Position numbers and translations under genes: made by a program. Shown here piece by piece: positions 1 to 44,799 of a DNA stretch of 44,799 nt. The stretch is from Alphaproteobacteria bacterium (GTDB taxonomy: Bacteria > Pseudomonadota > Alphaproteobacteria > Micropepsales > Micropepsaceae): positions 1 to 44,799 of the forward strand of contig JAEUMK010000046.1 in the NCBI GenBank assembly GCA_016792565.1. Direction: 5' to 3'. Position 1 is the first letter of the stretch, and the number at the start of each line of letters is the position of its first letter. Below the pieces are notes generated by a model. The model was given only the letters and a program-made list of their open reading frames with translations, had not been told where the DNA came from and searched no databases.

Positions 1-1017
1 TCGCTCGCCGAAAAGCACATCGACGCGATCTACCAGGAGAAGAAGCTCTACGCCTATGGCTGCGGCATGGTCATCGGCTACGTCAACGACGAGTTCGACG
101 ACTTCATGAACCTGTCGCGCGAGAAGCCCAAGGACGCGGGCGGGCTGTTCGGTACGTTGTTCTCGGCGGCGCTCGACATCGTCGGCGCGATCCCGCCGCT
201 CAGCGTCGGCATCAAGGTCGGCAAGACGGCCGGCGCGATCGCCAACGCCATCAAGACGACGGTCGAGCACTCGCAGGCGGGATACGAGCGCGCGACCAGC
301 GTGGTGGAGGCGATCGTCAGGATCGAAGGCGTCGTCAAGGAGCCGAGCGAGTCCACGCCTGCCGATAAGGGGCAGGAAGAGATGCTGCGCAACGCCGCGG
401 TGAAGTTCCCGCTGGTCCAGAAGGCGATCTCGGCGGCCTATCTGGTGGAGTACGAGCGACAGGCCGCCCAGAGGGCCTTCCTCGAGACCCTGGTCGCCAA
501 GATGGACGATCCGTCCTTCACGGGGACGCCGCAGACCCTCGCCGCCGAGACGTTCGGCCCGGCGCCGCCCAACCTGACGCCGGAGGCGATCTACAAGCAG
601 TTCGCCGCCGTGAAGGATGCGATCTTCAAGGAGATCATGAAGCTCTATGTCCGGCGCTACGTCATCCTGGTGAAGTCGATCTTCACCAACGCGGACGCCG
701 GCACGAGCAACAGTTTCTGGGGCCTCTACAAGGGGCTCAACGAAGCGCAATGGGCCGAACTCTACCGGCGCTTCGGAACCAGGGTGCCGATCGAGCAGCG
801 CAATGCGCTCATCGAACAGAAAATCAGGGCCAAGGCGTCGCGATTCCGAGCCCTGCTGCCGCTCTACTTCCTGAAGGTGGCAGAGGACCCCGAGCCGGTC
901 CTCACGGAGCTGTCCGATCTCGTGTCGTTGTGGGATGCGCGACGCGTCGTCTTCCACACGACGACCGACCTGCACGGCCTGCGCACCCGGACCGACTTCC
1001 AGACCACGCCGCGCTAG
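1..1017 (+). CDS. Unrecognised protein, 5' end outside window
   Basis: The reading frame is open from base 1 and stops at a TAG at 1015-1017, so 338 residues are visible and the true start lies upstream; the ATG at 67 is probably internal. I do not recognise the family. A Gly/Ala-rich, mostly uncharged stretch at roughly visible residues 44-80 (starting GGLFGTLFSAALDIVGAIPP) could be a membrane-interacting or buried helical segment. The rest is charged and mainly helical in character, with basic and aromatic clusters (for example KLYVRRYVILVKSIF). No signal peptide can be judged because the N-terminus is missing. It converges on the GNAT gene and shares the bases CTAG with it as both stop codons. 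GC content is like the surroundings. Function unknown. Confidence 0.7.
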   Translation, partial: SLAEKHIDAIYQEKKLYAYGCGMVIGYVNDEFDDFMNLSREKPKDAGGLFGTLFSAALDIVGAIPPLSVGIKVGKTAGAIANAIKTTVEHSQAGYERATSVVEAIVRIEGVVKEPSESTPADKGQEEMLRNAAVKFPLVQKAISAAYLVEYERQAAQRAFLETLVAKMDDPSFTGTPQTLAAETFGPAPPNLTPEAIYKQFAAVKDAIFKEIMKLYVRRYVILVKSIFTNADAGTSNSFWGLYKGLNEAQWAELYRRFGTRVPIEQRNALIEQKIRAKASRFRALLPLYFLKVAEDPEPVLTELSDLVSLWDARRVVFHTTTDLHGLRTRTDFQTTPR

Positions 1018-1475
1018 GGCGCGGCCAGATCGAGGACATAGAGCGGCAGCATCCGGCCGGGGATGGCGTCGGACGGCGCATCGCCCACCCGGCGCGCGCC
1101 GCAGCGCTCGTAGAACGCGGCGGCGTTGGGATCGGCGAGGATCGTCAGATGCCGCGCGCCGGCCAGCGCCGCCGCGCCGGCCGCGTGGGCCAGCAGCGCG
1201 CGCCCGGTTCCGGCCCGCATCGAGAAGGGCTCCACGAAGAGAAGGTCGAGTTCCATGGCCCCGCCATCGGGCGCCAGGGCCGCGACGCCCAGCACGGCGC
1301 CGGCGCTGTCCTCCGCCACCCAGACAAGGCCGTGCGCGATCCGCGAGGGCGTCAGGGTGAGACCGGCATTGCTCGCCGCCATGAAGGCGGCGTCATAGCC
1401 CCAGGCCGCCTTCGACCGCAGGCAGAGATCCGTCAGCGCCTCGGCCTCGTCCGGCCTGGCGACGCGGATCGGCAT
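1014..1475 (-). CDS. GNAT family N-acetyltransferase
   Basis: A 153-residue protein of normal length for a single GNAT domain. It would transfer an acetyl group from acetyl-CoA to an amine; the substrate cannot be read from the sequence. The N-terminus MPIRVARPDEAEAL is the usual first strand and helix. The segment LLFVEPFSMRAGTGRALLAHA (about residues 78-98) is the strand 4 plus pyrophosphate-binding loop, in a weakened form of the R/Q-x-x-G-x-G/A motif. ADPNAAAFYERCGARRVG (about 115-132) is the typical C-terminal N-A-x-x-F-Y-x-x-x-G-F/A motif. It starts 2 bp after ppx ends and is probably cotranscribed with it as the last gene of the ppk-ppx run. Confidence 0.85.
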   Translation of the reverse strand: MPIRVARPDEAEALTDLCLRSKAAWGYDAAFMAASNAGLTLTPSRIAHGLVWVAEDSAGAVLGVAALAPDGGAMELDLLFVEPFSMRAGTGRALLAHAAGAAALAGARHLTILADPNAAAFYERCGARRVGDAPSDAIPGRMLPLYVLDLAAP

Positions 1476-1477
1476 GG

Positions 1478-2938
1478 TCAGCGGCCGAGGACGATGCGCG
1501 GTTCGCGCGCGAACGACGTGGCGAGGTCCTCCAGCCGCTTGTCCACGGTCTCGCCGCGGACATCGGCGCGCGACCGGGCGATGCGCAGCGTCAGGACGGT
1601 GGGGTCGAGCTTCAGCTCATACTCCATCCCCACGCCGCTCGCCGTCCCGGCGAGTACATAGGCGAGCCGCAGCGCCCGCCCCAGACGTTCGGCCCGAATG
1701 GCATAGTCGAGCCCGACCAGCCTCTCGATCGGCGCGATCAGCTGATCCTGCGCGGCGCCGCCATAGCGGTGCCACAGGGTGAGCGCGAGAAAACCGCGCG
1801 CCCGGTGACGGATGCCGGCGATCTGCGCCTGCAGCACGTAGCGGAACGACAATTCGGCCCGGTAGTCGGGATGCTGCCGCCAGGCGGAGTCCGACAGCAG
1901 GCAGGCAGCTCGCCTGAGGCGCTGCTCGTCCGGCCGCTCGCCCTCGAACAGCGGCGCGGTGAAGGCCTCGATTTCGTCGGCCTGGGCGCGGCGGCGGCCG
2001 AAGCGTTCGGCCGTCTCGTCGGCGGTCTCGTAGAGCGGATCGCGGGCCCGGGTCTTGGCCGGCAGCGCCTTGTAGAGCACGCCCTCGCGCACGCCATAGG
2101 CCGAGACGATCACCCGGTCCAGCTGGCCGAGCCGCATCAGGCGGTCCAGCACCAGCGCACCGAAGGGCAGCGACTCGGCGCGGCGGCGCGGCACGCCGGC
2201 CATGCGCTCCAGCGTCTTCTGGCTCTGCGCCATCACGAATTCGGCGATCCTGAGCGTCTCGGCGCGCGACATCTCGTAGCCATGCAGGATGTGCAGCGGG
2301 TAGCCGGTGCGGGCCATGTGCAGGCGGGCGATGTTGCGCCAGACGCCGCCGACGGCAAAAAGGGCGCGGCCCTTGTACTTGTCGAGTCCGGGCAACGCCA
2401 TCAGACCCGCATCCACGAACGCGCGCGCGCGATCCAGCCGCCCTTGCGCGACATCCATGAGGCGCAGCGGGCCGAAAGGCAGCGTCGCCCCGGCGCCCAG
2501 CACGCCGTCCTTCACGCCCGTCAGTTCCAGGCTGCCGCCGCCCAGATCGCCGACCAGGCCATCGGCGTCCGGCAGGCCGCAGACGACGCCGAGCGCCGCC
2601 AGTTCCGCCTCCTGCGCCCCGGTCAGCACCTTGATCGGCCAGCCGCAGGCCTCCTCGGCCCGGCGCACGAAATCCGGCCCGTTGCTGGCGTCCCGGGCGG
2701 CGGCGGTGGCGACCGCCTGGAGCCGCCTGACGCCCATCGAGACGGCGACCAGGCGAAAGCGCCGCAGCGCTGCCAGCGCCAGCTTCATGCCCTCCGCATC
2801 CAGCCGCCCGGTCGAAACCATGTTGCGGCCGATCGCGCAGATCGACTTCTCGTTGAACAGGGTGATGGGATTGCGGTTCGCCGCCTCGAAGACGACGAGG
2901 CGCACGGAGTTGGAGCCGATGTCGATCACGCCGAACAT
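1478..2938 (-). CDS. ppx: Exopolyphosphatase, Ppx/GppA family
   Basis: Hydrolyses terminal phosphates from inorganic polyphosphate; family members can also act on pppGpp. The 486-residue protein has the ASKHA-type phosphate-1 loop GVIDIGSNSVRLVVFE (residues 3-18) and the phosphate-2 loop GDLGGGSLEL (130-139). TGAQEAEL (about 106-113) carries the family's catalytic glutamate region. The C-terminal part from about residue 310 is the all-helical extension seen in longer Ppx proteins. It lies 45 bp downstream of ppk1 on the same strand, so enzymes that make and degrade polyphosphate are probably expressed together. The ppk-ppx order is common in Proteobacteria. A GppA role cannot be excluded, but the linkage to ppk favours Ppx. 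Confidence 0.92.
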   Translation of the reverse strand: MFGVIDIGSNSVRLVVFEAANRNPITLFNEKSICAIGRNMVSTGRLDAEGMKLALAALRRFRLVAVSMGVRRLQAVATAAARDASNGPDFVRRAEEACGWPIKVLTGAQEAELAALGVVCGLPDADGLVGDLGGGSLELTGVKDGVLGAGATLPFGPLRLMDVAQGRLDRARAFVDAGLMALPGLDKYKGRALFAVGGVWRNIARLHMARTGYPLHILHGYEMSRAETLRIAEFVMAQSQKTLERMAGVPRRRAESLPFGALVLDRLMRLGQLDRVIVSAYGVREGVLYKALPAKTRARDPLYETADETAERFGRRRAQADEIEAFTAPLFEGERPDEQRLRRAACLLSDSAWRQHPDYRAELSFRYVLQAQIAGIRHRARGFLALTLWHRYGGAAQDQLIAPIERLVGLDYAIRAERLGRALRLAYVLAGTASGVGMEYELKLDPTVLTLRIARSRADVRGETVDKRLEDLATSFAREPRIVLGR

Positions 2939-2983
2939 GGCAGACCGGCTAACACGACTCGCGGTCCCGCGACACCCGTTCCG

Positions 2984-5215
2984 TCAGCCGATCCGCTTGC
3001 GCCCGATCGGCACGGTCGGGGGCGTGCTGAACTTCAGCGACTTGCCGCGCCCCGACAGGCTGGGATTGGTCATGAAGTACTGATGGGCGCTGAAGGCCTC
3101 GGGACTGTCGGCGTTGGGGGCGCGGACATAGGTCCCGTCGGCCTTCAGGAACCAGCTCTGCGCCTCGTCCTTCATGTTGGCGACCATGATCTGGTCGAGG
3201 ATCTGCTGGTGCACGGTCGGGTTCTCGATCGGCGCCAGGGTCTCGACCCGGCGGTCGAGATTGCGCGGCATCCAGTCGGCCGAGGAGATGTAGAGCAGCG
3301 CCTTGGGCGACGGCAGGCCATGGCCCGCCCCGAAGGCGACAATGCGGCCATGTTCCAGGAAACGCCCGACGATCGACTTGACGACGATGTTCTCCGAGAG
3401 GCCTGGAACGCCCGGCCGCAGGCAGCAGATGCCGCGGACCACCAGCGTGATGCGAACGCCCGCCTGGCTGGCCCGGTAGAGCGCGTCGATCACGGTCGAT
3501 TCGACCAGCGAGTTCATCTTCGCCCAGATCGCCGCCGGCCGCCCGGCCCTGGCATGGGCGATCTCCGCCTCGATGTTCTCCAGGAGGCGGCGCTTGAGGG
3601 TCAGCGGCGCGATGGCGAGCTTTTCCAGCGCCGTCGGCTCGGCATAGCCGGTGATGAAGTTGAAGATCTGCCCGGCGTCCCGGCCGAGCGCCGGATCGCA
3701 GCTGAAGACCGACAGGTCGGTGTAGATCTTCGCGGTCTGCGGGTGATAGTTGCCGGTGCCGATGTGGACATAGCTGCGCAGGTGACCGCCCTCGCGGCGC
3801 ACGACCAGCGACAGCTTGGCGTGGGTCTTCAGCTCGATGAAGCCGTAGACGACCTGCACCCCGGCGCGCTCAAGATCGCGCGCCCACTTGATGTTGGCGG
3901 CTTCGTCGAAGCGGGCCTTCAGCTCGACCACGGCGGTCACCGACTTGCCCGATTCCGCCGCCTCGATCAGCGCCTTGACGATGGGGCTGTCCTGAGATGT
4001 GCGATAGAGCGTCTGCTTGATCGCCACCACGTCGTGGTCGGCCGCCGCCTGGCGCAGGAACTGCACCACCACGTCGAAGCTCTCGAAGGGATGGTGGACG
4101 ACGATGTCCTTGGAGCGGATCGCCGCGAAGCAATCGCCGCCGGCGTCGCGGATGCGCTCCGGGAAGCGCGCATTGTAGGGCGGGAACTTGAGGTCCGGGC
4201 GCTCGTCGACGATCAGCTGCTTGATGTCGACGAGGCCGACCAGGCCGTCGGACACCAGCACCGCGCGGGTATCGACGCCGACCTCGTCGGTGATGAAGTG
4301 GCGCAGGTCCTCGGGCATCGAACTCGACACCTTGAGGCGGATCACGCTGCCGCGGCGGCGGCGCTTGAGCGCCGACTCGAACTGGCGGACCAGGTCCTCG
4401 GCCTCTTCCTCGATCTCGATGTCGCTGTCGCGGATCAGGCGGAACGTGCCGCTGCCGGCGACGTCGAAGCCGGGGAACAGCCGCTCGCTGAACAGCAGCG
4501 CCGCGTCCTCGATGGTGACGAAGCGGATGCGCGGCCGGGCGCCCCGCTTCGCCTTGACGTCGGGCAGGCGGATGAAGCGTTCGGCCTGGGGCGGCAGGGG
4601 CAGCAGCGCCTTGCGCATCAGCCCGTCCTTGCGGCGGCGCAGCTGCAGCGCGACGGCGATGCCGAAATTCGGGATGAAGGGGAAGGGATGGGCCGGATCG
4701 ATCGCCAGCGGCGTCAGCACCGGATAGATCGAGTCCATGAACTTCCATTCCAGCCAGGTCCGGTCCTCGGCGGACAGGCCGGAGGCATCGAGCACCTCGA
4801 TGTCGTTCTCGGCGAGTTCGGCCCGCAGCGACAGCCAGACATGCTGCTGCGCCGCCATCAGCTCGACCGCGTCCTCGTGGATCTCGGCGAGCTGCTGGGC
4901 CGGGGTGAGGCCGTCGTCGCTCACTTCGGCGACGTTCTGGGTCACCATGGCGTGCAGGCTGGCGACCCGCACCATGTAGAACTCGTCGAGGTTGCCGGCC
5001 GAGATCGAGACGAAGCGCAGCCGCTCCAGAAGCGGATGACGCCGGTTCTGTGCCTCGGCGAGTACGCGCGTGTTGAACTGGAGCCAGGACAGTTCGCGGT
5101 TGATGAAGCGCGCGGCGCTGTCGGGTGCGATGGCCGGCGCCGGGGCCGGCAGCGGCTCCGCCTTCGGGGCCTTGGGCCGCCCCGCCTTGCGCTCATGCAC
5201 CGTCTCGTCCGTCAC
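2984..5215 (-). CDS. ppk1: Polyphosphate kinase 1
   Basis: Reversibly polymerises the gamma-phosphate of ATP into inorganic polyphosphate in the cytoplasm. The 743-residue length fits PPK1 with a short N-terminal extension. [16 protein letters not shown] near residue 40 is the classic N-domain start. The two PLD-like C domains carry the key histidines: H465 in [11 protein letters not shown] (phosphorylated residue, H435 in E. coli) and H622 in [12 protein letters not shown] (H592 in E. coli). [18 protein letters not shown] is also family-typical. The start is a GTG at 5215 with AGGAC about 7 nt upstream; no ATG is better placed. The gene follows hdaA after an 89-bp gap and precedes ppx. Confidence 0.96.
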
Positions 5216-5304
5216 GAAATGTCCTGTCTTTTCAATGCGCCGCGAGAATGCCCTGTCCCCGGCCGCCGCGCCAGCAGACTAGCATGACGCTTCTATGAAG
5301 AATG

Positions 5305-5955
5305 CTAACGCCCGGCGGCCAGAACCTCGGCGGCCAGCCTGGTATCGAGCCGGCGCTTCTCGGCCAGCGAACGCTCGTCCAGCGCCGCGACGAGGCGGCG
5401 CGCCTCGCCCAGCGAACGGTCCATGCGCGGCAGAAGCCAGGCGGCGACCTCGGCGGCGCGCTCGGCGTCGATCTGGCGGTCGGCGAACAGCTTGAGCAGG
5501 ACGGCGAAGAGCAGCGCGTCGTCGGGCGGCGGCAGGGCGACGCCGACCACCGTGTTCAGCCGGGTGCGCAGATCGGCCAGCCGGACCCGCCAGCCCGCCA
5601 CCGGCAGGCGCGCCGTGAAGAGGATCGAGCCGCCCTCGCCGACGACGCGGTTGAAGGCATGGAACAGCTCCTCCTCCGCCGCGGGCACGCCGGCCAGCCG
5701 GTCGGCGTCCTCGACGACGAGATGGGCGGCCGCTGCCGGCCAGCCCGCCGCGCCGGACCGCCGGGCATGGAGCCCGGCCAGATGGCTCTTGCCCGCCCCG
5801 TCCGGCCCGATCACCGCCAGCATGCCGCCGGTCCAGGCCGGCCAGGCCTCGACCGCTTCGAGCGCCGGGCGGTTGCTGGCCGAGACGAAATAGTCGTCGC
5901 GCTCCAGCGAGACGCGTTCGGGCAGCGGCAGGACGAGCTGGCGGGGGGGCGTCAT
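5305..5955 (-). CDS. hdaA: HdaA-type DnaA regulatory inactivator
   Basis: A 216-residue DnaA-like AAA+ protein. HdaA family proteins stimulate ATP hydrolysis by DnaA when bound to the DNA-loaded sliding clamp and so prevent re-initiation of replication. Visible features are an N-terminal clamp-binding motif QLVLPLP (residues 6-12), Walker A GPDGAGKS (50-57) and a Walker B-like HLVVEDADRL (about 78-87). There is no C-terminal DNA-binding domain, as expected for Hda rather than DnaA. The chosen ATG at 5955 overlaps the stop of the phosphatidyltransferase gene (ATGA), which implies translational coupling. A longer in-frame reading to 6306 only shadows the upstream gene. The position between the phosphatidyltransferase and ppk1 matches the usual alphaproteobacterial context of hdaA. 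Confidence 0.9.
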   Translation of the reverse strand: MTPPRQLVLPLPERVSLERDDYFVSASNRPALEAVEAWPAWTGGMLAVIGPDGAGKSHLAGLHARRSGAAGWPAAAAHLVVEDADRLAGVPAAEEELFHAFNRVVGEGGSILFTARLPVAGWRVRLADLRTRLNTVVGVALPPPDDALLFAVLLKLFADRQIDAERAAEVAAWLLPRMDRSLGEARRLVAALDERSLAEKRRLDTRLAAEVLAAGR

Positions 5956-6533
5956 TGCGGGCCGCCGGGCGGCCGCTGGGCGATGTCCCAGGCGGTGATG
6001 GAGGCGAACCAAGCGAGGAAATAGGCAAGGCCCGACAACAGCGTCGTCGCCGCGACGATCCACTGGCCCGGCACGAGCGCCGGCTCCAGCGCCGGCAGGA
6101 AGCCGAGGGCCGCCAGCATCATGGCGGCGAGGACGATCTGGGCGGCGGTATTCAGCTTGCTGAGCATCAGGGGGGCGATCTTCAGCGGGTGGCCGACCAG
6201 ATAGGAGAGGATCACGGCGCCGACGATCAGCAGGTCGCGCGAGACGACCAGCGTCACCACCACCTGCGCCAGTTCGCCCTGCACGCCCAGCGTGACGTAA
6301 ACGCAAACCAGCAGCGCCTTGTCGGCGATCGGATCGAGATAGGCGCCCAGCTCGGTCCGCATGTTGAAGCGATTGGCGATGTAGCCGTCGATGGCGTCGG
6401 AGAGCCCGGCGACGACGAAGAGCGCGAAGGCGAGCTCGTAGTCCCTGCCCAGCATCAGCGAGACGATCAGCGGCACCAGAAGCAGCCGCACGATCGAGAT
6501 CAGGTTGGGCAGCGACAGGGCCAGGGCCGCCAT
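5952..6533 (-). CDS. CDP-alcohol phosphatidyltransferase (PgsA-like)
   Basis: An integral membrane enzyme of 193 residues that would move a phosphatidyl group from CDP-diacylglycerol to an alcohol; glycerol-3-phosphate is the likeliest acceptor by similarity to PgsA. The catalytic signature lies at residues 46-71: D46, D49-G50, A53, G63, D67 and D71 are all present. The Arg that normally follows the alanine is Asn here (IAN). About five hydrophobic segments follow the family's topology. It is translationally coupled to hdaA and starts 9 bp after the DUF2066 gene ends. It may be a paralogue rather than the housekeeping pgsA, so no symbol is given. Confidence 0.85.
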   Translation of the reverse strand: MAALALSLPNLISIVRLLLVPLIVSLMLGRDYELAFALFVVAGLSDAIDGYIANRFNMRTELGAYLDPIADKALLVCVYVTLGVQGELAQVVVTLVVSRDLLIVGAVILSYLVGHPLKIAPLMLSKLNTAAQIVLAAMMLAALGFLPALEPALVPGQWIVAATTLLSGLAYFLAWFASITAWDIAQRPPGGPQ

Positions 6534-6542
6534 CCCGCGCTC

Positions 6543-7757
6543 CTATTGCGGCCGGATCACCTGCGGCTCCTCGACCGGCGGCTCCTCGGCCGGCGGCTCG
6601 CCATCCGCCGGCTCGCCGGGTCCCGGGCCGGGCGTCGGCTGCGCTTCGCCGTCCTCGCCGGCCGCGGCGCCGCCGCCGAACGACATCGGTTCGCCCTGCC
6701 GATAGCTGTCGAGCACGAGGCCGGAGGAGCCGGCATAGATGCCGAACCCGGCCTGGCGCAGGGCCTGCTCGAACTGGTCGTTGCGGCCGCGATAGCGCAG
6801 CCAGATCGACATGCCCGAGATGGTGACCCGCGAAACCTGGATCTCCAGGATGTTCTGGACCTTGCGCAGCCGCTTCTCGATGTCGTTGCGCTGGGCGAGC
6901 GAGGAGTACGGCGCCCAGACCGAGAGGGCGGCCGAGATCGAATTGTCGATCGCCGCCTTCTGCTTCCAGGACTCGCCCATCACTGAGGCGAGCTTGCGCA
7001 CCGCATCGGCCAGCGCGCCGCGCTCGTCCGCGCCTTCGCCGGTGGCGGAGAAGTGCTCGCTGCCGGTTTCCGAGACGAGGTCGGCCTCGACCTGCACCTG
7101 ACCGCTCGCATAGCTGGCGCGCGCCACCAGCACCGCCTTGACGCCGTACTTGTCGGCGATGGTCTTGTAGCTCAGCCAGTCGGTGCCGAGCGGCGCGCCC
7201 GGCGGGATCGCCGCCTTGTCGCCGTCATCGCCATACGGCGCATCGACCGGGATCAGCTCGTTCTCCAGCTTGATGGCCCGGAAGGCGCTCAGCCACAGAT
7301 TGTCGTCGCCCCACAGCCTGGTGCCCTCGGGGGTGTCGTAGAGCGGGATGGCGAGCGACGACGGCCCGCGGCGGTCGGCATAGGAGATGCCGCGCTCGCG
7401 CAGGTACTTCTTCACCAGGTCGCCCTTGAACAAGTACGTCATCGTGGCGATGCACTTGGAGTTGGAGCGCTTCTCGCCCGAGACCTCGTAGCCCGACACG
7501 AAGGCGGTCAGTTCGTCGGCCGAGGGCTGCGGCACCCGTCCCCAGTCGGCCTCGGGCACGAGGCGCTGGATCAGCTTGAGCCAGGCCTGGTCCTGGCCCT
7601 GGCCGTAGGCCGCCTCGCAGGCCTTGGGACCGGATTCGCCGGTCGCCTCGACCGCGACGCCGCGCACCACGAAGATGCTGCCCGCGGCCATGGCCGGCGC
7701 AGAAAGGGCGAGACCCGCGATGAGGGCCGCCAGAAAGCTCAGGAACCGCAGGCGCAT
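6543..7757 (-). CDS. DUF2066 domain-containing exported protein
   Basis: A 404-residue protein with a clear Sec signal peptide (MRLRFLSFLAALIAGLALSA, cleavage after about A24). The following segment FVVRGVAVEATGESGPKACE and the SGYEV...TYLFKGDLVKKYLRERGI region match the DUF2066 family. Function is unknown. In alphaproteobacteria the gene is typically next to a phosphatidyltransferase and hdaA, as here. The C-terminal 45 residues are low-complexity, rich in Pro, Glu and Gly (GEPPAEEPPVEEP), probably a disordered tail. It is the first gene of the minus-strand run; a weak TATAAG -10-like hexamer lies at 7790-7795 on the minus strand, without a convincing -35. Confidence 0.85.
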   Translation of the reverse strand: MRLRFLSFLAALIAGLALSAPAMAAGSIFVVRGVAVEATGESGPKACEAAYGQGQDQAWLKLIQRLVPEADWGRVPQPSADELTAFVSGYEVSGEKRSNSKCIATMTYLFKGDLVKKYLRERGISYADRRGPSSLAIPLYDTPEGTRLWGDDNLWLSAFRAIKLENELIPVDAPYGDDGDKAAIPPGAPLGTDWLSYKTIADKYGVKAVLVARASYASGQVQVEADLVSETGSEHFSATGEGADERGALADAVRKLASVMGESWKQKAAIDNSISAALSVWAPYSSLAQRNDIEKRLRKVQNILEIQVSRVTISGMSIWLRYRGRNDQFEQALRQAGFGIYAGSSGLVLDSYRQGEPMSFGGGAAAGEDGEAQPTPGPGPGEPADGEPPAEEPPVEEPQVIRPQ

Positions 7758-7827
7758 GGCCGAATGTCATCCCCTCAAACGAGGTGACGCTTATATCGGC
7801 CGCCCATGCGGCGAGAAAGAGGCGGCG

Positions 7828-9048
7828 TCAGGCCCGGATCACGCCGTCCAGCGCGGGCGCGGCGGCGCTGCCGGGGAAGACGTCGCGCTCCAGCCGGGCC
7901 GGGTCGATCCCCAGATGGCCGCTCAGCGCCGTCTTCAGCACCGAACGCAGATCGGTGGTCGGGGCGAGATCGCGGTTCTCGAAGAGCTGGGCGTCCTTCA
8001 GCCCCGGCCAGTCGGCGAGGACCCGGCCGCCCTTGACCGCCCCGCCCAACAGGAAGGCCGCGGCCCCGGTGCCGTGGTCGGTGCCCCGGTTGCCGTTGGG
8101 CCGCGCGGTGCGGCCGAACTCGGTGATGAGCGCGACGACGGTCTGCCCCCAGGCCGGGCCGAGCGCTTCGGCAAGCGCGCTCATGGCGGCGTCGAGATTG
8201 GCGAGCCGGCGGGCGAGTTGGCCGTCGGCCGCGCCCTGCCCGACATGGGTGTCCCAGCCATAGGCCTCCAGCACCGCGATACGCGGGCCGTCGGGCCGGG
8301 CCATCATCGCGCCGGCCTGGGCGGCGATCGGGGCGAGGTTGTTCTGCCTCTGGGCCGGGCCCTGCGCCATGTCGCCGCCGCGTTCCGCGCCGGCATGGCT
8401 GGCGTCGGCCGCCATGGCCTGGACCTCCAGCCCCTTGGCGAGCGCCGGGCCGAGCGCCGCATCGCCGGCATAGAGGGCGGCCATGCGGGCCATGAAGTCC
8501 TCCGATCCGGAGGGCAGGTCCGAGGGCGTGAACGAGGTCGCCGGGGCGTCGCCGCGCAGGATCAGCGGCAGGCTGGGGCTGAAGGCGACCGTCCGTCCGG
8601 CATCGCGCTCGCCGAGCGCCGCGAGCGCCCGGTTGAGCCAGCCGTCGCGGCCGCCGCCCTGCCCCAGCCCGGTCTCCAGGATCGCCTGCGCCTCGAAATG
8701 CGAGCGTTCGCGCACCGGAATGGCGACGGCATGGAAGGCCGCGAGCTGGCCCCTGTCGAACGCCGCCTTGAAGCCCGGCATCGCCGGATGAAGGCCGAAC
8801 ATCGCATCCAGCGGCAGCGCCTCGCCGGCCGGGATCGCAAGATCGCCGCGCAGCCCGGCATAGGCCGGATCGCCGACCGGCGGCAGGGCGCTGAGGCCGT
8901 CGAGCGCGCCGCGCAGGATCACCACGACGAAGCGCTTGTCGGTCGGCGCGGCGGCGAAGGCGACGCGGCTCCAGCCGGGCAGCGCCAGCCCGGCGCCGGC
9001 GAGGCCCGCGCCGGCGAGCAGGCGGCGGCGGGTGAGGATCGTGGTCAT
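7828..9048 (-). CDS. DUF1501 protein with Tat-type signal
   Basis: A 406-residue exported protein. The start at 9048 is chosen because it opens directly into a twin-arginine-like signal (TRRRLLAG at residues 6-13, then a Gly/Ala/Leu core ending near AFAAAP) and its ATG overlaps the DUF1800 stop codon. Mature-region motifs fit DUF1501: [18 protein letters not shown] near the start, [10 protein letters not shown] in the middle, and [20 protein letters not shown] followed by [11 protein letters not shown] near the end. The conserved Asp and His residues resemble the metal sites of the alkaline-phosphatase/sulfatase superfamily to which DUF1501 has been related, but no reaction is established. 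Paired with DUF1800 immediately upstream. Confidence 0.88.
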
Positions 9049-10391
9049 CGGCGCATGAACTCCGGACTGGCGATCAGCATGGCGAGCCCCTCCTGCGGCG
9101 AGGGCGCGCGGGCGATGGCGGTGTGGGTTTCGGCGCTCAGCAGGCTGCCCAGAAGATCGGCGGCCATGGCGGCGGGATCGGCCTGCACCGGCACCCGGCC
9201 GGCGAGGGCGAGCGCCCATTCGACCCGCTCGACCACCTGGTCGGGCCCGAACCACGCGGCGGTGTCGTCCGGCCAGCCCTGCGGCGTCGGGGCCATGAAC
9301 GGCACCTGGCCGAGCAGCCGCAGCGCGCCCAGCAGGCGGAGCTGCGCCGCGTCGTCGAGGCCGGAGGCCCGCTCCCCGGCCACCGCACGCACGGCGGCGG
9401 TGACGAACTGGATGGGGTCGCGCGCCTTGGCCAGCGCAGGCGCCCAGGCCGCCTGGTGGGCGACGAGGGCCTTCGCCACCGCGCCGAGATCGCCGTCGGT
9501 GTCGCGCCAGACGCCCTCCAGGCGGGCGGCGAGCCCGTCGTCGGGGGTGTCGGCGGTGAAGTGCGCGGCGAGCTTGCGCGCCAGCCGCTTCGCCGTCGCC
9601 GGGTGGCGGGCGAGCGCCGTCAGGGCGTCGATCCCGGCCTGCTCGCCTTCGTCATAGGTCCGGCCCAGCACGGTCTTCGCGCCCGGTTCGTGGCGGTTGG
9701 GCGCGAACACGAAAGCGTCGTCGCCGTCGAGATACTCCTTCGGCCGCACGGTCCAGCCGGTCAGGATCTTGGCCAGTTCCACGATGTCGGCCTGGGTGTA
9801 GCCGCTGCCCGCGCCCAGCGTGTGCAGCTCCATCACCTCGCGGGCGTAGTTCTCGTTCAGCCCCTGCTCGCGGCGGCGGCCCGCCCTGGAGTTCGGGCCG
9901 GCGGAGGTCGCGTTGTCGAGAAAGAGCAGCATCGCGGGATGCCGGGCGCTGGCCAGCAGCATGTCGGCGAAGCGGCCCGTCACATGGGGGCGGATCGCGC
10001 TGCGCTCGTAGTCGAAGGCGAAGGGCGCGACCCGCAGCTTCGATCCGGCGTTGATCGAGAAATGGTTCGACCAGAACCAGACCAGACGCTCGTGGAACGG
10101 CGTGTCGCTGACGAAGGCGGCGCGCATCCGCACGGCCACCGCCTTGCGCGCGCCGTCGCGAATCTCGGCGGCGAAGTCGCGCCGGGCCATGGCGTCGCCG
10201 CGCAGTTCGCCGCGGTCGGGGGCGGCGCGGATGATGTCGGCGGCGCGCGGCAGGGCGTCGTAGCCGTCGGGATCGCGCTGGCGGGCGATCTGTCCGGCCA
10301 GCCAGCCGGCCGGATCGCCGAGCCGGGCGCGTTCGCCCGGCCGAGCGCCGAGCCCGAATCTGTGGAGCGCCAGTTCCGGCGTTGCCTGCAT
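9045..10391 (-). CDS. DUF1800 domain-containing protein
   Basis: A 448-residue protein. Diagnostic segments are [13 protein letters not shown] at the N-terminus, [12 protein letters not shown], and the signature [15 protein letters not shown] followed by [19 protein letters not shown] (about residues 175-212). Biochemical function is unknown. DUF1800 and DUF1501 genes are frequently adjacent in bacteria. I prefer the ATG at 10391 because AAGGGCGGA lies about 10 nt upstream; the ATG at 10415 has no Shine-Dalgarno sequence. No signal peptide is visible, unlike its Tat-signal partner. Its stop overlaps the start of the DUF1501 gene by 4 bp (ATGA). Divergent from purM. Confidence 0.88.
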
Positions 10392-10407
10392 AACCTGCGT
10401 TCCGCCC

Positions 10408-10435
10408 TTGATCATCGCCCGTGGTCCAGTCTAAC
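10408..10435 (+). promoter_or_regulatory. Candidate purM promoter
   Basis: TTGATC at 10408-10413 and TCTAAC at 10430-10435 are separated by 16 bp and would start transcription near 10442, giving a leader of about 37 nt before purM. Each hexamer matches four of six consensus bases, so this is a weak call. Confidence 0.3.
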
Positions 10436-10478
10436 GCATCCCCGCGGCGCTTCCGTCGCGCAACGCCTGGACCTCGCC

Positions 10479-11549
10479 ATGACAGAACGTCGCAACGGCC
10501 TGACCTATGCGGACTCCGGCGTCGACATCGACGCGGGCGAGGCGCTGGTGGAGCGCATCAAGCCGCTGGCGAAATCGACCAGCCGGCCGGGCGCGGACGT
10601 CGCGCTGGGCGGTTTCGGCGGGCTCTTCGATCTGAAGGCCTGCGGCTTCCGTGACCCCGTCCTGGTCGCCGCCAATGACGGCGTCGGCACCAAGCTGAAG
10701 CTCGCCATCGAGACCGGCATCCATTCGGGCGTCGGCATCGACCTGGTGGCGATGAGCGTCAACGACCTCGTCGTCCAGGGCGCGCAGCCGCTGTTCTTCC
10801 TCGACTATTTCGCGACCGGCAAGCTGGACGTCGAGGAGGCCGCAACGGTCATCGCCGGGATCGCCGAGGGCTGCCGCCAGGCGGGCTGCGCGCTGATCGG
10901 CGGCGAGACGGCCGAGATGCCGGGCATGTATGCGGGCAAGGACTACGACCTCGCGGGCTTCGCGGTCGGCGCGGTGGAGCGCGACGCCATCCTGCCCCGC
11001 CTCGCGGCGATCGGCCCGGGCGACGCGGTGATCGGCCTCGCCTCCAGCGGCGTCCATTCCAACGGCTTCTCGCTGGTCCGCCGCATCCTCGCCGACAGCG
11101 CCCTCGGCCTCGCCGACGAGCTTCCCTTCGCCATCGGCCTCAGCATCGGCGCGGCGCTGCTGGAGCCGACACGCATCTATGTGAAGGCGATCCTCGAGGT
11201 CCTCGGCAAGCACAAGGTCAAGGGCTTCGCCCACATCACCGGCGGCGGCATCACCGAGAACCTGCCGCGCGTCCTGCCCGAAGGCGTCGATGCCGAGATC
11301 GACCTTGCGGCGTGGAAACTGCCGAGACTCTTCGCCTGGCTGCAGTCGCTGGGCGGCATCGCCGGACACGAGATGCTGCGCACCTTCAACTGCGGCATCG
11401 GCATGATCGCGATCGTCGCGGCGGAGGAGGCCGACGCCGTCGTCAAGGCGTTCGCGGCGGCGGGCGAAAGTGCCGTCCGCATCGGCACGCTCGTCCCCGG
11501 CTCGGGCGAGGCGAAGGTCGTCTATCGCAACACGCTGGAGAGCGCGTGA
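10479..11549 (+). CDS. purM: Phosphoribosylformylglycinamidine cyclo-ligase
   Basis: Converts FGAM and ATP to AIR, the fifth step of de novo purine synthesis. The 356-residue protein starts at the ATG at 10479, giving [20 protein letters not shown], the standard PurM N-terminus. [11 protein letters not shown] (about 66-76), [30 protein letters not shown] (about 141-151), [21 protein letters not shown] and [16 protein letters not shown] are the conserved ATP- and substrate-binding blocks. The following purN starts at a GTG that overlaps the purM TGA. No strong Shine-Dalgarno is visible. The purM-purN operon is a standard arrangement. Confidence 0.97.
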
Positions 11550-12145
11550 GCGCGGGGCGGCTGCGCGTCGCGGCGCTGATCTCGGGCCGCGGCTCGAACC
11601 TCAAGGCGCTGCTCGACGCGGCGGCGGACCCGGCCTGCCCGTTCGAGATCGTCCACGTCTTCTCCAACCGGCCGGACGCGGGCGGCCTCGCCCATGCGGC
11701 GGCGGCCGGCGTGCCCGCGACGGTGATCGATCACAAGCTCTTCGCCTCGCGCGAGGCCTTCGACATGGCGCTGGACGACGCGCTCGCCGCCGTGAGGCCC
11801 GATGTCGTCGCCTTCGCCGGCTTCATGCGCATCCTCACCAACGCCTTCGTCGAGCGCTGGCGCGGCAAGGCGGTGAACATCCACCCTTCGCTGCTGCCCC
11901 TCTTCAAGGGCCTCCACCCGCAGCGCCAGGCGCTGGCGGCCGGCGTCGCGGTCAGCGGCTGCACGGTGCACTGGGTGACGCCGGGGGTCGACGAGGGCCC
12001 GGTCATCGCCCGGGCCGAAGTGCCGGTCCTGCACGGCGACACCGAGGACGCGCTGGCGGCGCGCATCCTCGTCGAGGAGCACAGGCTCTACCCCCGCGCG
12101 CTGGCGATGATCGCCAGCGGCGCGGCGCGGTTTCCTGAAGGCTAA
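11546..12145 (+). CDS. purN: Phosphoribosylglycinamide formyltransferase
   Basis: Transfers a formyl group from 10-formyl-THF to GAR, the third step of purine synthesis. The 199-residue protein carries [11 protein letters not shown] at residues 13-23 and AGFMRIL. The catalytic triad is N111 and H113 in NIHPSLLP plus D149 in GVDEGPVI. I take the GTG at 11546 as the start: it overlaps the purM stop as GTGA, and the protein then has the family's short lead-in before the first strand. Coupling to purM suggests co-regulated translation. It converges on ndk with a 6-bp gap. Confidence 0.96.
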
Positions 12146-12151
12146 CCGCGA

Positions 12152-12574
12152 TCAGCCGGTGATCTCGATCGCCGCGAAGAAATAAGCGATCTCGCGGGCG
12201 GCGCTGGCGGCGCTGTCCGAGCCGTGGACCGTGTTCGCCTCGATCGACTCGGCGAATTCCTTGCGGATCGTGCCGGCGTCGGCATTGGCCGGGTTGGTCG
12301 CGCCCATCACCTTGCGATAGGCGGCGATGGCGTCCTCGCCTTCCAGGACCTGCACGACGACGGGGCCGGAGGTCATGAAGGCCACCAGATCGTTGAAGAA
12401 GCCGCGCGCCGCGTGCTCGGCATAGAAGCCTTCGGCCATCGCCTTGGTGAGCTGGATGCGCTTCTGCGCGACGATCTTCAGGCCCGCGCCTTCGATCACG
12501 GCGTTGACCTTGCCGGTCAGGTTGCGGCGGGTGGCGTCCGGCTTGATGATCGAGAGCGTGCGTTCGGTGGCCAT
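12152..12574 (-). CDS. ndk: Nucleoside diphosphate kinase
   Basis: Balances nucleoside di- and triphosphate pools through a phospho-histidine intermediate. The 140-residue length and sequence are canonical: [19 protein letters not shown] at the N-terminus, the active-site His at H117 in NTVHGSDS, and EIAYFF near the end. Transcribed divergently from the ABC-F gene, with 117 bp between the two starts. A sigma-70-like promoter can be read upstream (12616-12645). Confidence 0.97.
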
Positions 12575-12615
12575 TTTCGGGCGTCCTGTCTGGTCTGTCC
12601 TGAGAATTGGCCGGG

Positions 12616-12645
12616 CTTATAGCGGCGGCCCCCGCCGCCCCGCAA
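12616..12645 (-). promoter_or_regulatory. Candidate ndk promoter
   Basis: On the minus strand TTGCGG (12640-12645) and TATAAG (12616-12621) are separated by 18 bp, placing the start site about 35 nt upstream of the ndk ATG. Inferred from sequence only. Confidence 0.42.
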
Positions 12646-12655
12646 GCGTTGCCGT

Positions 12656-12684
12656 TTGCGCCGCAGCAAAAGCCGGGCTATTCC
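12656..12684 (+). promoter_or_regulatory. Candidate promoter giving leaderless ABC-F mRNA
   Basis: TTGCGC (12656-12661) and TATTCC (12679-12684) are 17 bp apart. A start site 7 nt past the -10 would fall at about 12691, next to the ATG at 12692. The bases before that ATG are pyrimidine-rich with no Shine-Dalgarno, which fits a leaderless transcript. Confidence 0.38.
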
Positions 12685-12691
12685 CCCGCCC

Positions 12692-14587
12692 ATGCTGACC
12701 ATCGACGACTTTTCGTGCCGGATCGCCGGGCGCCTGATCATTGACCATGCCTCGGCCTTCATCCCGTCCGGACACAAGGTCGGGCTGGTCGGCCGCAACG
12801 GCTCGGGCAAGACGACGCTGTTCAAGGCGATCCAGGGCCTGCTGGAATCCGAGAGCGGCCGCATCTCGCTGCCCAAGGGCCTCAGGATCGGCGGCGTCGC
12901 CCAGGAAGCCCCGGCCAGCTCGACCTCGCTGCTCGACGTGGTGCTCGCCGCCGACACCGAGCGCGCCGCCCTCCTCGCCGAGCGCGACACGGCCAGCGAT
13001 CCGCACCGGATGGCCGAGATCGAGACCCGGCTCTTCGACATCCAGGCGCAGGCGGCCCCGGCCCGCGCCGCCGCGATCCTTGCCGGCCTCGGCTTCGGGG
13101 CCGAGGACATCGTGCGCCCCTGCTCGGACTTCTCCGGCGGCTGGCGGATGCGCGTCGCGCTCGCCGCCGTCCTCTTCGCCGAGCCCGACCTGCTGCTGCT
13201 CGACGAGCCGACCAACTATCTCGACCTCGAAGGCGCGCTGTGGCTTGAGGACTATCTTGCCCGCTATCCGCACACCGTGCTGCTGATCAGCCACGATCGC
13301 GACCTGCTCAACCGCGCGGTCGATGCGATCCTTCACCTCGAACACGGCAAGCTGACGCTCTACACGGGCGGCTTCGACCGCTTCCAGCAGCAGCGGGCGA
13401 TGAAGCTCGACCTGCTGAAGGCCGCCAAGTCCAAGCAGGACGCGCAGGCCAAGCACCTCCAGGCCTTCGTCGACCGCTTCAAGGCCAAGGCCTCCAAGGC
13501 CCGCCAGGCGCAGAGCCGGGTCAAGGCGCTGGAGAAGATGCAGGCCATCGTCATTCCGGAATCGGAGCGCGTCGCGCCGATCGTCTTCCCCGAGACCGAG
13601 AAGATGTCGCCGCCGGTGCTGGTGTTCGAGAACGTCTCGGCCGGCTATGGCGACCATGTGGTGCTCTCGAAGCTGACGCTGCGCATCGACCCCGACGACC
13701 GCATCGCGCTGCTCGGCAAGAACGGCAACGGCAAGTCGACCTTCGCCAAGCTGATCTCGCAGCGCCTGAAAGCGATGGGCGGCAGCGTCGTGCGCTCGCC
13801 CAAGCTGCGGGTCGGCTACTTCGCCCAGCACCAGGTCGACGAGCTCGACATGGACGGCACGCCCTTCAGCCACATGCAGAAGAAGATGCCGGACCAGGTG
13901 GAATCCAAGGTCCGCGCCCGCTGCGGCTTCTTCGGCTTCGGCGCCGACAAGGTGATGACCAAGATCGCCAAGCTGTCGGGCGGCGAGAAGGCGCGGCTGC
14001 TGCTGGCGCTCGCCGCCTTCGACGCGCCGCACATCATGGTGCTGGACGAGCCGACCAACCATCTCGACATCGAGGCGCGGGCAGCGCTCATCGAGGCGAT
14101 CGCCTCCTATGACGGCGCAGTGATCCTCGTCAGCCACGACCGCCATCTGATCGAGACCAGCGCCGACCAGCTCTGGCTGGTCGCGGACGGCCGCGTCGCG
14201 CCCTTCGAGGGCGACATGGACGACTACGAGGACTACGTGCTCGGCCGCAAGGGCAAGACCGGCTCGGCGGTGCAGGCCCAGGCGGCGGCCGCCGCCGAGA
14301 AGCAGTCGAAGGCGGACCAGCGCAAGGCGAACGCCGGCAAGCGCAGCGAACTCGCGCCGCTGAAGAAGAAGTCGGACGCCGCCGAGAAGGAAGTCGCCCG
14401 CCTCGCCGCCGAAATCGCGAAAATCGAAACCGCCCTCGCCGACCCCAAGCTCTACAAGGCCGAGCCCTTCAAGCTGCTCGACGCGACCAAGCAGCGGGGC
14501 GAGCTGAAGAAGAAGCTGGCCGAGGCCGAAGCCGTCTGGATGGAAGCCCTCGAACACTACGAGGAAGCGCAGCGCGAGACGGCCTAG
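12692..14587 (+). CDS. ABC-F family ATPase (Uup/YheS-like)
   Basis: A cytoplasmic protein of 631 residues with two ABC cassettes in one chain and no membrane segments. ABC-F proteins act on ribosomes rather than in transport. Cassette 1 has Walker A GRNGSGKT (34-41), signature FSGGWRMRVALA (about 147) and Walker B LLLLDEPTNYLDLEG. The inter-cassette linker (about 240-290) is rich in Lys and Gln, as in translation-factor ABC-F. Cassette 2 has GKNGNGKST (about 341), LSGGEKARLLLAL (about 428) and MVLDEPTNHLDIEA. The last 100 residues form a Lys/Glu/Ala-rich coiled coil, as in Uup and YheS. The start at 12692 gives the standard MLTIDDFS opening. Its TAG shares CTAG with the convergent tonB-like gene. 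Confidence 0.93.
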   Translation: MLTIDDFSCRIAGRLIIDHASAFIPSGHKVGLVGRNGSGKTTLFKAIQGLLESESGRISLPKGLRIGGVAQEAPASSTSLLDVVLAADTERAALLAERDTASDPHRMAEIETRLFDIQAQAAPARAAAILAGLGFGAEDIVRPCSDFSGGWRMRVALAAVLFAEPDLLLLDEPTNYLDLEGALWLEDYLARYPHTVLLISHDRDLLNRAVDAILHLEHGKLTLYTGGFDRFQQQRAMKLDLLKAAKSKQDAQAKHLQAFVDRFKAKASKARQAQSRVKALEKMQAIVIPESERVAPIVFPETEKMSPPVLVFENVSAGYGDHVVLSKLTLRIDPDDRIALLGKNGNGKSTFAKLISQRLKAMGGSVVRSPKLRVGYFAQHQVDELDMDGTPFSHMQKKMPDQVESKVRARCGFFGFGADKVMTKIAKLSGGEKARLLLALAAFDAPHIMVLDEPTNHLDIEARAALIEAIASYDGAVILVSHDRHLIETSADQLWLVADGRVAPFEGDMDDYEDYVLGRKGKTGSAVQAQAAAAAEKQSKADQRKANAGKRSELAPLKKKSDAAEKEVARLAAEIAKIETALADPKLYKAEPFKLLDATKQRGELKKKLAEAEAVWMEALEHYEEAQRETA

Positions 14588-15387
14588 TCCTTCAGCGTGA
14601 ACGCGATGTCGACCTGAAGGTCCAGCGGCGCGGCGATGGCGGCGGGCACGACGGGATACGGTCCGGCCCGGCGCACCGTCGCCAGGGCCTCCTTGTCGAG
14701 CGCCGCGTGGCCCGATGACGCCACGAGGCTCTCGCCGCTCACCCCGCCGTCCCGGCTCAGCGTGAAGGCGATGCGCGCCGTCCCCTCCTCGCGCCGCGCC
14801 CGGGACGACGACGGGTAGCGCTTCGCCGCCATGATCTTCGCCATCACCGCGCCGGTATAGCTGGGCGGCGCTGTCGGCTCCGCCGGCTGTGGCGGCGGCG
14901 GCGGCGGCTCGGCCGCGGGCGGCGCCGGCATGACGGCCGGTTCCGGGATGGCAGGGGGCGCCGGATCGGGCGACGGGGGCGCCGCCACCGGCCGCGGCTT
15001 CAGCGGCATCGGTTCGGCCCGGCTGACCGGTTCGTCCGGCCTGAGCGGCACGGTGGCCTGCGGGGGTTGGGGACGGGCGAGCGAGACGATGGCGACGGGC
15101 CGGTAGGCGGCCGGCTGCAGGACAGGCGCCTTGTGCCAGCCGAAGGTCAGGGCCACCAGCAGCGCCAGATGCAGACCGATCGCCAGCGCTGCCGCGATCA
15201 GGCGCGCCGGGGCATCCGTCCGGCGCTTGGCGGCCTCGCCTGGACGCGTGGGGGGCTCCGGCCGACCGCCGCGTCCCGACCATGCCTTGGCGGCCGTGAC
15301 AAGCCGCGCCGTCTGGCCCGGCCGGCCGCTATGCACCATGCGCAGCGTCCGAGGCGGCGGCGGCAGATTTGTCTCAAGGCCCGCCAT
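14584..15387 (-). CDS. tonB: TonB-family energy transducer
   Basis: A 267-residue protein that would couple inner-membrane proton-motive force to outer-membrane receptors. There is one membrane segment at about residues 62-84 (LIAAALAIGLHLALLVALTF) containing H73, equivalent to the TonB transmembrane histidine. A Pro-rich periplasmic spacer follows (about 100-180, including PPPPPPQPAEPTAPP). The C-terminal TonB_C domain (about 185-267) has AKRYPSSSRARREEGTA and VTLSRDGG-like strands and ends LQVDIAFTLKD. The cytoplasmic N-terminus of about 60 residues is longer than in E. coli TonB. The gene begins 8 bp after the receptor gene ends, so the two are cotranscribed. No exbB or exbD is nearby. Confidence 0.9.
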   Translation of the reverse strand: MAGLETNLPPPPRTLRMVHSGRPGQTARLVTAAKAWSGRGGRPEPPTRPGEAAKRRTDAPARLIAAALAIGLHLALLVALTFGWHKAPVLQPAAYRPVAIVSLARPQPPQATVPLRPDEPVSRAEPMPLKPRPVAAPPSPDPAPPAIPEPAVMPAPPAAEPPPPPPQPAEPTAPPSYTGAVMAKIMAAKRYPSSSRARREEGTARIAFTLSRDGGVSGESLVASSGHAALDKEALATVRRAGPYPVVPAAIAAPLDLQVDIAFTLKD

Positions 15388-15395
15388 CGCGCCGC

Positions 15396-17612
15396 TCAGA
15401 ACTCGGCCGTGAGGCCGAGCTTGAAGGTCAGCGGCGCGCCCGGGGTGATGTTCGTGTTGCTGTGGGCGTTGGGGAAATAGGTTTCGTCGAAGAGGTTCTC
15501 GACGTTGAGCTGGAGAGCCAGGCTTTCGTTCACGTCGTAGAAGACCGCCAGATCGACCCGCGTGAACCCCGGCAGGCGGACCGTATTGTCGATGCCGGCG
15601 AAGCGCGCGCTCTGGTGGATGACGCCCAGCGCGGCGGCGAATTCGGGCGTGAACTGGACCTTGTTCCACAGGCCCAAGGTGTGGTGAGGCGCATTGGCGG
15701 CTTCGGTCGGCGCCGCAGTCGCGCTCGCCACCAGTTCGGTGTCGAGATAGCCGTAGGATGCGATGACGCTCCAGCCCTCGGCCAGTTCGCCCGACAGGCT
15801 GAACTCGACGCCCCGCGTTTCCTGCCCATCCACGAGGATCGACTGGGCGGGATTGTTGGGGTCCGTCACGATGATGTTGGCGCGCTCCAGCTGGAAGACC
15901 GCGACGTCGAGCTGCAGCGCCGGCAGGATCTGCCATTTCGCGCCGATCTCGTAGTTGGTGAATTTCTCAGGCTCGAACGCGGCGTTGGTCGGCGTGAGCG
16001 AGGTGAACTGAACGCCCGAGCGGGGGAGATAGCTGACCGCGTAGCTGGCATAGAGCGAGACGTCCTGCGCAGGCTTGTAGATCAGGCCGGCGCGCGGCGA
16101 CCAGAGATCGTCCTCGGTCTCGATGCGCACATTCGTGCGGCGGTTGAGGAAATCGACGCGGAAGCTGTCGTAGCGCAGGCCGAGCACCAGCTGAAGCTGG
16201 TCGGTCAGTTCGATCTGGTCCTGCAGGTAGACCCCGACGAACTCGGTCGTGCCCTCATTGCTGGCGTCGCTCGCGCTCGGCGCCCAGAGCAGGTTGGCGT
16301 CGATGGTCGGGCTGGCGAGCGGCACGAAGATCGAGGTGGCATTGCCGAAATCGGCGAAATACCCGGTGAGGCGCAGGTTCTCGGTACGCTGCTGTCCGTA
16401 CTCGACGCCCGCCAGCAAGGTGTGGCGGACGGCGCCGGTGTCGAAATAGGCGGTCAGGTCGGTCGCATTGATGAAGTTCTGGCGCAGCTGTTCGTTGTTG
16501 TAGGCGGAAATCGACACCGCCGTGCTGGGCGCAAAGACCTCGGCGCCGATCACCACGTTGGCGGCGTTCAGCGCGCCCGGGAAGACGTTCTGGTACTTCT
16601 TGTCGTAGTCGGCGTAGCGCAGCTTGTTGCGCAGGACGATCCCGTTGTCGAAGCGGTGCTCCAGGCCGAGCGAGAGGGCATCGACATAGGCATGGACGGG
16701 GCTGTCGCCGGGGTCGCCGAAGAAGGTCGAGCGATCGACCCCCGGCACCGGACCGGCGGGCGCGGCCAGCGTTCCGCCGCGCGTGCTGGGAATGCCGCGG
16801 TCGGCCGTGCGCTCGTCCTCGAAGTGCTCGTAGCCGAAGGTCAGCAGCGTCTCGGAGCCCAGCAGAAACGACGCCGTCGGATTGAGGCCCCAGCGCTGAA
16901 GCGTCACGCCGTCACGGAAGCTTGCGGAATCCTCGAACAGGCCCGTCAGCCGGATGGCCGCGGACTCGCCCACGGCCTCGCCGATGTCGAAGGTGCCGCG
17001 ATACTGCTCGTGCATGCCGAGTTCGAGGCGCAGCTGGCGCACCCGCTCCCAGTCGGCCTGCCGGCTCACGCGATTGATCAGGCCGCCGGTGGCGCCGCGG
17101 CCGAAGATCATCGCGTTCGGCCCCTTCAGCACCTCGATGCGCGCGACATTGTAGAGGTCGCGGAAATACTCGACGTCGTCGCGCACGCCGTCGAGGAAGA
17201 AGTCGGCGGTCGAGGTCACGCCGCGCAGCACGGCGGCGTCGCGATTGCCCTCGCCCTGGGCGAAGGTCGCGCCCGGGACATAGCGCACCGCGTCGCCCAT
17301 GCTGACGATCGCCTGGTCCTCGATCTGCTGCGCAGTCACCACCGTGACGGCCTGCGGCACGTCGATGAGATCGGTGTCGGTCCGGGTCGCGGTCCCCGTC
17401 CGCTCGGCGCGATAGCCCTTGTCCTTGGGCGGCAGGATCGAGAACCCCTCGGGCCCTGTCGCTTCGACCTCGACCGTGCCGATGACCTCGCCCGCGCCGG
17501 GGTCCGCGGCCTGGGTCTCTGCGGCAAAGGCCGGATGGGCGTGCCAGAGGCCGGCGAGGCCGGCTGCGGCGAGGGGCAGCAGTCGGCGCTGACGATTGGC
17601 GGACCTGGACAT
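15396..17612 (-). CDS. TonB-dependent siderophore receptor
   Basis: An outer-membrane gated barrel of 738 residues. It has a signal peptide (1-30, cleavage after HAHPAFA), a plug domain with DTDLIDVPQAVTVVTAQQIE and GRGATGGLINRVSRQ (about 80-180), then a barrel of repeated aromatic strands. It ends LTFKLGLTAEF with the terminal Phe needed for barrel assembly. The plug resembles the FhuA/FhuE/Fiu class of ferric-siderophore receptors; the ligand cannot be fixed from sequence. GGGGAG precedes the ATG by about 8 nt. A candidate promoter with an overlapping iron-box-like dyad lies upstream, and the linked tonB supports energy-dependent uptake. Confidence 0.93.
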   Translation of the reverse strand: MSRSANRQRRLLPLAAAGLAGLWHAHPAFAAETQAADPGAGEVIGTVEVEATGPEGFSILPPKDKGYRAERTGTATRTDTDLIDVPQAVTVVTAQQIEDQAIVSMGDAVRYVPGATFAQGEGNRDAAVLRGVTSTADFFLDGVRDDVEYFRDLYNVARIEVLKGPNAMIFGRGATGGLINRVSRQADWERVRQLRLELGMHEQYRGTFDIGEAVGESAAIRLTGLFEDSASFRDGVTLQRWGLNPTASFLLGSETLLTFGYEHFEDERTADRGIPSTRGGTLAAPAGPVPGVDRSTFFGDPGDSPVHAYVDALSLGLEHRFDNGIVLRNKLRYADYDKKYQNVFPGALNAANVVIGAEVFAPSTAVSISAYNNEQLRQNFINATDLTAYFDTGAVRHTLLAGVEYGQQRTENLRLTGYFADFGNATSIFVPLASPTIDANLLWAPSASDASNEGTTEFVGVYLQDQIELTDQLQLVLGLRYDSFRVDFLNRRTNVRIETEDDLWSPRAGLIYKPAQDVSLYASYAVSYLPRSGVQFTSLTPTNAAFEPEKFTNYEIGAKWQILPALQLDVAVFQLERANIIVTDPNNPAQSILVDGQETRGVEFSLSGELAEGWSVIASYGYLDTELVASATAAPTEAANAPHHTLGLWNKVQFTPEFAAALGVIHQSARFAGIDNTVRLPGFTRVDLAVFYDVNESLALQLNVENLFDETYFPNAHSNTNITPGAPLTFKLGLTAEF

Positions 17613-17648
17613 GGGAGGCTCCCCTGAAGGCGGCCGGACGGCCTGCGC

Positions 17649-17666
17649 GAATGCGAATGCGAATGC
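17649..17666. repeat. Triple tandem hexamer in receptor leader
   Basis: GAATGC is repeated three times without interruption on the plus strand (GCATTC on the transcribed strand). It lies just downstream of the predicted receptor promoter, at or next to the expected transcription start, about 37-54 nt before the receptor ATG. Confidence 0.7.
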
Positions 17667-17672
17667 GGCGCA

Positions 17673-17701
17673 GTTCTAGATCAGCCTCTTGAGTATGACA
17701 A
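17673..17701 (-). promoter_or_regulatory. Candidate siderophore receptor promoter
   Basis: On the minus strand TTGTCA (17696-17701) and TAGAAC (17673-17678) are separated by 17 bp. The -35 matches five of six and the -10 four of six sigma-70 consensus bases. The -35 abuts the dyad at 17700-17719. Confidence 0.5.
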
Positions 17702-17719
17702 TACGAATGACTCGCAATA
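17700..17719. promoter_or_regulatory. Possible Fur/Irr-like iron operator
   Basis: An imperfect dyad, AATACGAATGACTCGCAATA, with CGA and TCG half-sites around a central ATGAC. It resembles Fur-box variants of the GCGAATGATTCGCA type. It touches the -35 of the receptor promoter, where a repressor would block polymerase. The identity of the regulator is inferred. Confidence 0.4.
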
Positions 17720-17811
17720 CGAGGGCGGCATGGGCGAATTTCGGGCGGTCGAGTTGCCGGGGTGCTGCTTGAGGACGGCGACAGGAGGCCGTCCGCCAGC
17801 AGGCGGACCTG

Positions 17812-18270
17812 CTAAGCCTGCTTCTCCCAGCGCCCGGTCTCGGCCTGTTTCCAGTAGGTGACGCCATGGCCGGCGGCCTTGGCGTCCTTCCAGTAGCCGC
17901 GCGCCTCGGCGACCGCGGCCTCGTCGCGGCCGTCGAACAGCAGGATGACCCGCTCCAGCGCCGCCATGGCGGACCAGTCGCCCGGCTGCGCGCCATCGAC
18001 CAGGAACAGCGCCTGCGCCCGGTTGGGGTTCTCGTCGGCATCGGTCAGGAAGATCGGCTGGCGCTCGGGGAAGCCGTCGGCATGGCGGCCGTGCGGCAGG
18101 AAAGATTCCGCCCGCCAGGTCCACAGATGGGCGTCCAGCGCATCGACCCGCTCGGGGCCGCCGGCCCGCACCACCGCCCGCCAGCCGCGCTCCAGGGTCT
18201 TCTGCAGCAGCGGCGGCAGCGCCGTCTCCAGCGTCTCGCGCTGGAGGTGGTAGAACCACACTTCCGTCAC
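17812..18270 (-). CDS. holC: DNA polymerase III chi subunit
   Basis: A 152-residue protein of the clamp-loader-associated chi family, which links the polymerase III holoenzyme to SSB. The opening TEVWFYHLQRETLETALPPL and the core TLERGWRAVVRAGGPERVDAL, LWTWRAESFLPHG and QPIFLTDADENPNRAQALFLV are characteristic. The start is the GTG at 18270, which overlaps the TGA of the preceding small gene (GTGA); a longer open frame upstream only shadows pepA. Position downstream of pepA is the usual one for holC in alphaproteobacteria. Confidence 0.93.
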   Translation of the reverse strand: MTEVWFYHLQRETLETALPPLLQKTLERGWRAVVRAGGPERVDALDAHLWTWRAESFLPHGRHADGFPERQPIFLTDADENPNRAQALFLVDGAQPGDWSAMAALERVILLFDGRDEAAVAEARGYWKDAKAAGHGVTYWKQAETGRWEKQA

Positions 18271-18632
18271 GCGTAGCTCTCGGGACGGGAGGGATCGTCG
18301 GGCAGTTCGGGGGTCAGGAAGTTGAACGGACGGCCGCGCGAATTGGCGCGCCAGCCGGCCTCCATCGCCTGCCGGATGCTCGTCTCCAGCAGGATCCTGA
18401 ATTCCCGCGGCCGGTCCGGCCAGCTGCGCGGCCGGCCGTGCTGCGTCTTGGTGTAGGGAAACTCGACGATCAGCTCGCGGAAATTCTCCGACGCACGCAC
18501 CGAAACGCGCAGGCCCATATAACCGTCCGTCGACCATTGCGGCTCGCTCAGCACCGCCCAGACGAGCGGCTCGCCGTCGATGTCGATGGTCTCGGGAACC
18601 TGCTTCCCGCGTCCCTTTTTCGCGTTGTACAT
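18267..18632 (-). CDS. Small conserved-looking protein of unknown function
   Basis: A 121-residue hydrophilic protein with no signal peptide or membrane segment. It has a Lys-rich N-terminus (MYNAKKGRGKQVPETIDIDG) and alternating strand-like segments such as GYMGLRVSVRASENFRELIV. The basic stretch GRPRSWPDRPREFRILLET is followed by a Pro-rich acidic tail. I do not recognise the family. It starts 54 bp after pepA ends and is translationally coupled to holC. That position suggests it is a real gene, possibly linked to nucleic-acid work, but this is only context. Confidence 0.75.
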   Translation of the reverse strand: MYNAKKGRGKQVPETIDIDGEPLVWAVLSEPQWSTDGYMGLRVSVRASENFRELIVEFPYTKTQHGRPRSWPDRPREFRILLETSIRQAMEAGWRANSRGRPFNFLTPELPDDPSRPESYA

Positions 18633-18686
18633 CGCCTATCCCTTCAGGCGTTGGGCGAGCCCCGCAGGGCGGGGCTCGCCTCCTCG

Positions 18687-20153
18687 CTAGCCCTCCGCGA
18701 CATCCTTCACGAAGCGGTCGAGCAGGCGCACGCCGAAGCCGGTCGCGCCTTCCGGATGGATGTGGCGCGCCTTGGCGCTCCAGGCGACGCCGGCGATGTC
18801 GAGATGCGCCCACTTGGTCTCGTTGACGAAGCGCTGGAGGAACATCGCGCCGACGATCGAGCCGCCGAAGCGGCTGCCGGTGATGTTCTTCATGTCGGCG
18901 CAGGCCGAGTCGATCGCCCGGTCGAGCGACTCGACCAGCGGCAGGCGCCACACCTCCTCGCCGACCGCCTTGCCGGCCGCCGTCAGTTCGGCCGACAGCG
19001 TGTCGTCGTTCGAGAACAGGCCGCCATGGTCGAGGCCGAGGGCGATCATGATCGCCCCGGTCAGCGTGGCGAGGTTCACCATGTAGCGCGGCTTGAAGCG
19101 GTCCTGCGTGTACCAGAGCGCGTCGGCCAGCACGAGGCGGCCTTCGGCGTCGGTGTTCCAGACCTCGATCGTCTGACCCGACATCGAGGTCACGATGTCG
19201 CCGGGACGCTGCGCGTCGCCGTCCGGCATGTTCTCGACGAGGCCCAGCACGCCGACGACATTGGCCTTGGCCTTGCGCGTCGCCAGCGCCTTCATGGCGC
19301 CGGCGACGGCGCCGGCGCCGCCCATGTCCCACTTCATGTCCCACATGCCATCGCCCGGCTTCAGCGAGATGCCGCCGGTGTCGAAGGTGACGCCCTTGCC
19401 GACCAGGGCGATCGGGGCTTCCTTGGCCGCCCCGCCCTTCCACTGCATGACGACGAGCTTGGACTCCTTGGCGCTGCCCTGGCCGACGCCCAGCAGCGCG
19501 CCCATGCCCAGCTTCTTCATCTCCTTCTCGCCCAGCACCTCGACGACGACGCCGAGCTTCTTAAGCTCGGCGCAGCGGTCGGCGAAGCTCTGGGGATAGA
19601 TGACGTTGGCCGGCTCGGTGACCAGGTCGCGGGTGAAGGTGACGCCGGCGATCGCCGCCTCGTGGGCCTTCCACTGCTTGCGGGCGGCGGCCGGATCGCC
19701 GGTCTGCACCTCGATGGTCTTCACCGAGGGCTTCTGATCGTCCTTCAGCTTGGTGCGGTACTTGTCGAAGCGATAGCCGCGCAGCACGGCGGCCAGCGCC
19801 ACATGGCCGGCGATCTCGGCCGAGACGTCCAGCGCGAAGACGAGCTTGGCTTCGCCGCAGGTCAGAAAGCGGGCGATCACCGCGCCGCCGACCGCCTCGC
19901 CGACCAGCGGGTCGATCGCCTCGGCCTTGCCGAGCCCGACCAGGACCACCCGGCCACCGGCCGCGCCGGCGACGTCGACGATCTGGCCCTTGGCGCCGGT
20001 GAAGCGGTTGCGCTTCGCCGCCGCCGCGACCGCCCCGCCCGAGGCCTTGTCGGCCGCAGCCGCCTGCGCCATCAGTTTTCCGCCCTCGGTGGCTCCGACG
20101 ATCAGCACCCCGTCCTTGACCGGGCCGAAGCCCGAAAACCGCACATCCATCAT
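18687..20153 (-). CDS. pepA: Leucyl aminopeptidase (M17)
   Basis: A cytosolic zinc/manganese aminopeptidase that trims N-terminal residues from peptides; PepA in some bacteria also binds DNA. The 488-residue protein has the M17 signature NTDAEGRL starting at N333. It also has the metal- and substrate-binding lysine block VGKGVTFDTGGISLKPGDGM, and SRFGGSIVGAMFLQRFV near the C-terminus. The ATG at 20153 is chosen because AGGGA lies about 6 nt upstream; an ATG one codon later is equally possible. Divergent from lptF across 195 bp that contain an inverted repeat. Confidence 0.96.
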   Translation of the reverse strand: MMDVRFSGFGPVKDGVLIVGATEGGKLMAQAAAADKASGGAVAAAAKRNRFTGAKGQIVDVAGAAGGRVVLVGLGKAEAIDPLVGEAVGGAVIARFLTCGEAKLVFALDVSAEIAGHVALAAVLRGYRFDKYRTKLKDDQKPSVKTIEVQTGDPAAARKQWKAHEAAIAGVTFTRDLVTEPANVIYPQSFADRCAELKKLGVVVEVLGEKEMKKLGMGALLGVGQGSAKESKLVVMQWKGGAAKEAPIALVGKGVTFDTGGISLKPGDGMWDMKWDMGGAGAVAGAMKALATRKAKANVVGVLGLVENMPDGDAQRPGDIVTSMSGQTIEVWNTDAEGRLVLADALWYTQDRFKPRYMVNLATLTGAIMIALGLDHGGLFSNDDTLSAELTAAGKAVGEEVWRLPLVESLDRAIDSACADMKNITGSRFGGSIVGAMFLQRFVNETKWAHLDIAGVAWSAKARHIHPEGATGFGVRLLDRFVKDVAEG

Positions 20154-20187
20154 GAATTCCCTGTCACGCGCCAGAAGGCGCGGCCGG

Positions 20188-20273
20188 TGCCCCAATCAGG
20201 ACGATTGCGGCGCGGCGCGCGCATGATTAGATCGGGGCCGGACTCAAGTGGGGTCCCGCCCCGGATTGGGGCA
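20188..20273. repeat. Spaced inverted repeat between pepA and lptF
   Basis: TGCCCCAATC at 20188-20197 and its exact complement GATTGGGGCA at 20264-20273 are separated by 66 bp and flank the middle of the divergent intergenic region. A shared operator or looping site is possible, as is chance. Confidence 0.4.
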
Positions 20274-20348
20274 GACCTAGAACAAACCGCGTCGGCGCGG
20301 AAGCGGCTTGTGGCCGCTCGCGCGCGTGTGATCGCAAGAAGGCGCCTG

Positions 20349-21467
20349 ATGACGCGGCTCGGCCGGTACATATTCGACGAGGCGTTCCGGCCGTTCGTCT
20401 TCTTCGTGGCGGCGCTGGCCGCCATCGTCTGGCTGTCGCAGTCGCTGCGCTACGTGAACGTGATCGTCGACCAGGGCCAGTCGGCCTTCATGTTCCTCTA
20501 TCTGATCGTCCTGATGCTGCCGAGCCTGCTGATCTTCGTGATCCCGGCGGCCCTGCTCTTCGCCGTCTTCTACGCGCTGTTCCGCCTGCAGGGCGACAGC
20601 GAGCTGGTCGTGCTGGCGGCGGCCGGGCGCTCGCGCCTGTCGATCGCCTGGCCGCTGGTCGTGCTGGCGGCGGTGGCGGCGCTGCTGCACCTGGCGGTCA
20701 ATCTCTACCTGATGCCGCTCGGCCAGCGCACGCTGAAGGACCTGATGTACCAGATCCGCGGCGATCTCGTTTCGAACGTGCTGCGCGAGGGACAGTTCAC
20801 GACGCCGTCCGACGGGCTGACCGTCTATGTCCGCGAACGGTCGGGGGCGTCGAGCGCGCGCGGCATCCTCGTCCACGACAACCGCGATCCGCTGACCGCG
20901 ACCACCTACATGGCCGAGGCGGGCGAGATCGTTCCCAGCGACGCCGGCCCGCGCTTCGTGCTGGTGAATGGCAACGTCCAGCGGGTCGAGGCGCCGGGCC
21001 GCATCGCGACGCTGCAGTTCGACCGCTACGTGATCGACCTGGCGCCCTTCCAGAAGGGCGAGCGGGGCGACGATCGCGGCACGCAGGAGCGCTATCTGGG
21101 CGAACTGCTCGATCCCGGCGCGAGCGTCGCCCCCGACCGGCGGCGCAACTACTTCGCCGACGCGCACGAGCGCCTGTCCTCGCCGCTCTACAGCTTCGTC
21201 TTCGTGCTGATCCCCGCCGCCGCCATCCTGGCGGTCGGTTCGGCCCGCCGCTCGATCGGACTCAGGATCGGCCTGGCGGCGCTCGTCGCCCTGTCGATCC
21301 GCATGGCCGGGCTCGGGGTCCGGGGGGCCGTCGGCTCCAACAGCGATCTCTGGCCGCTGCTCTACGCCGTGCCGCTCGTAGGGATCGCCGGGGCGCTCGT
21401 CTGGCTGTCGGGCTGGACGCCGCGGCGCAGGCCGGCGCCGGCGCCGCCGGAAGAGGCGGCCGCATGA
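20349..21467 (+). CDS. lptF: LPS export permease LptF
   Basis: An inner-membrane subunit of the LptB2FG transporter that extracts lipopolysaccharide from the inner membrane. The 372-residue protein has transmembrane helices at about 15-35, 55-85 and 98-120, then a periplasmic beta-jellyroll domain (about 130-265) and helices at about 280-300, 308-325 and 335-355. This is the YjgP/YjgQ fold. GDSELVVLAAAGRSRL near residue 93 is the conserved cytoplasmic coupling region. The ATG at 20349 is preceded by AAGGCG. It overlaps lptG by ATGA, and lptD follows. Confidence 0.95.
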   Translation: MTRLGRYIFDEAFRPFVFFVAALAAIVWLSQSLRYVNVIVDQGQSAFMFLYLIVLMLPSLLIFVIPAALLFAVFYALFRLQGDSELVVLAAAGRSRLSIAWPLVVLAAVAALLHLAVNLYLMPLGQRTLKDLMYQIRGDLVSNVLREGQFTTPSDGLTVYVRERSGASSARGILVHDNRDPLTATTYMAEAGEIVPSDAGPRFVLVNGNVQRVEAPGRIATLQFDRYVIDLAPFQKGERGDDRGTQERYLGELLDPGASVAPDRRRNYFADAHERLSSPLYSFVFVLIPAAAILAVGSARRSIGLRIGLAALVALSIRMAGLGVRGAVGSNSDLWPLLYAVPLVGIAGALVWLSGWTPRRRPAPAPPEEAAA

Positions 21468-22555
21468 CGCCGTTCGTGCTCGCCCGCTATCTCACCTGGC
21501 GCTTCCTGCTGTCCTGCGGGGCGGTGGCGGCGGCGCTCGCCGCCTTCGTCTTCATCATCAACCTCGCCGAGTTGCTGAACCGCAGCGCCGGCAAGGACGA
21601 AATGACCTTCGGCATCGCGCTGGCGATGTCGGTCTTCAAGCTGCCGCTGACGCTGAACAAGCTGCTGCCCTTCATCGTGCTGTTCGGCGCGATCTGGATG
21701 TTCGCGCGCCTGGCGCGCTTCCACGAACTGGAGGCGATCCGCGCCTCGGGGGTCTCGGCCTGGCAGTTCATCGCCCCGCCGGTCGCGGTGGCGATCCTCG
21801 CCGGGGTCGCCTCGACGCTGGCGATCAACCCGATCGCCGCCAATGCCGCCAGCCAGTTCGAGCAACTGGAGGCGCGCTATCTGCGCGGCCGCGTGTCGAT
21901 CCTCGCGGCGCTGCCGACCGGCGTCTGGCTGCGCCAGGCCGACGAAGGCGGCCAGGCGGTGATCCATGCCTTGCGCGTTTCGTCCGGCGACATGACGCTG
22001 GAGGACGTGATCGTCTTCATTTACCAGGGCTCGGACCGCTTCGAGCGCCGGCTCGATGCCCGCTCGGCGGTGCTGGAAGCCGGCCGCTGGCGGCTCAGCG
22101 AGGTCTACGAGTCGCGCCCCGGCGAGCCGGCGCAGTTCCATCAGAGCTACGACCTGCCCACCCGCCTCACCGCCGACGAGGTGCGCGACAGCTTCACCTC
22201 GCCCGACACCATCGACTTCTGGGACCTGCCGCGCTTCATCGCGACCGCCGAGGATGCCGGCTTCACCGCCGTGCGCCACCGGATGCACTTCTACGCCCTG
22301 ATCGCCCTGCCGCTGGCGCTCGGCGCGATGGTCGTCATCGCCGCCGCCTTCGCGCTGCGGCCGATGCGGCTCGGCGGCACCGGGGGGTTGCTCGCCGCCG
22401 CGGCCGGCGTCGGCTTCGTCTTCTACTTCTTCAGCGACTTCACCGAGGCGCTCGGCCTCTCGGGCCTGGTTTCGCCGATCATCGCGGCCGGCGCGCCGAC
22501 GCTGACCTGCCTGCTCTTCGGGGTGACCGCCCTGCTCTATCTCGAGGACGGCTAG
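21464..22555 (+). CDS. lptG: LPS export permease LptG
   Basis: Partner of LptF in the inner-membrane LPS extraction complex, 363 residues. It has N-terminal helices (about 12-35 and 55-80), the conserved ELEAIRASGVSAWQF coupling segment (about 87-101), a periplasmic jellyroll domain (about 130-250) and three C-terminal helices. Translation is coupled to lptF (ATGA overlap), and only one base separates its stop from the lptD start. This implies stoichiometric production of inner- and outer-membrane transport parts. Confidence 0.95.
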   Translation: MTPFVLARYLTWRFLLSCGAVAAALAAFVFIINLAELLNRSAGKDEMTFGIALAMSVFKLPLTLNKLLPFIVLFGAIWMFARLARFHELEAIRASGVSAWQFIAPPVAVAILAGVASTLAINPIAANAASQFEQLEARYLRGRVSILAALPTGVWLRQADEGGQAVIHALRVSSGDMTLEDVIVFIYQGSDRFERRLDARSAVLEAGRWRLSEVYESRPGEPAQFHQSYDLPTRLTADEVRDSFTSPDTIDFWDLPRFIATAEDAGFTAVRHRMHFYALIALPLALGAMVVIAAAFALRPMRLGGTGGLLAAAAGVGFVFYFFSDFTEALGLSGLVSPIIAAGAPTLTCLLFGVTALLYLEDG

Positions 22556-22556
22556 G

Positions 22557-24791
22557 ATGCGCCTTTCCATCCTCCTCCTCGCCACCGCCTGCGCGCTCGG
22601 AGCGCCCGCCCTCGCCGCCAGCGAGCCGCTCGCCCCCGGCGGCGAGGCGGAGTCCGTCGTCTTCCGGGCCGACCGGCTGGTCTACGACGCCGACGGCCGC
22701 ACCGTGCGGCTCAGCGGCAATGTCGAGATCGCCAGCGACGGCCGCCTGCTGACCGCCGACGAGGTCGGCTACGACCAGACCACCGGCCGCGTCATGGCGC
22801 GCGGCCATGTCGTCATCCGCGAGGCCGACGGCTCGATGCTGACCGCCGACGAGGTCGAACTGACCGGCGATCTGAAGGACGGCGTCGTCGACAACATCGC
22901 GGTCTTCCTGGACGAGTACGCCCGCCTCGCCGCCGTCAGGGCGACGCGCGAGGCCGGGGCGCGCACGACGCTGGAGAGCGCCGTCTTCAGCCCGTGCCGG
23001 GTCTGCACCGAGAAGGGCCAGACCGAGCCGCTCTGGCAGATCACCGCGACCCGCGTCGTCTGGGACCAGACGACGAAGCGCATTTCCTACGAGGACGCCT
23101 CGTTCGAGCTGTTCGGGACGCCGCTCGTCACGATCCCGGCCTTTTCGCACGCCGACTTCTCGGTGAAGAACCAAACCGGCTTCCTCGCGCCCTCGGCCGG
23201 CTCGACCAGCGACCTGGGCTATTTCGTCGAGGTGCCGTTCCACTGGGCGCTCGATCCGTCCTACGATCTGACGATCTCGCCGCTGATCGCGACCGAGGCG
23301 AATCCGGTCCTCAAGCTCGACTGGCGCCAGGAGACGTCGAGCGGCGCCTACTTCCTGTCCGGCAGCTACACCTACGACGATGCCTACGACACCGACGGCA
23401 ACAGGACAGGCGCGCAGACCTCCTACAGCCATGTCTTCGGGCGCGGCCGCTTCCGCCTCAGCGAGAAGATGGGCTGGGGCTTCGATCTGGAGCGGACCTC
23501 CAGCGACACCTATCTCAAGCGCTACGAGATCTCCGACGCCGACCGGCTGACCAGCCGCGCCTACTGGGACTGGCGCAACGGCCGATCCTACGCCTCCGTC
23601 TCGGCCTATGCCTTCCAGGGCCTGCGGGCGACCGACGACGACGCGCTGACGCCCATCGTGCTGCCCGAGGCGATGCTCCACTACGTGCTGGACGAACCGG
23701 TCTATGGCGGCGAGCTGGCGCTCGACGCCAGCCTCATCGCCCTCAACCGCTCGCGCGGCCTCGACACCCAGCGCCTCGCCGCCGGCGTCTCGTGGTCGCG
23801 GCCCGAGATCCTGGAGGGCGGCCAGGCGATCACCTTCTTCGCCGAGGCGCGCGCCGAGCTCTACCGTATCGGCACCGCCGATCCGGTCCTCACGCCGGGC
23901 GTGGAGGACGGCGATCTGCTCAGCCGCGCCACGCTCTATGCCGGCATCGACATGCGCTGGCCCTTCGTGCGGCAGACCGAGGACGGCTTCACGCAGATCG
24001 TCGAGCCGATCATGCAGGTCGTCATCGCCCCCTATGGCGACGGCCCGGACGGCATCCCCAACGAGGACAGCCTCAGCCTCGAATTCGACGACACCAACCT
24101 CTTCAACCCGGTGAAATTCACCGGCCTCGACCTGATCGAGAGCGGCCCGCGCGCCAATATCGGCCTGCGCTATGCCGAGTTCTTCCCCGGCGGCGGCTCG
24201 CTGGAAGTGCTGGCCGGCTTCCAGGTCCGGCTCGACGACGATCCGGCCTTCGAGAATGCCTCCGGCCTCGGCGAGACCCAGTCCGACTATGTCGGGCGGG
24301 TCACCTTCGTGCCCTGGCCCGGGCTGACGATCGTCAACCGGCTGCGGCTCGACAAGGACGACTTCTCGGTCCGCCGCAACGAGGTCTACATCCAGGGCTC
24401 GGGCTCCTGGTACGAGATCGACGCCTCCTATCTGAAGCTGGAGAGCGACCCGGCGCTCACCGGCCTCGGCCCCCGCGAGGAGGTGAGCCTGCGCAGCCGC
24501 CTCTATGTCGACGAATACTGGAGCGTCATCGGCGGCGCCCGGCGCGATCTGGAAAGCGACCAGATGATCGAGAGCCGCTTCGGCGTCGCCTACGAGGACG
24601 AGTGCTCGTTCGTCGAGCTGGGCTTCCGCCGCCGCTTCACCCGCGACCGCGACAGCGAGCCCTCGACCACGGTCATCCTGTCGATTCGGCTCAAGGCGCT
24701 GGGCGACGGCGGCACGGCCGCGCCGCTGTTCGAGGCCGATCCCTATCTGGGCGCGGAAAACCGCGATCCGCAGGGCTTCCGCTCGTTCTGA
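22557..24791 (+). CDS. lptD: LPS assembly outer-membrane protein LptD
   Basis: The outer-membrane barrel that inserts LPS into the outer leaflet, 744 residues. It has a signal peptide (1-21, cleavage near PALAA), an N-terminal OstA jellyroll (about 35-140, with RADRLVYDADGRTVRLSGNV and LTADEVGYDQTTGRVMARG), then a long barrel. The family's disulfide cysteines are present as CRVC early (about residues 146-149) and in EDECSFVELGFRRRF near the C-terminus. The last residue is Phe, as in BAM substrates. Followed by surA, the chaperone needed to fold LptD. Confidence 0.96.
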   Translation: MRLSILLLATACALGAPALAASEPLAPGGEAESVVFRADRLVYDADGRTVRLSGNVEIASDGRLLTADEVGYDQTTGRVMARGHVVIREADGSMLTADEVELTGDLKDGVVDNIAVFLDEYARLAAVRATREAGARTTLESAVFSPCRVCTEKGQTEPLWQITATRVVWDQTTKRISYEDASFELFGTPLVTIPAFSHADFSVKNQTGFLAPSAGSTSDLGYFVEVPFHWALDPSYDLTISPLIATEANPVLKLDWRQETSSGAYFLSGSYTYDDAYDTDGNRTGAQTSYSHVFGRGRFRLSEKMGWGFDLERTSSDTYLKRYEISDADRLTSRAYWDWRNGRSYASVSAYAFQGLRATDDDALTPIVLPEAMLHYVLDEPVYGGELALDASLIALNRSRGLDTQRLAAGVSWSRPEILEGGQAITFFAEARAELYRIGTADPVLTPGVEDGDLLSRATLYAGIDMRWPFVRQTEDGFTQIVEPIMQVVIAPYGDGPDGIPNEDSLSLEFDDTNLFNPVKFTGLDLIESGPRANIGLRYAEFFPGGGSLEVLAGFQVRLDDDPAFENASGLGETQSDYVGRVTFVPWPGLTIVNRLRLDKDDFSVRRNEVYIQGSGSWYEIDASYLKLESDPALTGLGPREEVSLRSRLYVDEYWSVIGGARRDLESDQMIESRFGVAYEDECSFVELGFRRRFTRDRDSEPSTTVILSIRLKALGDGGTAAPLFEADPYLGAENRDPQGFRSF

Positions 24792-24841
24792 TGGGGGCGG
24801 TGCAAGCCATATTGACGCCCGATTTTCGGGGCATCCCGGCG

Positions 24842-24869
24842 TTGAACCGTTCCGGGAAGCCTGTATTCT
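24842..24869 (+). promoter_or_regulatory. Candidate surA promoter
   Basis: TTGAAC (24842-24847) and TATTCT (24864-24869) are separated by 16 bp in the 164-bp gap between lptD and surA. This could give surA-pdxA-rsmA a promoter independent of the lpt genes. Confidence 0.45.
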
Positions 24870-24955
24870 CCGGCCCGCGCGGTAGGGGTCGGGCCAAATC
24901 GCAACGGGGCGACGCTTTCGGGCGCGCCGTAACACGACGGAATCAGCGTACGGCC

Positions 24956-26323
24956 ATGAAATCAGTGTTGAAGTTCGCCGCCGCCGCCCTCGCCGCCGCG
25001 TTCGCCTTCGCGGCGCCCCAGGCCACGGCCGAGAGCGTCCAGCGCGCCGCGGCCGTCGTGAACGGCACCGTCATCTCGACCTACGATCTCGACCAGCGGG
25101 TCCGCATGATCCTGTCGACATCGGGCGGCGCCCAGGGTGCGGCGGCGCAGCAGCGCCTGCGCGAGCAGGTGCTGCGCACGCTGATCGACGAGATCCTGCA
25201 GCTGCTCGAAGCCCAGGACGCCGAGCTGGTCATCACCGAGGCCGAGGTCGACGAGGCGATCGACCGCATCGCCCAGCAGAACAACACCAGCCGCGAGGCG
25301 ATCGTGAAGTCGCTCGCCGCCAACGGCATCGGTGAGGAGACGCTGCGCGTCCAGATCCGCGCCGAACTCGCCTGGTCGCAGCTGATCGAGGCGCGCCTCG
25401 CGCCCCGCGTCAACATCTCCGAGGAGGAGATCGACCAGGAGATGCGGCGCATCGAGGCCGGCGCGACCAAGCCGCAATTCCTCGCCTCCGAGATCTTCAT
25501 CGCCGTCGACTCCCCCGCCGACGAGGCCCGCGCCCGCCGCAACATCGAGCAGATCTACCAGCAGCTGAACAGCGGCAGCCCGTTCGTCACCCTCGCCGAG
25601 CAGTTCTCCGAATCCGCCACCGCCTCGCGCGGCGGCGACCTGGGCTGGGTGCAGGACGGCGACGTGCCGCTCGAGATCTGGCAGACGCTGCAGTCCATGC
25701 GGCCGATGTCGATCTCGCGCCCGGTGCGCGCCGGCGGCGGCTATTACATCATCGCCCTGCGCGACAAGATGCGCCCCGCCGGTTCGGCCGCCGAAGCGCC
25801 GCCGCCCCCGCCCGGGCGGCCCGCGGGCGTCCCCGCCGGCTCGATCAAGCTGAAGCGCGTGGTCATCGGCCTGCCGCCGCAGATGTCGAAGGCCGAGGAG
25901 GAGCGCGTGATCCAGGCGGTGTCGGGCCTGCGCGAGCAGATCAAGGGCTGCCAGGGGCTCGAGGAATTCGCCGGCCAGCTTCAGGGCGTCGCGGTGGTCG
26001 ATCTTCCCGTGCTGCCGATCGCCGATCTCGCGCCGGAAGTCCGCCAGGTCATCCAGGGGCTCAATCCCAGCGACGTCTCGCCGCCCTATTTCAGCCGGGA
26101 AGGCGACGTGAACCTGGTCAACATGCTGGTGGTCTGCGGCGACCGTCCGCGGGTCGACTACGTCGCGACCCGGGCTTTCGAGATGCCGACCCGCGAGGAG
26201 GTCGGCAACCGCATGTTCAATCAGGAGCTCTCGGTGATGGCGCGCCGCTATATGCGCGACCTGCGCCGCGACGCCTCGATCGAGATCCGCGACGCGGCGA
26301 TCCTGAACGCTGCCTCGAACTGA
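24956..26323 (+). CDS. surA: Periplasmic peptidyl-prolyl isomerase SurA
   Basis: A chaperone and PPIase for outer-membrane proteins, 455 residues. It has a signal peptide (1-25, ending PQATA), a SurA N-terminal chaperone domain ([20 protein letters not shown] onward, about 30-165) and a parvulin PpiC domain (about 170-265, with [23 protein letters not shown]). A Pro-rich linker at about 282-292 ([10 protein letters not shown]) leads to a C-terminal region that looks like a second, degenerate parvulin-like domain. The ATG at 24956 directly opens the signal peptide. One base separates it from pdxA, the classical surA-pdxA-rsmA order. Confidence 0.94.
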
Positions 26324-26324
26324 C

Positions 26325-27206
26325 ATGGCCGGGCCGCGCCCGATCGCTCTGACGATGGGCGATCCGGCCGGCATCGGGCCGGAGATCGCGGCGCACGCCA
26401 TGGCGGCGCTCGAGAACCGCATCGCGATCCGTTACGTCGCGAGCCGCGCGGCGATGGCGGCGGCGATCCCCGGACGGCCCGAAACCGCCGACCCTCAGGC
26501 GGTCATCGACTCCATCCGCCGCGCCGTCGAACTGGTCCGGTCCGGCGAGTGCGCGGCGGTCGTCACCTGCCCCATCGCCAAGAAGACGCTGACGCAGGCC
26601 GGCTTCGCCTTTCCCGGCCATACCGAGTATCTGGGCCATCTGACCGGCGCGCCGCGGCCGGTGATGATGCTCGCCGTCGAGGGCCTGCGCGTCGTGCCGG
26701 TGACGGTTCACGCGCCGCTCGCCCTTGTGCCGTCGCTCCTCACCACGGACCTCATCGTCGAGACCGGGCGGATCGTCGCGACGGCGCTCACCCGCGATTT
26801 CGGCATCGCCGCGCCGCGCCTCGCGGTCGCCGGGCTCAATCCGCACGCCGGCGAGGGCGGCACGATGGGGACGGAGGAAGCCGCGATCATCGCCCCCGCG
26901 ATCGCCCGCCTCCAGGCCGAGGGCATCGCGGTCACCGGGCCGCATCCGGCCGACACGCTGTTCCACGCCGCCGCGCGCGCCCGCTACGACGCGGCGCTCT
27001 GCATGTATCACGACCAGGCCCTGATCCCGCTGAAGACCATCGACTTCGAGCGCGGCGTCAACATCACCCTTGGCCTGCCGATCGTGCGCACCTCGCCCGA
27101 CCACGGCACGGCGTTCGACATCGCCGGCAAGGGGATCGCCAGCCCCTTGAGCCTCATCGCCGCCATCGAGCTCGCCGCCGCCATGGCCGCGGCGCGGGCG
27201 CCATGA
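26325..27206 (+). CDS. pdxA: 4-hydroxythreonine-4-phosphate dehydrogenase (compact)
   Basis: An NAD-dependent enzyme of pyridoxal phosphate synthesis. Motifs are [12 protein letters not shown] (10-21), [12 protein letters not shown] with metal ligand H99, MYHDQALIP with H229 and [13 protein letters not shown] with H260, plus [13 protein letters not shown]. At 293 residues it is about 35 shorter than E. coli PdxA (329). The shortfall lies between residues 38 and 75, where the usual substrate-proximal loops are replaced by a short [14 protein letters not shown] linker. All metal ligands remain. It overlaps rsmA by ATGA. Confidence 0.93.
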
Positions 27207-28051
27207 GCGGGCTCGACGCGCTGCCGCCGCTGCGCGAGGTGATCGGCGCGCAGAACCTCACCGCCCGGAAGTCGCTCGGGCAGAACTTCCTGCTCGATCT
27301 CAATCTCACCGGGCGCATCGCCCGCGAGGCCGGGCCGCTCGCCGGGCGCGACGTGCTGGAGATCGGCCCCGGTCCCGGCGGCCTCACCCGCGCGCTGCTG
27401 GCCGAGGGCGCGGCCCATGTCCTCGCCATCGAGCGCGACGATCGCTTCCTCCCCGCCCTTGCGGACATCGACGCGGCGAGCGGCGGCCGGCTGATCGTCG
27501 AGCCGGCCGACGCGCTCGCCGCCGACGAACCGGCCCTCCTCGCCCGCCACGGCCTGACGCCGCCGGTCACCATCGTCGCCAACCTGCCCTACAATGTCGG
27601 CACGGCGCTTCTTGTGAAGTGGCTGACCGAGCCGCGCTGGCCCGCCTGGTTCTCCTCGATGACGCTGATGTTCCAGCGCGAGGTGGCGATGCGCATCGTC
27701 GCCGGGCCGGGGGCCGAGTTCGGGCGCCTCTCGGTGCTCGCCCAGTGGCGCACGCGGCCGCGCATCCTCTTCGACGTGAACCCGCGCGCCTTCCTGCCGC
27801 CGCCCAGCATCGTCTCCTCCGTCGTGCGGCTCGACGTCATTCCCGACCCCGCCCCCGCGCCGGTGAAGGCGCTGGAAGCGGTCACCGCCGCCGCTTTCGG
27901 CCAGCGCCGCAAGATGCTGCGGGCCAGCCTCAGGACGCTCGGCCGCGACCCGCTGCCGATCCTCGCCGCCTGCGGCATCGAGCCGACGCTGCGGGCCGAG
28001 CAGCTTCCGGTCGCCGGCTTCCTCGCCCTCGCCAACGCCTACGCGGATTGA
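27203..28051 (+). CDS. rsmA: 16S rRNA dimethyladenosine transferase
   Basis: Dimethylates the two adjacent adenosines in the 3'-terminal hairpin of 16S rRNA (KsgA). The 282-residue protein has [10 protein letters not shown] near the N-terminus, the SAM-binding block [14 protein letters not shown] from E53, motif IV NLPY at 127-130, and the C-terminal helical region with [18 protein letters not shown]. The ATG at 27203 overlaps the pdxA stop. Last gene of the plus-strand lpt-surA block; 88 bp separate it from the dehydrogenase. Confidence 0.96.
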
Positions 28052-28139
28052 GCGCCGCGCTGACGCAGCGTCGGCTTGACGGCCCCGCTCCGCCCCATCA
28101 CTTTGCCGCCGACAAAAAGTCAGGAAACGGAGCGCCCCC

Positions 28140-29192
28140 ATGTTTTGCGAAGCCATCGTCGCCTATGGCGAGAAGCTGGAGCGCGTCGAGCTGGAAACGC
28201 CGGTGCCGCAGGGCGGCGAGGTGCTGGTCCAGGTGACGGAGTGCGGCGTCTGCCACAGCGACGTCCACATCCACGACGGCTATTTCGGTCTCGGGGGCGA
28301 GGCCAAGCTCGACGTCCGCGCCGGCCGCAAGCTGCCCTTCGCGCTCGGCCACGAGATCGGCGGCCGCGTCGTCGCCGTCGGACCGGACGTCAAGGGCGTG
28401 AAGGTCGGCGACCGCCGCGTCGTCTATCCGTGGATCGGCTGCGGCGACTGCCCGGCCTGCGCCCGCGACGAGGAGCAGCTCTGCAACAAGCCGCGCAATC
28501 TCGGCATCCAGGTCAACGGCGGCTACGCCAGCCACGTCCTGGTGCCGCACGAGAAATACCTGATCGATTTCGCCGGCGCCGATCCGGCGCTCGCCGCCGC
28601 CTATATGTGCTCGGGCCTCACGGCCTTCGGCGCGATGAAGAAGCTCGGCGCGGTCGGCAAGCAGGACCCCATCGTCATCGTCGGCCTCGGCGGCGTCGGC
28701 ATGATGGGGCTTCAGTTCGCCCGCGCCATGTTCGACGCGCCGATCGTCGGCGTCGACGTCGACCAGTCCAAGCTCGACGCCGCGCTGAAGGCGGGGGCCA
28801 GCTCCGTCGTCAATTCGCGCGAGGACGGCGCGCTGAAGAAGCTGCTCGGCGCGACCGGCGGCGCCTATGCCGCCATCGACTTCGTCGGTTCGGAGGCCTC
28901 CTTCGCCTTCGCGCAGGGCTCGGTGCGCAAGGGCGGCAAGGTGATCGTCGTCGGTCTCTTCGGCGGCGCCTTCTCGATGCCGATTCCGATGCTGCCGATG
29001 CGCGCCATCTCGATCGGCGGCTCCTATGTCGGCTCGCTGCCGGAAACGCTGGAGATGATGGCGCTGGTGAAGGCCGGCAAGATCGACCCGATCCCGGTCA
29101 CAAGGCGCAAGCTCGCCGAGGCCAGCGCCACGCTGGACGATCTGCGCAAGGGCACGATCGTCGGCCGCGTGGTGCTCGATCCGGCGCTCTAG
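28140..29192 (+). CDS. Zinc-dependent alcohol dehydrogenase
   Basis: A medium-chain dehydrogenase of 350 residues that would oxidise an alcohol with NAD(P). The catalytic zinc ligands are C38 in CGVCHSD and H71-E72 in GHE. The structural zinc cysteines are C101, C104, C107 and C115. The Rossmann fingerprint GLGGVGMMG lies at about 181-189, followed by VGVDVDQSKLDAALK, whose Asp at the end of strand 2 favours NAD. AGGAAACGGAG precedes the ATG. It sits alone between two conserved core blocks. Its TAG shares CTAG with the convergent COG3650-like gene. Substrate unknown. Confidence 0.92.
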   Translation: MFCEAIVAYGEKLERVELETPVPQGGEVLVQVTECGVCHSDVHIHDGYFGLGGEAKLDVRAGRKLPFALGHEIGGRVVAVGPDVKGVKVGDRRVVYPWIGCGDCPACARDEEQLCNKPRNLGIQVNGGYASHVLVPHEKYLIDFAGADPALAAAYMCSGLTAFGAMKKLGAVGKQDPIVIVGLGGVGMMGLQFARAMFDAPIVGVDVDQSKLDAALKAGASSVVNSREDGALKKLLGATGGAYAAIDFVGSEASFAFAQGSVRKGGKVIVVGLFGGAFSMPIPMLPMRAISIGGSYVGSLPETLEMMALVKAGKIDPIPVTRRKLAEASATLDDLRKGTIVGRVVLDPAL

Positions 29193-29929
29193 CAGCCCAG
29201 CGGGTCGAGCCACCAGCCCAGCAGCTTGCCCTCGGCGTCCAGAACCTCGGGCGCCTCGTAGCATTCCCCGCCGGGATTCTTGCCCGGGCCGCGCACGAAG
29301 ATTTCCGCGTTCGTGCCGGCCGGCTGCGCCGCGTCGGGCGGGTAGGAGGCGATGACCGCCTTGCCGTCCGCGACGGCACAACCCTGCAACGGGTTCTCGT
29401 CGCTCCCGGCCAGCAGGGCGAACCCGGCGTCCGGCGCCGTCGCCGCCGCATAGACGACGGGCGGCTGCCCGCCCGAAGCCCTGAGGCAGGCATCGATGAC
29501 CGGCATCGCGGCAACGACATCCTCGCCCCACGGCCGATAGGCGCAGCCCTTCAGATTGCGGGTCTCCTCGCCCATCAGGGTCGCCTCGACCTTGTAGGGA
29601 AAGACGGTATCGCTCATGCCGTCGGAGCATTCGCCGGACGACACGGTCACGCTCAGCGGACCCGACGTCCAGACATGCACGTCGGGGCCGGCCTGGGCGG
29701 TGTACTCGATCCGGAACTCCGTGGCCTTGACGGCCTCGTCGCCGGGCTCGGTCATGGTGATGGTCGGGGAGTTGATTTCCACGCCCCAGAACGGCTCGGT
29801 GCCGACGCCCTTGATCCTCCCCTTGGCCGCCTCTTCCAGCGTCATCGCCGGCGGCCAGGGATGGGCCGGGGCCGCCTCGGCAGGCGTCGCGGACACGACG
29901 ACGGAGGACATCACGAACGCGAGCAACAT
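29189..29929 (-). CDS. COG3650-like exported protein
   Basis: A 246-residue secreted protein of uncharacterised function. With the ATG at 29929 it opens into a signal peptide (MLLAFVMSSVVVSATPAEA) and AAGGGAG lies about 9 nt upstream; the ATG at 29956 would bury this signal. The mature N-terminal part contains GVGTEPFWGVEI, the motif of COG3650-type proteins. A Cys pair (SGECSDGM and LKGCAYRPWG) suggests a disulfide. The C-terminal half (about 140-246) looks like a second beta-rich domain ending GWWLDPLGC. Downstream of gmk, separated by a palindromic repeat. Confidence 0.8.
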   Translation of the reverse strand: MLLAFVMSSVVVSATPAEAAPAHPWPPAMTLEEAAKGRIKGVGTEPFWGVEINSPTITMTEPGDEAVKATEFRIEYTAQAGPDVHVWTSGPLSVTVSSGECSDGMSDTVFPYKVEATLMGEETRNLKGCAYRPWGEDVVAAMPVIDACLRASGGQPPVVYAAATAPDAGFALLAGSDENPLQGCAVADGKAVIASYPPDAAQPAGTNAEIFVRGPGKNPGGECYEAPEVLDAEGKLLGWWLDPLGC

Positions 29930-30004
29930 GGCCGGTCTCCCTTGCTGGGCCGTCATTCTAGACCCGCACCGCGCCCCTGAGACTGCGACTCCTTGGCCAG
30001 ACTC

Positions 30005-30050
30005 CCTTCCCCCATCGGGGGAAGGTGCCCCGAAGGGGCGGAAGGGGGCC
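30005..30050. repeat. REP-like double hairpin, copy A
   Basis: Stem 1 is CCTTCCCCC (30005-30013) with GGGGGAAGG (30017-30025). Stem 2 is GCCCC-GAA-GGGGC (30027-30039). The trailing sequence GGAAGGGGGCC is shared with copy B at 43882-43927. It lies 8 bp past the gmk stop codon on the minus strand and may stabilise or terminate that transcript. Confidence 0.85.
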
Positions 30051-30058
30051 GCGCCGCC

Positions 30059-30691
30059 TCAGAACTCCGCCATCATCTTCTGGACGAACGGCACCAGCCC
30101 CGGCTGGCGGTGGCGGCGCAGCCGTTCGGCCGAGATGATCTCGCGCGCCTCCTGCAGCGCCCGCTCCAGGAAGTCGTTGACGATGACGTAGTCGTACTCG
30201 GCCCAATGGCTGATTTCGTCGTTCGCTTCGGCCATGCGGCGGGCGACGGTCTCCTCGTCGTCCTGGGCGCGGCGGCGCAGGCGCTCCTCCAGATGCGACT
30301 TCGAGGGCGGCAGGATGAAGATCGTCACGACGTCGTCCGGCATCCGGGCGCGGAGCTGCTGCATGCCCTTCCAGTCGATGTCGAAGAGGACGTCGTGGCC
30401 CTCGGCCATCGCCTCTTCGATATAGTCGCGCGGCGTGCCGTAGGACTTCCCGAATACCCCGGCATGTTCCAGGAACCCGTCGGCCGCGACCTTGGCGTCG
30501 AACGTCGCCTGGTCGACGAAGGTGTAGTCCTGACCGTCGATCTCGCCCGGACGGATCGGCCGCGTGGTCCACGAGACCGACAGGCGCACCTGCTCGTCCA
30601 GTCCCAGGAGGCGGCGGGTGATCGAGGTCTTCCCCGCGCCGCTGGGCGATGAGAAGGCGATCAGCATGGGGCGGCGTTCGATGGTCAGCAT
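30059..30691 (-). CDS. gmk: Guanylate kinase
   Basis: Phosphorylates GMP to GDP with ATP, 210 residues. The P-loop is SSPSGAGKTS (14-23). GMP-binding and catalytic segments are SVSWTTRPIRPGEIDGQDYTF, YGTPRDYIEEAMAEGHDVLF and IFILPPSKSHLEERL. The start could be residue 1 or the ATG eight codons later; both leave the P-loop intact. It begins 9 bp after yicC ends, in the conserved mltG-yicC-gmk order. Confidence 0.96.
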   Translation of the reverse strand: MLTIERRPMLIAFSSPSGAGKTSITRRLLGLDEQVRLSVSWTTRPIRPGEIDGQDYTFVDQATFDAKVAADGFLEHAGVFGKSYGTPRDYIEEAMAEGHDVLFDIDWKGMQQLRARMPDDVVTIFILPPSKSHLEERLRRRAQDDEETVARRMAEANDEISHWAEYDYVIVNDFLERALQEAREIISAERLRRHRQPGLVPFVQKMMAEF

Positions 30692-30700
30692 GTGATCCCG

Positions 30701-31582
30701 TTACTCGACGTTCTGAACCTGCTCGCGGAATTGTTCAATCACCGCCTTCAGGTCCAGTCCGAGCCGGGTCAGCTTGATGTCGAACGACTTGGAGCAGAGC
30801 GTGTTCGCTTCGCGCGTGAATTCCTGACAGAGAAAGTCCAGCCGGCGGCCGGCCGGTTCGCCCGAGGCGAGCAGCTCGCGGGCCTGCGCCGCATGGGCAT
30901 CCAGCCGGTCGAGTTCCTCGGTCACGTCCGCCTTGGCGGCGAGCAGCGCCGCCTCCAGATGCAGCCGCTCGGGACTGAGGGCGGACGAGGCCTCGACCAA
31001 TTTTGCCACCTGGTCGGCGAGGCGCTGCCTGACCGCTTCCGGCGCGAGGCTGGCGAGGCCGCGCGCCTCGGCGGCGATGGCGGCGATGCGGTTCAGCTGC
31101 GCCGCCAGAACCTCGCCGATGCGCGCGCCTTCCTCGGCCCGCGCCCCGGCGAGCGCGTCGATCGCCTGCCTGAGGGAGGCGACCAGCGCCGCGTCCCGCG
31201 CCTCGACATCGGCGCTCTCGACGCGGTCTTCCTCCACCACGCCCTTGATGCGGAACAGCCCGTCGGCGCTCGGCGGCTGCATCGGCAGCACGTTCTCCAT
31301 CGCCCGGATCGCTTCGGAAATCGCCAGCAGCGCCTCGCGGTTGATGCGCAGATTGGGCGCCTGGGCCTGCTCGGCGAGGCTGAGCGAAACCTGTACCGAG
31401 CCGCGCTTCAGCTTCGCCTGGATCGTCTGGCGGGCCTGGACCTCCAGCCCGTCGAGGCCGGGCGGCAGGCGGAAGCGCAGCTCAAGTCCCTTGCCGTTGA
31501 CGCTTTTCAGCTCCCAGGTCCACTCCAGCGTCCCGTGGACGCCGCGGGCGCGGGCGAAGCCGGTCATGCTGACGACGCTCAT
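30701..31582 (-). CDS. yicC: YicC family endoribonuclease
   Basis: A 293-residue cytoplasmic protein. YicC of E. coli has been described as an endoribonuclease affecting small RNA stability. The family's N-terminal SMTGFARARG, ELKSVNGKGLELRFRLPPGL and ARQTIQAKLKRGSVQVSLSL are present. So is the C-terminal DUF1732 block RRLDFLCQEFTREANTLCSK, followed by the helical end. The ATG at 31582 overlaps the mltG stop (ATGA), so translation is coupled. Confidence 0.95.
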   Translation of the reverse strand: MSVVSMTGFARARGVHGTLEWTWELKSVNGKGLELRFRLPPGLDGLEVQARQTIQAKLKRGSVQVSLSLAEQAQAPNLRINREALLAISEAIRAMENVLPMQPPSADGLFRIKGVVEEDRVESADVEARDAALVASLRQAIDALAGARAEEGARIGEVLAAQLNRIAAIAAEARGLASLAPEAVRQRLADQVAKLVEASSALSPERLHLEAALLAAKADVTEELDRLDAHAAQARELLASGEPAGRRLDFLCQEFTREANTLCSKSFDIKLTRLGLDLKAVIEQFREQVQNVE

Positions 31583-32655
31583 GGACTGGCCTCTTGCGCC
31601 GCTTTGGCGCGCTCGCGTTCGATCTCGCGCCACCTGGCGACGTTCTTGTTGTGCTCCTCCAGCGTCGCGGCGAAGGCGTGGCCGCCGGTGCCGTCGGCGA
31701 CGAAGTAGAGATAGTCCGTCTCCGGAGGATTCATCACCGCCTCCAGCGAGGCGCGACCCGGATTGCAGATCGGCCCCGGCGGCAGGCCGTCGATCTGGTA
31801 GGTGTTGTAGGGGTTGGGCTTGTCCAGTTCGCTCTGGCGGATGCCGCGGCCCAGCGGCTCGCCGCCGGTCAGGCCGTAGATGATGGTCGGGTCGGACTGG
31901 AGCCGCATGCCCTTGCGCAGGCGGTTGACGAAGACCGAGGCGACCTGCGGCCGCTCGGCGGCGAGGCCGGTCTCCTTCTCGACGATCGAGGCGAGGATGA
32001 TCGCCTCCTCCAGCGTGTCGTAGGGCAGGTCGGCCTTGCGCTTCGCCCACAGTGCGGCGGCGAGGTCGGTATGCTCCTTCGCCATGCGGCGCAGCAGGTC
32101 GGCGCGGGTCGTGCCGCGGGTGAAGAGATAGGTCTCGGGCAGCAGCACGCCCTCGGCCGGGGCGGCGCGCACCTCGCCGGTGAGCACCGGGTCGGCGGCG
32201 ACGAGGCGCAGGATCATCTGGCTGGTCAGCCCTTCGGCGGCGGTCAGGCGGTACTGGATCACCTTGCCCGCGACCATCAGGTCCATGATCTCGGCCATGC
32301 TGGCGCGGGCCGGAATGGCGTACTCGCCGAACTTCAGCTTGTTGTGGTTTTCGCGGTAGCGCACGCCCAGCTTGAAGATCGTGGCGTCGTCGAGGAGGCC
32401 GAGGCCGAAGAGGTCCTCGGACGAGATCACCCCCGCCGTCTTCAGCTTGGCGGCGATGGTGTTCAGCCCGTCGCCCGGCTCCAGCATGACGGTGGTGTCG
32501 GCGGCGAGCGGCCCGGGCGCATTAAAGCGCTCCCACGCCCACCAGGCGGCGCCGGCGGCCGCGACGACGGCGAGGACGGCGAGCGAGAACAGGGCGGCGA
32601 AGATGCGCAGGAGGACCGACCGCCGCCGGCGAGGCCTGGGCGTGTCGTCGGCCAT
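31579..32655 (-). CDS. mltG: Endolytic murein transglycosylase MltG
   Basis: An inner-membrane lytic transglycosylase that cuts nascent glycan strands and sets their length. The 358-residue protein has a basic cytoplasmic start (RPRRRRSVLL), one membrane segment (about 14-40), and a LysM-like region around EPGDGLNTIAAKLKTAGVI. The YceG catalytic block includes the conserved Glu in ASIVEKETG (about 220-228), VNRLRKGMRLQSDPTIIYGL and YNTYQIDGLPPGPICNPG. It ends with YLYFVADGTGGHAFAATLEE. Starts 6 bp after fabF ends. Confidence 0.95.
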   Translation of the reverse strand: MADDTPRPRRRRSVLLRIFAALFSLAVLAVVAAAGAAWWAWERFNAPGPLAADTTVMLEPGDGLNTIAAKLKTAGVISSEDLFGLGLLDDATIFKLGVRYRENHNKLKFGEYAIPARASMAEIMDLMVAGKVIQYRLTAAEGLTSQMILRLVAADPVLTGEVRAAPAEGVLLPETYLFTRGTTRADLLRRMAKEHTDLAAALWAKRKADLPYDTLEEAIILASIVEKETGLAAERPQVASVFVNRLRKGMRLQSDPTIIYGLTGGEPLGRGIRQSELDKPNPYNTYQIDGLPPGPICNPGRASLEAVMNPPETDYLYFVADGTGGHAFAATLEEHNKNVARWREIERERAKAAQEASP

Positions 32656-32661
32656 GGCGGC

Positions 32662-33924
32662 CTAGACCGGCGGCGCGGTCATGATCAGCGCCGCATTGGT
32701 GCCGCCGAAGCCGAACGAGTTCGAGAGGACGGCGCGCACCTGGCGCTTGCGCGGACGATGCGGCACGAGGTCGATCGCGGTCGTGACGTCCGGATTGTCG
32801 AGATTGATGGTCGGCGGCACGATCTGGTCGCGGATCGCGAGGATCGAGAAGATCGCCTCCACCGCGCCGGCCGCGCCCAGAAGATGGCCGATCGAGGACT
32901 TGGTCGAGGACATCGAGAGCGTCCTGGCCGCCTCGCCGAACAGCCGCTCGATCGCCCCCAGTTCGATGCCGTCGGCCATCGTCGAGGTGCCGTGGGCGTT
33001 GACGTAGTCGATGTCGGCCGGCGTCAGCCCGGCGCGCTTGAGCGCCATCACCACGGCGCGATAGCCGCCGTCGCCGTCCTCGGACGGGGCGGTGATGTGA
33101 TAGGCGTCGCCCGAGAGGCCATAGCCGGCGATCTCGGCGTAGATCTTGGCGCCGCGCCGCTTGGCGTGCTCCAGCTCCTCCAGGACCACGACGCCCGCGC
33201 CCTCGCCCATCAGGAAGCCGTCGCGGTCCTTGTCGTAGGGACGCGAGGCCTTCTCGGGCGTGTCGTTATAGGCGGTGGAGAGCGCCCGGCAGGCGTTGAA
33301 GCCGGCGATGCCGATGCGGCAGATCGAACCTTCCGCGCCGCCGGCGATCATCACGTCGGCATCGTCGAAGGCGATCAGCCGCGCCGCGTCGCCGATGGCG
33401 TGGGCGCCGGTGGCGCAGGCGGTGACGACCGCGTGGTTGGGGCCCTTGGCGCCGAAGCGGATCGAAACCTGGCCGGAGACCAGGTTGATCAGGCGGCCGG
33501 GAATGAAGAACGGGCTGATCCGGCGCGGGCCTTTCTCGTGCAGGACGATCGAGGCTTCCTCGATGCCCGGCAGGCCGCCGATGCCCGAGCCGATGAGGAC
33601 GCCGGTGCGATGGCGCTGCTCGTCGGTCTCCAGCCTGATGCCGGCATCGTCCCACGCCTGCTGCGCGGCGGCGATGCCGAAGATGATGAAGTCGTCGAGC
33701 TTGCGCTGCTCTTTCGGCTCCAGGTAGTCGTCGGGATTGAACAGCCCCTCGGCCGTCGCGCCGCGCGGCACGCCGGCGGCGATGCGCGTCGCCAGATCGT
33801 CCACCTTGAAGGCGGTGATCGGCCGGGCGCCGGACTTGCCGTCCAGCAGCCGCGACCATGTCGCCTCGACGCCGCTTCCCAGCGGCGTGACGGCGCCCAG
33901 ACCCGTTACGACGACGCGCCTCAT
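32662..33924 (-). CDS. fabF: 3-oxoacyl-ACP synthase II
   Basis: Condenses malonyl-ACP with acyl-ACP in type II fatty-acid elongation. The 420-residue protein has the active-site C170 in VTACATGAHAIG. The catalytic histidines are in VNAHGTSTMADGIELG and SSTKSSIGHLLGAAGAVE. GGAEGSICRIGIAGFNACRALS and the C-terminal LSNSFGFGGTNAALIM are standard. It follows acpP by 16 bp, the common acpP-fabF pairing. Confidence 0.97.
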   Translation of the reverse strand: MRRVVVTGLGAVTPLGSGVEATWSRLLDGKSGARPITAFKVDDLATRIAAGVPRGATAEGLFNPDDYLEPKEQRKLDDFIIFGIAAAQQAWDDAGIRLETDEQRHRTGVLIGSGIGGLPGIEEASIVLHEKGPRRISPFFIPGRLINLVSGQVSIRFGAKGPNHAVVTACATGAHAIGDAARLIAFDDADVMIAGGAEGSICRIGIAGFNACRALSTAYNDTPEKASRPYDKDRDGFLMGEGAGVVVLEELEHAKRRGAKIYAEIAGYGLSGDAYHITAPSEDGDGGYRAVVMALKRAGLTPADIDYVNAHGTSTMADGIELGAIERLFGEAARTLSMSSTKSSIGHLLGAAGAVEAIFSILAIRDQIVPPTINLDNPDVTTAIDLVPHRPRKRQVRAVLSNSFGFGGTNAALIMTAPPV

Positions 33925-33940
33925 GGGCGGTGCCCCGCGC

Positions 33941-34180
33941 TTACTTCGCAGCGCGTTCCGAGATGAACTTCACGGCGTCGCCGACCGTCTGGATCGACTC
34001 GGCCGCGTCGTCCGGAATCTCGATGCCGAACTCTTCTTCGAACGCCATGACCAGCTCGACCGTGTCGAGGCTGTCCGCGCCGAGATCGTCGATGAAGCTC
34101 GCCTTTTCGCTGACCTTGTCAGCTTCGACGCCGAGATGGTCGACGACGATCTTCTTAACGCGCTCCGCGATATCGCTCAT
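33941..34180 (-). CDS. acpP: Acyl carrier protein
   Basis: A small acidic carrier of 79 residues. The phosphopantetheine attachment serine is S37 in [12 protein letters not shown], followed by the recognition helix [20 protein letters not shown] lies about 10 nt before the ATG. A candidate promoter of its own lies upstream, in keeping with the high demand for ACP. Confidence 0.98.
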
Positions 34181-34244
34181 TTGAATCCGGTCCTTCGTTT
34201 GTAGGTTTCTGCGGCGGTTCAGGTCGCGTCAGAAAGCCGGGCTT

Positions 34245-34272
34245 ACTATCACGGAGCCCGACGCGATGTCAC
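34245..34272 (-). promoter_or_regulatory. Candidate acpP promoter
   Basis: On the minus strand GTGACA (34267-34272) and GATAGT (34245-34250) are separated by 16 bp. They match five and four of six consensus bases. The start site would be about 60 nt before the acpP ATG. Confidence 0.42.
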
Positions 34273-34273
34273 C

Positions 34274-34297
34274 CCCGGAAATCCGCCGTTTTCCGGG
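34274..34297. terminator. Hairpin between fabG and acpP
   Basis: CCCGGAAA and TTTCCGGG form an 8-bp stem with an 8-nt loop, 24 bp past the fabG stop. On the plus strand it is followed by CTGTTTTT, but fabG is on the minus strand, where no T-run follows. It may therefore act as a processing or partial termination element rather than a classical terminator. Confidence 0.35.
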
Positions 34298-34321
34298 CTG
34301 TTTTTCGGGACTTTCGGCGAA

Positions 34322-35059
34322 TCAGACCATCGCCATGCCGCCATTGACGTGAATCGTGGCGCCGGTGACGTAGGCGGCCTCCTCGCTGGCGAGGAAGACG
34401 ACCGCCGCCGCGATCTCCTCCGGCGTGCCCATGCGCCCCGCCGGGATGCGCCCCGCGATCTGCGCCTTCTGCTCGTCGCTCAGCGCCCCGGTCATGGGCG
34501 TCGCGATGAAGCCCGGCGCGACGCAATTGACGGTGATGTTGCGGCTGGCGACCTCGGCGGCGAGCGATTTCGACATGCCGATCAGGCCCGCCTTGGCGGC
34601 GGCGTAGTTGCCCTGCCCCGGATTGCCGGTGACCCCGACGACCGAGGTGATCGAGACGATGCGGCCCCAGCGCTTCTTCATCATGCCGCGCAGCGAGGCG
34701 CGGGCGAGGCGGAAGGCGCCGGTGAGGTTGACGCGCAGGATGTCGTCCCACTCGGCGTCCTTCATGCGCATGAACAGGTTGTCGCGCGTGATGCCGGCAT
34801 TGTTGACGAGGATGTCGAGGCCGCCGAGGCCCTTCTCGACCGCCGGCACCAGGGCGTCGACCGAGGCGGTGTCGGCGAGATCGGCGGGGAAGATCTCCGC
34901 CCGCTCGCCGAGTTCGGCCTTCAGCGCCTCGAGCTGCTCGACCCGGCGGCCCGACAGCGCCACCGTCGCGCCCTGGCCGTGCAGCGCCTTGGCGATCGCC
35001 AGCCCGATCCCGCCCGTCGCGCCGGTCACCAGCGCCGTCTTGCCCGTCAGATTGAACAT
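34322..35059 (-). CDS. fabG: 3-oxoacyl-ACP reductase
   Basis: The NADPH-dependent reductase of fatty-acid elongation, 245 residues, SDR fold. The cofactor loop is GATGGIG (13-19). NNAGITRDN is the NNAG motif. The catalytic set is S139, Y152 and K156 (YAAAK). The end GGMAMV is typical of FabG. The ATG at 35059 follows GGGAGACGAAG; an upstream in-frame ATG would cross the palindrome at 35077-35104 and is rejected. Confidence 0.97.
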   Translation of the reverse strand: MFNLTGKTALVTGATGGIGLAIAKALHGQGATVALSGRRVEQLEALKAELGERAEIFPADLADTASVDALVPAVEKGLGGLDILVNNAGITRDNLFMRMKDAEWDDILRVNLTGAFRLARASLRGMMKKRWGRIVSITSVVGVTGNPGQGNYAAAKAGLIGMSKSLAAEVASRNITVNCVAPGFIATPMTGALSDEQKAQIAGRIPAGRMGTPEEIAAAVVFLASEEAAYVTGATIHVNGGMAMV

Positions 35060-35076
35060 CTCTTCGTCTCCCGTTC

Positions 35077-35104
35077 TTTCCTCCCCCGAAATCGGGGGAG
35101 GAAA
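35077..35104. repeat. 28-bp palindrome inside the fab operon
   Basis: The arms TTTCCTCCCCCGA and TCGGGGGAGGAAA are perfect 13-bp complements around a 2-bp centre. It lies 5 bp past the fabD stop and 17 bp before the fabG ATG on the minus strand. It is related in sequence to the REP-like repeats at 30005 and 43882. Confidence 0.9.
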
Positions 35105-35109
35105 GTCTG

Positions 35110-36054
35110 TCACACGCTCTTCAGGAACGCCTCGATCTCGTCCGGCGTCTCCAGCGACAGCGGCTCGACATCCTTGGTGATGCGCTTGGCCATGCCGGTC
35201 AGCACCTTGCCGGCCCCCGCCTCGACCACCTTGGTGACGCCGAGCGAGGGCATCTTCTCGATGGTCTCGCGCCAGCGCACCCGCCCCGTCACCTGCTCGA
35301 CCAGCAGGCGGCGGATCTCGTCCGGCTCGATGACCGGCATCACCGAGACGTTCGAGATGACCGGCAGCGACGGCACGGCGATCGTCGCACGGGCGAGGTT
35401 ATCCTCCATCTCGCGGGCGGCCGGGGCCATCAGCGGCGAATGGAAGGGGGCGCTGACGGGCAGCATCATCGCCCGCTTGATGCCGTGCGCCTTGACCAGT
35501 TCGGCGGCGCGCTCGATCGCCGCCTTGTGGCCGCTGATCACCACCTGGCCCGGCGCGTTGTCGTTGGCGACGGCGGCGATCTCGGTGGCGCTCGAGGCTT
35601 CCTTGCACAGCGCCTCGGCCTGCGCGATCTCGGCGCCCAGCAGGGCGGCCATCGCGCCGATGCCGACCGGAACGGCGCGCTGCATCGCCTGGCCGCGGGC
35701 TTTGAGAAGCCGCGCCGCATCGCTCAGCGTGAACGCCCCGGCCGCCGCCAGCGCCGAATATTCGCCCAGCGAATGCCCGGCGACATGGCTGCAGCGGCGG
35801 GCCAGCACGAAGCCGCCCTCGCGCTCCAGCACGCGGACGATCGCCATCGACACCGCCATCAGCGCCGGCTGGGCGTTCTCGGTCAGTGTCAGGTCGCCTT
35901 CCGGCCCCTCCCACATCAGGCGCGAGAGCTTCTGCGACAGCGCCTCGTCCACCTCGGCGAAGACGTCGCGCGCCGCGCCGAACGCGTCGGCCAGCGCCTT
36001 GCCCATGCCGACGGCCTGGCTGCCCTGGCCGGGAAAGGTGAATGCGATCGTCAT
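35110..36054 (-). CDS. fabD: Malonyl-CoA:ACP transacylase
   Basis: Loads malonyl groups onto ACP, 314 residues. FPGQGSQAVGMG (7-18) forms the oxyanion-hole region. The nucleophile is S95 in GHSLGEYSAL and the catalytic histidine is H205 in SAPFHSPLM. First gene of the minus-strand fabD-fabG-acpP-fabF run. The 201 bp upstream, to the lectin gene, show GC-rich direct repeats (TGCCGGGCGGCGG twice) but no convincing promoter. Confidence 0.97.
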   Translation of the reverse strand: MTIAFTFPGQGSQAVGMGKALADAFGAARDVFAEVDEALSQKLSRLMWEGPEGDLTLTENAQPALMAVSMAIVRVLEREGGFVLARRCSHVAGHSLGEYSALAAAGAFTLSDAARLLKARGQAMQRAVPVGIGAMAALLGAEIAQAEALCKEASSATEIAAVANDNAPGQVVISGHKAAIERAAELVKAHGIKRAMMLPVSAPFHSPLMAPAAREMEDNLARATIAVPSLPVISNVSVMPVIEPDEIRRLLVEQVTGRVRWRETIEKMPSLGVTKVVEAGAGKVLTGMAKRITKDVEPLSLETPDEIEAFLKSV

Positions 36055-36255
36055 GCTGAAATCCTGCCCGTTGCGCGGGGGCGGTTGAGCATTGCCGGGC
36101 GGCGGGAGTCAAGAATGCCGGGCGGCGGCGGCGTGTGCGCCGCAGCATGAGCGGTGCAACGGAACGCCCGCCACTGCGTTCGGTCATTGGCGGTTCACGT
36201 CCGGCCCGCTAGGCTTCCCTTCAACCGACCGTCCTTTCCGGGAGACTCGCCTCCG

Positions 36256-37131
36256 ATGGTTCCGCTTCGCCGCCTCCTGCCCGCCCTCGCCGCCGCCGCG
36301 GCGATCTTCGCATTCGCGCCCGCTGCCCGGGCCGAAGTCCTGGAAGCCGGCAACGCCCCCGGCCTCTGCCTCGATTTCGGCGGCGGCCAGGGCGCGATCT
36401 ATCGCTGCACGGGTTCCAGCACGCAGGACATCGGCCTGCCGCAGCGCGGCTCGGGCTCGCTCAAAGTCTCGGGCAGCTGCGTCGCCGCCGCCGGCGCCGG
36501 CCAGGTGCTCTACCTCGCGCGCTGCCGCAGCAACCGCGACGACCAGCGCTGGCTCTACGACAGCAACGGCGCGCTGGTGAACAAGAACGGGCTGTGCGCC
36601 GACGTCGAGGGCGGCCGCCGCCGCGAGGGCACGCGGGTCATCGCCTATTACTGCAACGGCCGGGCGAACCAGCGCTGGACGGTCGGCGGCGACTATGACG
36701 GCGGCTATCCGCCGCCGCCCCCGCCGGGCGGCGGCTATCCGGGCGGCGGCGACTACCAGACCGCGCTGCTCACGCCGATGCATGCGCCGGGCATGTGCCT
36801 CGATGTCGACGGCGGCAGCAACAGGCTGATCATCTTCACCTGCCATGGCCGCTCCAACCAGCGCTTCTCGTTCACGACCTATGGCGAGACCGAGATCCAG
36901 GTCGGCCGCAACTGCGTGACCGCGCCGTCCTCGACCGGCCGGCAGCTTTATGTCGCGCGCTGCACCGGGGCCTATTCGCAGCGCTGGAGCGTCCAGACCG
37001 ACGGCACGATCCGCAGCGCGTCGGGCCATTGCATGGACGTCGACGGGGCCAGCCGTCAGCCATCCGCCGAGGTCCAGCTCTATCGCTGTTCGGGCAAGAC
37101 CAACCAGCGCTGGATCGCCATCAACCGCTGA
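36256..37131 (+). CDS. Secreted tandem ricin-type beta-trefoil lectin
   Basis: A 291-residue exported protein with a signal peptide (1-26, ending PAARA). It carries two ricin B-like beta-trefoil domains (about 27-160 and 185-291). They are joined by a Gly/Pro/Tyr-rich linker (about 162-184, including YPPPPPPGGGYPGGG). QxW motifs are DQRW and NQRW in the first domain and NQRF, SQRW and NQRW in the second; the first repeat of domain 1 has lost it (TQDI). Cysteine pairs recur in each repeat. No enzymatic domain is attached, so it probably only binds carbohydrate. Specificity unknown. Confidence 0.85.
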   Translation: MVPLRRLLPALAAAAAIFAFAPAARAEVLEAGNAPGLCLDFGGGQGAIYRCTGSSTQDIGLPQRGSGSLKVSGSCVAAAGAGQVLYLARCRSNRDDQRWLYDSNGALVNKNGLCADVEGGRRREGTRVIAYYCNGRANQRWTVGGDYDGGYPPPPPPGGGYPGGGDYQTALLTPMHAPGMCLDVDGGSNRLIIFTCHGRSNQRFSFTTYGETEIQVGRNCVTAPSSTGRQLYVARCTGAYSQRWSVQTDGTIRSASGHCMDVDGASRQPSAEVQLYRCSGKTNQRWIAINR

Positions 37132-37172
37132 CGCGCCGTTCGGGGCCGTCGCCACAACAGGGGGAAAGCGCC

Positions 37173-38309
37173 ATGGGCGCACCGCAAGTCCATGGCCGCT
37201 GCGATCCGCGCTTCGCGGCCGCACGAGACGCCTTCGAGGCCAATCTGAAGTCGGGCGCCGATGTCGGCGCCTCCTTCGCCGCGACGATCGACGGCGAGCT
37301 CGTCGTCGATCTCTGGGGCGGCTTCAAGGACGCGGCGGGGACAGAGCCCTGGGAAGAGGACACGATCGTCAACGTCTACTCGACGACCAAGACGATGTGC
37401 GCCCTGACCGCCCTGCTCTGCGCCGACCGCGGCCTCATCGCCTTCGACGATCCGGTCGCCAAATACTGGCCGAGCTTCGCCGAGAACGGCAAGCGGGACA
37501 TCACCGTCGGCCAGCTGATGAGCCACAGTTCCGGCCTCTCGGGTTTCGAGAAGAAGATCGAGCCGGGCGAGCTCTACGACTGGGACCACGTCTGCCGCCT
37601 GCTCGCCCACCAGACCCCATGGTGGGAACCCGGCACGCGCTCGGGCTACCACGCGATCACCCAGGGCTATCTCGTCGGCGAGGTGGTGCGTCGCGCCACC
37701 GGCAAGACGCTGGGCACCGTGTTCCGCGAGGAGATCGCGGGGCCGCTCGGGGCCGACTTCCACATCGGGCTGCCGCCCGAAGCCGACGCGCGGGCCGGCG
37801 AACTGATCCCGCCGGAAAAAGGCCTCCTCGCCGCGACGCCCGGCGGCGACATCGCGAGGCGGACGCTCGGCAACCCCGCGCTCAGCGCGCTCGAGCCGCG
37901 CCACACGCCCTGGCGGCGCGCCGAGATCCCGGCGGCCGGCGGCTTCGGCAATGCCCGCTCGGTCGCCCGCATCCAGGCGATCCTCGCCAATGGCGGGGCG
38001 GCCGGGGGCAAGCGCTTCCTCTCCGAAGCCGGGGCGCGCCGGGCGCTGGAGCTCCAGGTCGACAACACCGATCTGGTGCTGGGCATCCCGGTCCGCTTCG
38101 GCCTCGGCTACGGCATGCCCAGCCTCGTGGTGCCCTTCCCGCACGAGAATACGGTCTTCTGGGGCGGCTGGGGCGGCTCGCTGATCGTCGTCGACTACGA
38201 TGCGCGCATGACCTTCGCCTACGTGATGAACCGCATGAACTCGACCACCACGGGCGACGCCCGGGTCGCCGGCATGATCATGGGCATGTTCGGCGGCCTC
38301 GCCGCGTGA
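37173..38309 (+). CDS. Serine hydrolase, beta-lactamase/EstB-like family
   Basis: A 378-residue cytoplasmic-looking enzyme (no signal peptide) of the penicillin-binding-protein fold. The nucleophile motif is STTK (S70, K73). SGYHAITQGYL contains Y159 in place of the Y-x-N tyrosine. The third motif is WGGWGGS rather than the KTG of true beta-lactamases, as in family VIII carboxylesterases. An esterase is therefore the likely activity; the substrate is unknown. AGGGGGAAAG precedes the ATG. It is coupled by GTGA to the next gene. Confidence 0.88.
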   Translation: MGAPQVHGRCDPRFAAARDAFEANLKSGADVGASFAATIDGELVVDLWGGFKDAAGTEPWEEDTIVNVYSTTKTMCALTALLCADRGLIAFDDPVAKYWPSFAENGKRDITVGQLMSHSSGLSGFEKKIEPGELYDWDHVCRLLAHQTPWWEPGTRSGYHAITQGYLVGEVVRRATGKTLGTVFREEIAGPLGADFHIGLPPEADARAGELIPPEKGLLAATPGGDIARRTLGNPALSALEPRHTPWRRAEIPAAGGFGNARSVARIQAILANGGAAGGKRFLSEAGARRALELQVDNTDLVLGIPVRFGLGYGMPSLVVPFPHENTVFWGGWGGSLIVVDYDARMTFAYVMNRMNSTTTGDARVAGMIMGMFGGLAA

Positions 38310-39055
38310 CGGCGAAGAAGGTGCTGCGCGTCTCCTTCCTGGAGCGCATCGACAGCGCCTGGGGCGAGATCACCATCGCCATGGCGGCGAAGACCGGGGC
38401 CATCATCTATGCCCAGGGCGGCTGCCATCAGAGCGAGTCCGACGGGCGCGGCGTCAGCCTCTCGTCCTACATCCACGCGATCCACAGCCTCGTCCGCCAG
38501 GCCGGGGCGCGCAGCGTGCTGATGATCGGCTGCGGCGGCGGCGTGCTCGGCACGATGCTCTCGGCCGACGGCGTCGCGGTGACGATGGTCGACATCAACC
38601 CCGCCTCGCCCTATGTCGCGCGGCGCTATTTCGGCCTGCCCGACAGCGTGCCGTTCCATGTCGAGGACGGCGCCGCCTACCTGGCGCGCGGCAGGTCGAA
38701 ATTCGACGCCATCGTGCTCGACGCCTACCACGCCTCCGAGATCCCGGAGCACCTGACCACGCCGGCCTTTTTCGAAAGCGCGGCGGCGCGGCTGACGAAG
38801 AAGGGCGCGCTCCTCGTCAACGTCTTCCTGCAGGACGACGCCGACCGCGACGCCCAGACCATCGCCCGCACCCTCCGGGGCGTCTTCCCCGAGGTCCGCC
38901 TGCTCGACGAGCCCGGCGCCCGCGAGCGCAACGCGATTCTCATGGCCGGCCATGTCGCGCCTCTCGCCCGGCCCTGGCTGACGATGCGCCCGCGCACCGC
39001 CGCCGAGGACATCCGCGCCGAGCTGAAGCGCCTCGACTTCCAACGCCTCCCCTGA
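38306..39055 (+). CDS. Spermidine-synthase-like methyltransferase-fold protein
   Basis: A 249-residue protein with a Rossmann methyltransferase fold. The cofactor loop MIGCGGGVLG lies at about 73-82, an acidic residue ends strand 2 in VDINP (about 97-101), and LDAYHASEIPEHL lies at about 136-148. The N-terminal beta region (SAWGEITIAM) matches the spermidine synthase layout. The GGG(D/E)G motif of true aminopropyltransferases is replaced by GCGGG, so polyamine synthesis is doubtful. The GTG at 38306 overlaps the hydrolase stop, and no ATG is available nearby. Confidence 0.8.
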   Translation: MTAKKVLRVSFLERIDSAWGEITIAMAAKTGAIIYAQGGCHQSESDGRGVSLSSYIHAIHSLVRQAGARSVLMIGCGGGVLGTMLSADGVAVTMVDINPASPYVARRYFGLPDSVPFHVEDGAAYLARGRSKFDAIVLDAYHASEIPEHLTTPAFFESAAARLTKKGALLVNVFLQDDADRDAQTIARTLRGVFPEVRLLDEPGARERNAILMAGHVAPLARPWLTMRPRTAAEDIRAELKRLDFQRLP

Positions 39056-39077
39056 CGCCCCAGCTCAAACGGTCCTC

Positions 39078-39155
39078 ATCCTGAGGAGGGCGCAAAGCGC
39101 CCGTCTCGATCCTGAGGAGGGCGCAAAGCGCCCGTCTCGAAGGACGCACCGCGCC
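39078..39155. repeat. Tandem 31-bp REP-like repeat
   Basis: Two identical 31-bp units (39078-39108 and 39109-39139), each with ATCCTGAGGAGG and a hairpin GGGCG-CAAA-GCGCCC. They are followed by a tail CTCGAAGGACGCACCGCGCC that recurs exactly at 43768-43787. Located between two convergent genes. Confidence 0.9.
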
Positions 39156-39160
39156 GAACG

Positions 39161-39829
39161 CTAGCCCCAGTGCCAGGTGGTGAAGCTCTCCACCGGCTCG
39201 CGTTCGGCGACCAGGGTATTCACCGGATCGCTTTCGTCGGCATAGCCGAGCGACAGGCCGCAGACGATGTAGTCCTCGTCCGGCACGTTCAGCACCCGCC
39301 GCGTCACCGTCCAGTAATTGTTCCAGGCGCCCTGGGCGCAGGTCGAAAGCCCGCGGTCCGCCGCCGCCAGCATGAAGCTCTGCATGAACAGCCCGACGTC
39401 GAGATAGCTCATCGGCCCCAGGTCCTTGTCGATGGTGAAGATCAGTCCGACCGGCGCGTCGAAGAACTTGTAGTTGCGGCCCCACTGCGCCCAGTTGGCC
39501 GCCGCGTCGCCCTTGGGGATGCCGATGAGGCCGTACATCGCCTTGCCCAGCGTGCGCATGCGCGTGACATAGGGCTCCTTGCGCTTGGCCGACCGCGGGA
39601 ACTCGGGCGCGGCGTCGGCGGGGTTGGCCTCGCGATGGGCCAGCACCTCGGCGACCAGCCGGTCGCGCGTCGCCCCGGCGACGACATGCACCTTCCAGGG
39701 CTGGACATTGGTGCCCGACGGGGCCAGCGCCGCCTCGGCGAGCAGCGCCTCGACCGTGGCGCGCGGCACCGGATCGGGCCGGAAGGCGCGCACCGAGCGG
39801 CGGGTGCGCAGGGCGTCGGACAACTCCAT
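39161..39829 (-). CDS. Nitroreductase family protein
   Basis: A 222-residue flavoprotein, probably FMN-dependent and NAD(P)H-using. LRTRRSVRAFRPDPVP (about 7-22) and APSGTNVQPWKVHVV (about 37-51) are the FMN-binding segments. MSYLDVGLFMQSFMLAAADR and GLSTCAQGAWNNYW, then VCGLSLGYADESDPVNTL, are typical of the family. The ATG at 39829 gives the standard MELSDALRTRRS start. Substrate unknown. Confidence 0.92.
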   Translation of the reverse strand: MELSDALRTRRSVRAFRPDPVPRATVEALLAEAALAPSGTNVQPWKVHVVAGATRDRLVAEVLAHREANPADAAPEFPRSAKRKEPYVTRMRTLGKAMYGLIGIPKGDAAANWAQWGRNYKFFDAPVGLIFTIDKDLGPMSYLDVGLFMQSFMLAAADRGLSTCAQGAWNNYWTVTRRVLNVPDEDYIVCGLSLGYADESDPVNTLVAEREPVESFTTWHWG

Positions 39830-39912
39830 CGTGATCTCCGGATTGGGGAATGGCGGCGGGCGATCCTTAGCAGGCGCGGCGCCGCCGCTGCCATGCCCGG
39901 ATTCGCCCCGCC

Positions 39913-40752
39913 CTAACCCTTGAGCAGCCCCAGAAGGGTCGAGCGCGCCGCGACGCGGCCGATATTCGCCTTGACGATCTCGTCCAGCCGCCCGCCCTCT
40001 GCGTAGTTCGCCGGCACGGCGCAGTGCACCCGCCCGTCCTTCAGGTAGCGCGTCGCCTTGCTGCGCGCGCCCTTGGCGTTGGGCTGGAAGACGGCGATCG
40101 ACAGCCCGCCCTGGTCCTTCACCATGCGGAACGAGGGCACGTCGGTCTCGCCGTCGCCGATGAAGATCATGTTCTCGAACGGCACCGGGCGGCTGCGCTG
40201 CTCGATGACCTGGTTGACCTTGGCGTTGTCGGTGATGTCGTGCGCGCCCTTGTTGATGCGGAACAGGAACTGCGTCTTGGTGGTGTAGTTGATCGCCAGC
40301 GCCGGCCACACCGCCTCGCCGTCCTCGTCGTAGAGGAACTTGGAGGCATAGACGCGGGTGAACTTGCCCGCGATCGAGGTGCCCGCCACGATCTCCTCGT
40401 TGCCCGACGAGACGATGTAGTGCTCGACGTTGACGCCGCGCGCCTTGCCGTAGGCGTTGATGCGGTCGAACCAGTCCTCGACGCCCTCGAACAGCGGCAG
40501 GCCGTGGCCGTGGCGCTGGAAGTCATCGCGGCGCACCGGAATGCCCTTGGCGCGGGCCCGCATCAGCATCAGGTTCATGTAGGCGAGGATCGGATCGGCC
40601 TGGTGCTGCTTGGCGTGGGCCACGACCTCGCCCCAGAAGGCCTTGGGCTTCACCCCCAGGGCCGGGATGAAATTGTGCTCCTGCATGTTGCCGGGGGCCA
40701 GCGTGCCGTCGAAATCGTAGGCGATGGCCATCGTGTAGGGTTTGCGGGACAA
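39913..40752 (-). CDS. HAD-superfamily phosphatase-like hydrolase
   Basis: A 279-residue protein. Motif I is AYDFDGTLAP with nucleophile D13 and D15. The serine motif lies in YIVSSGNEE and motif IV is FIGDGETDVPSF (about 195-206). A large cap lies between motif I and the serine motif. The start is most likely the TTG at 40752, because GGAG lies about 8 nt upstream; the ATG at 40731 has none. Probably phosphoserine-phosphatase-like in chemistry, substrate unknown. Confidence 0.85.
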   Translation of the reverse strand: MSRKPYTMAIAYDFDGTLAPGNMQEHNFIPALGVKPKAFWGEVVAHAKQHQADPILAYMNLMLMRARAKGIPVRRDDFQRHGHGLPLFEGVEDWFDRINAYGKARGVNVEHYIVSSGNEEIVAGTSIAGKFTRVYASKFLYDEDGEAVWPALAINYTTKTQFLFRINKGAHDITDNAKVNQVIEQRSRPVPFENMIFIGDGETDVPSFRMVKDQGGLSIAVFQPNAKGARSKATRYLKDGRVHCAVPANYAEGGRLDEIVKANIGRVAARSTLLGLLKG

Positions 40753-40809
40753 AGCGCGGTCTCCGGATGGGGCGCACCCGTCTATGCGCCCGATATGTTA
40801 ATCCTGCGC

Positions 40810-42501
40810 TTACCAGCCCCGTCCCCCGCCGCCGCCGCCGCCGCCGCCCACCCGGCCGGAGCCGATGCCGGACGAGCCGCTTCGCCCGGCCGCGACCGGG
40901 CTGTGGTCCACGGCGCTGCGGACCCGGGCGGCGAACGCCGCCGGCTTCAGTCCCGCCACGACGCCGCTGGCGAAGCGGCTCGGCGCTGCGGCGGGATCGT
41001 CGACCCGCACCGTGCGGCGGAACGCCTCGCTCCAGCTCTGCTCGACGTCCAGCGCCAGGGCGTAGGGAAAATATTTCTCGAACAGTTCGACCGTCATCTC
41101 GGGCGGGTGCAGCGTCTCCCACTTGCCGCGTTCGGCGGTGTCGAGAAACATGCGGAAGCCCTCGATTCCGGCGCGCAGCTGCTGCGTCTCGGGGCTCGGC
41201 GCGATCATCAGGCGGCGGAACAATGCCACCATGACGAAACCCGAGACGGCGGCGAGGACGCCGGCAATATCCGCCGCAGACTTGTCCTCCATCGCCGACA
41301 GCGCCGCGATGACGGCGCACAGCAGGACCAAGATCGCCGCAACGCTGTAGCCCTCGCGGACGGGAAACCGGTCGCCATAGGCCCGCCCCAGTTCCGACTT
41401 CAGGCGATAGGCCGCCATGGTGACCGGATGCATGTCGGCCTTGCCGAGGCGGACCGTGTTGGAGGTTTCGAACAGGCGGCCGGTGACCGCCTCCTCGATG
41501 CGCGATAGCGCGTGCTGGCCCGGAACCAGCTTCAGCAAGGGCGGGCTTCGCCCTTCGGGCGGCACGATCTCGACGATGTCCCGCGCCGCCAGGTCCACCA
41601 GCATCGCCGCCAGCGCCGTGTCGTCATAGCCCTTGCGCCTCAGATAGCGCGCCTCCGCGGGGCTCATCATCAGCGGCGGCACGAATAGCGGGATGATCGT
41701 TCCAATCGGCGGATCGCGTCCATCGCGCCACCAGCCGAACAGCATGATGCCGAGCGCTGCCAGAAAGCCGCCGCCGCCGAGAAGCAGCGAGAGATTGCGT
41801 CCGAGCCAGGGCAGGAGGCCCGTCTTCCCGGTCTCGCGCACCACGCCGGAAGGCCATTGCACGGCGATGGTCAGGCCCTCCAGCCCCTCCAGCCGCCGGG
41901 TGGTGCTCACCTCCAGGACGTTCGGCGCCGCCGGCGCCGCGGTCGCGTCGCGCCCGCTCTCGCCGCGCGCGCCGGTATAGGCGTCGTAGGCGGTGATCGC
42001 CGCGCCGTCCGGCAGCACGATCCGGGCGCTCGCCCGTTCGATTGGCCAGATCCAGCCGTCGCCGGTGACGTTCCAGTAGAGCTCGTCGACGGTTTCGAAG
42101 AAGCGGACCTGCCCGCCGGTGCGATAGACGATCTGGTAGACATGCGCGCCGCGCGCCAGCCGCGTGTCCTCGTCGCCGAGGCGGATATCGACGCCTGCCC
42201 GCGTCTCGGTCACCTCGAAGGGTTCCGGCACGCCGTTGCGCGTCGCCGAGACCATTTCGAAGTCGCGGTCGCGCGAGCCATCGGCCAGCAAGGTCGGGAA
42301 CTCGCGCACGATGCCGCGGCGGATCGACAGGCCCTCCGAAACGATCGCGATCCGTTCGGTGACCGTCAGCATGGCGTCGGGCGCGACCACGATGTCGGCG
42401 TGGAATTCCGTGATGCGCTCGGCCGCGAGGCCTAAGGGGACCGCAAGCCCGAGCCCGAGCGCGAGCAGCAGTCTCGCGGCGAACTTCCGCCCCACCGTCA
42501 T
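40810..42501 (-). CDS. DUF2207 membrane protein
   Basis: A 563-residue protein. It has a signal peptide (1-27), an extracytoplasmic DUF2207 beta domain (about 28-230, with ERITEFHADIVVAPDAMLTV, IRRGIVREFPT and ELYWNVTGDGW) and a membrane helix (about 235-258). A cytoplasmic stretch follows with MSPAEARYLRRKGYDDTALA, then two helices (about 390-440). After a region typical of the family it ends in a Gly-rich tail with nine consecutive glycines and terminal Trp. Function unknown. The lemA gene that often accompanies it is absent. Divergent from the LCCL gene across 75 bp. Confidence 0.88.
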   Translation of the reverse strand: MTVGRKFAARLLLALGLGLAVPLGLAAERITEFHADIVVAPDAMLTVTERIAIVSEGLSIRRGIVREFPTLLADGSRDRDFEMVSATRNGVPEPFEVTETRAGVDIRLGDEDTRLARGAHVYQIVYRTGGQVRFFETVDELYWNVTGDGWIWPIERASARIVLPDGAAITAYDAYTGARGESGRDATAAPAAPNVLEVSTTRRLEGLEGLTIAVQWPSGVVRETGKTGLLPWLGRNLSLLLGGGGFLAALGIMLFGWWRDGRDPPIGTIIPLFVPPLMMSPAEARYLRRKGYDDTALAAMLVDLAARDIVEIVPPEGRSPPLLKLVPGQHALSRIEEAVTGRLFETSNTVRLGKADMHPVTMAAYRLKSELGRAYGDRFPVREGYSVAAILVLLCAVIAALSAMEDKSAADIAGVLAAVSGFVMVALFRRLMIAPSPETQQLRAGIEGFRMFLDTAERGKWETLHPPEMTVELFEKYFPYALALDVEQSWSEAFRRTVRVDDPAAAPSRFASGVVAGLKPAAFAARVRSAVDHSPVAAGRSGSSGIGSGRVGGGGGGGGGRGW

Positions 42502-42576
42502 CTGCGACCCTCTGCCCCGTTGCCCCGTTCTGGCTATACTGATGGCCTACGAGCATCGTCCCTGGGAGAGATCATC

Positions 42577-43506
42577 ATGACGCACCTGACCCGGCTGCTG
42601 AGCGCCGCCCTCGCCATCGCCGCCGCGCCGGCGGCCCTTGCCGGCCAGGCCTGTCCGAACGACGCGATCTCCGTCACCGGCACGGCCGAGGCGCCCTTCG
42701 CCTGCACCTGCGCGCCGGGCGTCAACGCCTCGGGCTGGGTCTACGGCACCGACCGCTACACCGCCGATTCCGCGATCTGCACCTCGGCCGTGCATGCGGG
42801 CGTCATCCAGGCCGGGCCTGGCGGCGACGTGACGCTCTACACCGGCGAGGGCTGCGGTTCGTTCGTCTCGACGACGAGGAACGGCATCACCTCCGCCTCG
42901 TGGGGCAGCTACGGCGCGACCTTCGCCTTCGTGACGCCGCTCCCGGCCTGCGCGACGGCCGCCGCCGCGACGCCCGCCCCGACCGCGACCCCCGCGCCGG
43001 GCGCGACCCCGGCCGCCACCCCGCCGGCCGGCGGCGCCGCCGACGGCCCCGCCGCCTGGCAGGCGCGCGGCGACAAATACGCCGCCGTCCTGCCCGAGCC
43101 CCTGCCCGGCTGGGAGGCGACCAAGGCCGAAGGCTTCTGGGAGAACTCGGCGATGACCCAGAAGATCGTCGAGGGACACCGCACCTACAAGAAGGGCGGC
43201 GGCATGCAGTCCGACGTCTTCGTCGCCATCTTCAACAACCCCGACGGCACGCCGCACGAGCGCACCGAGCTTCTGTGGAACGACGAGGCCGCCCGCACCG
43301 CCGACGGCTGCACGATGGGCGAGGCGGCGGGACGCAAGGCGATGACCTGCGACCGCAGCGGCGACATCCGCGTCGTCTTCCGCATGGAGAGCGGGCTTTT
43401 CGCCTCCGTCGGCATCCTCGGCTCGCACGACACGACCCGCGAGGACATCGACGCCTACGTCGCCAAGCTCGACTTCCCGGCGATCGAGAAGCTGCCGATG
43501 CAGTAA
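42577..43506 (+). CDS. Secreted LCCL-domain protein
   Basis: A 309-residue exported protein. It has a signal peptide (1-22, ending AALA) and an LCCL domain (about 26-127). Recognisable LCCL features are GWVYGTDRYTADSAICTSAV followed by HAGVI and GGDVTLYTGEG, with four cysteines in the usual spacing. An Ala/Pro/Thr linker (about 128-152) leads to a C-terminal domain (about 155-309) that I do not recognise; it has LPEPLPGWEATKAEGFW and two cysteines. LCCL is best known from animal extracellular proteins and is uncommon in bacteria. GGGAG lies about 9 nt before the ATG. Confidence 0.85.
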   Translation: MTHLTRLLSAALAIAAAPAALAGQACPNDAISVTGTAEAPFACTCAPGVNASGWVYGTDRYTADSAICTSAVHAGVIQAGPGGDVTLYTGEGCGSFVSTTRNGITSASWGSYGATFAFVTPLPACATAAAATPAPTATPAPGATPAATPPAGGAADGPAAWQARGDKYAAVLPEPLPGWEATKAEGFWENSAMTQKIVEGHRTYKKGGGMQSDVFVAIFNNPDGTPHERTELLWNDEAARTADGCTMGEAAGRKAMTCDRSGDIRVVFRMESGLFASVGILGSHDTTREDIDAYVAKLDFPAIEKLPMQ

Positions 43507-43545
43507 CCGGGCCTCGCCACCGCGCCAGGACGGCCCGACACCCGG

Positions 43546-43788
43546 GCCGTCCTGATCCCCGGAGGCCCGGCCCCACCTCCGCCGTCCTCACCCTGAGGAG
43601 CCCGGCCCGGCCTCAGCCATCCTCTTCCCGGGAGGCCCGGTCCCACCTCCGCCATCCTCATCCTGAGGAGCCCGGCCCGGCCTCCGCCGTCCTCATCCTG
43701 AGGAGCCCGGCCCGGCCTCAGCCATCCTCATCCTGAGGAGCCCGGCCGCGCCACGCGGCCGGGCGTCTCGAAGGACGCACCGCGCCCG
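43546..43788. repeat. 35-bp-period tandem array with hairpin end
   Basis: Five consecutive 35-bp units begin at 43546, 43581, 43616, 43651 and 43686. A sixth at 43721 runs into a complete REP-like end with arms CCCGGCCGCG and CGCGGCCGGG (43741-43763) and the tail CTCGAAGGACGCACCGCGCC (43768-43787). Units fall into two types, one with TCCTGAGGAGCCCGGCCCGG and one with a GGAGGCCCGG variant core, in the order B-A-B-A-A-A. Confidence 0.92.
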
Positions 43789-43800
43789 CAACCGCCGACC

Positions 43801-43850
43801 CTTCTCCCCTCCGGGGAGAAGTCCCCTGCGGCACGCAGGGGGATGAGGGG
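43801..43850. repeat. Double-hairpin repeat
   Basis: Stem 1 is CTTCTCCCC-TCC-GGGGAGAAG (43801-43821). Stem 2 is CCCCTGCG-GCA-CGCAGGGG (43823-43841). It ends GATGAGGGG. It resembles palindromic repeats found widely in alphaproteobacterial genomes. Confidence 0.85.
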
Positions 43851-43872
43851 AAGCCCCGCGCGCCGCCCGCCT

Positions 43873-43927
43873 CCCCCTTCCCCTTCCCCCATCGGGGGAA
43901 GGTGTCGCGAAGCGACGGAAGGGGGCC
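43873..43927. repeat. REP-like double hairpin, copy B (three-way fold)
   Basis: The outer arms CCCCCTTCC (43873-43881) and GGAAGGGGG (43917-43925) enclose hairpin CCTTCCCCC-ATC-GGGGGAAGG (43882-43902) and hairpin GTCGC-GAA-GCGAC (43904-43916). It lies 23 bp past the methyltransferase stop on the minus strand. Confidence 0.88.
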
Positions 43928-43950
43928 TTGGGCGTGGAGCGCGGCGCCCC

Positions 43951-44799
43951 TCAGGCCTTCGTCCGCTTCGTCTTCTTCGCCGGCGCAGCCGCCGCCTCGG
44001 CCGCCGCGCGGCTCTGGTTCAGCGCGAACAGCCGCTCCAGCACCTCTTCGTCGGAAAGGTCGCGCGGCCAGCCATAGGCATCGGCCACCGCGTCATCCAG
44101 CGCGGTGTGCGCCATCGCCAGCCAGGCCGGCCGCTCGTTGTAGAGATTGGTCAGCGTCCGCTTCTTCAGGATTTTCGCCGCCGCCTCGTCCTTCGGCAGG
44201 ATGCGGTCGGGATAGCCCGGCACGACCTCCGGCACGCGCACCGTCAGGTCCGGCGGATCGAGCCACGCCTCGCGCAGCGCGTTCAGCTTTTCCGCCGCCG
44301 CGGCGATGGCGACGGCCCGCGGATCGGCGGCATAGTCCGCCGCCGGAATATTCGGCGTCAGCCCCTCGGGGAAGGGGAAGGTCTCGAAGGTAGTGGAGGG
44401 CGTGTAGCGGGGACGATCTTCGAGACTGGTTCCCAGCCGCAGCGACCAGAGTTCGTGGAAGCGCGAATGCAGGATGCCAAAGGTGGCGTCGTCGTCGCGA
44501 GCGATGGCGTATATCGATCCGGTGGGGAGAATAGCCGGCGGAAAGAAGACAAATAGCCTATGCTTAGAGACTTCTGGCGTTGCGACGTATCTGGACATCC
44601 CTTCTAGAGATCGCCAGAGATCACCGCGCGACCGTTGATGTGCCCACCAAGGAACATGAGGCTCACCAGCCCTAAGAAGACGCTTCTTACTCGCTGCGCG
44701 CCGCTGGTTTTCGGTTTGAATTGCTGCACGAGCGACCGCGAACGGCCCCTCAAACAAGGCGGCCTCCTGCTCGGATTGCTGACTTGTGAGATCGACTAC
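43951..44799 (-). CDS. MmeI-like DNA methyltransferase, C-terminal part
   Basis: The frame is open to the window edge, so 282 C-terminal residues are visible and the start lies beyond 44799. The TTG at 44757 is an internal codon, not a start. RYVATPEVSKHRLFVFFPP, then IAIARDDDATFGILHSRFHE-like sequence, WSLRLGTSLEDRPRYTPSTT and FETFPFPEGLTP match the target-recognition and following region of large class I DNA methyltransferases of the MmeI/type IIL kind. The catalytic NPPY region and any nuclease domain would lie outside. The C-terminus is Lys-rich (AKKTKRTKA). Bases after about 44400 are clearly lower in GC than the rest of the window, suggesting transfer. Confidence 0.85.
   Translation of the reverse strand, partial: VVDLTSQQSEQEAALFEGPFAVARAAIQTENQRRAASKKRLLRAGEPHVPWWAHQRSRGDLWRSLEGMSRYVATPEVSKHRLFVFFPPAILPTGSIYAIARDDDATFGILHSRFHELWSLRLGTSLEDRPRYTPSTTFETFPFPEGLTPNIPAADYAADPRAVAIAAAAEKLNALREAWLDPPDLTVRVPEVVPGYPDRILPKDEAAAKILKKRTLTNLYNERPAWLAMAHTALDDAVADAYGWPRDLSDEEVLERLFALNQSRAAAEAAAAPAKKTKRTKA

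What the first reader, a model, noticed from the sequence alone, without database searches (positions are those of the whole stretch)
43873..43927. REP-like copy folds into a three-way junction and covaries with copy A
Copies at 30005-30050 and 43882-43927 are identical except in the second hairpin. There GCCCC/GGGGC becomes GTCGC/GCGAC, so two base pairs changed on both arms and pairing is kept. Copy B also has outer arms that enclose both hairpins with one unpaired base. Compensatory change suggests selection on structure, in RNA or as a cruciform recognised by a protein.
Basis: partly seen in the sequence, partly recalled or inferred. Interest (0 to 1): 0.62.

Follow-up and report, generated by a model that had tools for sequence, protein, structure and literature searches.

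The report
BoxC-type triplex repeat with hairpin loop

Summary
In detail: copies at 30005-30048 and 43882-43925 are identical except in hairpin 2, which carries two fully compensatory pair changes. Copy B also has a 9-bp outer arm. With 88 distinct aligned copies the hairpin-2 covariation is strong. The three-way junction is not a family trait: 1 of 127 distinct copies has the outer arm. There is no RAYT-type (Y1) transposase in any of the five genus genomes, which carry 4-38 copies.

The conserved 3' arm (R') has another partner. It is the mirror, not the complement, of hairpin 1's purine arm. When a hairpin-1 pair changes, the facing R' base changes too: G with C-G, A or T with T-A. That is the code of an antiparallel purine-motif triplex. 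The rule holds for hairpins collected without regard to R' from many alphaproteobacterial families (triplet 3 p = 1e-21, triplet 6 p = 1e-10).

Most likely it is a class II intrastrand-triplex repeat (BoxC/PIT/TM-ECO type) whose usual 3-nt second loop is replaced by a variable hairpin, which published searches (loops up to 6 or 10 nt) would miss. It behaves like a mobile, often inverted-paired repeat. Triplex formation and function in cells are inferred, not shown.

The parts
43882..43890 (+). Copy B, pyrimidine arm Y (CCTTCCCCC), 5' arm of hairpin 1
   Evidence: Read directly; pairs with 43894-43902
43894..43902 (+). Copy B, purine arm R (GGGGGAAGG), 3' arm of hairpin 1
43904..43916 (+). Copy B, hairpin 2 (GTCGC-GAA-GCGAC): variable hairpin that replaces the short second loop of BoxC-type triplex motifs
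   Evidence: Covariation
43917..43925 (+). Copy B, third-strand arm R' (GGAAGGGGG), exact mirror of R
   Evidence: Mirror covariation
43873..43881 (+). Copy B only: extra 5' arm CCCCCTTCC, Watson-Crick complement of R'; reads as a short TTCCCC tandem duplication; makes the three-way junction
   Evidence: Folds; 1 of 127 copies
30005..30013 (+). Copy A, Y arm
30017..30025 (+). Copy A, R arm
30027..30039 (+). Copy A, hairpin 2 (GCCCC-GAA-GGGGC)
30040..30048 (+). Copy A, R' arm (GGAAGGGGG); element lies about 10 nt past the gmk stop codon
   Evidence: site without the element in G002 and G004
43800..43850 (+). Third element, GATGAG subfamily: Y CCTTCTCCCC 43800-43809, R GGGGAGAAG 43813-43821, hairpin 2 CCCCTGC-GGCAC-GCAGGGG 43823-43841, R' GATGAGGGG 43842-43850 (T facing a T-A pair)
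   Evidence: Sequence; model match; DNA fold

Best explanation
It is a dispersed, non-autonomous DNA repeat with the anatomy of a class II (purine-motif) intrastrand triplex: 5' pyrimidine arm Y, short loop, purine arm R, variable GC-rich hairpin, second purine arm R'. Shown: Y pairs with R, hairpin 2 is kept paired by compensatory changes, and R' is the mirror of R and covaries with the Y-R pairs position by position under the triplex code (G facing C-G, A or T facing T-A). Inferred: when the strand is single (replication, repair or element mobilisation), Y-R fold as a hairpin and R' folds back across hairpin 2 to lie antiparallel in the major groove. Inferred: the structure is kept because it is what is recognised or tolerated when the repeat is copied, as for structured single-strand mobile repeats, using an enzyme supplied in trans that is not a Y1/RAYT protein. 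Copy B's outer arm is a private change that adds a competing Watson-Crick partner for R'.
For: Hairpin 2 covariation. Third strand in the genus: mutual information between hairpin-1 pairs and R' bases is concentrated at matching positions (1-1 0.60 bits, 4-4 0.51 bits, most other entries under 0.1). Class-wide, with R' located by an anchor that ignores positions 3, 4 and 6: triplet 3 T-A to A 39, T-A to G 7, C-G to A 0, C-G to G 57 (p = 1.4e-21); triplet 6 78/2/8/15 (p = 1.4e-10); triplet 4 (always T-A) faces T 81 or A 18 of 105. Of 49 CCTTC hairpins, 41 have a downstream mirror of R at 8/9 or better, against 11 direct copies and 5 for shuffled R. In one subfamily the closing pair is T-A with R' starting in A; in another the stem and R' are both one T-A/A shorter. 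Y-R hairpins greatly exceed the reversed-pattern control: 136 v 0, 273 v 6, 74 v 2. Mobility: insertion at gmk 3' in G000, none in G002 or G004, a different repeat in G003; 65 of 141 copies have a neighbour within 200 bp, inverted in 32 of 35 neighbour pairs. Purine-motif triplexes do not form in RNA (stated in PMC4666352), so third-strand covariation points to DNA.
Against: No structure was measured. For E. [quoted passage not shown] Some copies break the rule: C-G facing A 8 of 23 at triplet 6, mostly in one genome; T-A facing G 7 of 48 at triplet 3. Within a genome the third-strand changes are few and shared by subfamilies, so counts of copies overstate independent events. The mobilising enzyme is unknown.
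Confidence: 0.66

Rival explanations
1. Only the Watson-Crick folds matter: an RNA or cruciform with two hairpins (three-way junction in copy B), acting as an mRNA stabiliser, terminator or protein site.
For: Both hairpins covary. Copies favour gene 3' ends: 24 convergent, 32 codirectional, 4 divergent; nearest gene end is 3' in 43 and 5' in 17.
Against: Does not explain why R' is conserved and covaries with hairpin 1. In codirectional sites the orientation is 17 sense, 15 antisense. The outer arm exists in 1 of 127 copies, and class-wide in 4 of 105 against 2 for shuffles.
Confidence: 0.12
2. A protein (for example the unknown mobilising enzyme) reads R and R' as two mirror-arranged purine tracts flanking hairpin 2, without a triplex.
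For: R' conservation and mirror symmetry would also follow from a paired recognition site.
Against: Proteins normally read direct or dyad repeats; T replaces A facing T-A at triplet 4 in 81 of 105 copies, which the triplex code permits and simple mirror recognition does not predict.
Confidence: 0.11
3. The covariation of R' is only subfamily history: a few ancestral sequences copied many times.
For: Changes cluster by subfamily.
Against: The rule recurs at four positions (1, 3, 4, 6) and in genomes of many different families; no C-G pair at triplet 3 faces A in 57 cases. Mirror repeats are not made by simple copying.
Confidence: 0.07
4. A G-quadruplex formed by the G runs of R and R'.
For: R and R' are G-rich; TM-ECO's CD spectrum alone resembles a quadruplex (PMC4666352).
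Against: Subfamily II (GGGGGAAGA ... AGAAGGGGG) lacks the short GG runs but keeps the mirror; the Y arm and the A/T positions covary, which a quadruplex does not need. NMR of TM-ECO showed 18 imino signals, not 3-4.
Confidence: 0.04

Closest known systems
BoxC / PIT / TM-ECO class II intrastrand triplex motif of E. coli (PMC4666352; Hoyne et al. 2000 as cited there)
   Same: Same order Y-loop-R-loop-R', 9-10 nt arms, purine-motif code, T or A facing T-A, intergenic, many copies, inverted pairs. L064 (CCCTCGCCCC ATC GGGGAGAGGG [hairpin] GGGTGAGGGG) matches the E. coli arms almost letter for letter. The 36-nt motif is present in 4559 of 5426 E. coli genomes.
   Different: Second loop is a variable, covarying hairpin (about 10-40 nt) rather than 3 nt; other arm sequences (TTCCCCC, TCCCCC, TTCTCCCC). 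Published searches used loops of 1-6 or 0-10 nt and so would miss it. Both loop types occur in Alphaproteobacteria.
REP elements, GTAG and CGTC superfamilies (PMC3733652)
   Same: Short GC-rich palindromic repeats at gene 3' ends, often inverted pairs; CGTC repeats also lack a dedicated transposase.
   Different: No GTAG or CGTC tag, two different hairpins plus a third arm, longer (about 45 nt).
Rhizobial RIME and A/B/C palindromes (mentioned in PMC2573895)
   Same: Intergenic palindromic repeats of Alphaproteobacteria with conserved secondary structure.

Membership tests
Class II intrastrand triplex motif (BoxC/PIT/TM) | 5' pyrimidine arm, purine arm, reverse-Hoogsteen purine arm in that order on one strand | tested here: met
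   Copies A and B, 9/9 triplets each; family
Class II intrastrand triplex motif (BoxC/PIT/TM) | Third-strand code G facing C-G, A/T facing T-A | tested here: met
Class II intrastrand triplex motif (BoxC/PIT/TM) | Loops of 1-6 nt (Holder) or 0-10 nt (Hoyne), the limits of the published searches | tested here: not met
   Second loop is a hairpin of more than 10 nt in all three window copies; hence a variant, not a plain member
Class II intrastrand triplex motif (BoxC/PIT/TM) | Forms a triplex as an isolated strand (CD/NMR) | not testable with these tools
   Shown for TM-ECO in PMC4666352, not for this element
REP (GTAG type) mobilised by RAYT | Unpaired GTAG tag at one foot | tested here: not met
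   No such shared tag in the copies printed
REP (GTAG type) mobilised by RAYT | Y1 transposase gene (PF01797) in the genome | tested here: not met
   0 of 5 genus genomes, which hold 4-38 copies; control genomes ring
CGTC REP | CGTC tag, 8-9 bp stem beginning AT, CCA tail | tested here: not met
   Absent from the element; a CGTC-like pair sits in the same gmk slot of G003
Known structured RNA family | Match at an Rfam gathering score | tested here: not met
   0 matches in the window

The most novel reading that the evidence does not exclude
Intrastrand DNA triplexes are under selection in living bacteria. Alphaproteobacteria carry large populations of mobile repeats whose third strand coevolves with its target duplex, and whose second loop is a variable hairpin that acts as a clamp or recognition tag for an unidentified mobilising enzyme.
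Probability: 0.35. Interest if true: 0.75.

Novelty: new variant of a known kind. Interest (0 to 1): 0.55.

Why it matters
Whether intrastrand triplexes form in cells or do anything there is open: footprinting in E. [quoted passage not shown] Here comparative data give an evolutionary footprint of a third strand in many genomes, with natural variants that supply matched and mismatched test sequences. The hairpin-loop variant also widens the known range of these motifs and offers a structured repeat without a Y1 transposase, so another way of spreading has to be found.

Tried and rejected
RAYT/Y1 transposase in the genome and its relatives: none in the genus. Rfam: nothing above threshold, and weak hits look like chance. 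Outer Watson-Crick stem as family trait: rejected. G-quadruplex: disfavoured by subfamily II. Sense-strand RNA terminator: no orientation bias. Direct repeat of R instead of mirror: 11 against 41 of 49. Plasmid records: no match. Text search of papers for the arm sequences returned unrelated primers and telomere papers.

Full report
What was checked. The two copies are real and read as stated. Copy B's coordinates resolve into CCCCCTTCC 43873-43881, CCTTCCCCC 43882-43890, GGGGGAAGG 43894-43902, T43903, GTCGC-GAA-GCGAC 43904-43916 and GGAAGGGGG 43917-43925. Copy B folds into the three-way junction as RNA or DNA, on either strand. Copy A has only the two hairpins; its RNA minimum-energy fold is a different one.

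Collecting copies. The window is contig 73 of a 3.07-Mb, 114-contig assembly. A covariance model (R1) found 43 matches at E up to 1 in the own genome, some of them opposite-strand readings of the same palindrome, and 4 to 38 in the other four genomes of the genus; 25 of 39 good-quality genomes in a sample of 61 had matches. From these, 141 non-overlapping copies were read and 127 distinct ones parsed.

Second hairpin. All four modelled hairpin-2 pairs have changes on both sides, for example column pair 68/137: 39 C-G, 20 G-C, 15 U-A. 97.8% of all cells pair, and 0 of 500 shuffles reach the covariation score; slid controls fall to 0.11 or less against 0.27. Swapping 3' halves between copies drops fully paired hairpins from 101 of 111 to 34%.

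The third arm. In copy B GGAAGGGGG pairs with an upstream arm, but that arm is found in 1 of 127 copies. Across subfamilies the arm is the mirror of hairpin 1's 3' arm: I GGGGGAAGG/GGAAGGGGG; II GGGGGAAGA/AGAAGGGGG; III GGGGGAGG/GGAGGGGG; IV GGGGGAAG/GAAGGGGG; V GGGGAGGG/GGGAGGGG; and GGGAGAAGG/GGATGAGGG, where T replaces A facing a T-A pair. Two copies with an inverted closing pair (G-C) have T there (L062, L065); from general knowledge, T is an accepted third base at such inversions. Mutual information between hairpin-1 pairs and R' bases sits on the diagonal.

An unbiased sample. Model R1 includes R', so hairpins were also collected by hairpin-1 pattern alone in 115 class genomes, giving 146 distinct places. 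A downstream GG..G.GGG anchor, blind to positions 3, 4 and 6, was found in at least one orientation for 126 of 146, against 7% per shuffled flank. At triplets 3 and 6 the third base follows the pair (p = 1.4e-21 and 1.4e-10). The sampled genomes come from different families, and per genome the C-G groups at triplet 3 all show G. The p-values treat copies as independent and are therefore too small; the recurrence across families is the stronger point.

Relation to known systems. Holder et al. (PMC4666352) define class II motifs and the TM-ECO consensus CCCTCNCCC N3-6 GGGNGAGGG N3 GGGNGAGGG, with NMR evidence for a triplex in vitro, no DMS support in vivo, and a search limited to loops of 1-6 nt. 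In the alphaproteobacterial sample both forms occur: three-base loops such as TTA and TCA (54 of 127 rows) and longer, mostly hairpin, loops. The present element is the hairpin-loop form. It is not a GTAG or CGTC REP (PMC3733652) and has no Y1 transposase partner.

Spread and setting. At the gmk 3' site, G000 has copy A, G002 and G004 have no such insert, and G003 has a CGTC-like REP pair. That fits insertion of a discrete unit, although loss cannot be excluded. Of 141 copies, 65 lie within 200 bp of another, and 32 of 35 neighbour pairs are inverted. By a crude ORF caller most copies are intergenic and avoid divergent (promoter) regions, with no strand bias relative to transcription. This suits a DNA element tolerated at gene ends.

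What is shown and what is not. Shown: the anatomy, hairpin covariation, mirror covariation of the third arm, absence of Y1 transposases in the genus, and presence/absence at one site. Inferred: that the triplex forms, that it does so on single strands, that an enzyme recognises it, and that the repeats move.

Noticed in passing
window 43504-43783: Six copies of a 35-bp tandem repeat built on CCTCATCCTGAGGAG, ending in a fuller palindromic element (...GTCTCGAAGGACG); single copy also at 39075. Related palindromes sit beside several triplex repeats elsewhere (L009, L010, L013).
   Followed up: partly
window 43951-44799: C-terminal part of an MmeI-like type IIG restriction-methylation protein, cut by the contig end; copy B lies just past its stop codon.
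   Followed up: partly
L344 about 1380-1470: The gmk 3' slot of G003 holds a pair of CGTC-like REPs (TGTCATTCCCGC...GGGAATCCA) instead of the triplex repeat: different repeats use the same intergenic slot.
   Followed up: partly
L101, L103, L105, L107, L109 and other G001 loci: Subfamily in which the first loop too is a long hairpin (AGCGCGCC...GGCGCGCG), so both loops of the triplex carry hairpins.
   Followed up: no
L062:1106-1166, L065:1591-1654: Closing pair inverted to G-C with T in the third arm, a possible natural case of T facing a C-G inversion.
   Followed up: no
G000 contigs C73, C81, C10, C78, C114, C1, C85: Several copies lie within about 1 kb of contig ends, so the assembly probably breaks at these repeats and copy numbers are underestimates.
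   Followed up: no
window 42520-43506: LCCL-domain protein on the left side of copy B's convergent intergenic region.
   Followed up: no
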